From assembly GCF_024807615.1 (NCBI RefSeq), contig NZ_JANUCJ010000002.1, positions 186,001-250,000 of the forward strand: a stretch of DNA of 64,000 bases, in the 5' to 3' direction. This stretch comes from Tsukamurella ocularis. GTDB lineage: Bacteria > Actinomycetota > Actinomycetes > Mycobacteriales > Mycobacteriaceae. Each line of letters begins with the position of its first letter. Position 1 is the first letter of the stretch. The notes beneath the pieces are model-generated. The model saw only the letters and a list, made by a program, of their open reading frames with translations. It was not told the DNA's origin and did no database searches. This document shows, in pieces, positions 1 through 64,000 of this stretch. Made by a program: the position numbers and the translations under genes.

Positions 1-376
1 GAGCTAGGAGACGGGCCGCGGCGGCCACCGTCGGCACACGCGTCCACGCATCGCCCTCGCCCGGAACCCACTCCGGGCGGACGAGCGCGAACAGGGGGAT
101 CCCTGCGGTCTCCGCGGCGAGCGCGGCGTTGCGGGAGATCGTCGCCGCGAACGGATGGGTCGCGTCCACGAGCAGGTCGACGCCGTCCTCCGCGAGGAAG
201 GCAGCCAGGCCCGACGGTCCCCCGAACCCGCCGATCCGCGTCGCCCCCACCGGCAGGCGCGGATTCGCCACCCGGCCGGCGAGTGAGCTGAGCACCGTGA
301 ACCGGCGGTCCTCGTCGAGCAGGCGAGCGAGTTCGCGGGCCTCGGCAGTCCCGCCGAGGACGAGCACGCGCTGCAT
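1..376 (-). CDS. cobK: Precorrin-6A reductase CobK (C-terminus beyond the window)
   Basis: CobK reduces precorrin-6A to dihydro-precorrin-6B in aerobic cobalamin synthesis, using NADPH in the cytosol. The minus strand reads MQRVLVLGGTAEARELA, with the family's GGTxEA nucleotide-binding start, and later DLLVDATHPFA, the typical DATHPFA motif. About 125 residues are visible; the C-terminal half lies off the left edge. The ATG at 376 overlaps the cobM stop as ATGA, so the two are translationally coupled. The order SDR-cobL-cobM-cobK matches Rv2073c-Rv2070c. Identification is firm; only the partial status limits the entry. Confidence 0.93.
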   Translation of the reverse strand, partial: MQRVLVLGGTAEARELARLLDEDRRFTVLSSLAGRVANPRLPVGATRIGGFGGPSGLAAFLAEDGVDLLVDATHPFAATISRNAALAAETAGIPLFALVRPEWVPGEGDAWTRVPTVAAAARLLA

Positions 377-1134
377 CAGTGGCTCGCCCCCGGGGCCCGC
401 AGCCGCCGCGCCGAATACAGGTAGCTCTCCTCGAAGGCCTCCGTGTCGAGGACCCTGCCGACGAAGATGACCGCGGTCTTCGTGATGCCCTCGGACGCGA
501 GCCGCTGGGGCAGCTCCGCGAGCCGGCAGCGGACGATCCGTTCGTCCTGGCGGCTGGCGAAGGCCACGACCGCCACCGGACAGTCGGCGCCGTAGTGCGG
601 CAGCAGGTCGTCGGTGAGCGCCTGGGCGCGGTGCGCGGCGAGGTGCAGCGCCAGCGTCACCCCCGTGCGGGCCAGCGAGGCGAGGTCCTCCCCCGCCGGC
701 ATGTCCGTCGAGAGGGTCGAGACGCGGGTGATGAGCAACGACTGGCCGACGCCGGGGACCGTCAGCTCCCGGCCGAGTGCGGCGGAGGCGGCGGCGAAGG
801 CGGGAACGCCCGGGACGATCTCGTACGGCACGCCGACGGCGTCGAGCCGGCGGGCCTGCTCGGTGAACGCGGAGTAGAGCGAGATGTCGCCCGAGTGCAA
901 GCGCGCCACGTCGAGACCCGCCGCGTGCGCCGCGACCAGCTCCTCGACGATGTCGGGCAAGGGCATCCGTGCCGTATCCACGAGCTTCGCTCCAGGCGGG
1001 CACCGGTCCAGCATCTGCGGCGGGACGAGCGATCCCGCGTACAGACACACCGTGCAGTGGGCGAGCAGCTCCGCGCCGCGGAGCGTCAGGAGGTCCGGGG
1101 CGCCGGGACCCGCGCCGATGAAGTAGACGGTCAC
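376..1134 (-). CDS. cobM: Precorrin-4 C11-methyltransferase CobM
   Basis: CobM methylates C11 of precorrin-4 with SAM to give precorrin-5 in cobalamin synthesis. The 252-residue protein starts VTVYFIGAGPGAPDLLTLRG, the tetrapyrrole-methylase glycine-rich SAM motif at the very N-terminus, and has the family's usual length. I chose GTG at 1134 because it fits the family N-terminus and overlaps the cobL stop as GTGA; the open frame runs further upstream only as an antisense shadow of cobL. The stop overlaps the cobK start. It is one of four tightly coupled genes on this strand. Confidence 0.95.
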   Translation of the reverse strand: MTVYFIGAGPGAPDLLTLRGAELLAHCTVCLYAGSLVPPQMLDRCPPGAKLVDTARMPLPDIVEELVAAHAAGLDVARLHSGDISLYSAFTEQARRLDAVGVPYEIVPGVPAFAAASAALGRELTVPGVGQSLLITRVSTLSTDMPAGEDLASLARTGVTLALHLAAHRAQALTDDLLPHYGADCPVAVVAFASRQDERIVRCRLAELPQRLASEGITKTAVIFVGRVLDTEAFEESYLYSARRLRAPGASH

Positions 1135-2270
1135 GCCACCCCTTTCACGAACACCCATTGCACGATCGGCCGTCGCGGTTGCCACGCGGTGCCGCCGCCC
1201 AGGGGCGCGAGGTCCGCGACGGTGCAGCTGCGGAGCTCGCCGCCGTACCGGGCCCGCAGCGCGGCAGCTACGGCCTGGCCCTCGACGGTGACGGTGTTCG
1301 CCACGAGCCGCCCGCCCGCAGGCAGCGCCCCGACGCAGGCCGCTGCCAGCGTCTCTGTGAGGCCGCCGCCGACGAAGATCGCGTCGGGTATCGGCAGGTC
1401 CGCGGTGATGTCCGCCGTGTCGCCGACGATCGTTTCCACAGGCACGCCGGCACGGGCGGCGTTGCGCGCCACCCGCTCGGCCCGCTCGGCCCGCCGTTCC
1501 ACCGCGACCACGGAGCCGCCGCCCTGCAGCGCCCAGGTGATCCCGACGGAACCGGAGCCCGCGCCGAAGTCCCAGATCCAGCCGGGAGTCGGACGCAGTG
1601 CCGCCACCGTCATGGCTCGGACGTCGGCCTTGGTGATCTGGCCGTCGTGCTCGAAGACGAACTCCCCCGCCGGCCCGGCCGGATCGATCGCGACCACGTT
1701 CAGGTCGTCGATGCGCAGGTTCTTCCGGAACGGGCGGACCTTCTCGCGGGGCCCGCCGAGCTGCTCCAGGACCGTCATCGTCGCCGAGAGGCCGGCATCG
1801 CGCAGCAGATCCGCAACGAGGAAGGGCGTGGTGGCGGACTCGCTGAGGACGAGGGTCCGCCGACCGTCGCGGACGGCGCGGACCACCGGCGACGGGTCCC
1901 GCGCCACCGCGGAGACCACAGTGACCTCCTCGGCCGGCCATCGCAACCGGGCGCAGGCCAGCGCGAACGACGACAGGTGCGGGATCACGTGCAGGTCGAG
2001 ATCAGGGCGGCGGCGCGCGATCGTCGCGCCCACGCCGTAGAACATCGGATCGCCGCTGGCCAGCACGTGCCCCCCGTCGGCCAGCCCGTCGATCGCCGGC
2101 AGCAGCGGCGACGGCCACGGGCGCGCGACCTCGTCGGCCAGCCCCTTCGGCAGGAACTCGAGCTGACGGGGCGCGCCGTGGACGACGGTCGCGTCGAGGA
2201 GGGCACGGCGCGCACCGTCGGTCAGCCCGAGCCAGCCGTCGGCACCGATGCCGACCACGGTCACCGTCAT
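1131..2270 (-). CDS. cobL: Precorrin-6Y C5,15-methyltransferase (decarboxylating) CobL
   Basis: CobL methylates precorrin-6B at C5 and C15 and decarboxylates the C12 acetate. The 379-residue protein has the usual two parts: an N-terminal CbiE-like tetrapyrrole methylase (starting [25 protein letters not shown] near residue 75) and a C-terminal CbiT-like SAM methyltransferase (WDFGAGSGSVGITWA near residue 235). The ATG at 2270 forms an ATGA overlap with the stop of the upstream SDR gene, which supports this start over an upstream in-frame codon. It is coupled downstream to cobM by GTGA. Confidence 0.95.
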   Translation of the reverse strand: MTVTVVGIGADGWLGLTDGARRALLDATVVHGAPRQLEFLPKGLADEVARPWPSPLLPAIDGLADGGHVLASGDPMFYGVGATIARRRPDLDLHVIPHLSSFALACARLRWPAEEVTVVSAVARDPSPVVRAVRDGRRTLVLSESATTPFLVADLLRDAGLSATMTVLEQLGGPREKVRPFRKNLRIDDLNVVAIDPAGPAGEFVFEHDGQITKADVRAMTVAALRPTPGWIWDFGAGSGSVGITWALQGGGSVVAVERRAERAERVARNAARAGVPVETIVGDTADITADLPIPDAIFVGGGLTETLAAACVGALPAGGRLVANTVTVEGQAVAAALRARYGGELRSCTVADLAPLGGGTAWQPRRPIVQWVFVKGVA

Positions 2271-3052
2271 CGCGGCATCCGCCGCCAGGCGGCCTGGGGG
2301 ACGAATCGCAGCCCGGCGTACAGCGGGCGCAGCACCGGCGGGATCCACACGACGCGGCGGCCACGACGCAGCGCCTGCACCGTCGCCTCCGCCACCTGGG
2401 GCGCGGTGCGGCTGAACGGCGCGGGCTTCACCCCGGACGCCATGAGCTCGCGCGTCATCGCCCCGACGATGAATCCCGGGCGAGCGAGCACCACCTGGAT
2501 CCCGCTGCCGTGCAGCGAGTCCGTGAAGCCCTGGACGAATCCGTCGAGGCCCGCCTTGGTACTGCCGTAGACGAAGTTCGCCTTGCGCACCCGAACCCCG
2601 GCGACCGATGAGAAGGCGACGATGGCTCCCCGGCCTCCGTCCCGGTCGTCCTGGGCGCGCAGCAGTTTCGCCAGCCCCAGCAGGATGGACACCTGCGCCA
2701 CGTAGTCGGTCTGCGCGATCTGGACGGCGTGCGTGGGATCGGCCTCGGCCCGGGCCTGGTCGCCGAGGATGCCGAAGGCGACGACCGCGACGCCGATGCG
2801 GCCGAACCGGTCGGCCACCTCGTCCAGGAAAGCGGCGTGCCGCTCGGTGCGGTCCGCGTCGAACTCGATCGGGAAGACGCCGGTGGCGCCGACCTCGCGC
2901 AGCGCCGCGATCTGCTCGTCCAGGTACTCTGAACGGCGGGCCGCAAGGATCACGTCGCGGCCCGGCGCGATCCTCCGCGCCACCTCCAGGCCGACCTCGC
3001 TCCGGCCGCCCAGGAGGAGCACCGCCCCGTCGGGAATCCTGTCCGCACTCAC
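2267..3052 (-). CDS. Short-chain dehydrogenase in the cob operon (Rv2073c-like)
   Basis: This is a 261-residue SDR oxidoreductase of unknown substrate. The N-terminal nucleotide motif GGRSEVG, the serine in AFSSVAG and the catalytic YGSTKAG (YxxxK) are intact, so it should be active. The overall look ([18 protein letters not shown]) resembles the DprE2-like branch of mycobacterial SDRs. It heads the cobL-cobM-cobK operon by an ATGA overlap, in the same position as Rv2073c, yet no cobalamin step requires it. The GTG start at 3052 lies 6 nt after a TAGTCT hexamer, which suggests a leaderless transcript. Confidence 0.88.
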
Positions 3053-3093
3053 CGGACCAGACTAGACGCGCACCGTCCCGCTACCGTGACGGT
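3053..3093. promoter_or_regulatory. Divergent promoter pair, both predicted leaderless
   Basis: The 41-bp gap between two divergent genes holds TAGTCT for the minus strand (3059-3064, 6 nt before GTG 3052) and TACCGT for the plus strand (3082-3087, 6 nt before GTG 3094). Both hexamers fit TANNNT, at the distance expected when transcription starts on the first base of the start codon. Neither gene has a clear Shine-Dalgarno sequence. Confidence 0.6.
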
Positions 3094-3495
3094 GTGCCGA
3101 ACGACCGCCCCGTCCTCAATCCCGATGCCCTCGCCTTCGTGACCGACCGTCACCTCGCGACGCTGAGCACTCTGCGCGCCGACGGGACGCCGCACACCGT
3201 GGCGATCGCGTTCACGTACGACCCTGCCACCGGCATCGCCCGCGTCATCACCTCCGGCGACAGCCAGAAGGCCCGCAACGCAGGAAGGGGCGGGTACGCC
3301 GCACTGACCCAGGTCGACGGTGCCCGCTGGCTCACCCTGGAGGGGCCGGCGCGAGTACTCGCCGACCCCGAGTCGGTGCGCGACGCCGAGGCGCGCTACG
3401 CGGTGCGCTACAAGCCGCCGCGGGAGAACCCGAAGCGCGTGGTGATCGAGATCGACGTGACCCGAGTGCTGGGATCGAGCACGCTCCGCGGTTGA
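3094..3495 (+). CDS. F420-type pyridoxamine-oxidase-like reductase (Rv2074-like)
   Basis: This 133-residue protein has the flavin/deazaflavin split-barrel fold of the PNPOx-like superfamily. Visible family features are the start [21 protein letters not shown], the segment [11 protein letters not shown], and the [10 protein letters not shown] stretch that contacts the cofactor phosphate. In M. tuberculosis the gene in the same place (Rv2074, divergent from the SDR of the cob cluster) is an F420H2-dependent biliverdin reductase, so the same role is the best inference here. The GTG at 3094 is chosen because the protein matches family length and because of the TACCGT hexamer 6 nt upstream. The substrate is not proved by sequence. 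Confidence 0.82.
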
Positions 3496-3508
3496 CGGGC
3501 GGGAGCGG

Positions 3509-4954
3509 CTAGCGCGCGGGGATGTTCCCGTCCATGTCCTCCAGCGACTTGCCCTTGGTCTCGGGCACGAACCGGTAGACGAACAGCAGCGACAGCAACG
3601 CGAACGTCGCGTACAGCCCGTAGGCCAGCGCGAGGTTGCCCTCCATCTTCGGGAAGGTCACGGTGATGGCCCAGTTGGCGGCCCACTGCGCGGCCGCAGC
3701 GAGCGAGAGCGCCGCGCCCCGGATGCGGTTCGGGAACATCTCGCCCAGTAACACCCACACCACCGGGCCCCAGCTGACGCCGAAGAAGATCACGAACAGG
3801 TTCGCCGCGACGAGGGCGAGCACGCCGACCACGCCGGTGAGCGAGGGCTTCCCGTCGATGATCTCGGCGGTGCTGAAGCAGACCGCCATCGTGGCGAGCG
3901 AGACGGCCATGCCGATCGAGCCGATGAGCAGCAGCGGCCGGCGCCCGATCCGATCCACCAGCATGATGGCGACGATGGTGACGATGACGTTGACGATCGA
4001 GGTGAAGACGCTGATCAGATTCGACTGCGACTCCTCGAAGCCGACGGCCTGCCACAGCATGTTCGAGTAGTAGAAGATCACGTTGATGCCCACGGCCTGC
4101 TGGAAGATCGACAGCAACAGGCCCACCCAGACGATCGGGTAGATACCGCCGCCGGGCCGAACCAGGTCGCGCCACGAGTGCTTCTCCTCGCCCGCGAGGC
4201 TCTCCTCGATGCGGGTGACCGTGATGTCCATGTTCTTCTCGCCGAGCAGCATCGTGAGGACCTTGCGGGCCTCGGGGATGCGGTGCCGGGACACCAAGTA
4301 GCGCGGCGACTCGGGGATCATGGTGGACGACACGCCGTAGACGATCGCCGGAATCGCCATGACGAGGAACATCCACCGCCATGCCTCCAGCCCGAACCAC
4401 AGGTCGTTCGATGCGCCGCCCGCGAGGGAGGCCAGCAGCCAGTCGATAAGCAGTGAGAGGAAGATGCCGAGCACGATCGCCATCTGCTGCAGCGACCCCA
4501 GCCGCCCGCGGATCCGGGCCGGCGAGACCTCCGCGATGTAGGCGGGGGCGATCACCGACGCCACGCCGACGCCGACGCCGCCGACCACGCGGAACAGGAT
4601 GAGGATCCAGGTGTGGGTGGCGAAGGCGCAGCCGATGGCGCTGAGGAAGAACAGCACCGCCGCGATCTGCATGACGCGCAGGCGGCCGATCCGGTCCGCG
4701 ATGCGGCCGGCCGTCATCGCACCCGCGGCGGCGCCCAGCAGCGCGGAGGCGACGGCGAAGCCGAGCGTGTAGCCGTGGATGTCGAAGCGGCCCTCGATGG
4801 CCTTCGTGGCGCCGTTGATGACGGCGCTGTCGTAGCCGAAGAGGAGGCCACCCATCGCGGCGACGATCGCGATCTGGACGACGCGGCTGCTGTTGCCGTC
4901 GCCCTCCTCGAAGATCGAGGGCCCATCGGCCGTGGTGCCGCCGCCGTGCGTCAT
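3509..4954 (-). CDS. MFS sugar porter
   Basis: This is a 481-residue inner-membrane transporter of the sugar porter branch of the MFS, probably a proton/sugar symporter. Diagnostic motifs are GRIADRIGRLRVM after TM2, PESPRYL at the end of the first half, DRIGRRPLLL between TM8 and TM9, and PETKGKSLE at the C-terminus. Twelve hydrophobic segments are apparent around a central loop of about 60 residues. The sugar is not predictable; glucose or another hexose is likely. It lies 21 nt downstream of the peptidase gene on the same strand and is probably co-transcribed with it. Confidence 0.88.
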   Translation of the reverse strand: MTHGGGTTADGPSIFEEGDGNSSRVVQIAIVAAMGGLLFGYDSAVINGATKAIEGRFDIHGYTLGFAVASALLGAAAGAMTAGRIADRIGRLRVMQIAAVLFFLSAIGCAFATHTWILILFRVVGGVGVGVASVIAPAYIAEVSPARIRGRLGSLQQMAIVLGIFLSLLIDWLLASLAGGASNDLWFGLEAWRWMFLVMAIPAIVYGVSSTMIPESPRYLVSRHRIPEARKVLTMLLGEKNMDITVTRIEESLAGEEKHSWRDLVRPGGGIYPIVWVGLLLSIFQQAVGINVIFYYSNMLWQAVGFEESQSNLISVFTSIVNVIVTIVAIMLVDRIGRRPLLLIGSIGMAVSLATMAVCFSTAEIIDGKPSLTGVVGVLALVAANLFVIFFGVSWGPVVWVLLGEMFPNRIRGAALSLAAAAQWAANWAITVTFPKMEGNLALAYGLYATFALLSLLFVYRFVPETKGKSLEDMDGNIPAR

Positions 4955-4975
4955 GATGCCTCCGCTGTGTCGCTC

Positions 4976-6100
4976 CTAGAGGATCGTCAAGCTGTGGGGC
5001 CTCGTGTTCAGTGGCTCGCAGCCGTCCTCGGTGACGATGACGATATCCTCGATCCGCGCTCCCCATCGGCCACTGAAGTAGATTCCCGGCTCGATCGAGA
5101 AGGCCATGCCCGGTTCGACCGGAATGTCGTTGCCCGCAACGATGTAGGGCTCCTCGTGGACCGACAGCCCGATCCCGTGCCCGGTGCGGTGGACGAAGAA
5201 CTCCCCCAGTCCGGCGTCGGCGAGCAGATCGCGGCCCGCGGCGTCGATGGACTCGGCGCTCACGCCCGGCCGCACGGCGTCGACGGAGGCACGCTGGGCC
5301 CGCTCGAGCAGCGCGTACTGCTCCAGGATCTGTGCCGACGGCTCACCCATGGCGTAGGTGCGGGTGCAGTCCGAGTTGTACCCCGAGGCGAGCGGGCCGC
5401 CGATGTCGACGACGACCACGTCGCCGGCCTCGACCACGCGGTCCGAGACTTCGTGGTGCGGGTCGGCGCCGTGCGGGCCCGATCCCACGATGATGAACGC
5501 GGCCTCGGTGTGGCCCTCCTCGACGATGGCGGCGGCGATGTCGTCGGCCACCTCTCGCTCCGTGCGCCCGACCTTGAGGAAGTCGCCGACGCGGGCGTGG
5601 ACACGGTCGATCGCGGCGCCCGCGGCCCGCAGCTCGTCGAGCTCGGCGGCGTCCTTGATCATCCGCAGCCGGCGCAGGACTTCGGTCGCCAGGCGCACGC
5701 TCAGGCCCCGGTCGAGCAGCGGCACGAGGTGCAGCGCGGGCACGGCATCGGCCACGGCCACCGTCGACGGACCGGACAGGAGGCCCAGGACCAGGGCGTA
5801 CGGGTCGTCACCGTCGACCCAGTCGTGGACGGCGACCTCGACCCCGGCCGCGGGCAGTCCGGGCACCGAGGAGTCCTTGAGGATCGCCAGCTCGAGGCGC
5901 GGTACCACCAAGCCGAAGCCGGCATCCGTGACCACGAGAGCGGTGAGGCGCTCGAAGGATTCGCTGACGATGCCGGTGAGGTACGCGAGATCGGGCCCGG
6001 GCGTGATGACGAGCGGAGTGCCGGCCGCGGCCGCGAGCTGCTGGGCCCGGGTGAGACGGGTCGCGTACACCGAGGCGGGAAAGGACTGGGGGTTACTCAT
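4976..6100 (-). CDS. M24 Xaa-Pro dipeptidase/aminopeptidase (PepE/PepQ type)
   Basis: This cytosolic metallopeptidase should cleave Xaa-Pro bonds. The 374-residue protein has an N-terminal creatinase-like domain and a C-terminal pita-bread domain with the expected metal ligands: the Asp pair in VVVVDIGG and NSDCTRTY, His in GHGIGLSVHEEP, Glu in FSIEPGIY and Glu in RIEDIVIV. I chose the ATG at 6100 (MSNPQSFPASVYATRL), which gives the mycobacterial length; 16 further in-frame upstream codons would overlap the divergent exonuclease gene. The position next to a 5'-3' exonuclease matches Rv2089c-Rv2090. Confidence 0.9.
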   Translation of the reverse strand: MSNPQSFPASVYATRLTRAQQLAAAAGTPLVITPGPDLAYLTGIVSESFERLTALVVTDAGFGLVVPRLELAILKDSSVPGLPAAGVEVAVHDWVDGDDPYALVLGLLSGPSTVAVADAVPALHLVPLLDRGLSVRLATEVLRRLRMIKDAAELDELRAAGAAIDRVHARVGDFLKVGRTEREVADDIAAAIVEEGHTEAAFIIVGSGPHGADPHHEVSDRVVEAGDVVVVDIGGPLASGYNSDCTRTYAMGEPSAQILEQYALLERAQRASVDAVRPGVSAESIDAAGRDLLADAGLGEFFVHRTGHGIGLSVHEEPYIVAGNDIPVEPGMAFSIEPGIYFSGRWGARIEDIVIVTEDGCEPLNTRPHSLTIL

Positions 6101-6117
6101 GATCCGATTGTGACACG

Positions 6118-7071
6118 ATGATTCCCGTGACGAACGACGCGCGCCCACTGATGCTGCTCGACTCCGCCGGGCTCTGGTTCCGGGCCTTCTACGCGATCCC
6201 CGACAAGGTGAAGGCCGACGACGGCCGCTCGGTCAACGCGCTGCGCGGCTTCCTCGACATGACCTCGCAGCTGATCACCACGCATCGGCCGGGACGGCTC
6301 GTGGCGTGCCTCGACCTGGACTGGCGGCCCGCTTTCCGGGTGGAGCTGCTGCCCACGTACAAGACCCACCGCGTGGCGGAGGAGGGCGACGGCAGTGCAG
6401 AGGAGGTGCCCGACACCCTCTCGCCCCAGGTGGACATGATTCTCGAAGTGCTCGACGCCGTCGGGATTGCGACGGGCGGCGCCGTCGGCCTGGAGGCGGA
6501 CGACGTGCTCGGCACCCTGGCCGCGCGCGAGCAGAACGACCCGGTCATCGTGGTCTCGGGCGACCGCGACCTGTTGCAGGTGGCCGACGACACCCCGCCC
6601 GGCGTGCGGTGCCTGTACATCGGCCGCGGCATCGCCAAGGCCGAGATGTTCGGGCCGGCCGAGGTGGCGGAGAAGTACGGCCTGCCTCTGGACCGGGCCG
6701 GCGAGGCCTATGCCGAGCTCGCCCTGCTGCGCGGCGATCCGTCCGACGGGCTGCCCGGCGTGCCCGGCATCGGCGAGAAGACGGCCTCCAAACTGCTGCT
6801 GGAGTACGGCTCCCTCGCCGCGATCCGCGAGGCCGCGGCGCGGACCCCGTCGCCGCTGGCCGCCCGGGCGGCGACGTCGATCGCCGCGTCGGCGGACTAC
6901 CTCGACGCCGCCTGGGACGTGGTCTGGGTGCAGCGCGACGCGGACGTCGCGCTGTCCGGTTCCGACGCGATGCCCCGAGAAGCACGCGATCCGCAGCGCC
7001 TGGCCGAACTGGCCGAGGAACTGCGGATCGGAGCGCAGGTGGAGCGCCTGCTCGCCGCCCTCGCGGGCTGA
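6118..7071 (+). CDS. 5'-3' exonuclease, FEN-like (Rv2090-like)
   Basis: This 317-residue protein resembles the stand-alone 5' nuclease domain of DNA polymerase I and would remove 5' flaps or primers. Acidic metal-binding residues are seen in [39 protein letters not shown] and [16 protein letters not shown] helix-hairpin-helix, [17 protein letters not shown], lies near residue 215. It is divergent from the peptidase gene with only 17 bp between start codons, so the promoters must overlap or lie inside the neighbouring gene. An alternative GTG start three codons in is possible. Confidence 0.92.
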
Positions 7072-7077
7072 CGGGTC

Positions 7078-7101
7078 GGCCCGCGGGAACCCCCGCGGGC
7101 C
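7078..7101. terminator. Bidirectional hairpin between convergent genes
   Basis: A perfect 10-bp GC stem (7078-7087 with 7092-7101) and a 4-nt AACC loop lies between the converging exonuclease and DUF4333 genes. There is no T-run, as is common for actinobacterial terminators. Confidence 0.6.
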
Positions 7102-7108
7102 ACCGGTA

Positions 7109-7762
7109 TCAGGAGGGTGCGCCCACCTGGTACTTGCCGTTGTCGTCGAGCACCTTGACCTCGACGGTCTTCTGCTTGCCGCCGATGGTGGCGCTGCAGG
7201 TGAAGGTCTCGCCGGTCTTGACCTTGACGCCGTCGGTCTTGCAGTCGACGTCCTTGGTATCGGTCTCGTTGTAGCTGTCGTTGAGGACCTTCGTCACGCC
7301 CTCGTTGACCTTGGCGTTGTCGAACTTCTTGCTGAAGAAGGCGCCGGTCAGCCAGCCGACGAGAACGACGATGGCCACGATGGCGATGATCGCCGCGGCG
7401 GCGATGCCCACGATGAGGCCGGTCTTCGACTTCTTGGGGCCGACGGGCTGCGGCTGGCCGAACTGCTGTCCGAACTGCTGGCCTGCGAACTGCGCGGGCT
7501 GGCCCGGCTGCTGGCCGAACTGGTCCTGTCCGAACTGCGAGGGCTGCTGCTGGTAGCCGCCGAACTGCTGGCCCTGCGGCTGCGGCTGCTGGCCCCATTG
7601 TCCCTGGTACTGCGGCGAGATCTGGGTCTGATCACCCGTCGGCGCACCGAAACCCTGCTGGCCGTACTGCGGTGCGATCTGGGTCTGATCCTGCGGCTGC
7701 TGCTGCCCCGGCTGCTGCCAGCCCTGCTGCGCCCACTGGTTCGGATCCTGCGGGTTGCTCAT
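7109..7762 (-). CDS. DUF4333 membrane protein with Q/P/G-rich N-terminus (Rv2091c-like)
   Basis: This 217-residue single-pass membrane protein has unknown function. About 105 N-terminal residues are a low-complexity Gln/Pro/Gly tail with imperfect repeats (QTQIAPQYGQQ and QTQISPQYQGQ). One transmembrane helix follows (LIVGIAAAAIIAIVAIVVLV), then an exported C-terminal domain with the DUF4333 pattern of two cysteines (DVDCKTDGV and FTCSATIGG). The Gln-rich tail should be cytoplasmic. The position between the exonuclease and helY matches Rv2091c. Codon use is ordinary for the window. Confidence 0.8.
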   Translation of the reverse strand: MSNPQDPNQWAQQGWQQPGQQQPQDQTQIAPQYGQQGFGAPTGDQTQISPQYQGQWGQQPQPQGQQFGGYQQQPSQFGQDQFGQQPGQPAQFAGQQFGQQFGQPQPVGPKKSKTGLIVGIAAAAIIAIVAIVVLVGWLTGAFFSKKFDNAKVNEGVTKVLNDSYNETDTKDVDCKTDGVKVKTGETFTCSATIGGKQKTVEVKVLDDNGKYQVGAPS

Positions 7763-7832
7763 GTGTCCACTCCTCCCCTGTCGCCGGCCGACGGCCCGCG
7801 ACGTACGCCTCTTCGGTCAAGATACCCGATCA

Positions 7833-10583
7833 TCAGCCCGATTCCGCGACGACGCCGCGCCGGACGGATGCGATCGCCGCGGTGGCGACGGCCGCCAACC
7901 CCGGGCGGGTGTCGAACGAGGTCTGCTTGATCTGATCGAGCAGATCGATCACCTGTCGGCACCAGCGGACGAAGTCTCCCGCCGGCAGCGGCCGGCCCCG
8001 CTCGCCCGCCGCCAGCAGCACCGCGGCGAGCGTGCCGCCCCCGGCCCATTGGTGCATGGGGGCGACGAAGCCGATGTCCGGCTCGCGGCTGGGCTCCAGG
8101 CGATGCGCGGCCTCGGCGGAGACGATGTCGGTCCACCGATCCGCGATGTCGCGGATCGCCGAGCGGACCGCGCCGGGCACCTTCTCGCCGGTCAGGAGCA
8201 TGCCGCCGCGTTCGCCGCGGGACTCGAAGACGAGCGCGCTGACCACCGCGGCCAGGCCGGCCGGGTCGAGACCGTCGAAGACACCGTCCTCGATGCACTC
8301 GCACACCAGCAGGTCGGACTCGCTGTACACGCGCGCCAAGCGATGCCCGGCCTCGGTGAGCTCCGACTCTCCGTCGCCGGTCTCGATGTAGCCGCGGTCG
8401 CCGAGCAGCGCGACGATCCGCTCGAAGGTGACGGCGAGCGAGGAGGTGGTGGCACGGACCGTCGCCGCCGAGGCCGTGACCTCGCGCTCGAGCCGCGCGT
8501 AGCGCTCGGCGAGACGGTCCAGCTCGGAGGCGCGCTGCCCGGTGTGCGCGGGGTGCGCCCGCATCCGGGCGCGCAGGTCTGCGAGCTGCGTGTCCGATGC
8601 TGCGGGGCGCGCCGCCTTCGCCTGCTGCCGCGGCGCGGCGATATTGCTGTTGCGCAGGGTGGACGCCAGGTCGCGCTTGCCGCGGCCCGACCGGTAGTCG
8701 GCGTTCTTCGGCACCCGGAGCGTGCCGAGAACCGCGACGTCGCCCACGAAGTCGGAGGCACCGACGCGGCCCGACCAGCTGCTCTCGGTCACGACCACCG
8801 GCTTGGGGTCGCGCCGGTCGCCGGACGGCTCCACGACGAGGGCGAGGCCCCGGCGGCGGCCGCCGGTCACGGCGATGACGTCGCCGCGGCGCAGCTCCGC
8901 GAGCGCGGTGGCCGCGCCGTCGTGCCGGTCCGCGAGGTGCTCACGACGCAGTGACCGCTCCCGAGCTCGGACGGCCTCCCGGAGCCGCACGTACTCGAGA
9001 TAGTCGGCGCCGCCGGCGGCCTCGGTGATTTGGGCGCTGAGGGTCGCCAACTCCTTCTCTCCGCGCTCGACGCGCTTGGCCAGCCCGACGACGGACCGGT
9101 CGGCCTGGAACTGCGCGAAGCTGGCCTCGAGCAGGCGCTCGGCGCCGAGTCGCCCGAGGCGGTCGAGCAGGTTGATCGACATGTTGTAGCCGGGAGAGAA
9201 CGAGCTGACCAGCGGGAACGTGCGCGCGCCGGCGAGCCCGGCCACCTCCTGCGGGCGCACGCCGGTCTGCCAGAGCACCACGGCGTGGCCCTCGACGTCG
9301 ATGCCGCGCCGTCCGGCGCGGCCCGTGAGTTGCGTGTACTCGCCGGGCGTGAGCTCGACGTGCGACTCGCCGTTGTACTTGACGAGGCGCTCGAGCACGA
9401 CGGTGCGCGCGGGCATGTTGATGCCGAGCGCCAGGGTCTCGGTGGCGAAGACGGCCCGCACCAGGCCCTTGACGAAGAGCTCCTCGACCGCGTGCCGGAA
9501 GGCGGGCAGCATGCCGGCGTGGTGCGCCGCGAAGCCGCGGAGCAGCGCGGCGCGCCATTCCTCGTACCCGAGCAGCTCGAGATCGGCGGGCGCGAACTCG
9601 GCGATGTGCTTGTCGACGACGCGGCCGATCTCGTCGGCCTGCGCCTGGTCCGTGAGGACGACGGGCGACCGGAGGCACTGCGTGAGCGCTTGCTCGCAGC
9701 CGGAGCGCGAGAAGACGAAAGTGATCGCCGGCAGCAGGCCCTCGGCGTCGAGCAGCGCGATGACATCGGGTCGCGGGATCGGTCGGCGGGTCGCCTGTGG
9801 GCGGCCCCGGCCGCCGGTACGCCGCCCGGTGCGGCTGTTGATGCCGGGCTCGAAGCTGCGGTCCAGCGATTCGCGCTGCTTGACGTAGCGCACCAGGTCG
9901 GCGTCGAGGACGAGATTCTTCTGGCCGGATTCCTGGGCGGCGCGCAAGGCCTTCGTGTCGAACAGATCGAAGAGCCGGCGGCCCACGAGCATGTGCTGCC
10001 ACAGCGGCACCGGTCGGTGTTCGTCGACGATCACCTCGGTGCTGCCACGGACCTCGGCGATCCACGCTCCGAACTCCTCGGCGTTGGAGACCGTCGCCGA
10101 GAGGCTGACCAGCCGCACCTCCTGGGGCAGATGCAGGATCACCTCCTCCCAGACCGCACCGCGGAACCGGTCCGCGAGGTAGTGCACCTCGTCCATCACC
10201 ACGTGGCTCAGGCCGTCGAGGGTGGGCGAGTTCGCGTACAGCATGTTCCGCAGCACCTCGGTGGTCATCACGACCACGGGCGCGGAGGAGTTGATCGCGG
10301 TGTCGCCCGTGAGCAGCCCGACATTGTGGGCGCCATATCGTGCGGTCAGCTCGGCGTGCTTCTGGTTCGATAGCGCCTTGATCGGCGTCGTGTAGAAGCA
10401 CTTGGTACCGCCGGCCAGGGCGAGGTGGACGGCGAACTCGCCGACCACGGTCTTGCCTGCACCCGTCGGAGCGCACACGAGCACGCCGCGGCCCTGCTCG
10501 AGCGCACGGCAGCCCTGGACCTGGAACGGGTCGAGGGTGAACTCGAGGGCGGCGGTGAAGCTGTCGAACTCAGAGGACGTCAT
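7833..10583 (-). CDS. helY: Ski2-like DEAD/DEAH-box RNA helicase HelY
   Basis: This is a 916-residue superfamily-2 helicase of the Ski2/Mtr4 group, likely involved in RNA processing or decay. Walker A is APTGAGKT at residues 38-45 and the DEVH box is at 131-134. Later helicase motifs include SLSATVSN, ATETLALGINMPART and QLTGRAGRRGID. The C-terminal part carries the DSHCT-like region with the typical ECIEDGVFDGLDPAGLAAVVSALV. The first codons overlap the 3' end of tatC by 14 nt, so the two are coupled. The gene order helY-tatC-tatA-pafC-pafB-pafA is conserved in mycobacteria. Confidence 0.93.
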   Translation of the reverse strand: MTSSEFDSFTAALEFTLDPFQVQGCRALEQGRGVLVCAPTGAGKTVVGEFAVHLALAGGTKCFYTTPIKALSNQKHAELTARYGAHNVGLLTGDTAINSSAPVVVMTTEVLRNMLYANSPTLDGLSHVVMDEVHYLADRFRGAVWEEVILHLPQEVRLVSLSATVSNAEEFGAWIAEVRGSTEVIVDEHRPVPLWQHMLVGRRLFDLFDTKALRAAQESGQKNLVLDADLVRYVKQRESLDRSFEPGINSRTGRRTGGRGRPQATRRPIPRPDVIALLDAEGLLPAITFVFSRSGCEQALTQCLRSPVVLTDQAQADEIGRVVDKHIAEFAPADLELLGYEEWRAALLRGFAAHHAGMLPAFRHAVEELFVKGLVRAVFATETLALGINMPARTVVLERLVKYNGESHVELTPGEYTQLTGRAGRRGIDVEGHAVVLWQTGVRPQEVAGLAGARTFPLVSSFSPGYNMSINLLDRLGRLGAERLLEASFAQFQADRSVVGLAKRVERGEKELATLSAQITEAAGGADYLEYVRLREAVRARERSLRREHLADRHDGAATALAELRRGDVIAVTGGRRRGLALVVEPSGDRRDPKPVVVTESSWSGRVGASDFVGDVAVLGTLRVPKNADYRSGRGKRDLASTLRNSNIAAPRQQAKAARPAASDTQLADLRARMRAHPAHTGQRASELDRLAERYARLEREVTASAATVRATTSSLAVTFERIVALLGDRGYIETGDGESELTEAGHRLARVYSESDLLVCECIEDGVFDGLDPAGLAAVVSALVFESRGERGGMLLTGEKVPGAVRSAIRDIADRWTDIVSAEAAHRLEPSREPDIGFVAPMHQWAGGGTLAAVLLAAGERGRPLPAGDFVRWCRQVIDLLDQIKQTSFDTRPGLAAVATAAIASVRRGVVAESG

Positions 10584-11577
10584 CGAACCCCGAACGCGGG
10601 ATCGACGTGCGCGTCAGCTTGTCCGGCTGCCCGACGGGGGCCGGGGCGGTGAGGGCGCTGCCCGACGGGCCCGTGGACGCGCCGATCGGCTGCGGGGCCG
10701 ACGGTGCCGGCGACGCCGCTTCGTCATCGAGTTCGCCCGTCCAGGCATCCGCGCCGACGCTGCGCTTGGCCTTGCGCCGGTCGTGGAAGCGGGCGAACTG
10801 AATCGACAGCTCGAGGAGTACGGCGAGCGCCGCGCCCAGCGCGAGCATGGTGAACGGATCTCCGGACGGAGTGATCACGGCGGAAAAGATGAACATGGAC
10901 AGGAGCAGGCCGCGGCGCCACTTCACCAGCTTGGCGTAGGGCAGCACGCCGACCATGTTCAACGCAACGATGAACAGCGGCAATTCGAAGCTCACGCCGA
11001 AGATCGCCATCACCGTGAGCACGAAGCTGAAGTACTCCGGCCCCTGCAGGGCCGTCACCTGGGTCTCGTTGCCGACGGTGAGAAAGAACCGGAAGGCGCT
11101 GGTGATCATGAAGTAGCCCAGCACCGCGCCGCTGACGAAGAGCGTGCCCGCCAGGCTGACGAAGGTCGCGGTGTAGCGCTTCTCGTTGCGGTGCAGCGCG
11201 GGAACGATGAATGCCCAGATCTGGTAGAGCCACACCGGGCACGCCAGCAGTACTCCGGTGGCGACCGCCACCTTGAGCCGCAGGTTGAACTGATCGAAAA
11301 CACCCGTCGCGAGCAGCCGACACTCGCCGTCCCGGGTGATCTCGGCACGCGACGTGGCGGGCAGGTCACAGTACGGTCCTACGAGCAGATGGCCGGTGGA
11401 CGGCAGCCCGAAAGGCCCGTGGCTGTACCACCAGAAGCCGACGATCGAGGTGAGCACGATCGCGGCGAGGGACCAGAGCAGTCGGGCGCGCAGCTCGTAC
11501 AGGTGCTCCACGATCGACATCGTGCCGTCGGGATTGACGACGGCACGACGACGACGCGGATCGAACGGGATCTTCAA
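10570..11577 (-). CDS. tatC: Twin-arginine translocase subunit TatC
   Basis: TatC is the six-helix membrane subunit that recognises twin-arginine signal peptides and, with TatA, exports folded proteins. The 335-residue protein has the conserved MSIVEHLYELRARLLWSL N-terminus, followed by six hydrophobic segments and a hydrophilic C-terminal tail of about 75 residues rich in Ala/Pro/Ser, as in mycobacteria. It is 12 nt downstream of tatA and overlaps helY. The ATG at 11577 (MKIPFDPRRRRAVVNPDGTM) fits the mycobacterial start. Confidence 0.95.
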   Translation of the reverse strand: MKIPFDPRRRRAVVNPDGTMSIVEHLYELRARLLWSLAAIVLTSIVGFWWYSHGPFGLPSTGHLLVGPYCDLPATSRAEITRDGECRLLATGVFDQFNLRLKVAVATGVLLACPVWLYQIWAFIVPALHRNEKRYTATFVSLAGTLFVSGAVLGYFMITSAFRFFLTVGNETQVTALQGPEYFSFVLTVMAIFGVSFELPLFIVALNMVGVLPYAKLVKWRRGLLLSMFIFSAVITPSGDPFTMLALGAALAVLLELSIQFARFHDRRKAKRSVGADAWTGELDDEAASPAPSAPQPIGASTGPSGSALTAPAPVGQPDKLTRTSIPRSGFDDVL

Positions 11578-11589
11578 AGGGGCAGGCGG

Positions 11590-11844
11590 CTACGCCGACT
11601 TGTGATCGGCCTCGGACGGCTGCACCGTCTGAACGTCGATCGGCTGGTCGGTGACCTGTGCCTGCGGCTTCGGGGCGGCGGCCTTGCCGTCACCCTCGGT
11701 CTTCATCTCGTCCATCTCGCTCTTGAAAATGCGCATCGAACGACCGAGCCCGCGCGCGGCATCCGGCAGCTTCTTGCCGCCGAACAGGATCAGCAGGACG
11801 ACGGCGATGACGATCCATGCCCAAGGAGAATGGGTGAGCCCCAT
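11590..11844 (-). CDS. tatA: Twin-arginine translocase subunit TatA
   Basis: TatA forms the oligomeric translocation component. The 84-residue protein shows the standard layout: a short N-terminal helix ([20 protein letters not shown]), the FGGKKLPD hinge, an amphipathic helix ([19 protein letters not shown]), and an acidic/Pro-rich tail. A GAGGC-type ribosome site precedes the ATG. It sits directly upstream of tatC and downstream of pafC, as in mycobacteria. Confidence 0.95.
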
Positions 11845-11939
11845 GATGCTGCCTCACTAACTTCGCGAATATCTCTTCTGAGACTACCGGACCGCGTCCA
11901 CCCGAAGTGCCCGCTGGAGTCCCGCCGGACATGTCCACT

Positions 11940-12914
11940 TCATGAATAGTTCGCGAGCCCGGCCGCCGCCCGGTCGGCGACGGCGTCGGCCAGGGATTGC
12001 GGGCCGCGCACCGTCAGCTCGCCACCGAAGCTGAGCACGAACCGCACCATCCAGGCCTCGGTCGCGTACTGCATCGTCGCGGTCACTGCGCCGCCAGGCT
12101 CGTCGGTGCGCACCGTGAACGGGTGGTACTCCAGCGCCCAGGCGGCGCCGGGCCCGACCTCGAGCGTGGCGGTGGTCAGCTCGTCAGCGGCGGCACCGTC
12201 GAACAGGCCCGACGCGGGCTCGACGTGCTGCGGCACCGACGCGGCCTCGTCGAGGACGACGACCTCGTCGATCCGGTCGAGCCGGAACATCCGCAGGCCC
12301 TCGCTGCTGCGGCACCAGGCCTGCAGGTAGCTGTGCCCGGCGAAGGTGTCGAGGGCGATGGGATCCACGTCCCGCTCGGTGGCAGCGTCTCGGGTGGCGG
12401 AGTAGTAGCGCAGGTGCAGCGCGCGGCCATCGCGGAGGGCACCGCGGACGGTGCTCGCGATGGCGGCGACGGGGCCCGCGTCCTGCGCGCCGTCGATCGA
12501 GGCGACGGTGTCGCGGCCCGCGCCGGCGACGGCCGCCTCCAGCTTGGCGATGGCCCGCAGCACGGCGGCGGGGTCCGCGACGCCGGGCGAGTCTGCGAGC
12601 GCCCGCAGGGCGAGCAGTAGCGACGCGGCCTCGGGGCCGGTGAGCTTGAGCGGGCGGTCGAGGTTGGCGCTGAACTCGATGTCGACCCCGTCCTCGTCGT
12701 AGTCGATCTCGATGAGGTCGCCGGGGAACATGCCGGGCAGCCCGCACATCGTCAGGCCCGTGATGTCCTTGCGCAGCTGTGCGACGGTGACGCCGAGGTC
12801 GGCCGCCGCCCGTTCGAGGTGGGCATCGGGGTGGGTGCGGAAGTACGGGATCACGTTGAGCCAGCGCGCCAAGCGCTGCATCTGCCGGCTCGGCTGCTTC
12901 GACTGCGTGCTCAT
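11940..12914 (-). CDS. pafC: WYL-domain regulator PafC
   Basis: PafC pairs with PafB to form the transcription activator of the LexA-independent DNA-damage response in mycobacteria. The 324-residue protein has an N-terminal winged-helix part (LNVIPYFRTHPDAHLERAAADLGVTVAQLRKD read in two pieces) and a central WYL-like domain (HSYLQAWCRSSEGLRMFRLDRI) thought to sense a nucleic-acid ligand. The ATG overlaps the pafB stop as ATGA. Despite the operon name it has no catalytic part in pupylation. Confidence 0.93.
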   Translation of the reverse strand: MSTQSKQPSRQMQRLARWLNVIPYFRTHPDAHLERAAADLGVTVAQLRKDITGLTMCGLPGMFPGDLIEIDYDEDGVDIEFSANLDRPLKLTGPEAASLLLALRALADSPGVADPAAVLRAIAKLEAAVAGAGRDTVASIDGAQDAGPVAAIASTVRGALRDGRALHLRYYSATRDAATERDVDPIALDTFAGHSYLQAWCRSSEGLRMFRLDRIDEVVVLDEAASVPQHVEPASGLFDGAAADELTTATLEVGPGAAWALEYHPFTVRTDEPGGAVTATMQYATEAWMVRFVLSFGGELTVRGPQSLADAVADRAAAGLANYS

Positions 12915-13885
12915 CGCTCCCCCACCAGTGCAGTGAGTCGTTCGACCACGGCGTCGCGCAACTGCTGCGGCTCGAACACCACCGCGTCCGGCCCGAGGCC
13001 GCTGACCTCGCGGGCCACGGCGTCCACCGACCGCATCTCCACCGTCAGTTCCGTACCGGGCCGTCCCCGGAAGTCACCGTCGGCCTGGGTCGAGGCGAGC
13101 CGGCGCAGCCCGTCCCCCTTGCCCTGCGCGACCCACAGCCGGGCCGTGCCGACCGGATCGCGCTCGGCAACGGTGGCCACGACATGCGCATGGAGGTCGA
13201 AGCCCTCCGGCGGCCGGACGGTCGCGGGACTGCCCGTGACGGAGCCGCCCCGAACACGGCTGAGCTTGAAGGTGCGCACCGCGTCACGCGCGACGTCGTG
13301 TCCGACGGCGTAGGCGCTGCCGCGGAACGTGACCACGCCCCACGGATGCAGGGTGCGGTCGACGTACGGCTGGGCCGGGTTGGCGCGGTGCTCAAAGGTG
13401 ACCTGGCGCCGTCGGTCGACGCCCTCGAGCATGGCGAGCAGCGCCCCCTCGGCCCCGCGATCGGGGGCGATGCCGGGGCTCACTCCCGCGCCGGGGCCAT
13501 CGACGTCCATGCCGCCGGCGCGCAGCTTCTGCACCGCGGATTGAGCCGCGGCGGACAGCTCCGGTGATTGCCACAGGGCCGAGGCGACGGCCACTGCGGT
13601 CGCCTCCTCGGTGTCGAGGTCGATGTCGCCGAGGGCGTACTCGTCGAGGGCGATGCGGTAGCCGACGGCGGAGTTGATCCGGGAGACCGGGGCCACTTCG
13701 ATGGGGACCCCGAGTTCGCGCAGGTCGGCCTTGTCACGCTCGAACATCCGCTCGAAGGCCTCGTCGTCCGAGTCCGGGTCGTACCCGAAGACGTTCGTCC
13801 GGATGTAGTCCCGATCGAGCGGTCGTTGGGTGTACAGAAGGCATATCACCAGGTTGGTGAGACGCTCGATCCGTGAAGTGGCCAC
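12911..13885 (-). CDS. pafB: WYL-domain regulator PafB
   Basis: PafB is the partner of PafC in the damage-response activator. The 324-residue protein has an N-terminal helix-turn-helix (RIERLTNLVICLLYTQRPLD onward) and a WYL-type domain ending in AVGHDVARDAVRTFKLSRV. The GTG start at 13885 is 6 nt downstream of TAAGAT, so a leaderless transcript separate from pafA is likely. The stop overlaps the pafC start. PafB and PafC have the same length and domain order here, consistent with an old duplication. Confidence 0.93.
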   Translation of the reverse strand: MATSRIERLTNLVICLLYTQRPLDRDYIRTNVFGYDPDSDDEAFERMFERDKADLRELGVPIEVAPVSRINSAVGYRIALDEYALGDIDLDTEEATAVAVASALWQSPELSAAAQSAVQKLRAGGMDVDGPGAGVSPGIAPDRGAEGALLAMLEGVDRRRQVTFEHRANPAQPYVDRTLHPWGVVTFRGSAYAVGHDVARDAVRTFKLSRVRGGSVTGSPATVRPPEGFDLHAHVVATVAERDPVGTARLWVAQGKGDGLRRLASTQADGDFRGRPGTELTVEMRSVDAVAREVSGLGPDAVVFEPQQLRDAVVERLTALVGER

Positions 13886-13891
13886 GTGTCG

Positions 13892-13897
13892 ATCTTA
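13892..13897 (-). promoter_or_regulatory. Predicted -10 element of pafBC
   Basis: TAAGAT on the minus strand ends 6 nt before the pafB GTG. It gives pafBC a promoter independent of pafA, which stops only 54 bp away on the same strand. Confidence 0.5.
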
Positions 13898-13939
13898 CGT
13901 TCTATGCGCGCGCTCAGCCCGGATCGACGCGATGCCGCG

Positions 13940-15298
13940 TCACATCGAGGCGATGAGCCGCTCGACACGCTCGTCCACGTTGCGGAACGGGTCCTTGCAC
14001 AGCACGGTGCGCTGCGCCTGGTCGTTGAGCTTGAGATGCACCCAGTCGACGGTGAAGTCGCGGCCGGCGGCCTGCGCGGCGGTGATGAAGTCGCCGCGAA
14101 GCTTCGCTCGGGTGGTCTCCGGCGGGTTTTTCACGGCGGCGTCGACGGCCTCGTCGGTGGTCACCCGCGCGGCCAGTCCGCGGCGCTGCAGCACGTCGAA
14201 GACGCCGCGGCCGCGCTTGATGTCGTGGTACGCGAGGTCGAGCTGCGCGATCTTCGGATCGGACAGGTCCATCGAGTACTTGTCCAGGTAGCGCTGGAAG
14301 AGCTTGCGCTTGATCACCCAGTCGATCTCGGTGTCGATGCCGGAGAAGTCCTGCGACTCGACAGCGTCCAGCGTGCGGCCCCACAGGTCGACGACCTTCG
14401 CGAGCTGCTCGTCGGGCTCGCGGGTGGCGAGGTACTCGACGGCCTTGCCGTAGTACTCGCGCTGGATGTCGAGCGCGCCCGCCTGCCTGCCGCCCGCGAG
14501 CCGTACCTCGTGCCGGCCGGTGGTGTCATGGCTGACCTCGCGGATGGCGCGAATCGGGTTGTCGAGTGAGAAGTCGCGGAACTGGACGCCCGCCTCGATC
14601 ATCTCGAGCACGAGGTGGGCGGTGCCCACCTTGAGCATCGTGGTGGTCTCGGACATGTTCGAGTCGCCCACGATCACGTGCAGGCGGCGGTACTTCTCCG
14701 CGTCGGCGTGCGGCTCGTCGCGAGTGTTGATGATGGGCCGGCTGCGGGTGGTGGCGCTGGAGACGCCCTCCCAGATGTGCTCGGCGCGCTGGCTCAAACA
14801 ATAGGTCGCGTTCTTCGGCGTGAGCAGGACCTTGCCGGCCCCGCAGATCAGCTGCCGGGTCACCAGGAAGGGCAGCAGCACGTCGGCGATGCGGGAGAAC
14901 TCCCCGACGCGACCCACGAGGTAGTTCTCGTGGCAGCCGTAGGAGTTGCCCGCCGAATCGGTGTTGTTCTTGAACAGGTAGATGTCGCCGCCGATGCCCT
15001 CGTCCTGCAGCCGCTGCTCGGCGTCGAGTAGCAGGTCCTCGAGGACGCGCTCGCCCGCCTTGTCGTGCGTGACCAGCTGGAGCACCGAATCGCACTCCGC
15101 GGTCGCGTACTCGGGATGGCTGCCCACGTCGAGGTAGAGGCGCGAGCCGTTCTGCAGGAAGACGTTCGAGCTGCGGCCCCAGGAGACCACGCGCCGGAAC
15201 AGGTACCGGGCGATCTCGTCCGGGCTCAGTCGACGGTGCCCGTGAAAAGTACACGTGACACCGAACTCGGTCTCGATTCCCATGATTCGGCGCTGCAC
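13940..15298 (-). CDS. pafA: Pup-protein ligase PafA
   Basis: PafA uses ATP to join the C-terminal Glu of processed Pup to substrate lysines, marking proteins for the proteasome. The 452-residue protein starts [20 protein letters not shown] (GTG-initiated), with the Mg/ATP-binding Glu residues of the glutamine-synthetase-like fold, and has the active-site aspartate in [11 protein letters not shown] (Asp57). Other matches are [20 protein letters not shown] and [21 protein letters not shown] chose the GTG at 15298 because it gives exactly the mycobacterial length and lies 6 nt after TATGTT; an upstream in-frame extension adds nine non-conserved residues. Confidence 0.96.
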
Positions 15299-15304
15299 GT
15301 CACG

Positions 15305-15310
15305 AACATA
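15305..15310 (-). promoter_or_regulatory. Predicted -10 element of pafA
   Basis: TATGTT on the minus strand lies 6 nt before the pafA GTG. The hexamer would allow pafA to be transcribed on its own despite the unrelated ORF between it and prcA. Confidence 0.55.
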
Positions 15311-15450
15311 CCCCGCGGGTGCCACGGATCCGCCCTCGCGGTCGTGTTGCCACCGAACGCTACGAACATCTCGTCCGCTCCCCGCAGAGCGATTCGAGAC
15401 GCGACGAACCGGTCGAGCGCCTTACGAAGCGACCCTGAACCAACATCGGC

Positions 15451-15465
15451 GCCCACAGCGTGGGC
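15451..15465 (-). terminator. Small hairpin directly after the low-GC ORF
   Basis: GCCCAC-agc-GTGGGC gives a perfect 6-bp stem with a 3-nt loop, abutting the stop codon of the orphan ORF on its downstream side. It may insulate pafA from upstream transcription. There is no T-run. Confidence 0.35.
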
Positions 15466-16779
15466 TCAATAGCCGAGGCGCAATATTTCACCTGAATCGT
15501 CGGTGTCGGCGCGGCGTCCTCGAAATCTAAAGAGCAATGCCTCTCGAAGTGGCACCCTCTTGTGTTTGAAAGATTCCTCCATGTCAAGAACTGCACGTCG
15601 GTCGCCGAGGTCGTATGAGTAGAAGTTCTGGTCGGGATCTACATCCAACCCGTACTGGCGCGTCTCCCAGTACGATGAGTAGAAACTGTCGATATTTGGC
15701 CGGTCGGGCAATCTCGACCGAGCGTGCTGGATGATCTCGCCTACGTCCTCAACCTCAGAGTTGAACCCGACGTCGATTCCGAGGCGCCCGGTCCACGATG
15801 TTCCGTTCCATTCTGCGAAGCACTGATAACGACTCGCGGTCCTGAACTCGGGACGTCGGAGTGCCGGAATCGAGTACCATCCATACGGTGGATCATCTAC
15901 CTTGAGCACCCATAGCGGCGATCCGGTTATCACACGTCGTCCAGAACTGGTCAGCCCGATTGAATGCGCCTGGAAGACGCAATCGACCCACCCGGCATTT
16001 AGGACAACTTCTCCCCGTTGCACTCCGGAGTTGAAGGACTCAACTACCCTGTCTGGCCAATCCGACCCAATTCTTCGGCTCGCGTCACTAGCATGACAAT
16101 CTCCCGTATCGATGGTCGTACTTGTTGAGTCGGCCCAATCTACCGTGGATCTTAGCAGCGCTGCGGCGCCACCGATCCCAGACGGATTCCATGTGAACTG
16201 GATATCGTTGCCAAGCTCCAACAGTCTTCGCGAGCACTGAGCAACTGGCGAACGGAAGTGCTTGATGCTTGAAGTTAGAAATATCGCCGACCCATCGGCC
16301 GTGTAGCCCGTCCACCACATCGCGCTATCAAGCCAGGAATTGTGTTCTCCGAATGAATCGGACAGAATTCCAACTGTGAATCGCGCGCGGACTCGACCAT
16401 ATCCCAATTCAGACACATCGCTCACTTGACTGGATGCTGTCAGGGCGGCAACCTCATCTGCAATCGATAGCTCGTCGCCGGATATCGGGGCCGTCTGCCT
16501 CGTAGTTGAGATCTTACGCCCTGCGCCAATCGAAGAACCAGATAGTCCAGCGTTCCCAGAGATTGACCTCTCGCTGGACTCGGTCGAACTGCTTGGGACG
16601 TCAAGGTTCAGAACTTCAGCCCGAAGTCTAACTTTGTCTCTCGAGAAGTATAGGCAATTCTGCTCCCGCCTGAACTTCCCGTCGTACGAGTTGTTTACGT
16701 CGACTGCAGCACTATTCGACTCGACCTGCACCGCCAAGTCAGCACGATTCCTCCAATGTGGGTCAGGGAGTGTTGGCAT
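15466..16779 (-). CDS. Unrecognised low-GC ORF between prcA and pafA
   Basis: I do not recognise this 437-residue protein. It is hydrophilic, with no signal peptide or membrane helix; residues about 60-95 are Ser-rich, and the C-terminal half is rich in Trp, Tyr and Asp. Base composition is visibly lower in GC (roughly half in sampled lines, against about 70 percent around it) and codons freely end in A or T, so recent transfer is likely. A strong AGGAGG site precedes the ATG at 16779 by a few bases, which supports real translation. It lies 48 bp after prcA on the same strand. No mobile gene, integrase or flanking repeat is visible. A cargo or defence gene at an insertion hot spot is possible, but that is only a guess. 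Confidence 0.65.
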   Translation of the reverse strand: MPTLPDPHWRNRADLAVQVESNSAAVDVNNSYDGKFRREQNCLYFSRDKVRLRAEVLNLDVPSSSTESSERSISGNAGLSGSSIGAGRKISTTRQTAPISGDELSIADEVAALTASSQVSDVSELGYGRVRARFTVGILSDSFGEHNSWLDSAMWWTGYTADGSAIFLTSSIKHFRSPVAQCSRRLLELGNDIQFTWNPSGIGGAAALLRSTVDWADSTSTTIDTGDCHASDASRRIGSDWPDRVVESFNSGVQRGEVVLNAGWVDCVFQAHSIGLTSSGRRVITGSPLWVLKVDDPPYGWYSIPALRRPEFRTASRYQCFAEWNGTSWTGRLGIDVGFNSEVEDVGEIIQHARSRLPDRPNIDSFYSSYWETRQYGLDVDPDQNFYSYDLGDRRAVLDMEESFKHKRVPLREALLFRFRGRRADTDDSGEILRLGY

Positions 16780-16827
16780 TCCTTGCCCTCCTGAAGTATT
16801 TGTCTATTTCTGTCATCGAATCACGAA

Positions 16828-17538
16828 TTACTCAAGGAACTGCGCAACCCGCTCGTCCGAGAGCCGCTTGAAGGCCCGGCGCGGGCGGGTGTGGTCCAGG
16901 ATCGCGATCTCGAGCTCACCTGCCGCGAAGTTCTTCGGCTCCGCCGTCGCGGCCGATCCGTTCGACGGTGCCGGCGCGCTCAGTGCCTTCACCGCCAGCG
17001 CCACGGCGCCAGCCAGGTCCAGGTCCTCGGCGTAGCCCTCGGTGAGCACCGGCGTGATCGACTCGGTCTGCCCGCCCATCACCACGAACTGCTTCTCGTC
17101 GCCGACGGAACCGTCATAGCCCACGCGGTAGAGCCGCGAGCCGGTGTTCTCGGGCGTCCCGACCTCGGCGACGCACAGCTCCACCTCATAGGGCTTCGCC
17201 TGCTCGGTGAAGACGGTGCCCAGCGTCGAGGCGTAGGCGTTGGTCAGCGACCAGCCGGTCACATCGCGCCGCGAGTACTGGTAGCCGCGGGTGTCGGCGA
17301 ACTGGATGCCCGCGCGGCGCAGCGACTCGAACTCGTTGTACTTGCCCACGGCGGCGAAGCCGATGCGGTCGTAGATCTCGCTGATCTTGTTCAGCGAGCT
17401 CGGGTTATCGGCGACGAAGACCACCCCGTCGGCGTACTTGAGCACCACGACGCTGCGACCGCGGGCGATGCCCTTGCGCGCCAGCTCCGAGCGATCGCGC
17501 ATGATCTGCTCGGCGGACGCGTAGTACGGGAACGTCAC
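16828..17538 (-). CDS. prcA: 20S proteasome alpha subunit PrcA
   Basis: PrcA forms the outer rings of the bacterial 20S proteasome and gates entry. The 236-residue protein begins [23 protein letters not shown] (first 20 shown by the family as the gating segment), then [23 protein letters not shown], typical of actinobacterial alpha subunits. It lacks the catalytic Thr, as expected. It overlaps prcB by 4 nt and shares its operon. The C-terminal part ends in [16 protein letters not shown]. Confidence 0.96.
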
Positions 17539-18311
17539 TGCTCGCCTCCCCTCGCCGCGATCACTCGGACGGTCGCGGCGGCCACGTCCTCCTCAGACAC
17601 CTCGACGGCGCCGTCCGCGGTGATGGCTATCGCCGTCGGATAGAGCTTGCGGAGCACGTCGGGACCACCGGTCGCGGTGTCGTCGTCGGCCGCGTCGAAC
17701 AGGGCCTCCGCGGCCACGTCCAGCGCACCGTCGGCGTCGAGACCGGGGCGGAAGCGCTTCTTGATCGACGACTTCGCCCACGCAGAGCCCGAGCCGATCG
17801 AGTGGTAGCCCACCTCGTCGTGCCAGTCGCCGGTGACGTCGTAGGAGACGATCCGGCCGCGGGCCTGCGCCTCGTCGAAGCCGACCAGGAGCGGTACGGC
17901 GGCGAGGCCCTGCAGCGCGGCGCCGAAATTGCTGCGCACCATGCCGGCCAGGCGATTCGCCTTGCCCTCGAAGGTCAGGGGCACGCCCTCGATCTTCTCG
18001 TAGTGCTCCAACTCCACCGTGAACAGCTTCACGATTTGCTTGGCGATCCCCGCGGTTCCGGCGATGCCGACCGCGGTCAACTCGTCGGTGACGAAGGTCT
18101 TGACGATGTCGCGCTGCGCGATGAGATTGCCCATGGTGGCGCGGCGATCACCCGCGAGCAGCACTCCGCCGTCGAAGGCCACGGCGACGATCGTGGTGCC
18201 GTGCGGGACGTCGGGCGCACCGTCGGACCCGGTACCCCGGCCGGGCAGCGCCTCGGGGGCCACCGCGGCGAGGTGCTCGACGAACGACGATCCGCCGCGC
18301 AGCGGCGTCAC
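17535..18311 (-). CDS. prcB: 20S proteasome beta subunit PrcB
   Basis: PrcB is the proteolytic subunit. The 258-residue precursor carries a 38-residue propeptide ending in PHG; autocleavage would expose Thr39 ([19 protein letters not shown]) as the N-terminal nucleophile. Asp and Lys partners are present in [10 protein letters not shown] and in the segment around VKTF. The start overlaps the pup stop and the end overlaps prcA, so pup-prcB-prcA form one coupled unit. Confidence 0.96.
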
Positions 18312-18502
18312 TGGCCGCCCTTCTGCACGTACGCACGCACGAAGTCCTCGGCGTTCTCCTCGAGCACGTCGTCGATCTCGTCCAGCAGATCGTCCGTCTC
18401 GTCGGTCAGCTTCTCGATGCGCTCCTGGCCGGCACCCGACGGTGCACCCGTGGCATCCTCGTCATCTCCGCCGCCGCCACGCTTGACCTGCTCCTGCGCC
18501 AT
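18308..18502 (-). CDS. pup: Prokaryotic ubiquitin-like protein Pup
   Basis: Pup is the 64-residue disordered tag. The central helix-forming stretch ([20 protein letters not shown]) binds Mpa. The C-terminus is GGQ, so Dop must deamidate the terminal Gln to Glu before PafA can use it. An AAGGAGG ribosome site (18510-18516 on the complementary strand) sits 7 nt before the ATG. It is coupled to prcB. Confidence 0.96.
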
Positions 18503-18552
18503 CTCGCTGCCTCCTTAGCGACCGAATCCGGGCCGCATGACCCGATGTGCCA

Positions 18553-18558
18553 ACACTA
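18553..18558 (-). promoter_or_regulatory. Predicted -10 element of pup-prcBA
   Basis: TAGTGT on the minus strand about 50 bp upstream of the pup ATG would give a leader of some 45 nt that includes the strong AAGGAGG site. Unlike many neighbours, this operon therefore looks leadered. Confidence 0.4.
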
Positions 18559-18576
18559 CCGGCCTGGACTGCTCTC

Positions 18577-18963
18577 GTGGATCCGTACACGCCGCCCGGC
18601 ACGTCCGAACCGGTGCTCGCGAGGATCGGCGACATCCATTGCACCCGAACCGAGGTGATCGCCCGACCGGGACCTTCCCAATCACCGGCGCACAATGGAC
18701 TGTGACGAATCACGGCGTGACGACGCGAGAGATCCCCACGTGGGCGATGGTGCTCGCCGTCGTAGGCCGCCTTCGTGGTGTGTCTCGTCTCGCTGTTCTT
18801 CCTGGTCGCCAGGGAGGACCGCGCGCAGGGATTCGTGCAGGTCACCGTCTTCGGTCCTGAGGGGCGTTCGTCCACCACGAGCGTGCCCGTGCACTCCTGT
18901 GCGGCCCTACACGTCGTCTTCAACCGCGTCGGATACGCCCGAAACCTCGCCATCGGCATGTAG
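18577..18963 (+). pseudogene. Frameshifted small membrane-protein gene
   Basis: Read with two corrections, this stretch encodes a ~129-residue protein of a common actinobacterial family of small two-part membrane proteins. The parts are VDPYTPPGTSEPVLARIGDI in frame 1, GTFPITGAQWTVTNHGVTT then REIPTWAMVLAVVG in a second frame, and AFVVCLVSLFFLVAREDRAQ then GFVQVTVFGPEG, ending NRVGYARNLAIGM, back in frame 1. The first shift is an apparent 1-nt loss near 18668-18671 and the second a 1-nt gain near 18768-18772. In frame 1 translation stops at 18703-18705. A sequencing error cannot be excluded, as both sites are in short G/C runs. Function of the family is not known to me. Confidence 0.65.
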
Positions 18964-18986
18964 CCCGACGGTCCGCCGTCACGGGC

Positions 18987-19052
18987 AACACTTCTCGAAG
19001 CGTTCTGCGACTCGCCGGGCCGAAACCGTCGCAGAACGCTTCGGAAAGTGTT
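18987..19052. repeat. Imperfect 25-bp inverted repeat, possible bidirectional terminator
   Basis: Arms 18987-19011 and 19028-19052 are complementary at 23 of 25 positions around a 16-nt spacer. Each arm contains GAAGCGTTCTGCGAC or its complement. It sits between the converging frameshifted gene and the Ddn-like gene. The stem is far longer than a usual terminator and there is no T-run, so a small repeat element is an alternative. Confidence 0.7.
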
Positions 19053-19077
19053 CGTCAGCGGATGCGGGTGCCGTCGA

Positions 19078-19536
19078 TCAGGCGGGGCGGAGGCGGACCA
19101 CCGGGATCGGGCGCGTCGTCTTGCGCTGGTAGGCGGTGTAGCGGCCGCCGTTGTTGGCATCGGCGAGGTCCCAGAGCCGCTGGTAGTCGGTGTCGCCGGG
19201 CTTCAGCGCCTCGACGGTGGCCGGGAAGCGGTCGGTCGCGACCTGCACGTCGACGGTGCCGGCCTTGACCATGTTGTGGAACCAGGCCGGATTACGGGGA
19301 GCGCCGCCCATGGAGGCGACTACGACGTAGTCGTCACCGTCGCGCACGTAGGTGAGGACCGTGGTGCGGGGCTCGCTCGACTTCGCCCCGACGGTGCGCA
19401 CGATGAGGCTGGGCACACCGAAGAGCATCTTGTGCCCGATGCGGCCGCCGGAGCGCACGTAGAGCTCGCCGTGCGCCTTGAGCACCTCCGGGAAGGCCTT
19501 GGCGTAGAGCTTCCCCACTTCGCGACCGATGTCCAT
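19078..19536 (-). CDS. Deazaflavin (F420)-dependent nitroreductase family protein
   Basis: This is a 152-residue Ddn-like split-barrel protein. Typical motifs are KMLFGVPSLIVRTVGAKSSEPRTTVLTYV (a phosphate-contacting GAKSG-like turn), DDYVVVASMGGAPRNPAWFHN and GRYTAYQRKTTRPIPVVRL. Members use F420H2 to reduce quinones or nitro compounds; the substrate here is unknown. It starts 4 nt after the dop stop, so it is co-transcribed with dop. This is an uncommon companion for a pupylation gene. Confidence 0.87.
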   Translation of the reverse strand: MDIGREVGKLYAKAFPEVLKAHGELYVRSGGRIGHKMLFGVPSLIVRTVGAKSSEPRTTVLTYVRDGDDYVVVASMGGAPRNPAWFHNMVKAGTVDVQVATDRFPATVEALKPGDTDYQRLWDLADANNGGRYTAYQRKTTRPIPVVRLRPA

Positions 19537-19540
19537 GGCC

Positions 19541-21031
19541 CTAGCCTCGCAGAGAATCGACGAGCTCGCGCGCGGAGGCGGCGTCGTCGAGCAACCGGCC
19601 GACGTGCTCCTTGGTGCCGCGCAGCGGCTCCAGGGTGGGTATCCGGACCAGCGACTCGGCGCCGACGTCGAAGATGACGGAATCCCAGCTGGCGGCGGCG
19701 ATCTCGGTACCGAAGCGGCGCATGCACTCGCCGCGGAAGTAGGCGCGGGTGGACTCGGGCGGCGCGGTGACGGCGTCCATCACCTGCTGCTCGGTGACCA
19801 GACGCTTCATCGACCCGCGGGCGACGAGCCGGTTGTACAGGCCCTTGTCGAGTCGCACGTCGGAGTACTGCAGGTCCACGAGCTGCAGCTTCGACGCCGC
19901 CCAGCCCAGGCCCTCGCGCTGCCGGATGCCCTCGAGCAGGCGTAGCTTGGCCGGCCAGTCGAGCTCGTCCGCGAGCCGCAGCGGATCGTCGGCCAGGGTG
20001 TCGAGGACGCGCACCCAGGTGGCATGGACGTCCAACGCGCGGGCGTCATCGGACCCGTCCAGGAAGGCGCCGACGCGGTCGGCGTAGGCGCGCTGAAGAT
20101 CGAGCGCCGTCATCGTCCGGCCGTCCGCAAGCTCGAGCACTCCCGTCAACGAAAGGTCGCGCGAGACCTGGTGCACCGCGGTCACCGGGGTCGCGAGCTG
20201 CAGGTCCGACAGGTCGACGCCCGCCTCGATCAGGTCCAGGACCAGCGCCGACGTGCCCACCTTGAGGTACGTGGAGGTCTCGGCGAGGTTGGCATCGCCG
20301 ATGATCACGTGCAACCGGCGGTACTTGTCCGGATCGGCGTGCGGCTCGTCGCGGGTGTTGATGATGCCGCGCTTGAGGGTGGTCTCGAGACCCACCTCGA
20401 CCTCGATGTAGTCGGCTCGCTGCGAGAGCTGGAAGCCCGGCTCGTCGCCGTTGGCGCCGATGCCGACGCGGCCGCTGCCGGTGAAGACCTGCCGGGTCAC
20501 GAAGAAGGGCGTCAGGCCGGTGACGATCGACGCGAAGGGGGTCTCGCGCCGGCACAGATAGTTCTCGTGCGTGCCGTACGAGGCGCCCTTGCCGTCGATG
20601 TTGTTCTTGTACAACTGCAGCGCCGGGGCGCCGGGCACCGTCGAGGCGTAGCGAGCCGCTGCATCCATCACCCGCTCCCCCGCCTTGTCCCAGATCACCG
20701 CGTCGAGCGGGTCGGTGACCTCGGGCGCGGAGTACTCGGGGTGCGCGTGGTCGACGTAGAGCCGCGCGCCGTTGGTGAGGATCATATTGGCCGCGCCGAT
20801 CTCGTCGGCGTCGATGATCGGCGCCGGGCCGCCGCGGCCGAGATCGAAGCCGCGGGCGTCGCGTAGCGGCGATTCCAGGTCGTAGTCCCACCGGGTGCGC
20901 TTGGCGCGCGGCACCGCCGCGGCCGCCGCGTAGGCGAGCACCGCCTGGGTGGACGTGAGGATCGGATTGGCGGTGGGATCCTTCGGCGCGGAGATCCCGT
21001 ACTCGACCTCGGTCCCGATGATGCGCTGCAT
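19541..21031 (-). CDS. dop: Pup deamidase/depupylase Dop
   Basis: Dop deamidates Pup's C-terminal Gln and also removes Pup from tagged proteins. The 496-residue protein begins [16 protein letters not shown], has the longer N-terminal loop typical of Dop (about residues 38-78) that PafA lacks, and carries the catalytic Asp94 in [11 protein letters not shown]. Shared ligase-fold motifs [20 protein letters not shown] and [21 protein letters not shown] are present. The ATG at 21031 is 7 nt after TAGGCT (21039-21044), so the transcript may be leaderless. It lies downstream of the FHA-ABC gene. Confidence 0.96.
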
Positions 21032-21102
21032 GGTGTCCAGCCTATCGGGGCTGATCCCGCCCGCTCGCCCCGCTCCCGGCGGCGGCGACCATCACCCGTC
21101 CA

Positions 21103-23703
21103 TCAGGCCGACTGCCGCCCGATCCGCCAGCGCGTCGCGGCCCACAGCGCGACCGCCATCAGTGCGAGCACGCCGATCGAGATGCCCCAGTGCATGGGCG
21201 TCGAGTCCCACAGGGGATCGATCGCTTGCATGGTCGGCCGCCCGGAGACCGCGTCGATCTGCTTCTGCAGCTCGACGGTGGACGCGCTCGCCGCGAAGCC
21301 CCAGCGCGACGGGAACAGCCACGAGATCTGCTCCAGGCCCACGCGATCGTGCAGCGTGAACAGTCCGCCGCTCATCACCAGCTGCACCATGACGACAACC
21401 ACGAGCATGGGCATCACCTGCTCGCTGGACCTGGCCAGCGCGGAGATCAGCAGGCCCACCAGCGTGGACACGCACGCGAGAACCGCGATGTCGATGACCA
21501 GCTCGACGGGCGCGCTGGCCAGCACCGATCCCTGCGCCGTCGACTGCTTCACACCGACGATGACGATCGCCATCATCATGGCCGCCTGGATGGCGGCCGC
21601 GATGAAGTACACCAGCGTCTTCGCCGACAGATACGCGCCCGACCCGAGTCCGACGGCACGTTCGCGCTGGAAGATCGCGCGCTCGCCGACGAGATCACGC
21701 GAGGTCAGGGCGGCGCCCATGAAACAGGCGCCCACGACCAGCAGGACGAGGATCATCTTCGCGCCGCTGTAGCCGTCCGGGAGCGAGTACGGCGAGGCCA
21801 GGCCGTCGTCCGCGGGCACGAGCAAGGTGATCCCGCCGAGTACGAGCGGCAACAGCAGCAGGAAGACGAGGTAGGCACGGTCGGCGAGGATCAGCCGGAC
21901 CTGGCGTCGCGCGATCACCGAAAGCTGCTTGCGCACCGAGGTCTTCCGCGCCTTCGTAGGGGACGGCGGCGCGCCCGTGGGCGCGGGCGGCGGCGGGGCG
22001 GGGTGCGCCGACCGGTACCGCTGCCATGCCACGTCGGGCTGCTTGGCGGCGAAATCGAAGATCTCGGCCCAGTCGCTCGTGCCCATCGCGGCCTTCACGC
22101 CCTTCGGCGAGCCGCAGTACGCGGTCTTGCCGCCGGGCGCGAGCAGCAGGACCTGGTCGCACATGTCGATGTGAGTCAGCGAGTGGGTCACGACGATCAC
22201 GACGCGCCCTGCGTCGGCCAGGCGGCGCAGGGTCTGCATGACCTGGCGGTCCAGCGCCGGGTCGAGACCCGACGTGGGCTCATCGAGGATGAGCAGCGAC
22301 GGACCGGTGAGGAGCTCCATGGCGACGGACGCGCGCTTGCGCTGGCCGCCGGAGAGCTTGTCCACGCGGGTCTGCTTGTGCTCGGTGAGCTGCAGCTCCG
22401 CGAGCACGCCGTCGATCACCTGGTCGCGGTCGGCCTTCGACATGTCAGGAGGCAGGCGCAACTCCGCGGCGAACCGGAGCGCCTGCTGCAGCGTGAGCTG
22501 GCGGTGCAGTACGTCGTCCTGCGGGACCATGCCGATGCGGGAGCGGAGCGCGTCGAAGTCGCGGTGCACGTCGCGGCCCTCGAACTCGACCCGGCCCGCC
22601 GTCGGCGTGACGGCGCCCGAGACCACCCGGGACACCGTCGACTTGCCGGCGCCCGACGGGCCGATCACGGCCGTCAGCGTGCCCGGGGCGGCGCGGAAGT
22701 CGACCCCGTGCAGCAGCGTCTTGTTGCCGTCGACGGTGAGCGTGATGCCCTGTACCGCCAGGCCGGCGCCCGCGAACTGCTGGGCCTTCGGGCGCTCGAG
22801 CCGGCCCTGCTCGACGATGAGGTCTGAGTTGCCGACGGTGACCAGGTCGCCGTCGCGCAAGGACGTCGGGCCTCCGATGCGCCGGCCGTTGACCTGCGTA
22901 CCGTTTGCCGAGCCCAGGTCCTCGATGACCAGGCCCTGCGGGCCCGTGAGCAGGCGGGCGTGGCGGCGCGAGACCAGCATGTCACCGATCGCGATGTCGT
23001 TGTCGGGCGTGCGGCCGATCGTCAGCTGGCCGGTGCCGACGGGCCGCGAGGGCATCTTCGCCACCTGGTACAGACCGGTGTTACCGGCCATGGCGCGCAG
23101 GTGCGGCGCGACGTCGCCCGTCGGGCGGGACGGGACCGGGGCCTGCTGCGCGGGGATCGGGGCCGACGGTGCCTGCTGGCGCGGGGGCAGCTGCATCGGG
23201 CGAGACGGGGGCGCCGGGGTGGGCGGCGGCCCCGATACCGGTCCCGCGTTCGACGGGATGCCGCCGGTCGCGGGCGGCGGGGGCGTCCGGGGCACCGGAT
23301 TCGACGGTGCGCGGCGCGCCGCCGGGAGCTGCTGGACCGGTTGCTGCGCGGCAGCGGGCGGCGGAGTCCGGGGCGGCGGCGGGGGCGGCGTGTTCGACCT
23401 GGTTGCCGCCGAGAAGGTGACGGGAGCGCCTGTCCGCGGGTCACCGAACATCAGCTGCTGGGTGCCGCTCAGCGCGATCGTCGGGCGCCGGACCCCGCCC
23501 ACGAACACGCCGTTCGTGCTGCGGTCCGTGAGGATCCACCCCGTCGGTCCCGCGGACGCCACGGCGTGCGTCCGCGAGACCAACGGGTGGTTGATCGTCA
23601 CGTCCGATTCGAGGGTGCGCCCGAAGGTCACCGTCTTACCGGGGGCGAAGGTCAGCGTCTGCCCGTCCACTGTGACGGTGAGAACCGCAGTATCCGTACT
23701 CAT
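21103..23703 (-). CDS. FHA-domain ABC transporter, fused ATPase-permease (Rv1747-like)
   Basis: This protein of about 866 residues has five parts: an N-terminal FHA domain (FGRTLESDVTIN...SRTHA, about residues 20-95), a Pro-rich linker (about 105-210), a second FHA domain (IGRTPDNDIAIG...SRRHARL...GSANGTQVNG, about 225-305), an ABC ATPase (GPSGAGKST, LSGGQRKR, LLILDEPTSGLD) and an ABC2-type permease with about six membrane helices. In M. tuberculosis, Rv1747 is a phosphorylation-controlled exporter with the same layout and near-equal length. Both FHA domains keep the GR, SxxH and NG residues needed to bind phospho-Thr. The ATG at 23703 is preferred over the GTG three bases upstream; a TAGAAT hexamer lies 8 nt before it. 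The location between mpa and dop is unusual. Confidence 0.9.
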   Translation of the reverse strand: MSTDTAVLTVTVDGQTLTFAPGKTVTFGRTLESDVTINHPLVSRTHAVASAGPTGWILTDRSTNGVFVGGVRRPTIALSGTQQLMFGDPRTGAPVTFSAATRSNTPPPPPPRTPPPAAAQQPVQQLPAARRAPSNPVPRTPPPPATGGIPSNAGPVSGPPPTPAPPSRPMQLPPRQQAPSAPIPAQQAPVPSRPTGDVAPHLRAMAGNTGLYQVAKMPSRPVGTGQLTIGRTPDNDIAIGDMLVSRRHARLLTGPQGLVIEDLGSANGTQVNGRRIGGPTSLRDGDLVTVGNSDLIVEQGRLERPKAQQFAGAGLAVQGITLTVDGNKTLLHGVDFRAAPGTLTAVIGPSGAGKSTVSRVVSGAVTPTAGRVEFEGRDVHRDFDALRSRIGMVPQDDVLHRQLTLQQALRFAAELRLPPDMSKADRDQVIDGVLAELQLTEHKQTRVDKLSGGQRKRASVAMELLTGPSLLILDEPTSGLDPALDRQVMQTLRRLADAGRVVIVVTHSLTHIDMCDQVLLLAPGGKTAYCGSPKGVKAAMGTSDWAEIFDFAAKQPDVAWQRYRSAHPAPPPPAPTGAPPSPTKARKTSVRKQLSVIARRQVRLILADRAYLVFLLLLPLVLGGITLLVPADDGLASPYSLPDGYSGAKMILVLLVVGACFMGAALTSRDLVGERAIFQRERAVGLGSGAYLSAKTLVYFIAAAIQAAMMMAIVIVGVKQSTAQGSVLASAPVELVIDIAVLACVSTLVGLLISALARSSEQVMPMLVVVVMVQLVMSGGLFTLHDRVGLEQISWLFPSRWGFAASASTVELQKQIDAVSGRPTMQAIDPLWDSTPMHWGISIGVLALMAVALWAATRWRIGRQSA

Positions 23704-23772
23704 CACGGAGCATTCTATTCAGACGCCGCTTGCCCTGGGCTTATGCCGCGCTTGTTGTGCGACTGCAGCGCC

Positions 23773-25500
23773 CTACAGGTACTGGCCGGTGTTGTTCTCC
23801 GTGTCGATAGCCCGGGAGGCGCTCGAGTTCTTGCCGGTCACCAGCGTGCGGATGTACACGATCCGCTCGCCCTTCTTGCCCGAGATCCGCGCCCAGTCGT
23901 CGGGGTTGGTCGTGTTGGGCAGGTCCTCGTTCTCGGCGAACTCGTCGACGATGGACTCCAACAGATGCGTGATCCGCAAGCCGGGCTGTCCCGTCTCGAG
24001 GAAGCTCTTGATAGCGTGCTTCTTCGCCCGGTCCACGACGTTCTGGATCATCGCGCCGGAGTTGAAGTCCTTGAAGTACATGACCTCCTTGTCGCCGTTG
24101 GCGTAGGTCACCTCCAGGAACCGGTTGTCGTCGGTCTCCGCGTACATCCGCTCGACGACGCGCTCGATCATCGCCTTCACGCAGGCCTCGCGGTCACCGT
24201 CGAACTCGGCCAGATCGTCCTCGTGGATCGGGAGCTCGGGCGTGAGGTACTTCGAGAAGATGTCGATCGCGCCCTCGGCGTCGGGCCTCTCGATCTTGAT
24301 CTTCACGTCGAGTCGACCGGGGCGGAGGATCGCCGGATCGATCATGTCCTCGCGGTTGGAGGCGCCGATCACGATGACGTTCTCAAGCCCTTCGACACCG
24401 TCGATCTCCGAGAGCAGCTGCGGCACGACGGTGGTCTCGACGTCCGAGCTGACGCCCGAGCCACGGGTGCGGAAGATCGAGTCCATCTCGTCGAAGAAGA
24501 CGATGACGGGCGTGCCCTCGGACGCCTTCTCGCGGGCCCGCTGGAAGATCAGGCGGATGTGCCGCTCGGTCTCGCCGACGAACTTGTTCAGCAGCTCGGG
24601 GCCCTTGATGTTGAGGAAGTAGGACTTGACCTCGCGCGAGTCGTCGCCGCGAACCTCGGCGATCTTCTTCGCGAGCGAGTTCGCCACGGCCTTCGCGATG
24701 AGCGTCTTGCCGTTGCCGGGCGGGCCGTAGAGCAGCACGCCCTTGGGCGGACGCAGCGAGTAGTCCTTGAACAGGTCCTTGTGCAGGAAGGGCAGCTCGA
24801 CGGCGTCGCGGATCAGCTCGATCTGCCGGCCCAGGCCGCCGATGTCCGAGTAGTCGACGTCCGGCACCTCCTCCAGGACCAGATCCTCGACCTCGGCCTT
24901 GGGGATGCGCTCGAAGGCGTAGCCGGCCTTGGTGTCGACCAGCAGCGAGTCTCCGATGCGCAGCTTGCGGTTCGGCAGCCCGAACTCGTCGAGACCGGGA
25001 TCCTCGGAGGCCTGCAGGGCCAGCGGCGCGGCCAGGCGCACCACGCGCTCCTCGTCGGCATGCCCGACGACCAGGGCGCGGGTCCCGTCATCCAGGATCT
25101 CGCGGAGCGTGGAGATCTCGCCCACCGTCTCGTACTCCCCCGCCTCGACCACGGTCAGCGCCTCGTTGAGGCGCACCGTCTGGCCCGTGCGGAAGCTGAC
25201 GACGTCCAGGTTCGGGGAGCACGTGAGCCGCATCTTGCGCCCGGACGTGAAGACGTCCACCGTGTCGTCCTCGTAGGTGCCCAGGAGCACGCCGTAGCCC
25301 GACGGGGGCTGCCCCAGCCGCTCGACCTCCTCGCGGAGCGTGAGCAGCTGATTGCGGGCATCGCGCAGCGTCTCGAGCAGCTTCGCGTTGCGGGTGGTGA
25401 GCGCGTCGACGCGCTCGCGCAGCACGGCCGCGGACGTGGCCTGCGGGGCGGACGAGTCCGCCGACGCGGCCGAGGGACGGGTCGGATCCGGTTCCGTCAC
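23773..25500 (-). CDS. mpa: Proteasome-associated ATPase Mpa/ARC
   Basis: Mpa is the hexameric AAA+ unfoldase that binds Pup and feeds substrates into PrcAB. The 575-residue protein has an N-terminal coiled coil (about residues 22-65) for Pup docking, tandem OB domains (about 68-200), and the AAA core with Walker A GPPGNGKT at 259-266 and Walker B FFDEMD with Asp337-Glu338. The C-terminus ends GQYL, the hydrophobic-Tyr-X docking tail that enters the PrcA pockets. The start is GTG with AAGGGAG upstream. It is 33 bp downstream of trmI, as in mycobacteria (Rv2118c-Rv2115c region). Confidence 0.96.
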
Positions 25501-25533
25501 GAGTGAACTCCCTTTCCGTGGGGACTTCTCACG

Positions 25534-26406
<873 letters not shown>

Positions 26407-26425
26407 CTATCGGTAGGACTGGTGC

Positions 26426-27256
26426 ATGGCCGATAGCGCGTTCTTCCACTCCGCCGGGACCGTCGACGCCGACGGGTTCGAGTACGAGGTCTTCGACCCG
26501 ACGCCGTCCACCGCCAGCGTGTGGGCGGACACCATGCAGCACGGCGCGCCGCCCGCGGCGATCATGGTGCGCGCCATGGAGAAGCTGGTCGGCGACGGCG
26601 GGCGGGTCTCCCGCGTGACGATCGACCTCCTCGGCGTCGTGCCGATCACACGCACCCGCGTGCGGGCCTGGGTCGCGCGGCCCGGCCGCACGATCTCGCT
26701 CATCGCGGCGGAGATGGACTGCGTCGACGGTGCCGGGGAGTACCGCACCGTCGCCAGGGCGCAGGCCTGGGCGCTCGCCGCGTCGGACACCACCGCCATC
26801 GCGCGGGACCTCTCCCCCGCCCTTCCGCCGGCGGGCGCCTCGCAAGGACTCATGCCCGACTTCTTCCGGCACCTGAAGGACCAGGGCTTCTTGGCCGCGT
26901 GCGACTGGAGGTTCGTCGACGGCCCGGACGGGCCGGACGGCGTCAAGCAGTGCTGGATCCGGGCGAAGATGCCGCTCGTCGCCGGTGAGGAGCCCTCGCC
27001 ACTGGTGCAGGTCTTCTCGGTGGTCGACGCCGCGAACGGCATCTCCGCCTACCTCGACCCCACCGCCGTGACCTGGATGAACATGGACATGACAGTGCAT
27101 TTCCACCGGTCGCCGCAGCCCGTCGACGGCTGGGTCGGCCTGCTCGGCGACCAGCTGGTCGGGGGCGAGGGCATCGGCACGACCGTTTCGCGCCTCTACG
27201 ACGGTGCTGGGGCCTTCGCCGTCGGCGCGCAGACGCTCCTCGTCGCCGCCCGCTGA
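26426..27256 (+). CDS. Thioesterase-like double-hotdog protein
   Basis: The 276-residue protein fits the acyl-CoA thioesterase-like superfamily with two hotdog domains. The N-terminal half has PPAAIMVRAMEKLVGDGGRV, VSRVTIDLLGVVPITRTRVR and AWVARPGRTISLIAAEM, matching the TesB-like hotdog pattern; the C-terminal half has MNMDMTVHFHRSPQPVDGWV and GIGTTVSRLYDGAGAFAVGAQ, the usual ending of such proteins. The substrate is unknown. It diverges from trmI and takes the place of the RecB-like Rv2119 in M. tuberculosis. TAGGAC stands 6 nt before the ATG. Confidence 0.82.
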   Translation: MADSAFFHSAGTVDADGFEYEVFDPTPSTASVWADTMQHGAPPAAIMVRAMEKLVGDGGRVSRVTIDLLGVVPITRTRVRAWVARPGRTISLIAAEMDCVDGAGEYRTVARAQAWALAASDTTAIARDLSPALPPAGASQGLMPDFFRHLKDQGFLAACDWRFVDGPDGPDGVKQCWIRAKMPLVAGEEPSPLVQVFSVVDAANGISAYLDPTAVTWMNMDMTVHFHRSPQPVDGWVGLLGDQLVGGEGIGTTVSRLYDGAGAFAVGAQTLLVAAR

Positions 27257-27284
27257 GGGCAGCGCAGAGACGCGGCGGCCGCTG

Positions 27285-28130
27285 TCAGAACCGGCAGCTG
27301 CGGATGTCCGTCATGAGGATCGCCTTGGCGCCTAGCTCGGCGAGGTCGTCCATCACGTCGTTGGCCTCCTTGCGAAGCACCATGGCGCGCACCGCGACCC
27401 AGTTGTCGTCGGCCATGGGGGCCACCGTCGGCGACTCCAGGCCGGGGGTGACGGCGATGGCACCGTCGAGCAGGGTGCGCGGGCAGTCGTAATCGAGCAT
27501 CACGTACTGGCGGCCGAAGACGACGCCCTTGAGCCGCGCGGTGAGCTGGTCGCGGGCGCGGTCCGAGTCGAGGCCGACGCGTTCGATCAGCACACCCTCG
27601 GAATCGCAGAGGGAGTCACCGAAGGCGACCAGGTTGTTCTGCCGCAGGGAACGGCCGGACTCCACGACGTCGGCGATGAGGTCGGCCACGCCGAGCTGGA
27701 TGGAGATCTCGACGGCACCGTCGAGGCGGATCACCTCGGCGTCGAGGCCCCGGTTCGCGAGGTCCCGGCGCACCAGGTTGGGGTATGACGTGGCGACCCG
27801 CTTGCCGCCCAGATCGGCGACGGTCCACTCCTGGCCGGCCGGGCCGGCGTAGCGGAAGGTGGAGCGGCCGAAGCCCAGCGCGAGGCGCTCGGTGAACTCG
27901 GCGCCCGAGTCCAGCGCGAGATCGCGGCCGGTGATGCCCATGTCCAGCTCACCCGAGCCGACGTACAGGGCGATGTCCTTGGGGCGGAGGAAGAAAAACT
28001 CCACCTCGTTGGCGTTGTCGAGGACCGTGAGGTCCTTCGCGTCGGAGCGGCGGCGGTAGCCCGCCTCGCTGAGGATGGCAGCGGCGGCCTCGGAGAGCGC
28101 GCCCTTGTTCGGTACGGCGACCCGCAACAT
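27285..28130 (-). CDS. hisG: ATP phosphoribosyltransferase HisG (long form)
   Basis: HisG joins ATP and PRPP in the first step of histidine synthesis and is feedback-inhibited by histidine. The 281-residue protein begins [16 protein letters not shown] and contains [11 protein letters not shown] and [19 protein letters not shown], the PRPP-binding loop. The C-terminal ACT-like domain ([15 protein letters not shown] to the end) marks the long, self-regulated form, so no HisZ is needed. The ATG at 28130 fits the family; the frame runs 50 codons further upstream into hisE as a shadow. It lies 23 nt after hisE. Confidence 0.95.
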
Positions 28131-28153
28131 GTGAGTGGTTCCTTCGGGGAAAG

Positions 28154-28426
28154 TCAGAGGTAGGAGTAGACGTCGTCGAGCGTCAGGCCGCGCTTGACGA
28201 GCAGCACCTGCAGCCAGTACAGCAGCTGCGAGGCCTCCTCGGCGAGGTCCTCGTCGCTCTGATGCTCGGCGGCGATCCACACCTCGCCCGCCTCCTCGAG
28301 CACCTTCTTGCCCAGGAAATGGATACCGCGGTCCAGCGCCTCGACGGTCCCGCTCCCGGCGGGCCGCTCCTCGGCCTTGGCGGCCAACTCCGCGAACAGC
28401 GTCTCCATGGTCTTCACGGAGGTCAT
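28154..28426 (-). CDS. hisE: Phosphoribosyl-ATP pyrophosphatase HisE
   Basis: HisE hydrolyses PR-ATP to PR-AMP, the second step of histidine synthesis. The 90-residue protein has the MazG-like motif pattern: [22 protein letters not shown] and [19 protein letters not shown] with Glu/Asp metal ligands. I chose the ATG at 28426 ([14 protein letters not shown]), close to the mycobacterial length; an internal ATG six codons later is an alternative. hisE and hisG form a two-gene operon. Confidence 0.93.
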
Positions 28427-28440
28427 TGTCCCACGCGAAC

Positions 28441-28446
28441 TAGAGT
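28441..28446 (+). promoter_or_regulatory. Predicted -10 element of the membrane hydrolase gene
   Basis: TAGAGT lies 7 nt before GTG 28454. Only 27 bp separate this start from the hisE start on the other strand, so the -35 region lies close to or inside hisE. Confidence 0.5.
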
Positions 28447-28453
28447 GGTCCGT

Positions 28454-30352
28454 GTGGAGGGCAGTGTGACCGAGGCGACGGCACCGTCGGCCCCGGATGC
28501 GGACGGGCCCGGCACCCCGCCCGCGAAGGGCGCAACCCAGTACCGGTACACCCGCGCCCTGATCCGGGCGCGGCTGCGGTTCGTGCGCGCTGCGCGGGAC
28601 CCCGACCGTTTCCTGCGCGAGAACTACGACGAGTTCGCGGCCCGGCATCCTCTGTTCGCGTGGGCGTGGAGCCTGTTGCACCTCGACTTCGCGGGGCTGT
28701 TCGTCGGCGGCCTGTTCCTGATGAGCAGCCTGACGGTGTCGCTGCTCCCCCGGTCGTGGTTCTTCCAGGGCATCGTCTCGGGGATCAACGCGGTGATCGG
28801 CTACGCGATCGGCGTGTTCCTCAAGTGGGTGATCGTCGATCTGCTGGTGCGGGCGCACCCGATCCGTGACAATCCGCGGCGGGCCCGCTTCGTGCCGGTA
28901 TGGCGGGCGCTCATCGTGCTCGGCGTCCTCCTCGGCGGGCTCGCCATGATGGTGGCCGCGAAGCGCTGGCAGGACGACGTCCGGGCGCTCATGGGCATGC
29001 CGCCTGGCTCGAACGTCTGGTACGTGCTGACACCCATCGTCGCCTTCCTGGTGTCCACGGTGCTGATCTCCATGTTCCGGGTGCTCCGCGACCTCGGCTT
29101 GTTCCTGGCTCGCCGGGCCAATCGGTACCTGCGCGTGCCGCAGCCGGCAGCGAAGGTGCTCGGCTTCGCGCTAGTCGTTGTCCTCGTGGTCTTCACGGTC
29201 AACGACGTGGGCTTCCGTGCCTTCACCGCGACCGCGAACACCCTCGCCTCGTCGACCAACGACCAGCAACTGGCCGAGTTCCCGCAGCCGCCGGAGGCGT
29301 GGCGGTCAGGGTCCGAGGGCTCCGCCGCGCAGTGGTCGGGGCTGGGGAACGAGGGCCGCAAGTTCGTCTCCGGCGGGCTCCGGGCCGCGGAGATCGCCCG
29401 GTTCACCACGCGCCCCGTCACCGAGCCCGTGCGGGTCTACGTGGGGCTGGAGAACGCCGGCACGCCCGAGGACCGGATCGCGCTGGTGCACCGCGAGCTC
29501 GCCCGCACTGGCGCACTCGATCGCCGCCACGTCGTGGTGGTGCCGACCACCGGATCCGGGTGGGTGAACCCGACCGCCGCCCGCGCCGTCGAGCTCATGT
29601 ACGACGGGGACGTCGCCCTGGTCGCGATGCAGTACTCGTACCTGCCCAGCTGGATCTCGTTCCTCACCGACGGTGAGGCCTCGCTGCGGTCCGGGAAGCG
29701 GCTCATCGACGCAGTCGTCGCCGACGTGCGCGCCCGGCCCGCCCCGGCGCGTCCGAAACTGCTCGTCATGGGCGAGAGCCTGGGCTCCCGGGCCGGCGAG
29801 GGCGCCTTCGCCGGGCTGTCTGATATTCGCGACAAGGTCGACGGTGTCGTCTGGCTCGGTCCTCCGCGCGCGAATCCGATCCACTCGGCGATCACGGACC
29901 GCCGCGACCTCGGTACGCCCGAGGTACTGCCCACGTACACCGACGGGCTGATCGTCCGCTTCACCGACGGTCAGCGGCCGCTGACCGGCGACGGCGGCAG
30001 CGGCGGGGTTGAGTGGCTCGCGCCGCACATCGTCTACGTCCAGCACCCGTCGGACCCGGTGGTGTGGTGGTCGCCGGAATTGATCCTGCGCCAACCGGAC
30101 TGGCTCCGCGAGCCGCCCGGCCGCGACCGCAGCCCCGCGATGGCTTGGTATCCGTTCGTCACGTTCTGGCAGGTCTCCGCGGACCTGGCCAACGCCGCCG
30201 GGGTGCCCGACGGGCACGGACACAACTACGGGACCGCGATGGTCGACGCTTTCGCCGCCGTGCTTCCGCCCGCCGGCTGGACGTCCGCGGACACGGAGCG
30301 GGTGCGGATGGCCGTCATGGCCAGTGCCGCCATCGACGGCGCGGAGAAGTAG
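28454..30352 (+). CDS. Membrane-anchored alpha/beta-hydrolase family protein
   Basis: This is a 632-residue protein of the actinobacterial alpha/beta-hydrolase family with an N-terminal membrane domain (Pfam Abhydrolase_9 and its N-terminal partner, by recall). About four or five hydrophobic helices lie in residues 75-260. The C-terminal catalytic part contains [20 protein letters not shown] and the nucleophile elbow [10 protein letters not shown], with Ser in GESLG; a likely catalytic His is in HGHNYGTAM near the end. It is probably an esterase or transacylase of the cell envelope, but the substrate is unknown. The GTG at 28454 is chosen for the hexamer upstream; GTG 28466 is an alternative. 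Confidence 0.82.
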
Positions 30353-30468
30353 TCGCGCCGACGCTTCCCGCCCGCCGGCGCAGCGGATCGCCGCGGGAAC
30401 CGTGATGCCCAACACCTTCGGGGCCTCTGAGCGAGCGCGCGGCCGCCGTCGCCGCTAGCTTCCTGGAA

Positions 30469-30867
30469 ATGAACCCACGTTGGTCAGCGGTGTGCGCCCT
30501 CCTCCTGCTTCCGGCCGCGGGATGCGCGGCACAGAACGACGACACGGAATCGAGTGCGGTGAGCTTCTCCGCCGTTGCGGGTACCGCTTCCGCCTCCGTG
30601 TCCGCGCCCGCCGGCACCGTCGAACTGGCGGCCTCGGGCACGGTCTGCGGCTCCGTCGCGACCGGGCAGGACGACGCGCAGGTCGTGATCCGCACCGGAT
30701 CGGCGAACTGCGTCCGAGTCCTGCGGGCGGCGCGCGCCTACGCCGCCGCCGCGGCCCACGCGGACGGTCAGCCCGTCACCGTCGAGACGGGCGGGTGGCG
30801 TTGCTCCCCGACGGCGGAGACGCCGGCCGTCTGTCGCGCCGGCGACGCTTCGTTCAGCGTCGGCTGA
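30469..30867 (+). CDS. Small putative lipoprotein
   Basis: This 132-residue secreted protein starts MNPRWSAVCALLLLPAAGC, a signal peptide with a lipobox ending at Cys19. The mature part is about 110 residues, Ala/Ser/Thr-rich, with four cysteines (TVCGSV, ANCVRV, WRCSPT, AVCRAG) that could form two disulfides. I do not recognise a family. TAGCTT lies 7 nt before the ATG, suggesting a leaderless start. The 3' end overlaps the convergent HAD gene by 14 nt. Confidence 0.72.
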   Translation: MNPRWSAVCALLLLPAAGCAAQNDDTESSAVSFSAVAGTASASVSAPAGTVELAASGTVCGSVATGQDDAQVVIRTGSANCVRVLRAARAYAAAAAHADGQPVTVETGGWRCSPTAETPAVCRAGDASFSVG

Positions 30868-31516
30868 GCGGCGCGAAGTCGGCGAGACCGGCGCCCGACA
30901 GCGTGCCGAGGTGGCGGGCACCGTCAAGCACCGGCTCGGGCCCCACCGTCAGGACGGTGCACCCCGCAGCGAGGGCGGACCGCGAACCGGTCGGCGAGTC
31001 CTCGACGGCGACGCAGTCCGCCGGACGGAAGCCTGCGAGCTCTGCGCCGCGCAGGTAGGGATCCGGGGCCGGCTTGGGGCTGGGCACCTCGTCGCCGCAC
31101 ACCGTGGCGACGAACCGGTCGCGGCCGAGGGTACCGAGCGCGTGCTCGGTCACCTCGCGGATCGTGTTCGTGACCAGCACCAGCGGGACGTCCGCGGCGG
31201 CCAGCAGATCAAGCGTCTCCCGGGCTCCGGGCTGCCACGGGATGCCGCCGTCGAACAGCTCGACCACCCGGTTCGACACCCACCGCTCCGCGCCGGCGTA
31301 GTCCCGATCGGCCTCCGGGACCTGCGCGAAGTCGAAGAGCTTGCGCAGCGCGTCAGCGGTGGCGTTGCCCAGCGTCGACTCCCGCGCCTCCGGCGTGATC
31401 TCCATCCCCAGGTCCCGTGTGAACTCGGCGACGGCGATGTCCCAGAGCTTCTCGGAGTCGAGGAGGGTGCCGTCCATATCGAACAGGACCGCGGCGGGCA
31501 GCGACGGAGTGGTCAT
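30854..31516 (-). CDS. HAD-superfamily phosphatase
   Basis: This 220-residue cytosolic hydrolase belongs to the beta-phosphoglucomutase/phosphatase branch of the HAD superfamily. Motif I is FDMDGTLLDSE, motif II is LVLVTNTIRE, motif III is the Lys in SPKPAPDPYL, and motif IV is CVAVEDSPTGS. The substrate is unknown. The ATG at 31516 (MTTPSLPAAVLFD) is preferred; a GTG three codons upstream is also open. The 3' end overlaps the lipoprotein gene. Confidence 0.9.
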   Translation of the reverse strand: MTTPSLPAAVLFDMDGTLLDSEKLWDIAVAEFTRDLGMEITPEARESTLGNATADALRKLFDFAQVPEADRDYAGAERWVSNRVVELFDGGIPWQPGARETLDLLAAADVPLVLVTNTIREVTEHALGTLGRDRFVATVCGDEVPSPKPAPDPYLRGAELAGFRPADCVAVEDSPTGSRSALAAGCTVLTVGPEPVLDGARHLGTLSGAGLADFAPLSRR

Positions 31517-31600
31517 GCCGCCCACCCTAGGTCGGTGCGCGCACGGGGTGTTAATTCATTCGTCACCCGAACGATGACTGTCTGTGTTCGAATTCCTGAC

Positions 31601-33313
31601 ATGCGCAATCGCAGGCTGCACACCGCCCTGGCCCTGACCGCGACCGCCGCGCTCCTCGCGAGCTGTGGAAGCTCCGGGAACGATGCGGCACCGTCGTCCT
31701 CGGGCGCAGCGTCGTCGACCGCGAAGGCGAGCTTCACCGTGCCCGGCGTCGACGATCTGCCGGCAGCGAGCCCGGACCAGGTGCACCTCCTGGCGTTCAA
31801 CGACTTCCACGGCAACCTCCAGCCGCCCACGGGCTCCACCGGGAAGATCGGCGGCAAGGAGGCCGGCGGCGCCGCGTACTTCGCCACCGCCCTGCAGCGG
31901 CTCAAGGAGCAGTACCCGAACACCCTCACCGTCGCGGCGGGCGACCTGGTGAGCGCCAGCCCGCTGGTCTCCGCGCTGTTCCGCGACGAGCCGACGATCA
32001 AGTTCCTCAACTCCGTGGGGCTGCAGGCGAGCTCGGTGGGCAACCACGAGTTCGACCACGGCACCATCGAACTGGAGCGGCTGCAGAAGGGCGGCTGCGC
32101 GCCCCAGGCCTGCGAGCCCGGCGAGCCCTTCACCGGCGCGGCGTACCAGTACCTCGCCGCGAACGTCACCAACGAGCAGGGACAGCTGCCACCCGGCACC
32201 GTCCCGTGGAAGATGTTCGAGGTCGGTGGGAAGAAGATCGCCGTGATCGGCACCGTCACCCCGGAGACCGCGACCATCGTCGCCCCGGAGGGCGTGCGCG
32301 GCTACAGCTTCGGCGACGAGGCCGACGCGATCAACAGGTACGTGCCCGAAATCAAGTCTGCTGGCGCGCAGGCCATCGTCGCGACCATGCACGACGGCGG
32401 CGCGCAGAAGGGCTCGGGCGAGGCCGATCCGAACGCCTGCAAGGACGTCTCCGCGCCTGTGCCCGACCTGGCTAAGCGGATCGACCCGGCGGTGACCTCC
32501 CTGGTCACGGCACACTCGCACCAGGCCTACAACTGCTCCATCGACGGCCGCACCGTCACCCAGGCGGCGTCGTACGGCCGCCTCATCACCGACATCACGC
32601 TCGACTTCAGCGGCCCCGCGGCCAAGGCGACGGCCGTCAACCGGGTCGTGAGCCGGGACCTCCCCGCCGACGCCGCGACGCAGCGCCTCGTCGAGTTCTA
32701 CGAGAAGGAGGCCAAACCGCGCGCCGACCGGGTGATCGGCAAGATCCCCACCGAGCTCAAGCGGGAGGCCTTCCCCGGCGGCGACTCGCCGCTCGGCGAT
32801 GTGATCGCGGACGCGATGCTCTTCACCACCCGCCCGCCGAACGAGGCGGCCGGGCAGATCGCGCTCATGAACCCGGGCGGCGTCCGCGCCGATCTCAAGG
32901 GCGGCGACGTGACCTACGGTGCGGCGTACACGGTGCAGCCCTTCGGCAATCAGGTGGTCACCGTCTCGCTCACCGGCCAGCAGATCATCGACCTGCTCGA
33001 GCAGCAGTGGCAGAACCCCGCGAAGACCACGATCCTGGCACCGTCGGGCATCACCTACAGCTACGACCCGAACGGCGCGCCGAACCGGAAGGTGGTGCGC
33101 GAGAGCGTCAAGGTCGGCGACCAGCCGCTGAACCCCGTCGCGAAGTACCGGGTGACCACGAACAACTTCCTCGCCGCGGGCGGTGACGGCTTCAGCGTGT
33201 TCACCCAGTCGACCGAGCTCGCCGTCGGCGGCATCGACCTCGACGCGCTGGAGAAGTACCTGCAGGCCACCCCGGACCTGCAGGTGCCCACCAGCCGGGT
33301 CACCAAGCTGTAG
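31601..33313 (+). CDS. Lipid-anchored 5'-nucleotidase/metallophosphatase
   Basis: This 570-residue exported enzyme would hydrolyse nucleotides or related phosphoesters outside the membrane. The signal peptide ends in a lipobox with Cys22 (LLASCGSS). The N-terminal calcineurin-like domain has LLAFNDFHGNLQP, AAGDLVSASP, VGNHEFDHG and HSHQAYNC, giving the dimetal ligands. The C-terminal 5'-nucleotidase domain has NPGGVRADLKGGDVTYGAAY and TTNNFLAAGGDGFSVF. The ATG at 31601 is chosen because the signal peptide starts there. The last 14 nt overlap the convergent DUF2268 gene. Confidence 0.92.
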   Translation: MRNRRLHTALALTATAALLASCGSSGNDAAPSSSGAASSTAKASFTVPGVDDLPAASPDQVHLLAFNDFHGNLQPPTGSTGKIGGKEAGGAAYFATALQRLKEQYPNTLTVAAGDLVSASPLVSALFRDEPTIKFLNSVGLQASSVGNHEFDHGTIELERLQKGGCAPQACEPGEPFTGAAYQYLAANVTNEQGQLPPGTVPWKMFEVGGKKIAVIGTVTPETATIVAPEGVRGYSFGDEADAINRYVPEIKSAGAQAIVATMHDGGAQKGSGEADPNACKDVSAPVPDLAKRIDPAVTSLVTAHSHQAYNCSIDGRTVTQAASYGRLITDITLDFSGPAAKATAVNRVVSRDLPADAATQRLVEFYEKEAKPRADRVIGKIPTELKREAFPGGDSPLGDVIADAMLFTTRPPNEAAGQIALMNPGGVRADLKGGDVTYGAAYTVQPFGNQVVTVSLTGQQIIDLLEQQWQNPAKTTILAPSGITYSYDPNGAPNRKVVRESVKVGDQPLNPVAKYRVTTNNFLAAGGDGFSVFTQSTELAVGGIDLDALEKYLQATPDLQVPTSRVTKL

Positions 33314-34175
33314 CGATGATCTCGCGCGCGTCGGCGTGCACGGCCTCGCTGGCGGTGCGGCCCGTCGCCGCCAGGTAGGCGTCGACGAGGCGGTTGCCCA
33401 CCGCGTAGCCCGCGCCCGTCGGAACACCGATCGGGGGCGCACCGAACCGGCCTGCGATCGCGTCGCCGAGCACCCACGAGGCGAAGTTCTGCATGCCGGT
33501 GACGCCGAGGTTGTCTACGACGGTGGCGTAGAGCGCGTCGTCGTGGCGATGTGGGACGCCGATGCGCGCTGGGCCCAGCTCCTCGCCGTACAGCTCGCGG
33601 GCCAGGGCGTCCGCCAGCCCCTCGGAGACGATCTGCTCCCCGACGGTGACCGTCGCCGGGTCCCAGACGACACCGCCGGGCGCGTAGCGCACGTTGTGGT
33701 CGAACTCGTGGACCGCCATGGCCTCCAGCCGGTCCAGGTTCTCGGGCGACGGCCAGACGTTGAGGTACAGGTAGCCGGTGACGCTGCCGTTCGCGGTGAG
33801 GCCGAGCGCCTCGTCGAGGTAGATGCGGTCCGACGGGTCACCGACGACCAACAGGACCGTGACCTCGGGCAGGTCGACGCGGCGGAGGGCGTCCGCGAGC
33901 CGTTCAGCCGCCTTCCGCAGCGCTCGCTCGATCCGGCCCCACGCGTCCGCGGCACGGAGCCGCTCGATCGCGGCGAGGCAGGCGTCGGTGTCGCGGTCGA
34001 GCGGGAACCCGGAAGAGGCGACGTGCATCGCGACCAGGTCGACGGGACCCGGGAAGTACCGGTACATGCCCGCGACCGGCCGCCACATCTCCTCCAGCAG
34101 CGCCGCGCGCTCCCCCTCGGGCGCACACAGGATCTCGCGCATCGCGGTGTACGTGTCCAGGACGGTGATCTTCAT
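33300..34175 (-). CDS. DUF2268-type predicted zinc protease
   Basis: The 291-residue protein carries a HEFDHN zinc-binding motif within LEAMAVHEFDHNVRYAPGG, and a following acidic stretch EQIVSEGLADALARELYG in which Glu can be the third ligand. This pattern fits the DUF2268 family of predicted metalloproteases, whose substrate is unknown. The ATG at 34175 (MKITVLDTYTAMREIL) lies 7 nt after TAGCGT and is preferred over an extension of 30 codons across the intergenic region. Confidence 0.83.
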   Translation of the reverse strand: MKITVLDTYTAMREILCAPEGERAALLEEMWRPVAGMYRYFPGPVDLVAMHVASSGFPLDRDTDACLAAIERLRAADAWGRIERALRKAAERLADALRRVDLPEVTVLLVVGDPSDRIYLDEALGLTANGSVTGYLYLNVWPSPENLDRLEAMAVHEFDHNVRYAPGGVVWDPATVTVGEQIVSEGLADALARELYGEELGPARIGVPHRHDDALYATVVDNLGVTGMQNFASWVLGDAIAGRFGAPPIGVPTGAGYAVGNRLVDAYLAATGRTASEAVHADAREIIATAW

Positions 34176-34252
34176 GTCCGCGACGCTAGGACCTCCCGTG
34201 ACAGGAGAGTCAAGCCCTTCCGCGTGTCGGTCGTTCGCAGTAGCCTCGGGCC

Positions 34253-34542
34253 ATGACCGCCCCATCCGATCCCGCGTTGCTCACGCTGGAGGACTCACCG
34301 CGGCCGACGTACTCCTTGCCGTCGAGATCCTGTCGCCCGGGTCCGGGCGCACCGACCGCGTGATCAAACGCGCCGAGTACGCCGTCGCCGGGATCCGGCA
34401 CTACTGGATCGGCGACCTCGACGGCCCATCCGCCGAGGTGCTCACGTTGGTGGACGGCGCGTACGAGGGCCCGACCGTGGCCGACCGCGTCGCTGTCGAC
34501 GGACGCCTCCCCCTCGTCGTCGATCTGTCCGCGCTGCGCTGA
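34253..34542 (+). pseudogene. Uma2-family endonuclease remnant with internal deletion
   Basis: The first codons read MTAPSDPALLTLED, the usual N-terminus of actinobacterial Uma2 (DUF820) proteins. The sequence then jumps, in another frame, to the C-terminal half: LTAADVLLAVEILSPGSGRT, DRVIKRAEYAVAGIRHYWIG, ending DLSALR. Roughly 90 central residues are missing, including part of the nuclease core, and the frames no longer match. A TAGCCT hexamer 6 nt before the ATG survives. Short CTCAC repeats flank the junction near 34279-34297. Confidence 0.7.
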
Positions 34543-34562
34543 CGCAGACCTCGGCCTGGCCG

Positions 34563-34739
34563 TCAGGTGTCGTCCAGGCCGAGATCTGTGGACACCTTCT
34601 TCACGGCATCGAGAGCATCCGCGAGCGATACCGCCCAGGACGCCGCGATCTGCAGGCCCGCGGCGTCGTCGAGTCGCCAGAACCAGGCGCCCTCGTCGCC
34701 GGGCTCGCCGGCCTGCAGGTGCAGGCGGTAGTCGTCCAT
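34563..34739 (-). CDS. Small protein encoded just after metH
   Basis: This 58-residue ORF (MDDYRLHLQAGEPGDEGAWF, later AGLQIAASWAVSLADALDAV, ending GLDDT) starts 6 nt downstream of the metH stop on the same strand. It is acidic, with no membrane helix, and I do not recognise it. The in-frame codon use is ordinary. Its close spacing suggests it belongs to the metH transcript. It is too short for confident prediction from one sequence. Confidence 0.5.
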   Translation of the reverse strand: MDDYRLHLQAGEPGDEGAWFWRLDDAAGLQIAASWAVSLADALDAVKKVSTDLGLDDT

Positions 34740-34745
34740 TGCGGC

Positions 34746-37700
34746 CTACGTGTTGAAGTACTTGGCCTCGGGGTGGGTGAGGACGAAGGCGTCGGTGGAC
34801 TGCTCCGGGTGCAGTTGCAGTTCCTCGGACAGCTCGACGCCGATGCGCTCGGGCTGGAGCAGGTCGACCATCTTCGCGCGGTCCTCGAGGTCCGGGCAGG
34901 CCCCGTAGCCGAAGCTGTAGCGCGCGCCGAGGTACTTGAGGTCGAAGAAGTCGGTGACCGCTGACGGATCCGTGTCCGCGACCTTCCGGCCGCCGGGCAG
35001 GATCAGCTCCTGCCGCACCCGCTGGTGCCAGCGCTCCGCGAGCGCCTCGGTGAGCTGGACGCCGATGCCGTGCAGCTCCAGGTAGTCGCGGTAGCTGTTG
35101 GCCGCGAACAGCTCGTTCGCGGCGTCCGCAATCGGTTGTCCCATGGTGACCAGCTGGAAGGGCAGGACATCGACCTCGCCGCGGGCGATCGCGGTCTCGC
35201 GGTCGCGGATGAAGTCCGAGATCGCGAGGAACCGGCCCCGCTGCTGCCGCGGGAACTCGAACGAGTACCGCACGGGCGCATCCGGTTCCGGCGACTCCAG
35301 CACGTCGATGACGTTGCCGTGGCTCACCGCCGGGAAGTAGCCGTAGACCACGGCAGCGTGGTCGAGGATCTTCTCCGACTTGAGTTTGTCGAGCCAGTAC
35401 CGCAGCCGCGGCCTGCCCTCGGTCTCCACCAGTTCCTCGTACGACGGGCCCTCCCCCTTGCGGGCACCGCGCAGGCCCCACTGCCCGAAGAACAGGGCGC
35501 GCTCGTCGAGCAGGGACGCGTACTCGCTGATCGCGATGCCCTTGACCACGCGGGTGCCCCAGAACGGCGGGGTGGCGACTTCGAAGTCCAGCGCCACGTC
35601 GGAGCGGTCGGGCACCACAACAGGCGCGGCCTCGGCCTTGCGCTTCTCAGCGATGCGGCGGCTGCGGGCGTGCCGTTCCTTGCGCTCGCGGGCCTTCTCC
35701 GCGGCCGCGAGGGCCTCGGGGCTATCCGGATCCGGGCCGATCCCGCGCTTGACCGCCATGATGTCGTCCATGAGGCGCAGGCCCTCGAAGGCGTCGCGGG
35801 CGTAGCTGACCTCGCCCGCGTAGACCTCGGCCAGGTCGTTCTCGACGTAGGCACGGGTGAGGGCGGCGCCGCCGAGCAACACGGGGTACTTCTCCCCCAG
35901 GCCGCGAGTATTGAGCTCCTCGAGGTTCTCCTTCATCACCACCGTTGACTTCACCAGCAAGCCGGACATGCCGATGACGTCGGCGTGCTTGTCCTCGGCC
36001 GCCTCCACGATGGCCGCGATAGGCTGCTTGATGCCGATGTTGACGACCTCGTAGCCGTTGTTGCTCAGGATGATGTCCACAAGGTTCTTGCCGATGTCGT
36101 GCACGTCGCCCTTGACGGTCGCCAGCACGATCCGGCCCTTGCCGGCGTCGTCCTCGGACTTCTCCATGTGCGGCTCGAGGTATGCGACAGCCAGCTTCAT
36201 CACCTCAGCGGACTGCAGCACGAAGGGCAGCTGCATCTGACCGGAGCCGAACAGCTCGCCCACCGTCTTCATGCCGGAGAGCAGCGTGTCGTTGATGATC
36301 TTCAGCGGCGGCACCGTCGTCATGGCCTCATCGAGGTCGGCGTCCAGGCCCTCCCGCTCGCCGTCGACGATGCGGCGCTCCAGCCGCTCGAACAGCGGCA
36401 GCTTCGCGAGCTCCTGCGCGCGGGACTCGCGCGCCCCGGCCGCGGAGACGCCCTCGAACAGCTCCATGAGCTTCGACAGCGGGTTGTAGTCGGCGTCACC
36501 GCCCGACTGCAGGCCGTCGGTGCCGCGGCGGTCGTAGACCAGGTCCAGCGCCGTTTCGCGCTGGACGTCCTCGATCTTGCTCATCGGCAGGATCTTCGAC
36601 GCGTGCAGGATGGCGGAGTCGAGCCCCGCCTCGGTCAGCTCGTGCAGGAACACGGAGTTCAGCACCTGCCGCGCGGCCGGGTTCAGGCCGAAGCTCACGT
36701 TCGACAGGCCGACAGTGAAATGCAGGCTCGGGTACTTCGCGTGCAGGATCTTGACCGCCTCGATAGTCTCGAGCGCGTCGCGCCGGACCTCCTCCTGGCC
36801 GGTCGAGATAGGGAACACCAGCGGATCGATGATGATGTCGTCGAGGCTCAGCCCCCAGTTGCCGGTGAGGTCCGCGATGAGCCGCTCGGCGATCCGCACC
36901 TTCCACTCCGCGGTGCGGGCCTGCCCCTCCTCGTCGATGGTCAGCGCCACGACCGCCGCGCCGTGCGCCTTGACCTGCTCCATGATCTTCACGAATCGCG
37001 ACTGCGGGCCGTCGCCGTCCTCGTAGTTCACCGAGTTCACGGCGCACCGTCCGCCGAGGTGCTCCAGCCCGGCCTTGATGACCTCCGGCTCGGTCGAGTC
37101 GATCATCACCGGCAGCGTCGACGCCGTCGCCAGGCGCGCGGCCAGCGCCGCCATGTCCACCGCGCCGTCGCGGCCCACGTAATCGACGTTCAGGTCCAGC
37201 ATGTGCGCGCCGTCGCGGATCTGGTCCTTGGCGATGTCGACGCACTTGTCGTGATCGCCCGCGAGCATCGCGTCGCGGAAGGCCTTGGAGCCGTTCGAGT
37301 TCGTGCGCTCGGCGATCATCAGGATCGACGCGTCCTGCGCGAACGGCACCGACGTGTACAGCGAGCTGATCGCACTCTCGGTGTCCGGGACGCGCTGCAG
37401 GCGCTCGGTGGCCCGCACCGCCTCGGCGACCTGCCGGATGTGCTCGGGGGTGGTGCCGCAGCAGCCGCCCACGAAGCTCAGCCCGAACTCGGACACGAAG
37501 CCCGACAGGGCGACCGCCAGTTCCTCCGGCGTGAGCGGGTACTCGGCGCCGTTCTTCCCCAGCACCGGCAGCCCGGCGTTCGGCATGACGGAGACGGGGA
37601 TGGTCGAGTGCCGCGACAGGTGCCGCAGGTGCTCGCTCATCTCCGCCGGCCCGGTCGCGCAATTCAGACCGATCATGTCAATGCCCAGGGGCTCCAGCGC

Positions 37701-38351
37701 CGTCAGTGCAGCACCGATCTCCGAGCCGAGCAGCATCGTGCCGGTCGTCTCCACCGTGACGTGCACGATGACCGGGATGCGCCGGCCGAGCTCGTCCATC
37801 GCGTCCTGACAGCCCAGGACCGCGGCCTTCGACTGCAGGATGTCCTGGCAGGTCTCGATGAGGAAGGCGTCCGCGCCGCCGTCGAGCATGCCGCGCGCGG
37901 CCTCCGCGTAGGCGTCGCGGATCACCGCGAACGACGTGTGGCCCAGCGTCGGCAGCTTGGTCCCGGGCCCGATCGAGCCCAGGACGAACCGAGGCCTACC
38001 GTCCGCAGCGAACTCGTCGGCGACCTTCCGGGCGATCGCGACGCCCTTCTCCGACAGCTCCCGGATGCGATCGGCGATGTCGTAATCGCCCAGGTTGCTC
38101 AGGTTGCAGCCGAAGGTGTTCGTCTCCACCGCGTCCGCGCCGGCGGCGAAATAGGCGCGGTGGATCTCCTCCAGCACGTCCGGCCGGGTGTCGTTGAGGA
38201 TCTCATTGCAGCCCTCCAACCCCAGGAAATCATCCAGGGTCAGCTCCGCTGCCTGCAGCATCGTGCCCATCGCACCGTCGCCTATCAGAACACGGCTCGA
38301 CGCCGCCTCCAGGAAACTCGACTGCAGCGGCTGCTGATGCGTACGGGTCAT
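34746..38351 (-). CDS. metH: Cobalamin-dependent methionine synthase MetH
   Basis: MetH transfers a methyl group from 5-methyl-THF to homocysteine through methylcobalamin. The 1201-residue protein has all four modules: homocysteine domain (about 1-320) with zinc ligands including GGCCGTTPEH, folate domain (about 340-610; IMIAERTNSNGSKAF), cobalamin domain (about 640-880) with the axial-ligand motif GDVHDIGKN, and the SAM reactivation domain to the C-terminus (GYGACPDLEDRAK). The ATG at 38351 (MTRTHQQPLQSSFLEAA) lies 6 nt after TACCCT. It depends on the B12 made by pathways such as cobKLM at the start of the window. No riboswitch is seen upstream. Confidence 0.97.
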   Translation of the reverse strand: MTRTHQQPLQSSFLEAASSRVLIGDGAMGTMLQAAELTLDDFLGLEGCNEILNDTRPDVLEEIHRAYFAAGADAVETNTFGCNLSNLGDYDIADRIRELSEKGVAIARKVADEFAADGRPRFVLGSIGPGTKLPTLGHTSFAVIRDAYAEAARGMLDGGADAFLIETCQDILQSKAAVLGCQDAMDELGRRIPVIVHVTVETTGTMLLGSEIGAALTALEPLGIDMIGLNCATGPAEMSEHLRHLSRHSTIPVSVMPNAGLPVLGKNGAEYPLTPEELAVALSGFVSEFGLSFVGGCCGTTPEHIRQVAEAVRATERLQRVPDTESAISSLYTSVPFAQDASILMIAERTNSNGSKAFRDAMLAGDHDKCVDIAKDQIRDGAHMLDLNVDYVGRDGAVDMAALAARLATASTLPVMIDSTEPEVIKAGLEHLGGRCAVNSVNYEDGDGPQSRFVKIMEQVKAHGAAVVALTIDEEGQARTAEWKVRIAERLIADLTGNWGLSLDDIIIDPLVFPISTGQEEVRRDALETIEAVKILHAKYPSLHFTVGLSNVSFGLNPAARQVLNSVFLHELTEAGLDSAILHASKILPMSKIEDVQRETALDLVYDRRGTDGLQSGGDADYNPLSKLMELFEGVSAAGARESRAQELAKLPLFERLERRIVDGEREGLDADLDEAMTTVPPLKIINDTLLSGMKTVGELFGSGQMQLPFVLQSAEVMKLAVAYLEPHMEKSEDDAGKGRIVLATVKGDVHDIGKNLVDIILSNNGYEVVNIGIKQPIAAIVEAAEDKHADVIGMSGLLVKSTVVMKENLEELNTRGLGEKYPVLLGGAALTRAYVENDLAEVYAGEVSYARDAFEGLRLMDDIMAVKRGIGPDPDSPEALAAAEKARERKERHARSRRIAEKRKAEAAPVVVPDRSDVALDFEVATPPFWGTRVVKGIAISEYASLLDERALFFGQWGLRGARKGEGPSYEELVETEGRPRLRYWLDKLKSEKILDHAAVVYGYFPAVSHGNVIDVLESPEPDAPVRYSFEFPRQQRGRFLAISDFIRDRETAIARGEVDVLPFQLVTMGQPIADAANELFAANSYRDYLELHGIGVQLTEALAERWHQRVRQELILPGGRKVADTDPSAVTDFFDLKYLGARYSFGYGACPDLEDRAKMVDLLQPERIGVELSEELQLHPEQSTDAFVLTHPEAKYFNT

Positions 38352-38413
38352 ACTCCCAGGGTAGTGGGTGCGGGCAAATCGAATCGTCACGACCGGCGCG
38401 TACTCTGATCGAA
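38352..38413. promoter_or_regulatory. Divergent metH/PAC2 promoter region
   Basis: The 62-bp gap carries TACCCT (minus, 38358-38363, 6 nt before the metH ATG) and TACTCT (plus, 38401-38406, 7 nt before GTG 38414). Both suggest leaderless starts. The gap is too short for a cobalamin riboswitch. Confidence 0.6.
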
Positions 38414-39268
38414 GTGACGTCCTTCCCTGAGCTCGACCGCCCGGTCCTCATCGCGGCGTTCGAGGGCTGGAACGATGCGGGTGACGCCGCGTCGGGAGCC
38501 GTCGAGCACCTCGAGCTGACCTGGGACGCGAAACTCATCACCGAGGTCGACTCGGACGACTTCTACGACTTCCAGGTCAACCGGCCGATCATCAAGCAGG
38601 TCGACGGCGTGACCCGCGCAGTCGAGTGGCCGTCGACGACGCTGTCTGTGTGCCGGCCGCCCAAAGCCGACCGCGACGTCGTGCTTCTCCGCGGCACGGA
38701 ACCGAACTTCCGCTGGCGCGCGTTCTGCGACCAGTTGCTCGCGATCTTCACCGAGTTGCACATCGATAGCGTCGTGATCCTGGGTTCGCTGCTCGCGGAC
38801 ACGCCGCACACCCGCCCCGTCCCCGTGACCGGCGCCGGCTACGACGCCGACTCGGCGAAGCGCTTCGGCCTTGAGCAGAACCGGTACGAGGGACCCACCG
38901 GGATCACCGGCGTCCTGCAGGACGCGTGCGTGCGCTCCGGCTTCCCCGCGGTCTCGTTCTGGGCCGCGGTGCCGCACTACGTCTCCCAGCCCCCGAACCC
39001 GAAGGCCACCGTCGCCCTGCTACAGCGCGTGGAGCACGCGCTCGACCTCGCAGTGCCGCTTGGTGACCTGCCCACGCGCGCCGAGGCGTGGGAGGCGTCC
39101 GTGACGGAGATGACCGAGGATGACGAGGACATCGCCGACTACGTGCGCGGGCTCGAGGAGCGCGGGGACGCGGAGGCCAAGGACGTCGAGCAGCACATCG
39201 ATGCCGACGCCATCGCGGAGGAGTTCGAGAAGTACCTGCGCCGCCGCGACCCGGGCACGGGACCGTAG
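38414..39268 (+). CDS. PAC2-family protein (Rv2125-like)
   Basis: The 284-residue protein belongs to the PAC2 family, named after a proteasome assembly chaperone fold; the bacterial role is unknown. Typical segments are LIAAFEGWNDAGDAASGAVEH, VVLLRGTEPNFRWRAF and VSFWAAVPHYVSQPPNPKAT. The acidic C-terminal tail includes VTEMTEDDEDIADYVRGLEE. The presence of a full Pup-proteasome locus in the same window is suggestive, but actinobacterial PAC2 has not been tied to proteasome assembly. It is divergent from metH, as is Rv2125. Confidence 0.88.
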   Translation: MTSFPELDRPVLIAAFEGWNDAGDAASGAVEHLELTWDAKLITEVDSDDFYDFQVNRPIIKQVDGVTRAVEWPSTTLSVCRPPKADRDVVLLRGTEPNFRWRAFCDQLLAIFTELHIDSVVILGSLLADTPHTRPVPVTGAGYDADSAKRFGLEQNRYEGPTGITGVLQDACVRSGFPAVSFWAAVPHYVSQPPNPKATVALLQRVEHALDLAVPLGDLPTRAEAWEASVTEMTEDDEDIADYVRGLEERGDAEAKDVEQHIDADAIAEEFEKYLRRRDPGTGP

Positions 39269-39287
39269 TGGTGGGGAGCGGGTGGCG

Positions 39288-39599
39288 CTAGCCGATCCGC
39301 TCGATGGAGACGACCGGCGTGGTGATGCGCCAGGTACGCACGTCTGGATCGTCGGCGGCGCGGACCCAGAACTGCGCCGACTCGCCCACCCGGCAGCTCT
39401 TGATGCCCAGCAGCGGAATGTCCTCCGAGTCACGGCGCAGCGCGCTGATGCTCCATTGCTCCCCCTCGGCGTCGCCGCCGATACCCGGCGCGCGCATCAG
39501 GGTCATCTCCCCCAGATCGACCACATACGTGGACGTGCGGGTCTGTACGGTCCACACGCCCTCGGTCAGATCCGGGGCCAGCTCGCTGACGGTCCTCAC
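39288..39599 (-). CDS. Conserved-looking hypothetical protein
   Basis: This 103-residue soluble protein (VRTVSELAPDLTEGVWTVQT, later MTLMRAPGIGGDAEGEQW, GIKSCRVGESAQFWVRAADD) has no recognised domain. GTG 39599 is preferred because a strong TATATT hexamer ends 6 nt upstream. It is followed by PAC2 on the other strand (20 bp away) and preceded by mshC on the same strand, whose stop is 25 bp upstream. Confidence 0.7.
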   Translation of the reverse strand: MRTVSELAPDLTEGVWTVQTRTSTYVVDLGEMTLMRAPGIGGDAEGEQWSISALRRDSEDIPLLGIKSCRVGESAQFWVRAADDPDVRTWRITTPVVSIERIG

Positions 39600-39605
39600 A
39601 GGCGC

Positions 39606-39611
39606 AATATA
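39606..39611 (-). promoter_or_regulatory. Predicted -10 element of the 103-residue hypothetical gene
   Basis: TATATT on the minus strand, 6 nt before GTG 39599, is an AT-rich island in a GC-rich gap and a good match to TANNNT. Confidence 0.55.
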
Positions 39612-39624
39612 GCGTGTCGCGCTG

Positions 39625-40869
39625 TCAGGCCGCCGCAGGTACGCCGAGCAGCGCGTCGACCGCGAGGGCGACGGCGGCCGGTGCGCCCGCATCCGGACCG
39701 CCGACGGTGACGGCCTTCTCTGCCCAGGTGTCGATCGCGGTGAGGGCGTGCGGGGTGTCGAGATCGTCCGCAAGGTAGCGCCGGACGCGTGCGATGAGCT
39801 CCGCGCCGTCCGGCGCGGACGACGCCTGGAAAGCCCGGCGCCACAGGTCCAGTCGCGCCAGCGCCCGCTGCAGTACCTCGTCGGACCACGGCCGGTCCTG
39901 CCGGTAGTGCCCCTCGAACAGGCCCAACCGGATCGCGGCCGGGTCGACGCCCGAGCGCCGCAGCTTCGAGACGAAGACGAGATTGCCACGACTCTTGGAC
40001 ATCTTCTCGCCGTCGAGGCCGATCATCGCTGCGTGCACGTAATGCCGCGCGAGGCGGCGCTCACCGGTCGCCGCCTCGACGTGTGCTGCCGAGTACTCGT
40101 GATGCGGGAAGATCAGGTCGCTGCCGCCGCCCTGGATGTCGAAAGTCGCGCCCAGGCGGTTCGCCGCGATCGCGGCGCACTCGATGTGCCACCCGGGGCG
40201 TCCGGGGCCCTGCGGCGAGGGCCACGACGGCTCGCCCGGGCGCTCGGCGCGCCACAGGATCGGGTCGATGCTGTCGCGCTTGCCCGGGCGGTCGGGGTCG
40301 CCGCCGCGTTCGGCGAAGAACGTCTCCATCGTCGCGCGGTCGTAGCCCGACTCGTAGCCGAACTGCTCCGTGGCGTCGGAGCGGTAGTAGACGTCGGGGA
40401 ACTCCGAATCGTCGACGACGTACGCCGAGCCGTTGTCCAGGAGCTTCCCGACGTACTCGACGACCTCGTCGACCGACTCGACCGCCCCAATGTAATCGCG
40501 CGGCGGGATCACCCGCAGCGCCTCCATGTCCTCGCGGAACAGGTCGGTCTCCCGGGCACCCAGGTCGCGCCAGTCGATCCCGTCGCGCTCGGCCCGCTCG
40601 AACAGCGGGTCGTCGACGTCGGTCACGTTCTGCACGTAGTGCACCTCGTGGCCGTTGTCCCGCAGCACGCGGTTGACCAGGTCGAACGCGAGGTACGTGG
40701 CGGCGTGGCCGAGGTGCGTGGCGTCGTAGGGCGTGATGCCGCAGACGTACATGCCGGCCACCGCGCCGGGGTTGACGGGGCGCACGGCCGCGTCCGACGT
40801 GTCGTAGAGGCGCAGCGGGACCGACGGTCCGGGCACGGTGGGGACGGTGGGGGTCGGCCAGGAACGCAT
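39625..40869 (-). CDS. mshC: Mycothiol ligase MshC
   Basis: MshC joins cysteine to glucosaminyl-inositol with ATP, the key step of mycothiol synthesis. The 414-residue protein equals the mycobacterial length and resembles cysteinyl-tRNA synthetase: [20 protein letters not shown] (HIGH-like motif and zinc Cys), [25 protein letters not shown], and KMSKSRGN. The shortened C-terminus without a tRNA anticodon domain separates it from CysS. The ATG at 40869 follows TAGGGT and a G-run. Its presence shows a mycothiol-making actinobacterium. Confidence 0.95.
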
Positions 40870-41011
40870 ACCCCCCACCCTATGCGCACTCATCCGGGCG
40901 TGGATTCCGGGCCGGATCGGCGGGCGGAGGCTCGCTCGCCGATCCGGCACGCGGACTGTCTGCGGCGGAAGGTGAACGAACAGCCGTCCGACGAGGGACG
41001 ATGCTGTGCGA

Positions 41012-41034
41012 CAAGAACTCTCAGCAAGTTCTTG
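41012..41034. promoter_or_regulatory. Inverted repeat upstream of the DUF692 cassette, possible operator
   Basis: CAAGAACT-N7-AGTTCTTG is a perfect 8-bp palindrome about 80 bp before the TIGR04222 start, in an otherwise featureless 247-bp gap (40870-41116). TTTGTCAAA follows near 41075. Either could bind a regulator; a weak attenuator is an alternative. Confidence 0.4.
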
Positions 41035-41116
41035 CCCCCGGTTACTAGCGGGCAGTCCGATCTACCGCCATGCTTTGTCAAACATGAAGGTCCGTCCGTC
41101 TCAGGAGGTGAATATC

Positions 41117-42034
41117 ATGTCCCGCAATCCATTCGAGAACATCCTCGGCCATCTGCTCCCCACCGAGTCGCGGTGGTTCCTGTACTGCCTGCTCGGCGGC
41201 ATCACCTTCGCCCTGACCTGGCGTTTTCTGACTGCGGTCCGGCGCCCGCCGATCGAGCACCCACCGCTCACCGTGGCGGAGATCGCCTGCCTGCGGTCGT
41301 GGCAGGCACCACTCGTCGCGACGATGGGCCTCCTCAGAGCGGGTGGGCACCTCGACGCCGACGGTCGCGCCGATCCCACGCGTCCCCTCCCGCCCGCCAC
41401 GGACGACTTCACCCGCCGGCTGCTGCACCGGCTCGACGGATCGCAGTTCTCCGTGAACCTGCTGCTTCACGACCAGCTGGTCTCGCTGCGGGACCTGGAG
41501 CATGGTCTCGCGCGGCGCGGCTACCTGCGCACGGGCGGCGAGCGCTGGCGTACCCGGTTCGGCGCGATGCCATTCGCCGCCATCGTGGTCGCGGGGGTCG
41601 TGTGCACGCCCGTGCTGATCCTGACCGGGAGTGCTCCGGCGAAGGCGCCGGTGATGGCCTTCCTCGTCCCGTCCGTACTCACGGCCGTCTTCCTCCTCCC
41701 CCCGCTCATGTCGGTGCCCCGCACTACGCGTGCGGGAAAGCGGCTCCTCGCGTCCGAGCGGGCGCGCGCGAGCTACCTCAAGCCGGCACTGCGGCCTGCC
41801 TTCGCGACGTACGGCGCCGCCGCGGTGGGGCTGTCCGTCGCCCTCTTCGGGACGGCCGCGCTCTGGCAGATCGATCCCCGATATGCCGCGGCGATGGCTG
41901 TGGCGGGCGGCACGGGCAGCGGCGGCGCCGGATCGTCCTGCGGCAGCTCCTTCACCTGTGGCGGCTCCTCCTGCAGCGGCGGCGACGGGGGTGGCTGCGG
42001 GGGATGTGGTGGCTGCGGCGGGTGCGGCGGATGA
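41117..42034 (+). CDS. TIGR04222-type membrane protein with Cys/Gly-rich tail
   Basis: This 305-residue protein has a membrane helix near the N-terminus (ESRWFLYCLLGGITFALTWR read in part), a soluble region with EIACLRSWQAPLVATMGLLR typical of TIGR04222 proteins, two central helices (about residues 150-195), and another near 245. It ends in a ~33-residue tail of Gly, Ser and seven Cys, the last four spaced as CGG repeats. AGGAGGTG lies 6 nt before the ATG at 41117. The tail looks like a modification substrate for the DUF692 enzyme that follows with an ATGA overlap. A structural or metal-binding tail is the alternative. Function of the family is not established. Confidence 0.85.
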   Translation: MSRNPFENILGHLLPTESRWFLYCLLGGITFALTWRFLTAVRRPPIEHPPLTVAEIACLRSWQAPLVATMGLLRAGGHLDADGRADPTRPLPPATDDFTRRLLHRLDGSQFSVNLLLHDQLVSLRDLEHGLARRGYLRTGGERWRTRFGAMPFAAIVVAGVVCTPVLILTGSAPAKAPVMAFLVPSVLTAVFLLPPLMSVPRTTRAGKRLLASERARASYLKPALRPAFATYGAAAVGLSVALFGTAALWQIDPRYAAAMAVAGGTGSGGAGSSCGSSFTCGGSSCSGGDGGGCGGCGGCGGCGG

Positions 42035-42885
42035 GCACCGTTGCCGCTCTCGGACCGCTCGGCCTGGGCTGGCGGCGCGAGATCGCGGGCGTCATCGCCG
42101 ACCTACGACCCGGTTTCTGCGAGGTGATCGCCGAATCGGTCCGGATCCGGCGGGGCCGAGCGCACATCGACCCGCTGCTGGCGGACCTCCGCGACCGCGG
42201 CGTGCCACTTGTGCCGCACGGCGTCGCTCTGTCGCTGGGTGGTGTGGACGAGCTCGAGCCCGAGCGGGTGCACCGTCTGGCGACCTGCGCTGAGGCCTTC
42301 GGGGCGCCGTTGGTCAGCGAGCACATCGCCTTCGTCCGTGCCGGCGGTGTCGAGGCGGGCCACCTGCTTCCGGTTCCCCGCACCCGGGAGTCGCTCGACG
42401 TGCTGGTCCGCAACATCACCCGGATGCAGGAAGCCCTACCGGTCCCGCTCGCCGTGGAGAACATCGCGGCCTTCCTGCGCTGGCCCGAGAACGAGTACAG
42501 CGAGGCGGAGTTCTTGACCGAGCTGCTCGACCGCACCGGCGCGATGCTCGTGCTGGACGTGGCGAACGTCTACGCCAACGCACTCAACCGGCGCCGCGAC
42601 CCGCACGACGAACTGGCGCGTCTGCCCGTCGACCGGATCGCCTACAGCCACGTCGCAGGCGGCTCTGAGGGCGGCGGCCGCTATCACGACACGCACACCG
42701 ACCCGGTCAACGCCGGTGTGCTCGAGCTGGTCACGGCCCTGCGGGAGCGCGCCGACGTGCCGTTCATGCTCGAGCGCGACGGTCGCTACCCGCCCACGGC
42801 CGAGCTCTTCGATGAGCTCGACGCCATCGCCGTGGCCGCCGGCTGTCCGCCGATCACCGAGGACGCGCGGAAGGAGTGGGCATGA
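42031..42885 (+). CDS. DUF692 (MNIO-type) multinuclear iron enzyme
   Basis: This 284-residue TIM-barrel protein belongs to DUF692, the family of MbnB and TglH, which use two or three irons to oxidise cysteines or peptide bonds in ribosomal peptides. Conserved ligands are present: His63 (PHGVALSLGG), His98 (SEHIAF), Glu143 (AVENIAAFL), Asp176 (LDVANVYANA), His207 (YSHVAGG), Asp220-His222 (YHDTHTDPV) and Glu248 (LERDG). It should therefore be active. It starts within the stop of the TIGR04222 gene and ends within the start of the small His-rich gene. The likely substrate is the neighbour's Cys-rich tail, which is inference from context only. Confidence 0.9.
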   Translation: MSTVAALGPLGLGWRREIAGVIADLRPGFCEVIAESVRIRRGRAHIDPLLADLRDRGVPLVPHGVALSLGGVDELEPERVHRLATCAEAFGAPLVSEHIAFVRAGGVEAGHLLPVPRTRESLDVLVRNITRMQEALPVPLAVENIAAFLRWPENEYSEAEFLTELLDRTGAMLVLDVANVYANALNRRRDPHDELARLPVDRIAYSHVAGGSEGGGRYHDTHTDPVNAGVLELVTALRERADVPFMLERDGRYPPTAELFDELDAIAVAAGCPPITEDARKEWA

Positions 42886-43085
42886 GCCTGCGGGAACGCC
42901 AGGAAGCCCTGGTCCGGGCCCTCGTCGCCGACGGTCCCGTGCCCGACGGCTTCGATCCGGACGAGGTCGCGGCCGCCGGGGCGGTGTGCCGGCACAAGCT
43001 CGACGCGCACGCGCACGCGGCGCACGCGCACGCGGCGCACGCCCAGGCGCCCCGTCGGCTGTGGTGGCTGCCGGGGCGCGGATGA
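42882..43085 (+). CDS. Small DUF692-partner protein with His/Ala repeat
   Basis: The 67-residue protein starts MSLRERQEALVRALVADGPV then PDGFDPDEVAAAGAVCRHKL, a pattern I recall from short proteins or C-terminal extensions that accompany DUF692 in actinobacteria (SCO6045-like). It may be the recognition partner, as MbnC is for MbnB. Residues 42-56 are an Ala/His run with five His, plus His38 and Cys36 next to it, so metal binding is possible. The end is PRRLWWLPGRG. The ATG overlaps the DUF692 stop; the gene closes the three-gene unit. Confidence 0.78.
   Translation: MSLRERQEALVRALVADGPVPDGFDPDEVAAAGAVCRHKLDAHAHAAHAHAAHAQAPRRLWWLPGRG
43005..43049 (+). repeat. 15-bp tandem repeat encoding AHAHA
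   Basis: Three head-to-tail copies of GCGCACGCGCACGCG lie inside the small gene; copies one and two are identical and the third has two changes. The unit is in frame, so copy number changes alter only the His/Ala run. Confidence 0.85.
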
Positions 43086-43100
43086 GCGGTCAGCGCGCGA

Positions 43101-43877
43101 TCAGAAGGGCGGCCAGGGGATCGGCCGGCTCGGGGTCGGCAGCGGCATCGCGCCGAGCTCGAGGAGGATCTGCGCACGCTCGACGAGGGCGGTCTGCTCC
43201 TCGTCGGTAATGAGCCCCGTCAGGTCCGGCGGGGCCGCGCGGAAGGCCTCGACGTCGGCGAGCAGCTCATCGCCGACGGGGCGACCCGCCCAGCCCCACA
43301 GCACGGTCCGGAGCTTCGGGGCACTGTGCAGGCAGATGCCGTGGTCCACGCCCTGGACGCGACCGTCTGGACCGGTGAGGACGTGGCCGCCCTTGCGGTC
43401 GGCGTTGTTGATGAGCACGTCGAGCACCGCGAGGCGGCGCAGCCGCGAGTCGTCGGCGTGCGCGAGCGCTACCTCCGCGATGCCGTCCGGCGCGTCCTCG
43501 TCCTCGACGTAGCCGGTGAACACCTTCAGGTAGCCATCGGGCACCCCGTCGAGTGGGAACAGATCGACCAGGTCCGGGCCATCCTCCGGTTCGACGACCC
43601 AGCGCTGCACCATGCCCGGCCCGAGCGGGCCGTCGCGCAGCACGGTCTCGGGGATCAGGCCCCAGCCGAGCGCCTCCGAGACCCGGTACGACGCGACCTC
43701 GCGCCCGGCGAGCGTCCCGTCGGGGAAGTCCCACAGCGGCACCTCACCGCGGATCGGCTTGTAGACCGCCCGCTCCCCCGTGTCGCCGAGGTCGCAGAGC
43801 AGGGTGGCGTTGGAGGCGCTGGTGATCCGGCCGAGGATCGTCAGATCGGCGCTCTCGAGGTCCACCGTCAGGTCCAC
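43101..43877 (-). CDS. SCO1664-family PI3/4-kinase-like protein (Rv2133c position)
   Basis: This 258-residue protein resembles phosphatidylinositol-kinase/HipA-like folds. ERAVYKPIRGEVPLWDFPDG carries the ATP-site Lys, LINNADRKGGHVL is the catalytic-loop-like motif, and GVDHGICLHS is the DxG-like metal motif, so kinase activity is plausible but unproven. The GTG start directly follows the DUF3090 stop with no gap. The trio phosphomutase-DUF3090-SCO1664 is conserved in actinobacteria. Confidence 0.85.
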   Translation of the reverse strand: MDLTVDLESADLTILGRITSASNATLLCDLGDTGERAVYKPIRGEVPLWDFPDGTLAGREVASYRVSEALGWGLIPETVLRDGPLGPGMVQRWVVEPEDGPDLVDLFPLDGVPDGYLKVFTGYVEDEDAPDGIAEVALAHADDSRLRRLAVLDVLINNADRKGGHVLTGPDGRVQGVDHGICLHSAPKLRTVLWGWAGRPVGDELLADVEAFRAAPPDLTGLITDEEQTALVERAQILLELGAMPLPTPSRPIPWPPF

Positions 43878-44459
43878 CTACTCGTCCTCGGAGCCGAAAG
43901 CGGCGCCGCGGCGGTAGCCGTTGAGGCGCACGCACATGTGCCCGTCGGCATCGAGCGGCTCGCCGCAGAGCGGGCACGCCGGGCGGCCCGCGCCGAGCAC
44001 CTTCTCGGACCGGTTGGCGAACTGCCGGGCCGCGACGGGGGTGAGGAAGACGCGGACCGCGTCGGGGCCTTCCTCGGCGTCGTCGGCGAGCACGACGGAC
44101 TCGTCGAGCTCCTGCTCGGTGATCGCGAGCAGCTCGATGACCACCGCCTTCTCCTCGGAGTCCCAGCCCAGGCCCATGGTGCCGACGCGGAACTCCGCGT
44201 CGACGGGCATCACGAGCGGGTGCAGATCGGTGACAGGCGTGTCGGCGGCGGGCATCGCGGTGCCGAAACGACGGGCCACCTCGTCGAGCAGCGCGGCGAT
44301 GCGCTCGGCGAGCACCTCCACCTGCTGCTTCTCCAACAGCACGGAGACGATGCGGGAATCGTGCACGGCTTGCAGGTAAAAGGCACGATCGCCGGGCTGC
44401 CCGACGGTGCCCACGACGAACCTGTCGGGGGTACGGAAAACATGGACGGAGCGGCTCAT
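43878..44459 (-). CDS. DUF3090 protein (Rv2134c-like)
   Basis: This is a 193-residue protein of unknown function found across actinobacteria. It begins MSRSVHVFRTPDRFVVGTVG and has DRAFYLQAVHDSRIVSVLLE; the C-terminal CPLCGEPLDADGHMC with two CxxC-like elements may bind zinc. The start overlaps the phosphomutase stop by 4 nt. Its fixed neighbours suggest one shared pathway, perhaps with the kinase-like protein downstream. Confidence 0.9.
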   Translation of the reverse strand: MSRSVHVFRTPDRFVVGTVGQPGDRAFYLQAVHDSRIVSVLLEKQQVEVLAERIAALLDEVARRFGTAMPAADTPVTDLHPLVMPVDAEFRVGTMGLGWDSEEKAVVIELLAITEQELDESVVLADDAEEGPDAVRVFLTPVAARQFANRSEKVLGAGRPACPLCGEPLDADGHMCVRLNGYRRGAAFGSEDE

Positions 44460-45115
44460 GCCTCGCCTCCCACCGTGGCCTCCTTGGCTGGACGTTTAGG
44501 CAGCGTGACGGTACCGGACGAGTTGACGCACTGCACGAGCGGGCGCGCGGGGCCGTAGGTCACGACGGAGACGGATGCCGGAGCGACGAAGAGCCGCTGG
44601 AACTGATCCAGGTGGGTGCCGAGCGCGTCGGCGACGACGGCCTTGATGACGTCGCCGTGGCTGCACGCCACCCAGACGGCCCCGGGGCCGTGCTCCTCGG
44701 TGAAGCGGCGGTCCGCCTCGCGGATCGCGGCGACCGCGCGGGTCTGTACGTCGGAGAGACCCTCCCCGTCGGGGAAGACTGCAGCGGAGGGCTGCTGCTG
44801 CACGACCTTCCACAGCGGCTCCTGCAGCAGGTCCTTGATCGCGCGGCCGGTCCAGGTTCCGTAGTCGACCTCCACGAGCCGATCGTCGACTTCCGGCGTG
44901 AGGCCGTGCGCGGCGGCGAGCGGCGCCAGGGTCTGCTCGCAGCGCAGGAGCGGAGAACGGACGGCGGCCACCAGCTCGACATCGGCGAGGCGGCCGACGA
45001 GATCGGCGGCCTGGGCGCGGCCGGCATCGTCGAGCGCGACGCCCTCGGCCCGTCCCGCGAGCACCCCGGAGGTGTTCGCGGTCGAGCGGCCGTGGCGCAG
45101 CAGGATCACGGTCAT
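44456..45115 (-). CDS. Histidine-phosphatase family protein (MSMEG_4193/Rv2135c type)
   Basis: This 219-residue phosphoglycerate-mutase-like phosphatase has the catalytic RHGRSTANTSG with His8, Arg in RSPLLRCEQT, Glu in LVEVDYGTWTG and the second catalytic His in ACSHGDVIKAV. The substrate is unknown. The ATG at 45115 lies 6 nt after TAGACT. It is the first gene of a three-gene unit with DUF3090 and SCO1664. Confidence 0.9.
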   Translation of the reverse strand: MTVILLRHGRSTANTSGVLAGRAEGVALDDAGRAQAADLVGRLADVELVAAVRSPLLRCEQTLAPLAAAHGLTPEVDDRLVEVDYGTWTGRAIKDLLQEPLWKVVQQQPSAAVFPDGEGLSDVQTRAVAAIREADRRFTEEHGPGAVWVACSHGDVIKAVVADALGTHLDQFQRLFVAPASVSVVTYGPARPLVQCVNSSGTVTLPKRPAKEATVGGEA

Positions 45116-45121
45116 GCCCCG

Positions 45122-45127
45122 AGTCTA
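45122..45127 (-). promoter_or_regulatory. Predicted -10 element of the Rv2135c-like operon
   Basis: TAGACT on the minus strand stands 6 nt before ATG 45115 and fits a leaderless start for the phosphomutase-DUF3090-SCO1664 unit. Confidence 0.5.
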
Positions 45128-45188
45128 TGCACGCGGGACGTCCTGCCCCGCCCCCTGATCGCTCAGGGCTGAACCGATGGGTCCGCGG

Positions 45189-46085
45189 CTACGCGGCGAC
45201 CACAGACCTCGCCAGAGCGCACGCGGCGGCCACGGCAGCGTCGGACGCGGGGAGCAGCGGGAGGCGCACCGCGGGCGTCGCGATCCGGCCCTGCGCGGCC
45301 AGGACGCCCTTGATCACCGTCGGATTCGGCTCGGCGAACAGTGCCGCCGCCAGCTCCGCGAGAGCGCCGCCGATCACCCGCGCCTCCTCGAGCCGGTGCT
45401 CTCGCCACGCCGCGACCAGCGCCGCGAACTCGCCTGCAGCGACGTTGCCACAGGCGGAGATCGCGCCGTGTCCGCCGAGGGCCAGCACGGCGCCGACGAA
45501 GGTGTCGTCGCCCGCGAGAACCGAGATCGCGCCGGGCGTCGCGGTGTTGATCGCCGCGAGCAGGCGCACCGTCGTCTCGGTGACGCCGCCGGCGGCGTGC
45601 TTGAACCCGCCCACCCCGTCGATCGCAGCCAGCTCGAGCAGCGTGTCCAGCGACAGAGTGCGCCCGGTGCGCTGCGGCACGTCGTAGACGATCACCGGTA
45701 CCGGGCTCGCGGCGGCGACCCGGCGGTAGTGCTCGACCACGCCCGCCTCCGAGGGGCGCGTGTAATACGGGACCACGACGAGCGCGAAGTCGGCTCGCGG
45801 GACGATGCCGCCGAGCGCGGCCGCGGTGTCCGCCGTCGCGTTGCTGCCGACGCCCACGGTGAGAACGGCGCGGTGCTCGGCGCAGACCCCGCCGATGCGG
45901 TCGATCACGGTGGCGCGCTCCGCGGGGGTGAGCGTCGCGGGCTCGCCCGTGGTGCCGAGGGCGAGGAGGCCGTCTGCACCGTCGGCGAGGCTGTCGTGGG
46001 CCAGGCGCTCGAGCGAGGCGAGGTCGACGGTGCCGTCCGCGGCGAAGGGCGTGACGAGGGGGACGTGGAGGCCGGTGAGCTGCAT
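45189..46085 (-). CDS. DapA/NAL-family aldolase-lyase
   Basis: The 298-residue TIM-barrel protein belongs to the dihydrodipicolinate synthase family. Motifs are LGTTGEPATLTPAER (pyruvate carboxylate site), VVPYYTRPSEAGVVEHY with the catalytic Tyr, VIVYDVPQRTG, and GGFKHAAGG with the Schiff-base Lys. The Arg after YDVPQ fits true DapA, but the house-keeping dapA of mycobacteria lies elsewhere, so a paralog with another aldehyde partner is possible. It diverges from a LysR gene, which may regulate it. The ATG at 46085 (MQLTGLHVPLVTPF) is clear. Confidence 0.82.
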   Translation of the reverse strand: MQLTGLHVPLVTPFAADGTVDLASLERLAHDSLADGADGLLALGTTGEPATLTPAERATVIDRIGGVCAEHRAVLTVGVGSNATADTAAALGGIVPRADFALVVVPYYTRPSEAGVVEHYRRVAAASPVPVIVYDVPQRTGRTLSLDTLLELAAIDGVGGFKHAAGGVTETTVRLLAAINTATPGAISVLAGDDTFVGAVLALGGHGAISACGNVAAGEFAALVAAWREHRLEEARVIGGALAELAAALFAEPNPTVIKGVLAAQGRIATPAVRLPLLPASDAAVAAACALARSVVAA

Positions 46086-46143
46086 GGTCTCAGACTCTGA
46101 CACCGCGAGCGAAAGATCCAGCACGATATTCCGATGTCGAGCG

Positions 46144-46149
46144 TAAGCT
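46144..46149 (+). promoter_or_regulatory. Predicted -10 element of the LysR gene
   Basis: TAAGCT ends 6 nt before ATG 46156. The 70-bp region 46086-46155 is shared with the divergent dapA-like gene and is the natural place for LysR binding. Confidence 0.5.
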
Positions 46150-46155
46150 GAACTG

Positions 46156-47019
46156 ATGCTCGACGTGCATCGGCTTCGCCTCCTCCGAGAGCTCTCGCTG
46201 CGCGGCACCATCACGGCCGTCGCGCAGGCGCTCGACTACACCCCCTCGGCCGTCTCGCAGCAGCTCGCGACGCTGGAACGCGAGGCCGGCCGACCGCTGC
46301 TCGAACGCACCGGCCGCACCGTCCGGCTCACCGAGGCCGGCCGGATCCTCGCCGGCCACGCCGACGCGGTGCTCGAACGCCTCGAACGGGCTCGCGCGGA
46401 GATCGACGCCCTCGGCACCGAGGTCGCGGGCGAGTTGCGGATCGGTTCGTTCGGCTCCGCCATGCGCACCGTGGTCACCCCGGCTCTCTTACGCCTCTCG
46501 CGCGACCACCCGCTGCTCCGCGTGCGCGTGACCGAGATCGACCCCGCGACGGCGCCCGAAGAACTGCGCTCCCGACGGCTCGACGTCGCCCTGCTCCAGA
46601 GCTACGACTGCCTGCCCACGCGCGAGGAGCCCGCGCTCGACACGGAGCCGCTCTTCGATGAGGCGGTGTACCTCGCGACTGCGCGGGATCGCCCGCGCGT
46701 CCTCGCCGACTGCGCCGAGGAACGCTGGATCTCGGGCACCGTCGGCACGCTGTGCGACGACGCCACCGTCCGGACCTGCGAGAACGCGGGCTTCACGCCC
46801 CGCGTCCGCCACCGCACCGACGACTTCGCCGCCGTCCTCGCGCTCGTCGACGCCGGGCAGGGTGTGGCCGTGATCCCCGATCTGGCGGCGGTCGACGTGC
46901 CGGAGAAGGTGCTGCTCACCCCGCTGGACGTGGTCCGGCACACCGCGCTGGCCTATCGGCGCGGCGCGGCGCGCGACCCGCTCATCGGGGCGGCGCGGGC
47001 GGCGCTCAGGTCGCGCTGA
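46156..47019 (+). CDS. LysR-family transcription regulator
   Basis: The 287-residue protein has the standard N-terminal winged helix ([20 protein letters not shown] and [17 protein letters not shown]) followed by a periplasmic-binding-like effector domain ([35 protein letters not shown]). It probably controls the divergent dapA-like gene and its own expression. The effector is unknown. Its 3' end overlaps uppP by 14 nt in convergent fashion. Confidence 0.92.
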
Positions 47020-47857
47020 TCACGCCGCCCCAGAGCAGGCCCAGGACCAGGAAACCGACCGCGATGCGGTAGCCGACGAACCAGTTCAGCGAGTGCTTCG
47101 CGACGAAGTTGAGCAGCCAGGCGATCGCGGCGTAGCCCACGACGAAGGCGATCACGGTCGCGACCAACAGCTGCGGGCCCGAGGCGTGGAGTCCCTCGCC
47201 GGCGGGCTTGAAGGCGTCCGGGAGGCTGAACAGTCCCGACGCGGTGACCGCCGGGATCGCGAGCAGGAAGGACAGTCGCACCGCCGCCTCGCGCGAGAGG
47301 CCGAGGAACAGGCCGGCGCTCGAGGTGGCGCCGGAACGGGAGACGCCGGGGATCAGTGCGAGGCACTGCGCGAGGCCCATGAGGATGCCGTCGCGGGCCG
47401 TGACCTGCTCCAGCGGCCGCTGGCGGTTCGCGTACACCTTCGAGCTCACGTACTCCGCGGCGAAGATGACGATGGAGAAGACGATCAGCATCGTCGCCAC
47501 CAGGTACAGGTTGCGCGCCGCGGTACGGATCTCATCCTTGAACAGGTAGCCCAACACGCCGATCGGGATCGTGCCGATGATCACGTACCAGCCGATCCGG
47601 TAGTCCACGCCCCGCTCGCCGGCGTCGAACAGGCCGCGGAACCAGGCGATCACGATCCGGTAGATGTCGCGCGCGAAGTAGATCAGCACCGCCAGCTCGG
47701 TGCCCAGCTGCGTGACCGCGGTGAACGAGGCGCCCGCGTCGTCGCCGAACCAGAGCTCCGAGACGATCCGTAGGTGCCCCGAGGACGAGACGGGGAGGAA
47801 CTCCGTCAACCCCTGCACCACGCCGAGCACGATCGCCTGCAACCACGTCATGTCCAC
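47006..47857 (-). CDS. uppP: Undecaprenyl-diphosphatase UppP
   Basis: UppP dephosphorylates undecaprenyl diphosphate at the membrane, recycling the carrier for peptidoglycan and other wall polymers. The 283-residue protein has about eight membrane helices and the two family motifs: [16 protein letters not shown] near the N-terminus and [20 protein letters not shown] in the second half. GTG 47857 is preferred since TAGCCT (47864-47869) ends 6 nt upstream; ATG 47851 is the alternative. It corresponds to Rv2136c. Confidence 0.95.
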
Positions 47858-47914
47858 CCGGGCAGGCTACCGGCCGGACCGACGGGCGGCCCGGGACGGT
47901 AGTTTCGAGGGATC

Positions 47915-48925
47915 ATGACCCGCACCTTCGCCTCCCGGATCGCCGCCCTCGCCGTCGTCGCCGCGGTCGCCCTCACCGGCTGTTCCACGACGCCCGCCCG
48001 CGAGGACCGCCCGACGATCGTCCCGGCCCAGCCCGCCGTCGCGCCGGAGCCCACCACCGCCCCTGCCGGCCTGATCGCGCCCGCTGCCGCGGGCGAGGGC
48101 CTGGCCTTCGATCCGGTCGGCCGTCGCCTCGCGGCCCTGGCCGGCAACGAGGTCGTGCTGTACACCGTCGACGGCGGGCTGAAGGAGGTCGCGCGGATCG
48201 CCACCGACGGCCGCGCGAACCAGGTCGTCGCCAAGGGCCGTAGGGGCGCGGGATTCCTCGTGGCGACGACGAACGGCGTACTGGAAATCGACGGGGACAA
48301 GGCGGGCTTCTCGCAGCGGCTCGACGGTGGTGTCCTGTCGGTGGCCGCGTATGACGAATTGAACGACGACTCGGTGTGGGCGGTCGTGGGAACGGCCGCC
48401 GGCGACATCGTCGCCCTGCGAACGGCCAAGGACCCGAAAAAGATCAGCGGGCCCGTCGAGGCGAGCCGGGTTCTTGTTCACGGCACCGACGTGGCCGTCG
48501 TCGACCGGCTGCAGTCCTCCGTGTCCACGGTCGACGTGGCGGGCGGCACGTTCGGCAAGGGGCTGCGCGTGGGCCGCGGCGTCACCAACGCGACTATCAC
48601 GCCGGATGGACGGGTCTTCGCCGTGGACACGGGCAAGAACCAGGTGATCGGCTACACCGCCGCGCCGCTGATGGAGCGGTTCCTCTACCCGGAGAAGGGC
48701 TCGCCCTGGGCCGTTGACTACGACGAGACCGACAAGCTGATGTGGGTGACCCGCACCGCGACGAACGAGGTGGTCGGCTACGCACTGAACACCGGCATCC
48801 CCGAGCAGCGCAAGCTGTACCCCACCGTGCGCCAGCCGAACGCGATCGCGGTGGACGCGAAGACCGGGACCTTGTACGTGCAGTCGGCGACGGGCGCCGG
48901 CATCCAGGCGATCCCGAGGCGCTAG
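47915..48925 (+). CDS. LppL-like lipoprotein with beta-propeller features
   Basis: This is a 336-residue exported lipoprotein whose signal peptide ends in a lipobox with Cys23 (VALTGCSTTP). The mature part consists of repeated beta blades: LAFDPVGRRLAALAGNEVVL, TPDGRVFAVDTGKNQVIGYT and VDAKTGTLYVQSATGAGIQA, suggesting an NHL/YVTN-like propeller. It is in the place of Rv2138 (LppL), upstream of pyrD. Function is unknown. TAGTTT lies 9 nt before the ATG. Confidence 0.85.
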   Translation: MTRTFASRIAALAVVAAVALTGCSTTPAREDRPTIVPAQPAVAPEPTTAPAGLIAPAAAGEGLAFDPVGRRLAALAGNEVVLYTVDGGLKEVARIATDGRANQVVAKGRRGAGFLVATTNGVLEIDGDKAGFSQRLDGGVLSVAAYDELNDDSVWAVVGTAAGDIVALRTAKDPKKISGPVEASRVLVHGTDVAVVDRLQSSVSTVDVAGGTFGKGLRVGRGVTNATITPDGRVFAVDTGKNQVIGYTAAPLMERFLYPEKGSPWAVDYDETDKLMWVTRTATNEVVGYALNTGIPEQRKLYPTVRQPNAIAVDAKTGTLYVQSATGAGIQAIPRR

Positions 48926-48932
48926 GAGTCCC

Positions 48933-49184
48933 ATGACCACGACCGCAGGCGCACGGGACGGCGGCGCGTTCAGTGACGAGGAGTACGATTTCCTGCCGCT
49001 GAGGTTGCCGCGGGAGGTCTCCCGCGTCACCGCGGCGATGCGCCTCGCCATCGAGGCCGAGTTCGGCGGGTGGGAGCTGTCCCGCGTGCGGCTGTACACC
49101 GACGGTTCGCGGCGGGTCCTGCTGCGCCGCAAACGCACGAAAACGTCCGGCATGCTGCCGCCGGACGCCACGAAGGGGTTGTGA
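48933..49184 (+). CDS. DUF5703-like small protein
   Basis: This 83-residue soluble protein follows the pattern [20 protein letters not shown] and [20 protein letters not shown], which matches what I recall of the actinobacterial DUF5703 family. Function is unknown. It is 7 nt after the LppL-like gene, and its stop overlaps the GTG start of pyrD, so it is part of a three-gene operon. Confidence 0.78.
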
Positions 49185-50284
49185 ACACCATGCCGGCGAT
49201 GTCCCAGGCGATCTACCGGTCGCTCCTGAACGTGCTGTTCCTCGTCTCGCCCGAGCGGATCCACCACTGGGTTTTCGGCCTGATCCGGGGCACCACCGCC
49301 GTCCCGCCCGTCCGGGCCGGGATCCGACGGGGCCTGGCGCACCGGGATCCGATCCTCGAGCAGACCGTCTTCGGCGTACGCTTCCCCGCGCCCATCGGCC
49401 TGGCCGCAGGCTTCGACAAGAACGCCCGCGCCGTCAACGGCTGGGGCGCGCTCGGCTTCGGCTTCGCCGAGATCGGCACCGTCACCGCACACGCGCAGCC
49501 CGGCAACCCGACGCCCCGTCTGTTCCGGCTCCCCGCCGATCGTGCACTGATCAACCGCATGGGCTTCAACAACTACGGCGCCGGCGCCGCCGCGAACGAG
49601 TTGCGCAAGCGCGACGCCGGGCCCACCGCGGTGCCGATCGGCGCGAACATCGGCAAGACCAAGGTCACCCCGCTCGAGGGCGCGGCCGACGACTACCGGA
49701 TCAGCGCCATGCTGCTCGGACCGCTGGCCGACTTCATCGTGGTCAACGTCTCCTCCCCCAATACCCCGGGCCTGCGCGATCTCCAGGCCACCGCATCGCT
49801 GCGCCCTGTGCTGCAGGCCGTCGTCGACACAGTCACCGTGCCGGTGCTGGTGAAGATCGCGCCCGACCTCGCCGACGAGGACGTCGACGCCGTCGCCGAC
49901 CTCGCGAAGGAGCTCGGCCTCGCGGGCATCGTCGCGACCAACACCACGATCAGCCGCGCGGGCCTGGCGACGCCGGACGCCGAGGTCGAGGCCATGGGCG
50001 CGGGCGGCCTCTCCGGCCGGCCCGTCAAGGCGCGCTCGCTGGAGGTCCTGCGGCGCCTCTCCGCCCGCGTGGGCGACGACCTGGTGCTGATCTCAGTCGG
50101 CGGGATCGAGACCGCCGACGAGGTCTACGAGCGCATCCGCGCCGGCGCCTCGCTGGTGCAGGTGTACACGCAGTTCATCTACGGCGGGCCCGCCTGGACC
50201 CGGTCCGTGCACAAGGAGCTGGCCGCACGCCTGCGCGCCGACGGCTTCTCCTCGATCTCGGAGGCCGTCGGCGTCGATCGCTGA
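49181..50284 (+). CDS. pyrD: Dihydroorotate dehydrogenase (quinone), class 2, PyrD
   Basis: PyrD oxidises dihydroorotate to orotate in pyrimidine synthesis, passing electrons to the membrane quinone. The ~367-residue protein has the class 2 N-terminal helices and the FMN-binding [60 protein letters not shown] (catalytic Ser), KIAPDL and [10 protein letters not shown]. Start choice is open between GTG 49181 (GTGA overlap), ATG 49190 and ATG 49199; I list the coupled GTG. It corresponds to Rv2139. Confidence 0.94.
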
Positions 50285-50300
50285 CGCCCCTCACGCACGA

Positions 50301-50340
50301 CGAAGGCCGCGCCCGGGGATTCCCGGGCGCGCGGCCTTCG
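50301..50340. terminator. Strong bidirectional terminator hairpin
   Basis: A long GC-rich stem (CGAAGGCCGCG and CCCGGG against their complements, with a 2-nt bulge) around the loop GAT/T lies between converging pyrD and PEBP genes. Confidence 0.75.
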
Positions 50341-50348
50341 CGAACGGA

Positions 50349-50882
50349 TCAGACCTGCGCGTAGGTGGCGGTGATGGAGCCACGGGCGATGGCGGCACCG
50401 AACAGGTTGAAGCCCAGGTAGGCGGGCGTCGCCGTGGCGGGCAGGTCCAGCTTCTCCACGCCGAGCGCGTGCACGACGAAGATGTACCGGTGCGGGCCGT
50501 GCCCGGCGGGCGGCGCGGCACCGATGTAGCGCGGCAGGCTCGCGTCGTTGTTGAGCGTCAACGCGCCCTCCGGGAGCGAGCCCGGCGCACCGTCGCCCGC
50601 GCCGGCGGCGAGGGACGTCACGGAGGCGGGGATGTTCGCGACCGCCCAGTGCCAGAACCCGGAGGCCGTCGGGGCGTCGGGGTCGTAGCAGGTCACGGCG
50701 TAGGACTTGGTGCCCGCGGGCGCGCCGCTCCAGGAGAGCTGGGGCGAGACGTCCTCGCCGCCCGCGCCCATGATGCCGCTGCGGTGCGCCACGGGGAGCT
50801 CGGCCCCGTCGACGATGCTCTCGGACGTGACGGTCAGCGCCGGCAGGGCGGGCAGCCCCGCGTACGGATCGAACGAAGTCAT
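50349..50882 (-). CDS. YbhB/YbcL-type PEBP family protein (Rv2140c-like)
   Basis: This 177-residue protein of the phosphatidylethanolamine-binding (Raf-kinase-inhibitor-like) family contains [40 protein letters not shown] and [19 protein letters not shown], which form the anion-binding pocket. The physiological ligand is uncertain. It lies 28 nt downstream of the M20 peptidase on the same strand, the same pair as Rv2141c-Rv2140c. Confidence 0.93.
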
Positions 50883-50910
50883 GGCGATTCCTCTCGTGGT
50901 GCGCGGATCT

Positions 50911-52251
50911 CTAGGAGTTCATCAGGAAGTGCTCGAAGACCTGTGTACCGAACGTCAGAGCGTCAACGGGCACCCGCTCGTCGACCCCGTGGAACAGCGC
51001 CGCGAAGTCCAGCTCCTCGGGGAGCCGCAGCGGCGCGAAGCCGAAGCAGCGGATCCCGAGCTTGGCGAAGGCCTTCGCGTCGGTCCCTCCCGACAGCATG
51101 TACGGCACCGTCCGGCCGTCGGCGTCGAACGCGAGGATCGCGTCGTTCATGGCGTCGACGAGGGCACCGTCGAACTGGGTCTCGTAGGGCTCGAGCTTGG
51201 TGATCCATTCCCGCTCGATGTCGGGCCCCAGGATGTCGTCGAGCTCCTTCTCGAAGGCGGCCTGCCGCCCGGGGAGGACGCGGCAGTCGACAACGGCCTC
51301 CGCACTCTGCGGGATGACGTTCGCCTTGTAGCCCGCGCGCAGCATCGTCGGGTTCGCGGTGTCGCGCAGCGTGGCCCCGACGATGCGGGCGAGGCCACCG
51401 ATCTTGGCGAGCTGCCCCTCGAGGTCCGGGCCGTCCACGTCGATGTCGATGGTGGACTCCCGGTCGAGGACGCGCAGGAACTGGACCACGGTGTCTGTGA
51501 GGACCAGGGGGAACTTGTGCCGCCCCAACCGCGCGACCGCCTCGGCGAGCACCGTCACCGCGTTGTCCTCGTGCACGAAGGAACCGTGGCCGGCCCGGGC
51601 CTTCGCCGTCAGCCGCATCCAGCCGAGGCTCTTCTCGGCCGACTCGACCAGGTACAGGCGCCGCTTGTCGCCCGACGGGGTGTCGACGGTCAGCGAGAAG
51701 CCGCCGACTTCGCCGACCGCCTCCGTGACGCCCGCGAACAGCTCGGGACGGTGCTTGACCAACCAGTGCGAGCCCCAGGTGCCGCCGGCCTCCTCGTCCG
51801 CGAGGAAGGCGAACGTGATGTCGCGGGGCGGGACGGTGCCCATCGACTTCAGCTGGCGCGCGAGCGCGAGCATGATGCCGCACATGTCCTTCATATCGAC
51901 CGCGCCGCGGCCCCACACGTAGCCGTCCTCGACGGCGCCCGAGAACGGGTGCACGCTCCAGTCGGCGGGCTCCGCGGGCACCACGTCGAGGTGGCCGTGC
52001 ACGAGCAGCGTGCCCCGCTTCGGGTTCGCGCCCTTGAGCGTGGCGAAGACGTTGCCGCGGCCGGGCTGCCCGGACTCGACGTACACGGTCTCGTATCCGA
52101 CCTCCTCCAGCTGCGCCTGGACCCAGCGGGCGCACTCGGCCTCGCCCTTGGTGGTCTCGAGCTCACCGGTGTTGGAGGTGTCGAATCGGATCAGGGCGCT
52201 CACGGTCTCGACGACCTCGTCGAGCGCGTTCACTGCAGTAGCCACACCCAT
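50911..52251 (-). CDS. M20-family metallopeptidase (Rv2141c-like)
   Basis: This 446-residue dizinc carboxypeptidase/dipeptidase has [17 protein letters not shown] (His and the Asp after it), [10 protein letters not shown] (bridging Asp), [16 protein letters not shown] (Glu-Glu, general base), and a late His in [10 protein letters not shown]. The lid/dimerisation domain is present in the middle ([15 protein letters not shown]). The substrate is not known. ATG 52251 ([17 protein letters not shown]) is listed; a GTG two codons later is also possible, so the exact start is open by a few residues. Confidence 0.9.
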
Positions 52252-52310
52252 ATGAGTACCACGGACGGGCGATGACTTCGTCGCGCCCACGGCGCCCCCG
52301 ACGTGCCGAT

Positions 52311-52340
52311 TTGGTTTCCCGGGCCCGCGTGGATTACGGT
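52311..52340 (+). promoter_or_regulatory. Predicted promoter of tRNA-Leu
   Basis: TTGGTT (52311-52316), an 18-nt spacer and TACGGT (52335-52340) place the start about 8-10 nt before the mature tRNA. Confidence 0.5.
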
Positions 52341-52354
52341 TAACGAGCTTCCCA

Positions 52355-52440
52355 GCGCGGGTGGCGGAATGGCAGACGCGCTAGCTTGAGGTGCTAGTGT
52401 CCTACTAATGGACGTGGGGGTTCAAGTCCCCCTCCGCGCA
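52355..52440 (+). tRNA. tRNA-Leu, anticodon GAG
   Basis: The 86-nt sequence folds into a class II cloverleaf. The 7-bp acceptor is GCGCGGG with UCCGCGC (one G-U), discriminator A at 52440. The anticodon stem CUAGC/GCUAG encloses the loop UUGAGGU, giving anticodon GAG. The long variable arm GUCC/GGAC and the T arm GGGGG-UUCAAGU-CCCCC follow. The CCA end is not encoded. It should read CUC and CUU leucine codons. Confidence 0.96.
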
Positions 52441-52448
52441 CAACGATG

Positions 52449-52474
52449 AAAACCCCGGCCACGGCCGGGGTTTT
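52449..52474. terminator. Terminator after tRNA-Leu
   Basis: AAAACCCCGGC pairs with its complement ending GGGGTTTT around a 4-nt loop. The A-run before and T-run after make it a good intrinsic terminator in both directions, serving the tRNA and the small gene on the other strand. Confidence 0.85.
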
Positions 52475-52480
52475 CGCGTT

Positions 52481-52735
52481 TTACTGCACGGGCTGCGGCG
52501 CCAGCTCGATGCGGTGCGTCGGCGCCCATACGACGTCGTCGTGCAGCGACAGGAAGCTGTACTCGACCGTCTCGGTGCCGCCCGATTCGTCGAGCCGGAG
52601 TCCCGACAGGCGCCCCGCCGCCAGCAACCGGCCCTCCGCGTCGAAGATCCGCGCATCGCGATCGGTGACGGCGTCGTAGTCCGCGTGGAAGGCCTCGTAC
52701 AGTTCGCGTCCCGTGAACGTTTCCATGCCGTTCAT
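52481..52735 (-). CDS. Small hypothetical protein
   Basis: This ~84-residue soluble, acidic protein (METFTGRELYEAFHADYDAV, later FDAEGRLLAAGRLSGLRLDE, ending ELAPQPVQ) has no recognised domain. ATG 52735 is listed; ATG 52726 three codons later is equally good because neither has a strong ribosome site. It converges on the tRNA terminator. Confidence 0.6.
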   Translation of the reverse strand: MNGMETFTGRELYEAFHADYDAVTDRDARIFDAEGRLLAAGRLSGLRLDESGGTETVEYSFLSLHDDVVWAPTHRIELAPQPVQ

Positions 52736-52863
52736 GGTGCTCTTGTTCGCGCCTGATCGCGACGGATTCCGCGGCGTACCGGACATTCGGAACACTTCCC
52801 CCGAACCTGTCCCCCGCCGCCTGAGCGCCGCGCGACGGGGCCCCGTCTGGCAGGCTGAAGGAT

Positions 52864-53853
52864 GTGCCCAGGTCGATCGAGCCCACCCGCCTCCGCAAGC
52901 TCCGCGATATCACACCCGTCACCCGGTTCGGTGTCGGCGGCACCGATCTGGGCATCGCGTGCCGCTTCGGCGACGAGGTGCTCTACGTCTTCGGGGACAC
53001 CTTCGAGGGGCTGAGCATCGGCGCAGGCGAGTGGCGCTCCCCCGTCGGCCTGTTCGGCGACCGCAACGGCGTCATGAGCCGTCCCGCCGGCCCCGATCCC
53101 GACCGGGCACGGCAGTTGCTCGACTACTCGCACGACACCGGCCGATTCACGACGATCCTGCCCACCTCGTGCGTCCGGGTCGACCAAGTCCTGTACCTGC
53201 ACACAATGACGATGCAGAGCCTCGACACCGTCGTGCAGACGGGCCTGTGGCGCAGCGACGACGGTGCCGCGACCTGGCGGGAGGTCGCTCAGTACAACGC
53301 CGGCCACGCGGACGGCGCCTGGTGCATGTGGGCGCTGTGCCCCGCCCCCGACGGATACACCTACAACATCTCCACAGGCGGCCTTACGCGCGACAAGGGC
53401 CTGCGGCTGCACCGCATGCGGACCGAGACCCTCGGCACCCTCCGTAAGGGCCTCAACGTCGAATGGGAGTCCTGGGGCTGGCGGCAGGACACTGGCTGGG
53501 CGTGGGGCAACCCGCCGACGGACCTCGTGCTCGGCCAGGGCTACGGCGAGCTCTCGCTATCGTTGGTGGAGGGCACCTGGGTGCTGACCTACTTCGACGC
53601 CGCCGGGTACCGGATCGCCGCGCGCTTCGCCGACCGGATCGACGGGACGTGGTCCGATCCGGTGACGCTGCTGCAGGGCTCGTCCTGGCAGGACGAGGAC
53701 CACGCGGCGGGCCGGGTCGCCCAGCTCTACGGCGGCTACCTCGTCCCCGGCTCGACACTGGAGTCCGCTCGACTCGTCGTGTCGCAGTGGAACACCGCGG
53801 TCGGCCACCCGTACAAGTCGATGATGTTCTCCGGCGCGCTGCGCCGGCCCTGA
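52864..53853 (+). CDS. DUF4185 protein
   Basis: The 329-residue protein matches the DUF4185 pattern of a five-bladed beta-propeller-like fold: RFGVGGTDLGIACRFGDEVL, YVFGDTFEG, SWGWRQDTGWAWGNPPTDLV and SLVEGTWVLTYFDAAGY. Aromatic and Asp residues in these segments resemble glycosidase-like propellers. Known family members act on sugar polymers in some actinobacteria, but here the role is uncertain. No signal peptide is seen, so it may be cytoplasmic. The GTG start follows GAAGGAT. Confidence 0.82.
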   Translation: MPRSIEPTRLRKLRDITPVTRFGVGGTDLGIACRFGDEVLYVFGDTFEGLSIGAGEWRSPVGLFGDRNGVMSRPAGPDPDRARQLLDYSHDTGRFTTILPTSCVRVDQVLYLHTMTMQSLDTVVQTGLWRSDDGAATWREVAQYNAGHADGAWCMWALCPAPDGYTYNISTGGLTRDKGLRLHRMRTETLGTLRKGLNVEWESWGWRQDTGWAWGNPPTDLVLGQGYGELSLSLVEGTWVLTYFDAAGYRIAARFADRIDGTWSDPVTLLQGSSWQDEDHAAGRVAQLYGGYLVPGSTLESARLVVSQWNTAVGHPYKSMMFSGALRRP

Positions 53854-53954
53854 CGCTCAGCGCGGTGCTGCGGTGCTCGCCGTCGGGGGCCTCACCGCCG
53901 CGATCGCCACCCGCGACTGACCGGGCTGCCTCGCGATGTCGACGTTCCATGCGC

Positions 53955-53978
53955 CGGAGGTGGTCAGGAACACCTCCG
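53955..53978. terminator. Hairpin between DUF4185 and gluconokinase genes
   Basis: CGGAGGTG-N8-CACCTCCG is a perfect 8-bp inverted repeat in the 154-bp gap (53854-54007) between converging genes. Nothing else is seen in that gap. Confidence 0.5.
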
Positions 53979-54007
53979 ACCCACGAGCAGTCGAATTCGT
54001 GAGCTGA

Positions 54008-54532
54008 TCAGGCGATGCCCGGGACCTCCGTCGCCGCGAAATCGGCGAGGGCCTCGTGCACGATGTCGGGGATGTCGCCGGACACGTTGACCGTGACCCC
54101 GAACTCGTCGGGGTCCAGCGGCTCGAGGATCTCGAGCTGCGAAGCGAGCATGCCCGCCTTCATGAAGTGCCCCGCGCGGCTGCTCATGCGCTCCTGCAGC
54201 AGTTCCTCGTTGCCCGTGAGGAAGACGAAGTAGACGGAAGCGCCCGCGGCGCGGATCCGGTCCCGGTACGCCCGCTTGAGCGCGGAACAGGCCACGACGG
54301 TGGGGCGCCCCGCGATCATCTCGTCCCTGAGGTAGGCGCCGATCGTGGCCAGCCATGGCCACCGGTCCTCGTCGGTCAGCGGCTGCCCCGCGCCCATTTT
54401 CGCGCGGTTCGCTTCACTGTGGAAATCGTCGCCGTCGGCGAAGCTCCGGCCTAGGCGGGAGGCCAATTCGGCGCCTACCGTCGACTTCCCCGAGCCGGAT
54501 ACTCCCATCACGCAGATCTGGATCATCGCCAT
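54008..54532 (-). CDS. gntK: Gluconokinase GntK
   Basis: This 174-residue thermoresistant-type gluconokinase phosphorylates D-gluconate with ATP to 6-phosphogluconate. Walker A is GVSGSGKSTVG. DGDDFHSEANRAKMGAGQPL followed by DEDRWPWLATI is the classic substrate-site block, and VVACSALKRAYRDRIR is the second. The gene stands alone, without a nearby permease or regulator. The start could also be the ATG two codons in. Confidence 0.93.
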   Translation of the reverse strand: MAMIQICVMGVSGSGKSTVGAELASRLGRSFADGDDFHSEANRAKMGAGQPLTDEDRWPWLATIGAYLRDEMIAGRPTVVACSALKRAYRDRIRAAGASVYFVFLTGNEELLQERMSSRAGHFMKAGMLASQLEILEPLDPDEFGVTVNVSGDIPDIVHEALADFAATEVPGIA

Positions 54533-54644
54533 CGGTCGAGTAGATCACGACCGCCCGGGCGTGCGCGGCGCAAGCGTGCACCTGCCGCCGACCACGCCGG
54601 CGGCGGGCCACGCATAATGACCCCGTACGAGGGAGAGAGTCCAG

Positions 54645-55376
54645 ATGCCGGTGTCTGTCGTGGCCGCGATCGCGATCGTGCTGCTCCTCGCTCTCGCCCT
54701 GTTCGCCGCGGAGGCCTGGGCCCGCGCCCGGGTCCGCTCGGAGATCCGCCGCGCCGCCACCGACCCGCTCGGCACCGTGCCGACGGTCACCCTCGGCTCC
54801 CGCCCGATCCTGGTGCCGCTCGCACGGCACCGTCGGATCCCGCGGATGCACGTCGACACCCACCACGCCGCGGCCGACCCGCGGGCCCTCGTGCTCGCCG
54901 CCGACGCGACGGACGTGGTGCCGGGAGACGAGGCGGTGACCATCGGATCCCTCGATGTGACCGCCGAGCTGCGACTGTCCTGGATGTGGCACCTCGTGGA
55001 CACCGCCCGCGAGGAGTCCGACGACGCGGCGATCGTGGTCCGTTCCCTCACGCTGCTCCCGCGCCGCCGCTCGGTGTCGGTCACCGTCGCGCTGCCCGTC
55101 GCCTTCGGCCTCGGCGTGGACGTGCGGGTCGTCGTGGCGGTGTCGGTTCGGGACGGCCGGGTCGCGTTGCGCGCCACGGACCTGTCGATGCCGATCAGCG
55201 TCGTGCCGGTACCGATCCCCATCGCCTGGGCGATCGACTCGTGGATCACCGCGCTGCGGGCCCGGATCGTGCCGGCGGCGGTCGACGCGCTGACGATCAC
55301 GGACATCCGCTGGTTCGAGGACGCGGTCGTTGTCTACCTCACGGCACACGAGGCGACGGTGCCCCTCGGGCGATGA
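54645..55376 (+). CDS. LmeA-like (DUF2993) membrane-anchored protein
   Basis: This 243-residue protein has an N-terminal hydrophobic anchor (VVAAIAIVLLLALALFAAEA) and a beta-rich body with repeated Val-rich strands, typical of the DUF2993 group that includes LmeA, a phospholipid-binding protein needed for lipomannan maturation in mycobacteria. GAGGGAGAG precedes the ATG, and CATAAT at 54613-54618 can serve as -10. The match is by overall pattern, so the confidence is moderate. Confidence 0.68.
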   Translation: MPVSVVAAIAIVLLLALALFAAEAWARARVRSEIRRAATDPLGTVPTVTLGSRPILVPLARHRRIPRMHVDTHHAAADPRALVLAADATDVVPGDEAVTIGSLDVTAELRLSWMWHLVDTAREESDDAAIVVRSLTLLPRRRSVSVTVALPVAFGLGVDVRVVVAVSVRDGRVALRATDLSMPISVVPVPIPIAWAIDSWITALRARIVPAAVDALTITDIRWFEDAVVVYLTAHEATVPLGR

Positions 55377-55391
55377 GGGACAATCGTCCGC

Positions 55392-56858
55392 ATGCCCGAT
55401 ACCACCGCCCCGATCTCTGCGGAAGACCTCGCCGCGTTCCACCGCGTGCTTGAGGCCGCCGCATACCTCGACGACCGCGATCCACAGTCCGTCGAGGTGC
55501 AGCGCGCCGTCGGGCACATGTTCAAGCTGCTCAAGCGCGAGCGGCGCAAGTCCGCCCGCGCCAAGGTCAAGGACGCCGACCGCGACGTCCTCGAACGCAC
55601 CGCCACCGGCAACGCCGAACGCATCGACGACGAGACGGCCGGGATCCTGCTGACCACGCCCACCGTCGGCGACAGCGCGGGCGAGCTGCTGCGCCCGCAG
55701 AGCTGCTACATCTGCAAGCAGCCCTACACGCGGATCGACGCCTTCTACCACCAGCTCTGCCCGGAGTGCGCCGCCTTCAGCCACGCCAAGCGCGACGCCA
55801 CGACCGACCTCACCGGCCGCCGCGCGCTGCTCACGGGCGGGCGCGCCAAGATCGGCATGTACATCGCGCTACGCCTGCTGCGCGACGGTGCCGACCTCAC
55901 CATCACCACCCGCTTCCCCACGGACGCGGCCCGCCGCTTCGCCGCCCTCGCCGACAGCGCCGAGTGGCTCGACCGGCTGCACATCGTGGGGATCGACCTG
56001 CGCGACCCGTCGCAGGTGAGCGCCCTGGCGGACGCCGTCGCAGCCCGGGGCCCGCTCGACATCATCATCAACAACGCCGCGCAGACGGTGCGCCGCTCCC
56101 CCGGCGCCTACTCGGCGCTGGTCGAATCCGAGGCGGGCGACGTACCGCCCGAGCTCGCGAACCGGATCATCCGTTTCGGGCGGGCGAGCTCCGCGCACCC
56201 CGCCGCCCTCACGGAGGCCCTCGACGGGCACACCGGCGGGGTCTCCGGGGATCTGGCCGCCCTCGACCCCGCGGCCCTCACCGCGCTGGCGCTGCGCGGC
56301 GGCTCATCGTCGGCCGCGCGGATCGAGGACGGCACTGCCATCGACGCCGGCGGGCTGCTGCCCGACCTCGTGCACACCAACTCGTGGGTGCAGACCGTCG
56401 AGGAGGTCGAGCCCCTCGAACTGCTCGAGGTGCAGCTGTGCAACTCCGTGGCGCCGTTCATCCTCATCTCGAAGCTGCGCCCCGCGCTGGCCGCGTCGCC
56501 CGCGCGGCGCAAGTACGTCGTGAACGTCTCGGCCATGGAGGGCCAGTTCGGCCGCGGCTACAAGGGCCCCGGCCACCCGCACACCAACATGGCAAAGGCA
56601 GCCCTGAACATGCTCACCCGCACCTCCAGCGGCGAGATGCTCGAGCAGGACGGCATCCTCATGACTGCCGTCGACACGGGCTGGATCACCGACGAGCGTC
56701 CGCACCACACCAAGATGCGCCTCGCCGACGAGGGCTTCCGGGCCCCGCTCGACCTGGTCGACGGTGCCGCCCGCGTCTACGACCCGATCGTGCAGGGCGA
56801 GAACGGCGTCGACCTCTACGGCTGCTTCCTCAAGGACTACAAGCCCTCGCCCTGGTGA
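55392..56858 (+). CDS. SDR oxidoreductase with N-terminal zinc knuckle
   Basis: This 488-residue protein has two parts. Residues 1-125 contain a charged helical region and a four-Cys zinc site, SCYICKQPYTR to LCPECAAF. From about residue 140 there is an SDR fold: RRALLTGGRAKIGMYIALRL (GGxxxIG), DIIINNAAQ, and VNVSAMEGQFGRGY. The YxxxK site is altered: before KAALNML the sequence is TNMAK, so Thr replaces the catalytic Tyr. About 75 extra residues are inserted between the NNAA motif and the active site. Some activity may persist through the Tyr nine residues before the Lys, or it may act as a binder. The role is unknown. Confidence 0.78.
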   Translation: MPDTTAPISAEDLAAFHRVLEAAAYLDDRDPQSVEVQRAVGHMFKLLKRERRKSARAKVKDADRDVLERTATGNAERIDDETAGILLTTPTVGDSAGELLRPQSCYICKQPYTRIDAFYHQLCPECAAFSHAKRDATTDLTGRRALLTGGRAKIGMYIALRLLRDGADLTITTRFPTDAARRFAALADSAEWLDRLHIVGIDLRDPSQVSALADAVAARGPLDIIINNAAQTVRRSPGAYSALVESEAGDVPPELANRIIRFGRASSAHPAALTEALDGHTGGVSGDLAALDPAALTALALRGGSSSAARIEDGTAIDAGGLLPDLVHTNSWVQTVEEVEPLELLEVQLCNSVAPFILISKLRPALAASPARRKYVVNVSAMEGQFGRGYKGPGHPHTNMAKAALNMLTRTSSGEMLEQDGILMTAVDTGWITDERPHHTKMRLADEGFRAPLDLVDGAARVYDPIVQGENGVDLYGCFLKDYKPSPW

Positions 56859-56902
56859 CGGGCCGCCCCGCCGCTCCGGTGATCGATGTCGGCGTCGGGC
56901 GC

Positions 56903-56908
56903 TAGGGT
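56903..56908 (+). promoter_or_regulatory. Predicted -10 element of the nucleoside hydrolase operon
   Basis: TAGGGT ends 6 nt before GTG 56915, again the spacing of a leaderless start. Confidence 0.55.
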
Positions 56909-56914
56909 TCCCCT

Positions 56915-57952
56915 GTGGCGGAAACGAAGGTCCTGTTCGACTGCGACACGGGTGTCGACGACTCCCTTGCCCTGCTGTACCTGCTGAGCAAGCCCGGTGT
57001 CAACCTGCTCGGCATCGTCTCGACGGCCGGCAACGTGCCCGCGCCGCAGGTCGTGGAGAACAACCTGGGCTGGCTGGAGCTGCTGGGCCGCACCGACATC
57101 GAGGTCTTCCCCGGCTCCGACGCGCCGCTGTCGACGCCGCTGATGACCACCGAGGAGACCCACGGCCCCTTCGGCGTCGGCTACGCCGAGCTGCCGACGC
57201 CTGGCCGCGGACCGTCGGAGATCTCGGGGCCGCAGGCCTGGTCCGACCTGACCCGCGCCCACCCGGGCGAGGTCGTCGCCCTCGTGACCGGGCCGTGTAC
57301 CAACCTCGCGCTCGCCCTGCGCGACGACCCGGGGATCCTCAACCGCCTGCGCCGCCTCGTCATCATGGGCGGCGTCTTCTGGCACCCCGGCAACACGACC
57401 CCCACCTCGGAGTGGAACGTCGCCGTCGATCCCGAATCGCTGTGGGAGGTGCTGCGCGCCTACGGCGAACTCGACGGCACTGGCACCCCGCTGCCGATCC
57501 TGTGCCCGCTCGACCTCACCGAGACCATCGAGCTCACCCCGGACCACCTGCTGCGGCTCGCCGACGCCGCCGGGAGCGCCCCGGCCGAGTGCCTCGCCCC
57601 CGAGGACGCCGACGGGACGCGGTCGGCCGCGAGCAATCCCGTGGTCCGGGCCACATCGGACGCCGTGCGGTTCTACTTCGAGTTCCACCGCGACCACGAC
57701 CTCGGCTACATCGCGCACATGCACGACCCGTTCGCCGCGGCCGTTGCGCTGGACCCGTCGATCGCGGAGACCCGCGCTTATCCCGTGGACGTGGAGCTCA
57801 CCGGTTCGCTGACCCGCGGCACGACGGTCGCGGACGTGCACGGCGCGTGGAACCGCCCCGACACGGCACAGGTCGCCGTCGCCACCGATCAGGCGGCCTT
57901 CTTCGACGACCTCCTCGACTCGATCGCAGGGCTGGCCCGTGGCCGCGACTGA
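56915..57952 (+). CDS. Inosine-uridine-type nucleoside hydrolase
   Basis: This 345-residue enzyme splits ribonucleosides into base and ribose. The calcium-binding DxDxxxDD is LFDCDTGVDDSLALLYL. Further matches are GIVSTAGNV, VTGPCTNLALAL, LVIMGGVF, EWNVAVDPES and MHDPFAAAVAL with the catalytic-site His. Base preference cannot be told. The start is GTG; the 3' end overlaps the DinB gene by 14 nt, so they are co-expressed. Confidence 0.93.
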   Translation: MAETKVLFDCDTGVDDSLALLYLLSKPGVNLLGIVSTAGNVPAPQVVENNLGWLELLGRTDIEVFPGSDAPLSTPLMTTEETHGPFGVGYAELPTPGRGPSEISGPQAWSDLTRAHPGEVVALVTGPCTNLALALRDDPGILNRLRRLVIMGGVFWHPGNTTPTSEWNVAVDPESLWEVLRAYGELDGTGTPLPILCPLDLTETIELTPDHLLRLADAAGSAPAECLAPEDADGTRSAASNPVVRATSDAVRFYFEFHRDHDLGYIAHMHDPFAAAVALDPSIAETRAYPVDVELTGSLTRGTTVADVHGAWNRPDTAQVAVATDQAAFFDDLLDSIAGLARGRD

Positions 57953-58412
57953 GGCGCAGATCGCGGCGTTCCTCGACGTCGCCGCGGAGACCCTGGACAC
58001 GATCGACCGCGTGCTCGGCGACCTCGACGACACGACCGTCAACGCCGTTCCGCCGGTCCCCGGGGTGAACTCGGTGTTCGCCCTCGTCACGCACGTCGGC
58101 GGGGCGCTGGGCTACTGGGGCGGCTCGCTCATGGCCGGCGAGGACATCCCGCGCGACCGGTCCTCCGAGTTCCACGCGACCGGCACCGTCGACCGGGCGC
58201 GGGCGATCGTGGCGAGGCTGCGTGACGACCTGCCGCGGTGGGCCGCCGTGGCCGCCACCGGGATCCGCAATCCCGGGGCTACCGGCACCACCCGGCGCAA
58301 CGCCGCCACTGCGACGCCGGAGTGGGTGCTGACCCACATGCTCCGCGAGCTCACCCAGCACACCGGACACATGGAGATCTGTCGCGACGTGGTCACGCAA
58401 CGCGCAGACTGA
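57939..58412 (+). CDS. DinB/mycothiol-transferase-like four-helix protein
   Basis: This 157-residue protein of the DinB/DUF664 group has three spaced His residues expected for the metal site: VTHVGGALGYWGG, LTHMLRELTQHTGHMEICRD. Many actinobacterial members are mycothiol-dependent transferases, which would suit an organism with mshC. It overlaps the nucleoside hydrolase and is followed 4 nt later by the next gene. Confidence 0.82.
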   Translation: MAATEAQIAAFLDVAAETLDTIDRVLGDLDDTTVNAVPPVPGVNSVFALVTHVGGALGYWGGSLMAGEDIPRDRSSEFHATGTVDRARAIVARLRDDLPRWAAVAATGIRNPGATGTTRRNAATATPEWVLTHMLRELTQHTGHMEICRDVVTQRAD

Positions 58413-58416
58413 AGCC

Positions 58417-59034
58417 ATGCTCATTCCGAAGGCGATCGCCGAGGGCGTCCGCGACGGCCGCATCACCACGCAGTACCGCCGCTGGGACACCCCGCGGGTG
58501 AAGGTCGGCGGTACCCAGCTGACGCCCGCGGGCCTGCTGCGGTTCACCCGCGTCACCCGCGTTCCGGACGTCGAGAAGATCTCCGACCGCGCAGCGCGGG
58601 CGGCGGGCGCCAAGGACGCTGCGGCCCTCCGGAAGCTGCTCACACCCCGCAATCCGGATGCGCCCCGCCGGGAGCGGTCGGCCCGCGGCGGCGAGCACGT
58701 ATACCGGGTCCACCTCGAATGGGCGGGCGAGGACCCGCGGCTCGCCCTGCGCGAGGAACTTCCGGACGATGCCGAACTCGCGGCCATCGCGAAGCGCCTG
58801 GCGCGGCTGGACGCCCGCGAGACCGGGCCCTGGACCCGCGACATCCTGCTGTGGATCCGCGACCACCCGCACGTCGTCTCCAAGGAGCTCGCGGCCGAGC
58901 GCCGCGTGGAGCTGCTGCCCATGAAGGCGGACATCCGCAAGCTCAAGGGCATGGGCCTGACGATCAGCCACGAGGTCGGCTACGAGCTCTCCCCCCGCGG
59001 CGCCGCGTACCTGGCCTGGGTCGAGTCGCGATGA
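58417..59034 (+). CDS. Hypothetical protein, possibly ASCH-like N-terminus
   Basis: This 205-residue basic protein is not firmly recognised. The start (MLIPKAIAEGVRDGRITTQY, then RRWDTPRVKVGGTQLTPAGL) is reminiscent of ASCH RNA-binding domains. The C-terminal third (DILLWIRDHPHVVSKELAAE ... LGLTISHEVGYELSPRGAAY-like wording) resembles a winged helix. It lies 4 nt after the DinB gene, so it belongs to the same operon. Nucleic-acid binding is a guess from charge and fold hints. Confidence 0.6.
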   Translation: MLIPKAIAEGVRDGRITTQYRRWDTPRVKVGGTQLTPAGLLRFTRVTRVPDVEKISDRAARAAGAKDAAALRKLLTPRNPDAPRRERSARGGEHVYRVHLEWAGEDPRLALREELPDDAELAAIAKRLARLDARETGPWTRDILLWIRDHPHVVSKELAAERRVELLPMKADIRKLKGMGLTISHEVGYELSPRGAAYLAWVESR

Positions 59035-59056
59035 ACGGGCTGCGGGCGACGCAGGC

Positions 59057-60697
59057 CTAGGCCGGCTGCTCCTCCGAGGCCTCCTGGGCGGCGTCCTCTG
59101 CCGTCGATTTCGCCCAGCGGTAGTCCGCCTTGCCGGCCGGGGTGCGCTTGACCTCGTCGACGAAGACGATCGTACGGGGCACCTTGTAACCGGCGAGTTC
59201 GTTGCGCGCGAAGGTCTGCACGTCCTCGATCGACGGCCGATCCTGGCCCGCAGCGACGGAGACCACCGCCGCCACGCGCTGCCCGTAACGGGCGTCCGGC
59301 ACGGGCACGACGAGCGCGTCCGCGATCGCGGGATGCCCGTGCAGGGTGGCCTCGACCTCCTCGGCATAGACCTTCTCGCCACCCGTGTTGATGCACTGGC
59401 TACCGCGCCCGAGGAAGACGATGCCGCCGTCCTCGGCCGGATAGCCCATGTCGCCGAGCACCGAGATCCGCCGGCCGTCGGGCAGCGTCGGGAAGGTGCG
59501 CGCCGACTTCTCGGGATCGTTGTAGTAGCCCAGCGGCACGTTGCCGACGCGGGCGATGAGCCCCACCTGCCCGGTCTCAGTGATCTGCTCGAAAGACTCG
59601 TCGACCACCATCATCTTGTCGGTCGGGGGCGCGTGCAGATTGCCGTTCTCGTCCAGCGTCATCACGCCGTCGTTGCCCGACTCGGAGGCACCGAAGTTGT
59701 CGCGCAGGATCAGCTCCGGCTTGATCGCAGCCATCCGGTCGCGCACGTGCTTCGACCAGATCGCGCCACCGGAGGTGATCGAGAACAGCGACGAGAAGTC
59801 CGCGGTGTCCTTCTGCTTCTCCATCTCCTCGACCAGCGGGATGCCCATGGCGTCACCGACGATGAGGATCGTCTGCGTCTGGTCGCGCTTGATGTTCCGC
59901 ACGATCTGCTCGGCCTTGAAGTCCCGCTCGAGAATGATCCGCGAGCCGAGCACGAAGAACGTGAACAGGGAGTACGCGGCGGCGCCGTGCATGAGCGGGG
60001 CGGCCACGAGGAAGGCCAGCGGCGGGAACTGTTTCGCCCCTTCGCCCACCTCGTCGAGGTTCTGCCGCGGCTCGCCGCCGTAGGGCACGCCCGCCGACAG
60101 CGGCTTGCGGAAGAAGTCGTCGTGCTGCCACACGACCCCCTTCGGGTAGCCGGTGGTGCCGCCGGTGTAGATGATGTAGTGCTCCTCGCCGGTGCGCTCC
60201 CCGAAGTCGCGCTCCACGGACTGCTCCGCGGCCTCGGCGAAGGGCACCAGCGCGACGCCGTCGGCACCGTCGACCGCGGCGGTGAGGGCCGGATCGGCCT
60301 CACCGATGACGAACACGGTCCGCAGTTCGGGCAGCGCCGGGATCAGTCCGGCGAGCGTGCGCTGATGCTCCGGCAGCTCCACGATGATCCCGCGCGCGTC
60401 GGAGTTGGTGAAGATGTACTCGAGCTCGGTCGCGGTGTACCGGTAGTTGACGTTGACTGGCACCGCGCGAATCTTGATGAGCCCCAACAGCGATTGCACG
60501 TGCTCCACACTGTTCTTGAGGAACAGCGCGACGTGGTCGTACGCGCCGATACCGTTCGCAGCGAACAGGTGTGCCACCTGGTTCGCTTGCCCATCCATCT
60601 CCGCATACGAGGTCTGGTCACCCTCGAAACTCAGAAGGATCCGTTCCGGAACCGCGTCGACGACCGCCTCGAAGACATCGGCGAGGTTGAACTTCAT
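59057..60697 (-). CDS. Fatty-acyl/steroid-acyl-CoA ligase, FadD19-like
   Basis: This is a 546-residue AMP-forming ligase of the ANL superfamily. The P-loop is YTGGTTGYPKGVVW, with FGASESGNDG, GDMGYPAEDGGIVFLGRGS, INTGGEKVYAEEVEA and the catalytic Lys in KRTPAGKADYRWA near the end. It resembles mycobacterial FadD19, the ligase for steroid side chains. Two KstR-like boxes upstream support a steroid link. The ATG at 60697 follows AGGAG; the GTG six bases upstream is less likely. Substrate specificity is inference. Confidence 0.85.
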   Translation of the reverse strand: MKFNLADVFEAVVDAVPERILLSFEGDQTSYAEMDGQANQVAHLFAANGIGAYDHVALFLKNSVEHVQSLLGLIKIRAVPVNVNYRYTATELEYIFTNSDARGIIVELPEHQRTLAGLIPALPELRTVFVIGEADPALTAAVDGADGVALVPFAEAAEQSVERDFGERTGEEHYIIYTGGTTGYPKGVVWQHDDFFRKPLSAGVPYGGEPRQNLDEVGEGAKQFPPLAFLVAAPLMHGAAAYSLFTFFVLGSRIILERDFKAEQIVRNIKRDQTQTILIVGDAMGIPLVEEMEKQKDTADFSSLFSITSGGAIWSKHVRDRMAAIKPELILRDNFGASESGNDGVMTLDENGNLHAPPTDKMMVVDESFEQITETGQVGLIARVGNVPLGYYNDPEKSARTFPTLPDGRRISVLGDMGYPAEDGGIVFLGRGSQCINTGGEKVYAEEVEATLHGHPAIADALVVPVPDARYGQRVAAVVSVAAGQDRPSIEDVQTFARNELAGYKVPRTIVFVDEVKRTPAGKADYRWAKSTAEDAAQEASEEQPA

Positions 60698-60737
60698 GCG
60701 CACTCCTGTTCCTGACCTGCGAAGCCATTCAGCTCAA

Positions 60738-60767
60738 CAGAACCTGTTCTAGTTGTAACAGGTTCTA
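60738..60767. promoter_or_regulatory. Tandem KstR-like operator boxes
   Basis: Two 14-mers fit or nearly fit the described KstR motif TnnAACnnGTTnnA: CAGAACCTGTTCTA (60738-60751, first base C) and TGTAACAGGTTCTA (60754-60767, full match). Together they also make a perfect AGAACCTGTT/AACAGGTTCT inverted repeat with an 8-nt spacer. They lie 41-70 bp upstream of the FadD start. Confidence 0.7.
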
Positions 60768-60813
60768 TCGCATCGCGGGGCGGAATCGGGCGCGAAACGC
60801 CCGGATACGTGGG

Positions 60814-62070
60814 TCAGCCGCGCTCGCCGCGGGCCACCACCGCCACCACGGACCGCGCCTGAGCCACGATCGCTGCCAGATTCGCCCGGTACTGCGCCGA
60901 GTCGACGACGCTCCGGTCCGCGGGCAGCCCGTCGAGCACGGGGGTGTGCAGGTGCCCGCCGGGCACAGGAGCGGCGAGCCGGTCGCGCACGAGAGTGACG
61001 CGGTAGCCGATCTCGTTGGAGAGGTAGTCCCCGCCCGCACCCTGCCGCGCGAGTGCGCCCACCGGCGGCTCGCCGGTCGTCGTGGTCGCGTCGAGCGCAG
61101 GCAGGCCGCACGTCGTCGAGACCGGCGGATTCGTCTCGGTGGCGTAGGCGATCTCGGAGTTGCGGACCACGGGATAGCGGCCCCGCGCCGCCGCACCGAC
61201 GGCGCGCATCGGCAGCGTGCTGCGGGTCCACTGCGGCGCGACCCCGGCCACCGGTGCCTCGCCGCGGAAGCAGGCCGCCTCGTTGTCCACCGCGCCGCCA
61301 CGCCACACGCCGTTGATCGCCTCCAGATCGAATCTGCCCGGTCGGCCCTGGCTCACGGTCGTGAAGCCCACCGAGCGCGACGGTCCCGGCTGGAGGAACG
61401 GGGTCACAGCGCGCTCCACCATCCCTGCGCCGAAGTCCCGCCAACGCACCGGGAAGGTCATCGCGACCACGGTCACCGGCCCGCTCGGAGTGTCGATCCG
61501 GGTGCCGTCGAGGGCCAGTGCGATCGCGCCGGAAGGGTTGCCCTGCCGGATGTCCCGGGTCAGGCGGAAGGGGTCGAACCCGGTGACCAGCACCGTCCTG
61601 CCCGACGGTGCGCGCCGCTGGCCGCGCGAGACCTCGTCGATGGCGGTCACGATCACGGCACGGCGCGCATCCGGCACGGCGAACCCCGGCCGCCAGTCGC
61701 GCACGGCGCGGATCATGGCGAGCCGAGTCCAGTACAGCGGGCGGTCGTCGGCCGTGAACCCGTCCGTGCCGCTCTGCACGCGCTGCACGGCCGCGCGCCA
61801 CACGGCCCGGGACGACTGCTCGGCCGCGCGTTCCGCGTCGTCGACGGTCCGTGCCCGCGCCAGCGCGCGGGTCAGCTCGCGGGGATACCGCTCAAGGCCC
61901 GCGGAGGCGACGAGGCTGCCCGGCACCTTCCCCGCATCGTAGAGACGTTCCTCGGCGGTCGGGACAGTCGACGGGCCCGCGGCGACGGCGGGAGCCCCGA
62001 CCAGGGCTCCGGCGACGACGACGGTTCCAGCGGCGGACAGGGAGATCGCGTGCACGAGACGACATACCAT
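60814..62070 (-). CDS. Secreted pyroglutamyl-peptidase-like protein, catalytic Cys replaced by Ser
   Basis: This 418-residue exported protein has a signal peptide (about 30 residues to APAVAAG). After a ~130-residue helical lead part the C15 peptidase-like domain starts at VLVTGFDPFRLTRD with the NPSGAIA motif. The catalytic Glu is present in FDLEAIN and the His in GGHLHTPVL, but the usual AGxYVCN is GGDYLSN, so Ser stands in for the nucleophilic Cys. It may be inactive, or a serine variant. TAGGTT (62077-62082) ends 6 nt before the ATG. Confidence 0.78.
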   Translation of the reverse strand: MVCRLVHAISLSAAGTVVVAGALVGAPAVAAGPSTVPTAEERLYDAGKVPGSLVASAGLERYPRELTRALARARTVDDAERAAEQSSRAVWRAAVQRVQSGTDGFTADDRPLYWTRLAMIRAVRDWRPGFAVPDARRAVIVTAIDEVSRGQRRAPSGRTVLVTGFDPFRLTRDIRQGNPSGAIALALDGTRIDTPSGPVTVVAMTFPVRWRDFGAGMVERAVTPFLQPGPSRSVGFTTVSQGRPGRFDLEAINGVWRGGAVDNEAACFRGEAPVAGVAPQWTRSTLPMRAVGAAARGRYPVVRNSEIAYATETNPPVSTTCGLPALDATTTTGEPPVGALARQGAGGDYLSNEIGYRVTLVRDRLAAPVPGGHLHTPVLDGLPADRSVVDSAQYRANLAAIVAQARSVVAVVARGERG

Positions 62071-62171
62071 TCGTCGAACCTAGGCCACCGCGGCGCTGGC
62101 CCCTGCCGGAATACGTTCACGGCGCGGCGAACCCTCGTCAGCAGATCGTTCGCAGACCACAGTTGTCGGCC

Positions 62172-63386
62172 ATGACCACTTCGCTGACGCCCCCGAAGAC
62201 CGACGCCGAGCTCGACGCGAATCTCGGCCCCGTGTACACCCGGATCGCGGAGGGCGCCGTCGCCCGCGAGCGCGACCGCGAGCTCGTCCACGAGCCGATC
62301 GCACAGCTCAAGGAGGCGGGTTTCACCGCCCTGCGCGTGCCGCAGGAGCTCGGCGGCGGCGGCGTGACGCTACGACAGTTCTTCCGCCAGCTCATCAACC
62401 TGGCGGCTGCCGACTCCAACATCCCGCAGGCGCTGCGCGTGCACGTGAACTTCGTCGAGGACCAGCGGCTCGCGAACACTCCCGCGGGCGATGCGTGGCT
62501 GCGTGCCGCGGCCGACGGCACGGTCGTCGGGAACGCGATCACCGAGCCCGGCGCCGGGTCGGTCGGCGGCTACGCCACGACATTGACCGCGGCCCCCGAC
62601 GGCGGCTACCGCCTCACCGGCACCAAGTTCTACTCGACCGGCTCGCTCTACGCCGACCAGATCCTGGTGGCCGCCGACCTCGACGGTGAGCGCGTCGGCG
62701 TCCTCGTCGACGCGGACGCGCCGGGTGTCGAGCGGGTCGACGACTGGAACGGCTTCGGGCAGCGCCTCACCGCGAGCGGCACCACCGTCTTCACCGATGT
62801 CGCCGTCCCCGCAGACCGGCTGCTCGGCCCCGGCTACGGCGCGCCGGGCGCCACGTACGCGACCTCCTACCTGCAGTTGGTACAGCTCGCGGGCCTCGCC
62901 GGGATCGCGCAGCGCGCCACCGACGACACTGTCGCCTGGGTGCAGGCCCGCACCCGCACGTTCTCGCACGCCGCAGCCGACCTGCAGCGCCACGATCCGC
63001 TCGTGCAGCAGGTGATCGGCCGCCTGTCCAGCGCCGCGTGGTCGGCGAAGCAGTCCGTGCTCGCCGTCGCCGACGTGCTCGACGACGCCCTGGCGGACCG
63101 TCGGGTGCACGAGGACCTGGTGCCGGAGGCCGAGTTGGCCGCCGCGCACGCGCAGCTCGCCGTCATCGACACCGTCCTCAAGGCGACCACCGAGCTGTTC
63201 GAGGTGGGCGGTGCGTCGATCGTCGACGCCGACCTGCGCCTCGACCGGCACTGGCGCAACGCCCGCACCCTCGCGGTGCACAACCCCGCGATCCAGAAGG
63301 CCCGCGCCATCGGTGACCTCCTGCTCAACGGCGCCGATCTGCCCTACGCCTGGAACGCGGGCGCCCGCACCGCCTCCACCTCCTAG
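62172..63386 (+). CDS. Acyl-CoA-dehydrogenase-like flavoprotein (SfnB/DszC type)
   Basis: This 404-residue protein has the acyl-CoA dehydrogenase fold: FTALRVPQELGGGGVTLRQF, NAITEPGAGSVGGYATTL, LTGTKFYSTGSLYADQILVA and a C-terminal helical domain ending NPAIQKARAIGDLLLNG. The His/Asp-poor active site and the overall pattern resemble the SfnB and DszC branch, which act as flavin-dependent monooxygenases or in sulfur acquisition, rather than a beta-oxidation enzyme. It is followed 36 nt later by the StyA-like gene, likely co-transcribed. Confidence 0.8.
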   Translation: MTTSLTPPKTDAELDANLGPVYTRIAEGAVARERDRELVHEPIAQLKEAGFTALRVPQELGGGGVTLRQFFRQLINLAAADSNIPQALRVHVNFVEDQRLANTPAGDAWLRAAADGTVVGNAITEPGAGSVGGYATTLTAAPDGGYRLTGTKFYSTGSLYADQILVAADLDGERVGVLVDADAPGVERVDDWNGFGQRLTASGTTVFTDVAVPADRLLGPGYGAPGATYATSYLQLVQLAGLAGIAQRATDDTVAWVQARTRTFSHAAADLQRHDPLVQQVIGRLSSAAWSAKQSVLAVADVLDDALADRRVHEDLVPEAELAAAHAQLAVIDTVLKATTELFEVGGASIVDADLRLDRHWRNARTLAVHNPAIQKARAIGDLLLNGADLPYAWNAGARTASTS

Positions 63387-63422
63387 TCCCACCCCCATGT
63401 CCGACCACCGAAAGGCACGACC

Positions 63423-64000
63423 ATGACCCAGGCACGCATCGCCATCATCGGCGCCGGAGTGGTGGGAGCCACCGCCGCGCTCGTCCTCGCCCGCGCCGGC
63501 CACCCCGTCGACCTCTACAGCGACCGCACCGCGGAGCAGCTGCGCGACGAGGTCCCCGCGACCGGCACCGCCGTCCTCTTCGGGCACTCCCGGGACGTCG
63601 ACCACACGCTCGTCGAGGAGCTCTACCCCGACGCCCCGCTCTCGACCGGCATGAACACCCGTCTCAACACCGGGGCGCCGGGTGCGCTCGAGCAGGTGCT
63701 CGCCTTCGACCCGGACTTCACCTACACCGCCGCCGGGATCGACGTGCGCTTGCGCGCGCACGACCGGATCCGCCTGTTCGAGCAGGCCGGCGGGAACTTC
63801 CACGTCGAGACCGTCACTCCCGAGAACCTCGATAACATCGCCGGAGCGCACGACCTCACGCTGGTCTCCACCGGCAAGGGCGGCTTGTCCGGCCTGTTCC
63901 CCGTCGATGAGGCACGCACCCTCTATCGCGCCCCGCAGCGCCACCTGCTGGCCGCCGCCTTCACCGGGCTCGGCCACGGCGACGATGTCTTCACCGCGCG
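63423..64000 (+). CDS. StyA-like FAD monooxygenase (C-terminus beyond the window)
   Basis: About 192 residues are visible before the right edge. The N-terminal ARIAIIGAGVVGATAALVLA is a Rossmann FAD motif; LYSDRTAEQLRDEVPATGTA, VDVRLRAHDR-like wording and DLTLVSTGKGGLSGLFPVDE match styrene/indole monooxygenase oxygenase subunits. Those need a separate flavin reductase, which is not in view. An AAAGG site precedes the ATG at 63423. The substrate is not known. Confidence 0.8.
   Translation, partial: MTQARIAIIGAGVVGATAALVLARAGHPVDLYSDRTAEQLRDEVPATGTAVLFGHSRDVDHTLVEELYPDAPLSTGMNTRLNTGAPGALEQVLAFDPDFTYTAAGIDVRLRAHDRIRLFEQAGGNFHVETVTPENLDNIAGAHDLTLVSTGKGGLSGLFPVDEARTLYRAPQRHLLAAAFTGLGHGDDVFTA

What the first reader, a model, noticed from the sequence alone, without database searches (positions are those of the whole stretch)
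41117..43085. Three-gene DUF692 (MNIO) cassette with a Cys/Gly-tailed membrane protein and a His-rich partner
Seen: three genes joined by two ATGA overlaps. The first ends in a ~33-residue tail with seven Cys in Gly/Ser context, the second is a DUF692 protein with all expected iron ligands, and the third is a 67-residue protein. Known: DUF692 enzymes such as MbnB and TglH modify Cys in ribosomal peptides and often need a small partner. Inferred: the membrane protein's tail is the substrate, so this would be a modification of a membrane-tethered, full-size protein and not of a short released peptide. The block also replaces genes found here in M. tuberculosis (cysQ region).
Basis: partly seen in the sequence, partly recalled or inferred. 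Interest (0 to 1): 0.82.

Follow-up and report, generated by a model that had tools for sequence, protein, structure and literature searches.

The report
Membrane-anchored cysteine tail modification cassette
Three linked genes probably make an iron enzyme, its tiny helper and a membrane protein whose cysteine-rich end the enzyme rebuilds chemically; the pairing has already been described, but the comparison here shows that the cysteine end and the helper are conserved while the membrane anchor can differ.

Summary
The central idea is already in print: Antoine et al. 2025 (PMC12452194) propose TIGR04222 Cys tails as MNIO substrates. New here: (1) C is a shortened partner domain, present at 69 of 72 actinobacterial MNIO loci (separate or fused) and at the 80 of 80 nearest named loci; the long form has the length of a published PME-type 2 protein. 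C's long His/Ala repeat is specific to this strain. (2) A Cys tail accompanies 50 of 72 MNIOs, and 75 of 76 near relatives with upstream DNA. (3) The anchor differs: the window genome has a second MNIO cassette whose Cys tail hangs on a single membrane helix; anchor type changed at least twice on the MNIO tree. (5) 'Replaces cysQ' is not supported: cassette-free Tsukamurella have mshC directly beside the SCO1664-family gene. Chemistry and function (copper?) are inferred. New member of a known kind.

The parts
41017..41035 (+). Block conserved upstream of the cassette in Tsukamurella (ACTCTCAGCAAGTTCTTGC; consensus aACTCTCAGgAAaCTCTTGC, looks like an 11-bp-period direct repeat), possible operator or promoter element
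   Evidence: Visible, with small variations, in 10 of 11 Tsukamurella upstream regions aligned; in L195 the start taken was that of the second gene copy. Only site in the own genome at up to 2 mismatches; the reversed control pattern also gave one match. Exact in the 2 Tsukamurella of 80 named loci; elsewhere upstream only with 3-4 mismatches, chance level not tested. Role inferred.
41103..41109 (+). Ribosome-binding site AGGAGGT of gene A
   Evidence: Sequence; GGAGGTG invariant in the 12-sequence upstream alignment
41117..42034 (+). Gene A: TIGR04222 membrane protein, 305 aa; hydrophobic segments at residues 21-39, 151-169, 179-197, 234-252; Arg-rich domain between the first two, about 45-145
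   Evidence: TIGR04222 82.2 bits; hydropathy; AlphaFold2 pLDDT 84.1, residues 266-295 and 298-305 under 50
41933..42031 (+). Codons of the 33-residue Cys/Gly/Ser tail of A (residues 273-305, seven Cys, ends GCGG): proposed MNIO substrate
   Evidence: Translation; tail conserved across genera
42031..42885 (+). Gene B: MNIO (DUF692, PF05114) enzyme, 284 aa, candidate iron ligands intact
   Evidence: PF05114 258 bits; ligand columns; solved homologues 3bww and 8hci/8hi7/8hi8
42882..43085 (+). Gene C: 67-aa short form of the MNIO partner domain (region of its first two helices), with a strain-specific His/Ala repeat
   Evidence: Partner profile built without Tsukamurella matches positions 9-49 of 154, 40 bits, E about 2e-10; alignment A3
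39625..40950 (-). mshC (mycothiol ligase), left neighbour; flank only (longest ORF given)
   Evidence: TIGR03447 717 bits
43101..43877 (-). SCO1664-family gene (family name recalled), right neighbour; directly beside mshC in cassette-free Tsukamurella; flank only
   Evidence: tblastn

Best explanation
A self-contained membrane-protein modification cassette. A is a four-helix membrane protein that carries a disordered C-terminal tail of Cys-Gly/Ser repeats. The MNIO enzyme B, held by its partner C, oxidises those tail cysteines from the cytoplasmic side, most likely to heterocycles of the thiooxazole or oxazolone-thioamide type. The anchor then keeps the modified tail at the membrane as a metal-binding (possibly copper-binding) brush. 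Shown here: gene structure, family identity, intact ligands, near-constant co-occurrence of tail, MNIO and partner in close relatives, joint absence in 5 of 16 Tsukamurella genomes, and a different anchor with the same tail type and partner. Inferred: that the tail is modified, which chemistry is installed, on which side the tail ends up, and metal binding.
For: 80 of 80 named loci (the best 80 by similarity to this MNIO, hence biased to close relatives) carry the partner; 75 of 76 with upstream DNA carry a Cys-tailed TIGR04222 protein. Partner at 69 of 72 MNIO loci over 225 bits; Cys tail at 50 of 72 (46 TIGR04222, 4 single-helix). In 16 Tsukamurella genomes the TIGR04222 protein and its MNIO are both present in 11 and both absent in 5; four of those five show the empty site mshC-SCO1664. 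Of tail Cys with a next residue, 340 of 342 are followed by Gly (293) or Ser (47). The second MNIO, in 11 of 11 Tsukamurella that have it, lies beside a 1-helix Cys-tail protein and the partner. 4-helix against 1-helix needs at least 2 changes on the MNIO tree. No other gene family lies beside more than 15 of the 80 named cassettes. In G074 MNIO and tail gene both look decayed. MNIO modification of a protein over 30 kDa and recognition by a C-terminal motif are published (PMC12636315).
Against: No modification has been measured. One clade (14 loci) keeps MNIO and partner with intact ligands but no Cys tail nearby. Of 48 TIGR04222 proteins near an MNIO in the class survey, 16 lack the tail; of 39 far from one, 10 have it (Fisher p 2e-4; p 5e-6 without family f31). 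The tree-corrected test has only 3 independent pairs and no power. The positive-inside rule puts the 4-helix tail outside but the single-helix tails inside, which one simple model does not explain. Nothing here ties the cassette to copper: no widely shared neighbour was found, and copper genes were not searched for by family.
Confidence: 0.7

Rival explanations
1. Classical RiPP: A's membrane domain acts as a large leader, and after modification the tail is cut off and released as a soluble peptide.
For: MNIO products known so far are mostly peptides. The tail is disordered and C-terminal. Single-helix variants show that the membrane part can differ.
Against: No peptidase or exporter is widely shared beside the cassette: the most frequent other family is in 15 of 80 loci, and one ABC-transporter-like family (by eye) is in 11, mostly Micromonosporaceae. 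A membrane anchor is kept in both architectures. A cleavage motif was not tested for.
Confidence: 0.15
2. The tail works with free thiols (metal or redox binding), and the MNIO modifies something else, for example another protein.
For: A Streptomyces-like clade keeps an intact MNIO without any Cys tail nearby. Some Cys tails lie far from any MNIO: 10 of 39 far proteins, 5 of these in genomes without an MNIO hit over 200 bits, of which some are contig-edge or frame-broken cases.
Against: Tail and MNIO are joined in 75 of 76 close relatives and absent together in the genus. The Cys tail behind a membrane helix is what the 4-helix and 1-helix proteins have in common.
Confidence: 0.12
3. The Cys/Gly tail is a low-complexity by-product of GC-rich DNA and the cassette has no joint function.
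For: Such repeats vary easily; tail length and Cys number differ between relatives.
Against: Same C-terminal GCGG in 67 of 76 proteins, Cys followed by Gly/Ser in 340 of 342, recurrence over many genera, two anchor types.
Confidence: 0.03

Closest known systems
TIGR04222-MNIO gene clusters of Actinomycetota (Antoine et al. 2025, PMC12452194)
   Same: Same gene A family with C-proximal Cys in a Ser/Gly-rich segment, same enzyme family, mostly Actinomycetota; putative substrate status proposed there
   Different: They report PME-type 2 partners for at least 10% of TIGR04222 clusters and say many appear to lack a partner. Here the partner is found at 69 of 72 and 80 of 80 loci, fused or as short as about 60 aa. 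Single-helix Cys-tail proteins are not in the passages and sections I read; I could not see their supplements.
PME-type 2 partner proteins (model B of that paper: Micromonospora matsumotoense WP_091237309, 158 aa)
   Same: The partner beside the MNIO in the M. matsumotoense locus L282 is 158 aa and aligns with gene C; identity of the two records was not checked by accession
   Different: Gene C keeps only the region of the first two helices (about 45 aligned residues) and has no C-terminal sheet
ChrH/DybH/MelH MNIO subfamily with C-terminally modified proteins and lipoproteins (PMC12636315)
   Same: MNIO modifies the C-terminal end of large or membrane-bound proteins; recognition by the C-terminal motif frees the N-terminus to vary
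   Different: Substrate motif CPACGMG against Cys-Gly/Ser repeats; a different MNIO subfamily (ChrH model 55 bits, cut-off 600)
Bufferins, oxazolins, fontiphorins (BufB/HvfB/FonB with DUF2063 partners)
   Same: Nearest curated MNIO models (BufB 188.6 bits, HvfB 158.3 bits); several Cys followed by Gly (EGKCG repeats, passages)
   Different: Below the BufB (310) and HvfB (360) cut-offs; substrate is a membrane protein, partner has no Pfam match

Membership tests
MNIO / DUF692 (PF05114) | Profile match over the curated cut-off and conserved iron-ligand residues | tested here: met
   258 bits against 25; ligand columns
MNIO / DUF692 (PF05114) | Mixed-valent di-iron oxidation of substrate Cys | not testable with these tools
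   Needs purified enzyme
TIGR04222 membrane proteins | NCBIfam TIGR04222 match over cut-off | tested here: met
   82.2 bits against 43
PME-type 2 MNIO partners | Gene directly follows the MNIO gene and is homologous to a published member | tested here: met
   ATGA overlap; profile from 16 non-Tsukamurella partners hits C at about 2e-10; the L282 partner is 158 aa as published for that species
PME-type 2 MNIO partners | Helical DUF2063-like fold related to solved MNIO partners | tested here: inconclusive
Bufferin maturase system | NCBIfam BufB equivalog cut-off | tested here: not met
   188.6 against 310 bits
Bufferin maturase system | Small Sec-signal precursor of a bufferin family | tested here: not met
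   A is a 305-aa protein with four hydrophobic segments and no bufferin family match; no signal-peptide program was run
RiPP (released modified peptide) | Precursor modified and cleaved to a peptide product | not testable with these tools
   Needs mass spectrometry

The most novel reading that the evidence does not exclude
A general bacterial scheme for decorating membranes with post-translationally built metal-binding tails: one MNIO-partner module, with interchangeable membrane anchors (four-helix TIGR04222 or a single helix), used twice in the same genome, with a partner reduced to a roughly 60-residue helical hairpin. The product is a permanently tethered, multiply modified protein and not a released peptide.
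Probability: 0.4. Interest if true: 0.75.

Novelty: new member of a known kind. Interest (0 to 1): 0.48.

Why it matters
If the tail is modified in place, this is a protein-level modification that turns an ordinary membrane protein into a surface bearing several oxidised-Cys metal ligands, present in many actinobacterial genera. The genus offers natural controls (11 of 16 genomes with this cassette, 5 without, 8 of 16 with both cassettes), and the very short partner gives a minimal handle on what MNIO partners do.

Tried and rejected
(1) Covariation of tail with MNIO corrected for relatedness: the TIGR04222 tree gave only 3 independent pairs on supported branches (8 on all branches), so no conclusion; the raw Fisher p values are inflated by relatedness. 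Rows used: 87 of the 91 rows flagged over the cut-off; left out were two pieces of G126 and second pieces of G199 and G057. Rows used: 77 of those 87; left out were G199, G073, G107 (frame-broken or contig-edge) and incomplete or short matches.

(2) Conserved neighbours that could name the function: besides A, B and C, no ORF family (130 aa or more, blastp 1e-12, 5 kb each side, 80 named loci) is in more than 15 loci; the list printed was capped at the 45 largest groups. In the Streptomyces-like loci looked at in detail, hemQ-like, hemY-like and DUF4142-like genes stand nearby (names recalled from sequence, not searched).

(3) Regulator search: the upstream block has one site in the own genome; among named loci it is exact only in Tsukamurella; one literature search on MprA boxes gave a listing only and nothing usable.

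(5) The idea that the third gene is a His-rich metal chaperone was put aside: the long repeat is absent in the other Tsukamurella.

(6) Streptomyces-like Cys-less loci: searched for missed Cys-rich Gly/Ser ORFs within 3.5 kb on the coding strand; none convincing.

(7) Label slip in the MNIO tree: G162 was labelled 'other' although its TIGR04222 protein has an 8-Cys tail; this does not touch the 1-helix or Cys-less groups.

Full report
WHAT IS THERE. At 41117-43085 three genes overlap by ATGA at 42031-42034 and 42882-42885. A is a 305-aa TIGR04222 membrane protein (82.2 bits, cut-off 43), B a 284-aa MNIO/DUF692 enzyme (PF05114, 258 bits), C a 67-aa protein without a family. The last 33 residues of A hold seven Cys. 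Of 12 candidate ligand positions of B, 10 are invariant over 72 actinobacterial MNIOs. The nearest curated MNIO models are BufB and HvfB, both well under their cut-offs.

PRIOR WORK. Antoine et al. 2025 (PMC12452194; outline with abstract, passages on TIGR04222, sections 17 and 18) already describe TIGR04222 membrane proteins, mostly of Actinomycetota, often next to MNIOs, with unstructured C-terminal Ser/Gly-rich segments interspersed with Cys, as putative MNIO substrates. They note that more than a quarter lack C-proximal Cys and that a third of genomes with TIGR04222 genes lack an MNIO. Chen et al. 2025 (PMC12636315; abstract and sections 9, 10, 13) show MNIO modification at the C-terminus of a 34-kDa protein and on lipoproteins, with recognition by the C-terminal motif. 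So neither the pairing nor the modification of a full-size or membrane-bound protein is new in kind. In the library held, searches for TIGR04222, for MNIO with actinobacterial or membrane terms, and for bufferin/Actinomycetota listed no experimental study of a TIGR04222 cassette that I could recognise from titles and abstract starts; subscription papers are mostly missing there.

THE TAIL. In the 80 named loci, 76 have upstream DNA and 75 of these have a TIGR04222 protein with a Cys-bearing Gly/Ser tail; L275 is the exception, and in L239 the TIGR04222 gene is split over two frames. Of 76 such proteins scored, 67 end GCGG; 340 of 342 tail Cys with a next residue are followed by Gly or Ser. In 16 Tsukamurella genomes the TIGR04222 protein and its MNIO are together present in 11 and together absent in 5, G006 among them at 93% completeness. 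In four of the five cassette-free genomes mshC stands directly beside the SCO1664-family gene, so within the genus the cassette is a discrete present/absent unit and does not stand in for cysQ. Elsewhere the cassette sits at other places: mshC was found within 5 kb in 2 of 80 named loci, both Tsukamurella.

RESULTS AGAINST. In the class survey (246 genomes; only 11 candidates per genome were scored for TIGR04222, so counts are lower bounds) 87 TIGR04222 proteins gave: near an MNIO with tail 32, near without 16, far with tail 10, far without 29 (Fisher p 2e-4; without family f31 25/3/10/22, p 5e-6). The tree-corrected test has no power. The 14 f31 MNIOs without a Cys tail nearby form one clade (SH-aLRT 95) nested inside Cys-tailed relatives, two of which (G189, G198) still show a Cys-tailed and a Cys-less copy side by side. 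Their MNIO ligands are intact, so that clade's enzyme should have another substrate or a distal one. A few of those genomes have a distant TIGR04222 protein with a single Cys in a Gly-rich C-terminus; this was not followed. Of the 72 MNIO loci, 22 have no Cys-tailed TIGR04222 or listed single-helix protein (12 Cys-less TIGR04222, 10 without TIGR04222; some at contig ends).

THE ANCHOR DIFFERS. The second MNIO of the window genome (G000:C3:108128-108862, locus L002) is followed by a 94-aa protein with one N-terminal hydrophobic helix, an Arg-rich stretch and a Ser/Gly tail with Cys, and then by the partner domain. All 11 Tsukamurella loci of this second MNIO have such a single-helix Cys-tail protein and the partner (E 2e-18 to 2e-13). 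Similar proteins take the place of TIGR04222 in four f30 loci and in G106, and lie a few kb downstream of the TIGR04222 cassette in L218 (Mycolicibacterium) and L220 (Mycobacterium). On the MNIO tree (88 rows, quick method) 4-helix against 1-helix needs at least two changes; the two 1-helix groups lie in separate supported clades; the direction of change is not shown. What stays constant is MNIO, partner and Cys tail. In G074, within the f30 1-helix clade, the MNIO match lacks its first 107 residues and the neighbouring tail gene looks frame-broken with no Cys in its tail frame.

TOPOLOGY PUZZLE. In 54 of 70 TIGR04222 proteins hydropathy gives four helices (11 gave five, 5 gave three). In the 54, the 115-residue and 37-residue loops carry 6.3 and 5.5 Lys/Arg near the membrane against 0.3-1.6 elsewhere, so the large domain should be cytoplasmic and the tail outside. 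The published text describes large periplasmic domains and a periplasmic tail. The single-helix proteins have no Lys/Arg before and 4-8 in the 20 residues after the helix, which predicts a cytoplasmic tail; there the latest possible start codon was used, so N-terminal charge may be undercounted (G273 has one Lys with the start shown). Either modified tails work on both sides, or one prediction is wrong. The model of A has high confidence up to about residue 255 and a disordered tail.

MECHANISM, MOST LIKELY. The tail emerges last from the ribosome. B, held with C, oxidises tail Cys while they are still reachable from the cytoplasm, and the anchor retains the product. For HvfB/FonB-type enzymes, 5-thiooxazole formation on Cys of EGKCG repeats and copper binding by such products are reported (passages); the Cys-Gly context here is compatible. 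The chemistry and copper binding in this cassette are inference.

VERDICT. Real, widespread and well conserved among close relatives; a new member of a published kind, with useful new detail on the partner and on anchor exchange.

Noticed in passing
Locus L002 (G000:C3:106628-110362), tail gene at 1057-1341 on the - strand: A second MNIO cassette in the same genome: MNIO, 94-aa single-helix Ser/Gly/Cys-tail protein, partner domain; an aminotransferase-like gene and a ferredoxin-like gene lie upstream (names recalled from sequence).
   Followed up: yes
Window 41017-41035: Conserved direct-repeat-like block upstream of the cassette in Tsukamurella, single site in the own genome; regulator unknown.
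   Followed up: partly
L099, L101, L102, L106, L109-L111, L113, L114, L117, L119, L173, L174, L176: Streptomyces-like clade with MNIO and partner in one open frame, intact ligands, but no Cys tail nearby; its substrate is unknown.
   Followed up: partly
L144, L162, L167, L170 (distant TIGR04222 genes): TIGR04222 proteins far from the MNIO with a single Cys in a Gly-rich C-terminus, in genomes of the Cys-less clade: possible substrates in trans.
   Followed up: no
L179 (G281:C141), ORF 4851-6206 on the - strand: A larger protein of unknown domain content ending in a Cys/Gly tail upstream of an MNIO-partner gene: a possible third anchor type.
   Followed up: no
L188 (G074:C1): MNIO match lacking its first 107 residues beside an apparently frame-broken, Cys-less tail gene and a retained partner: apparent joint decay.
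   Followed up: partly
L218 8110-8367 and L220 8239-8499: Additional single-helix Cys-tail proteins a few kb downstream of the TIGR04222 cassette in Mycolicibacterium/Mycobacterium.
   Followed up: no
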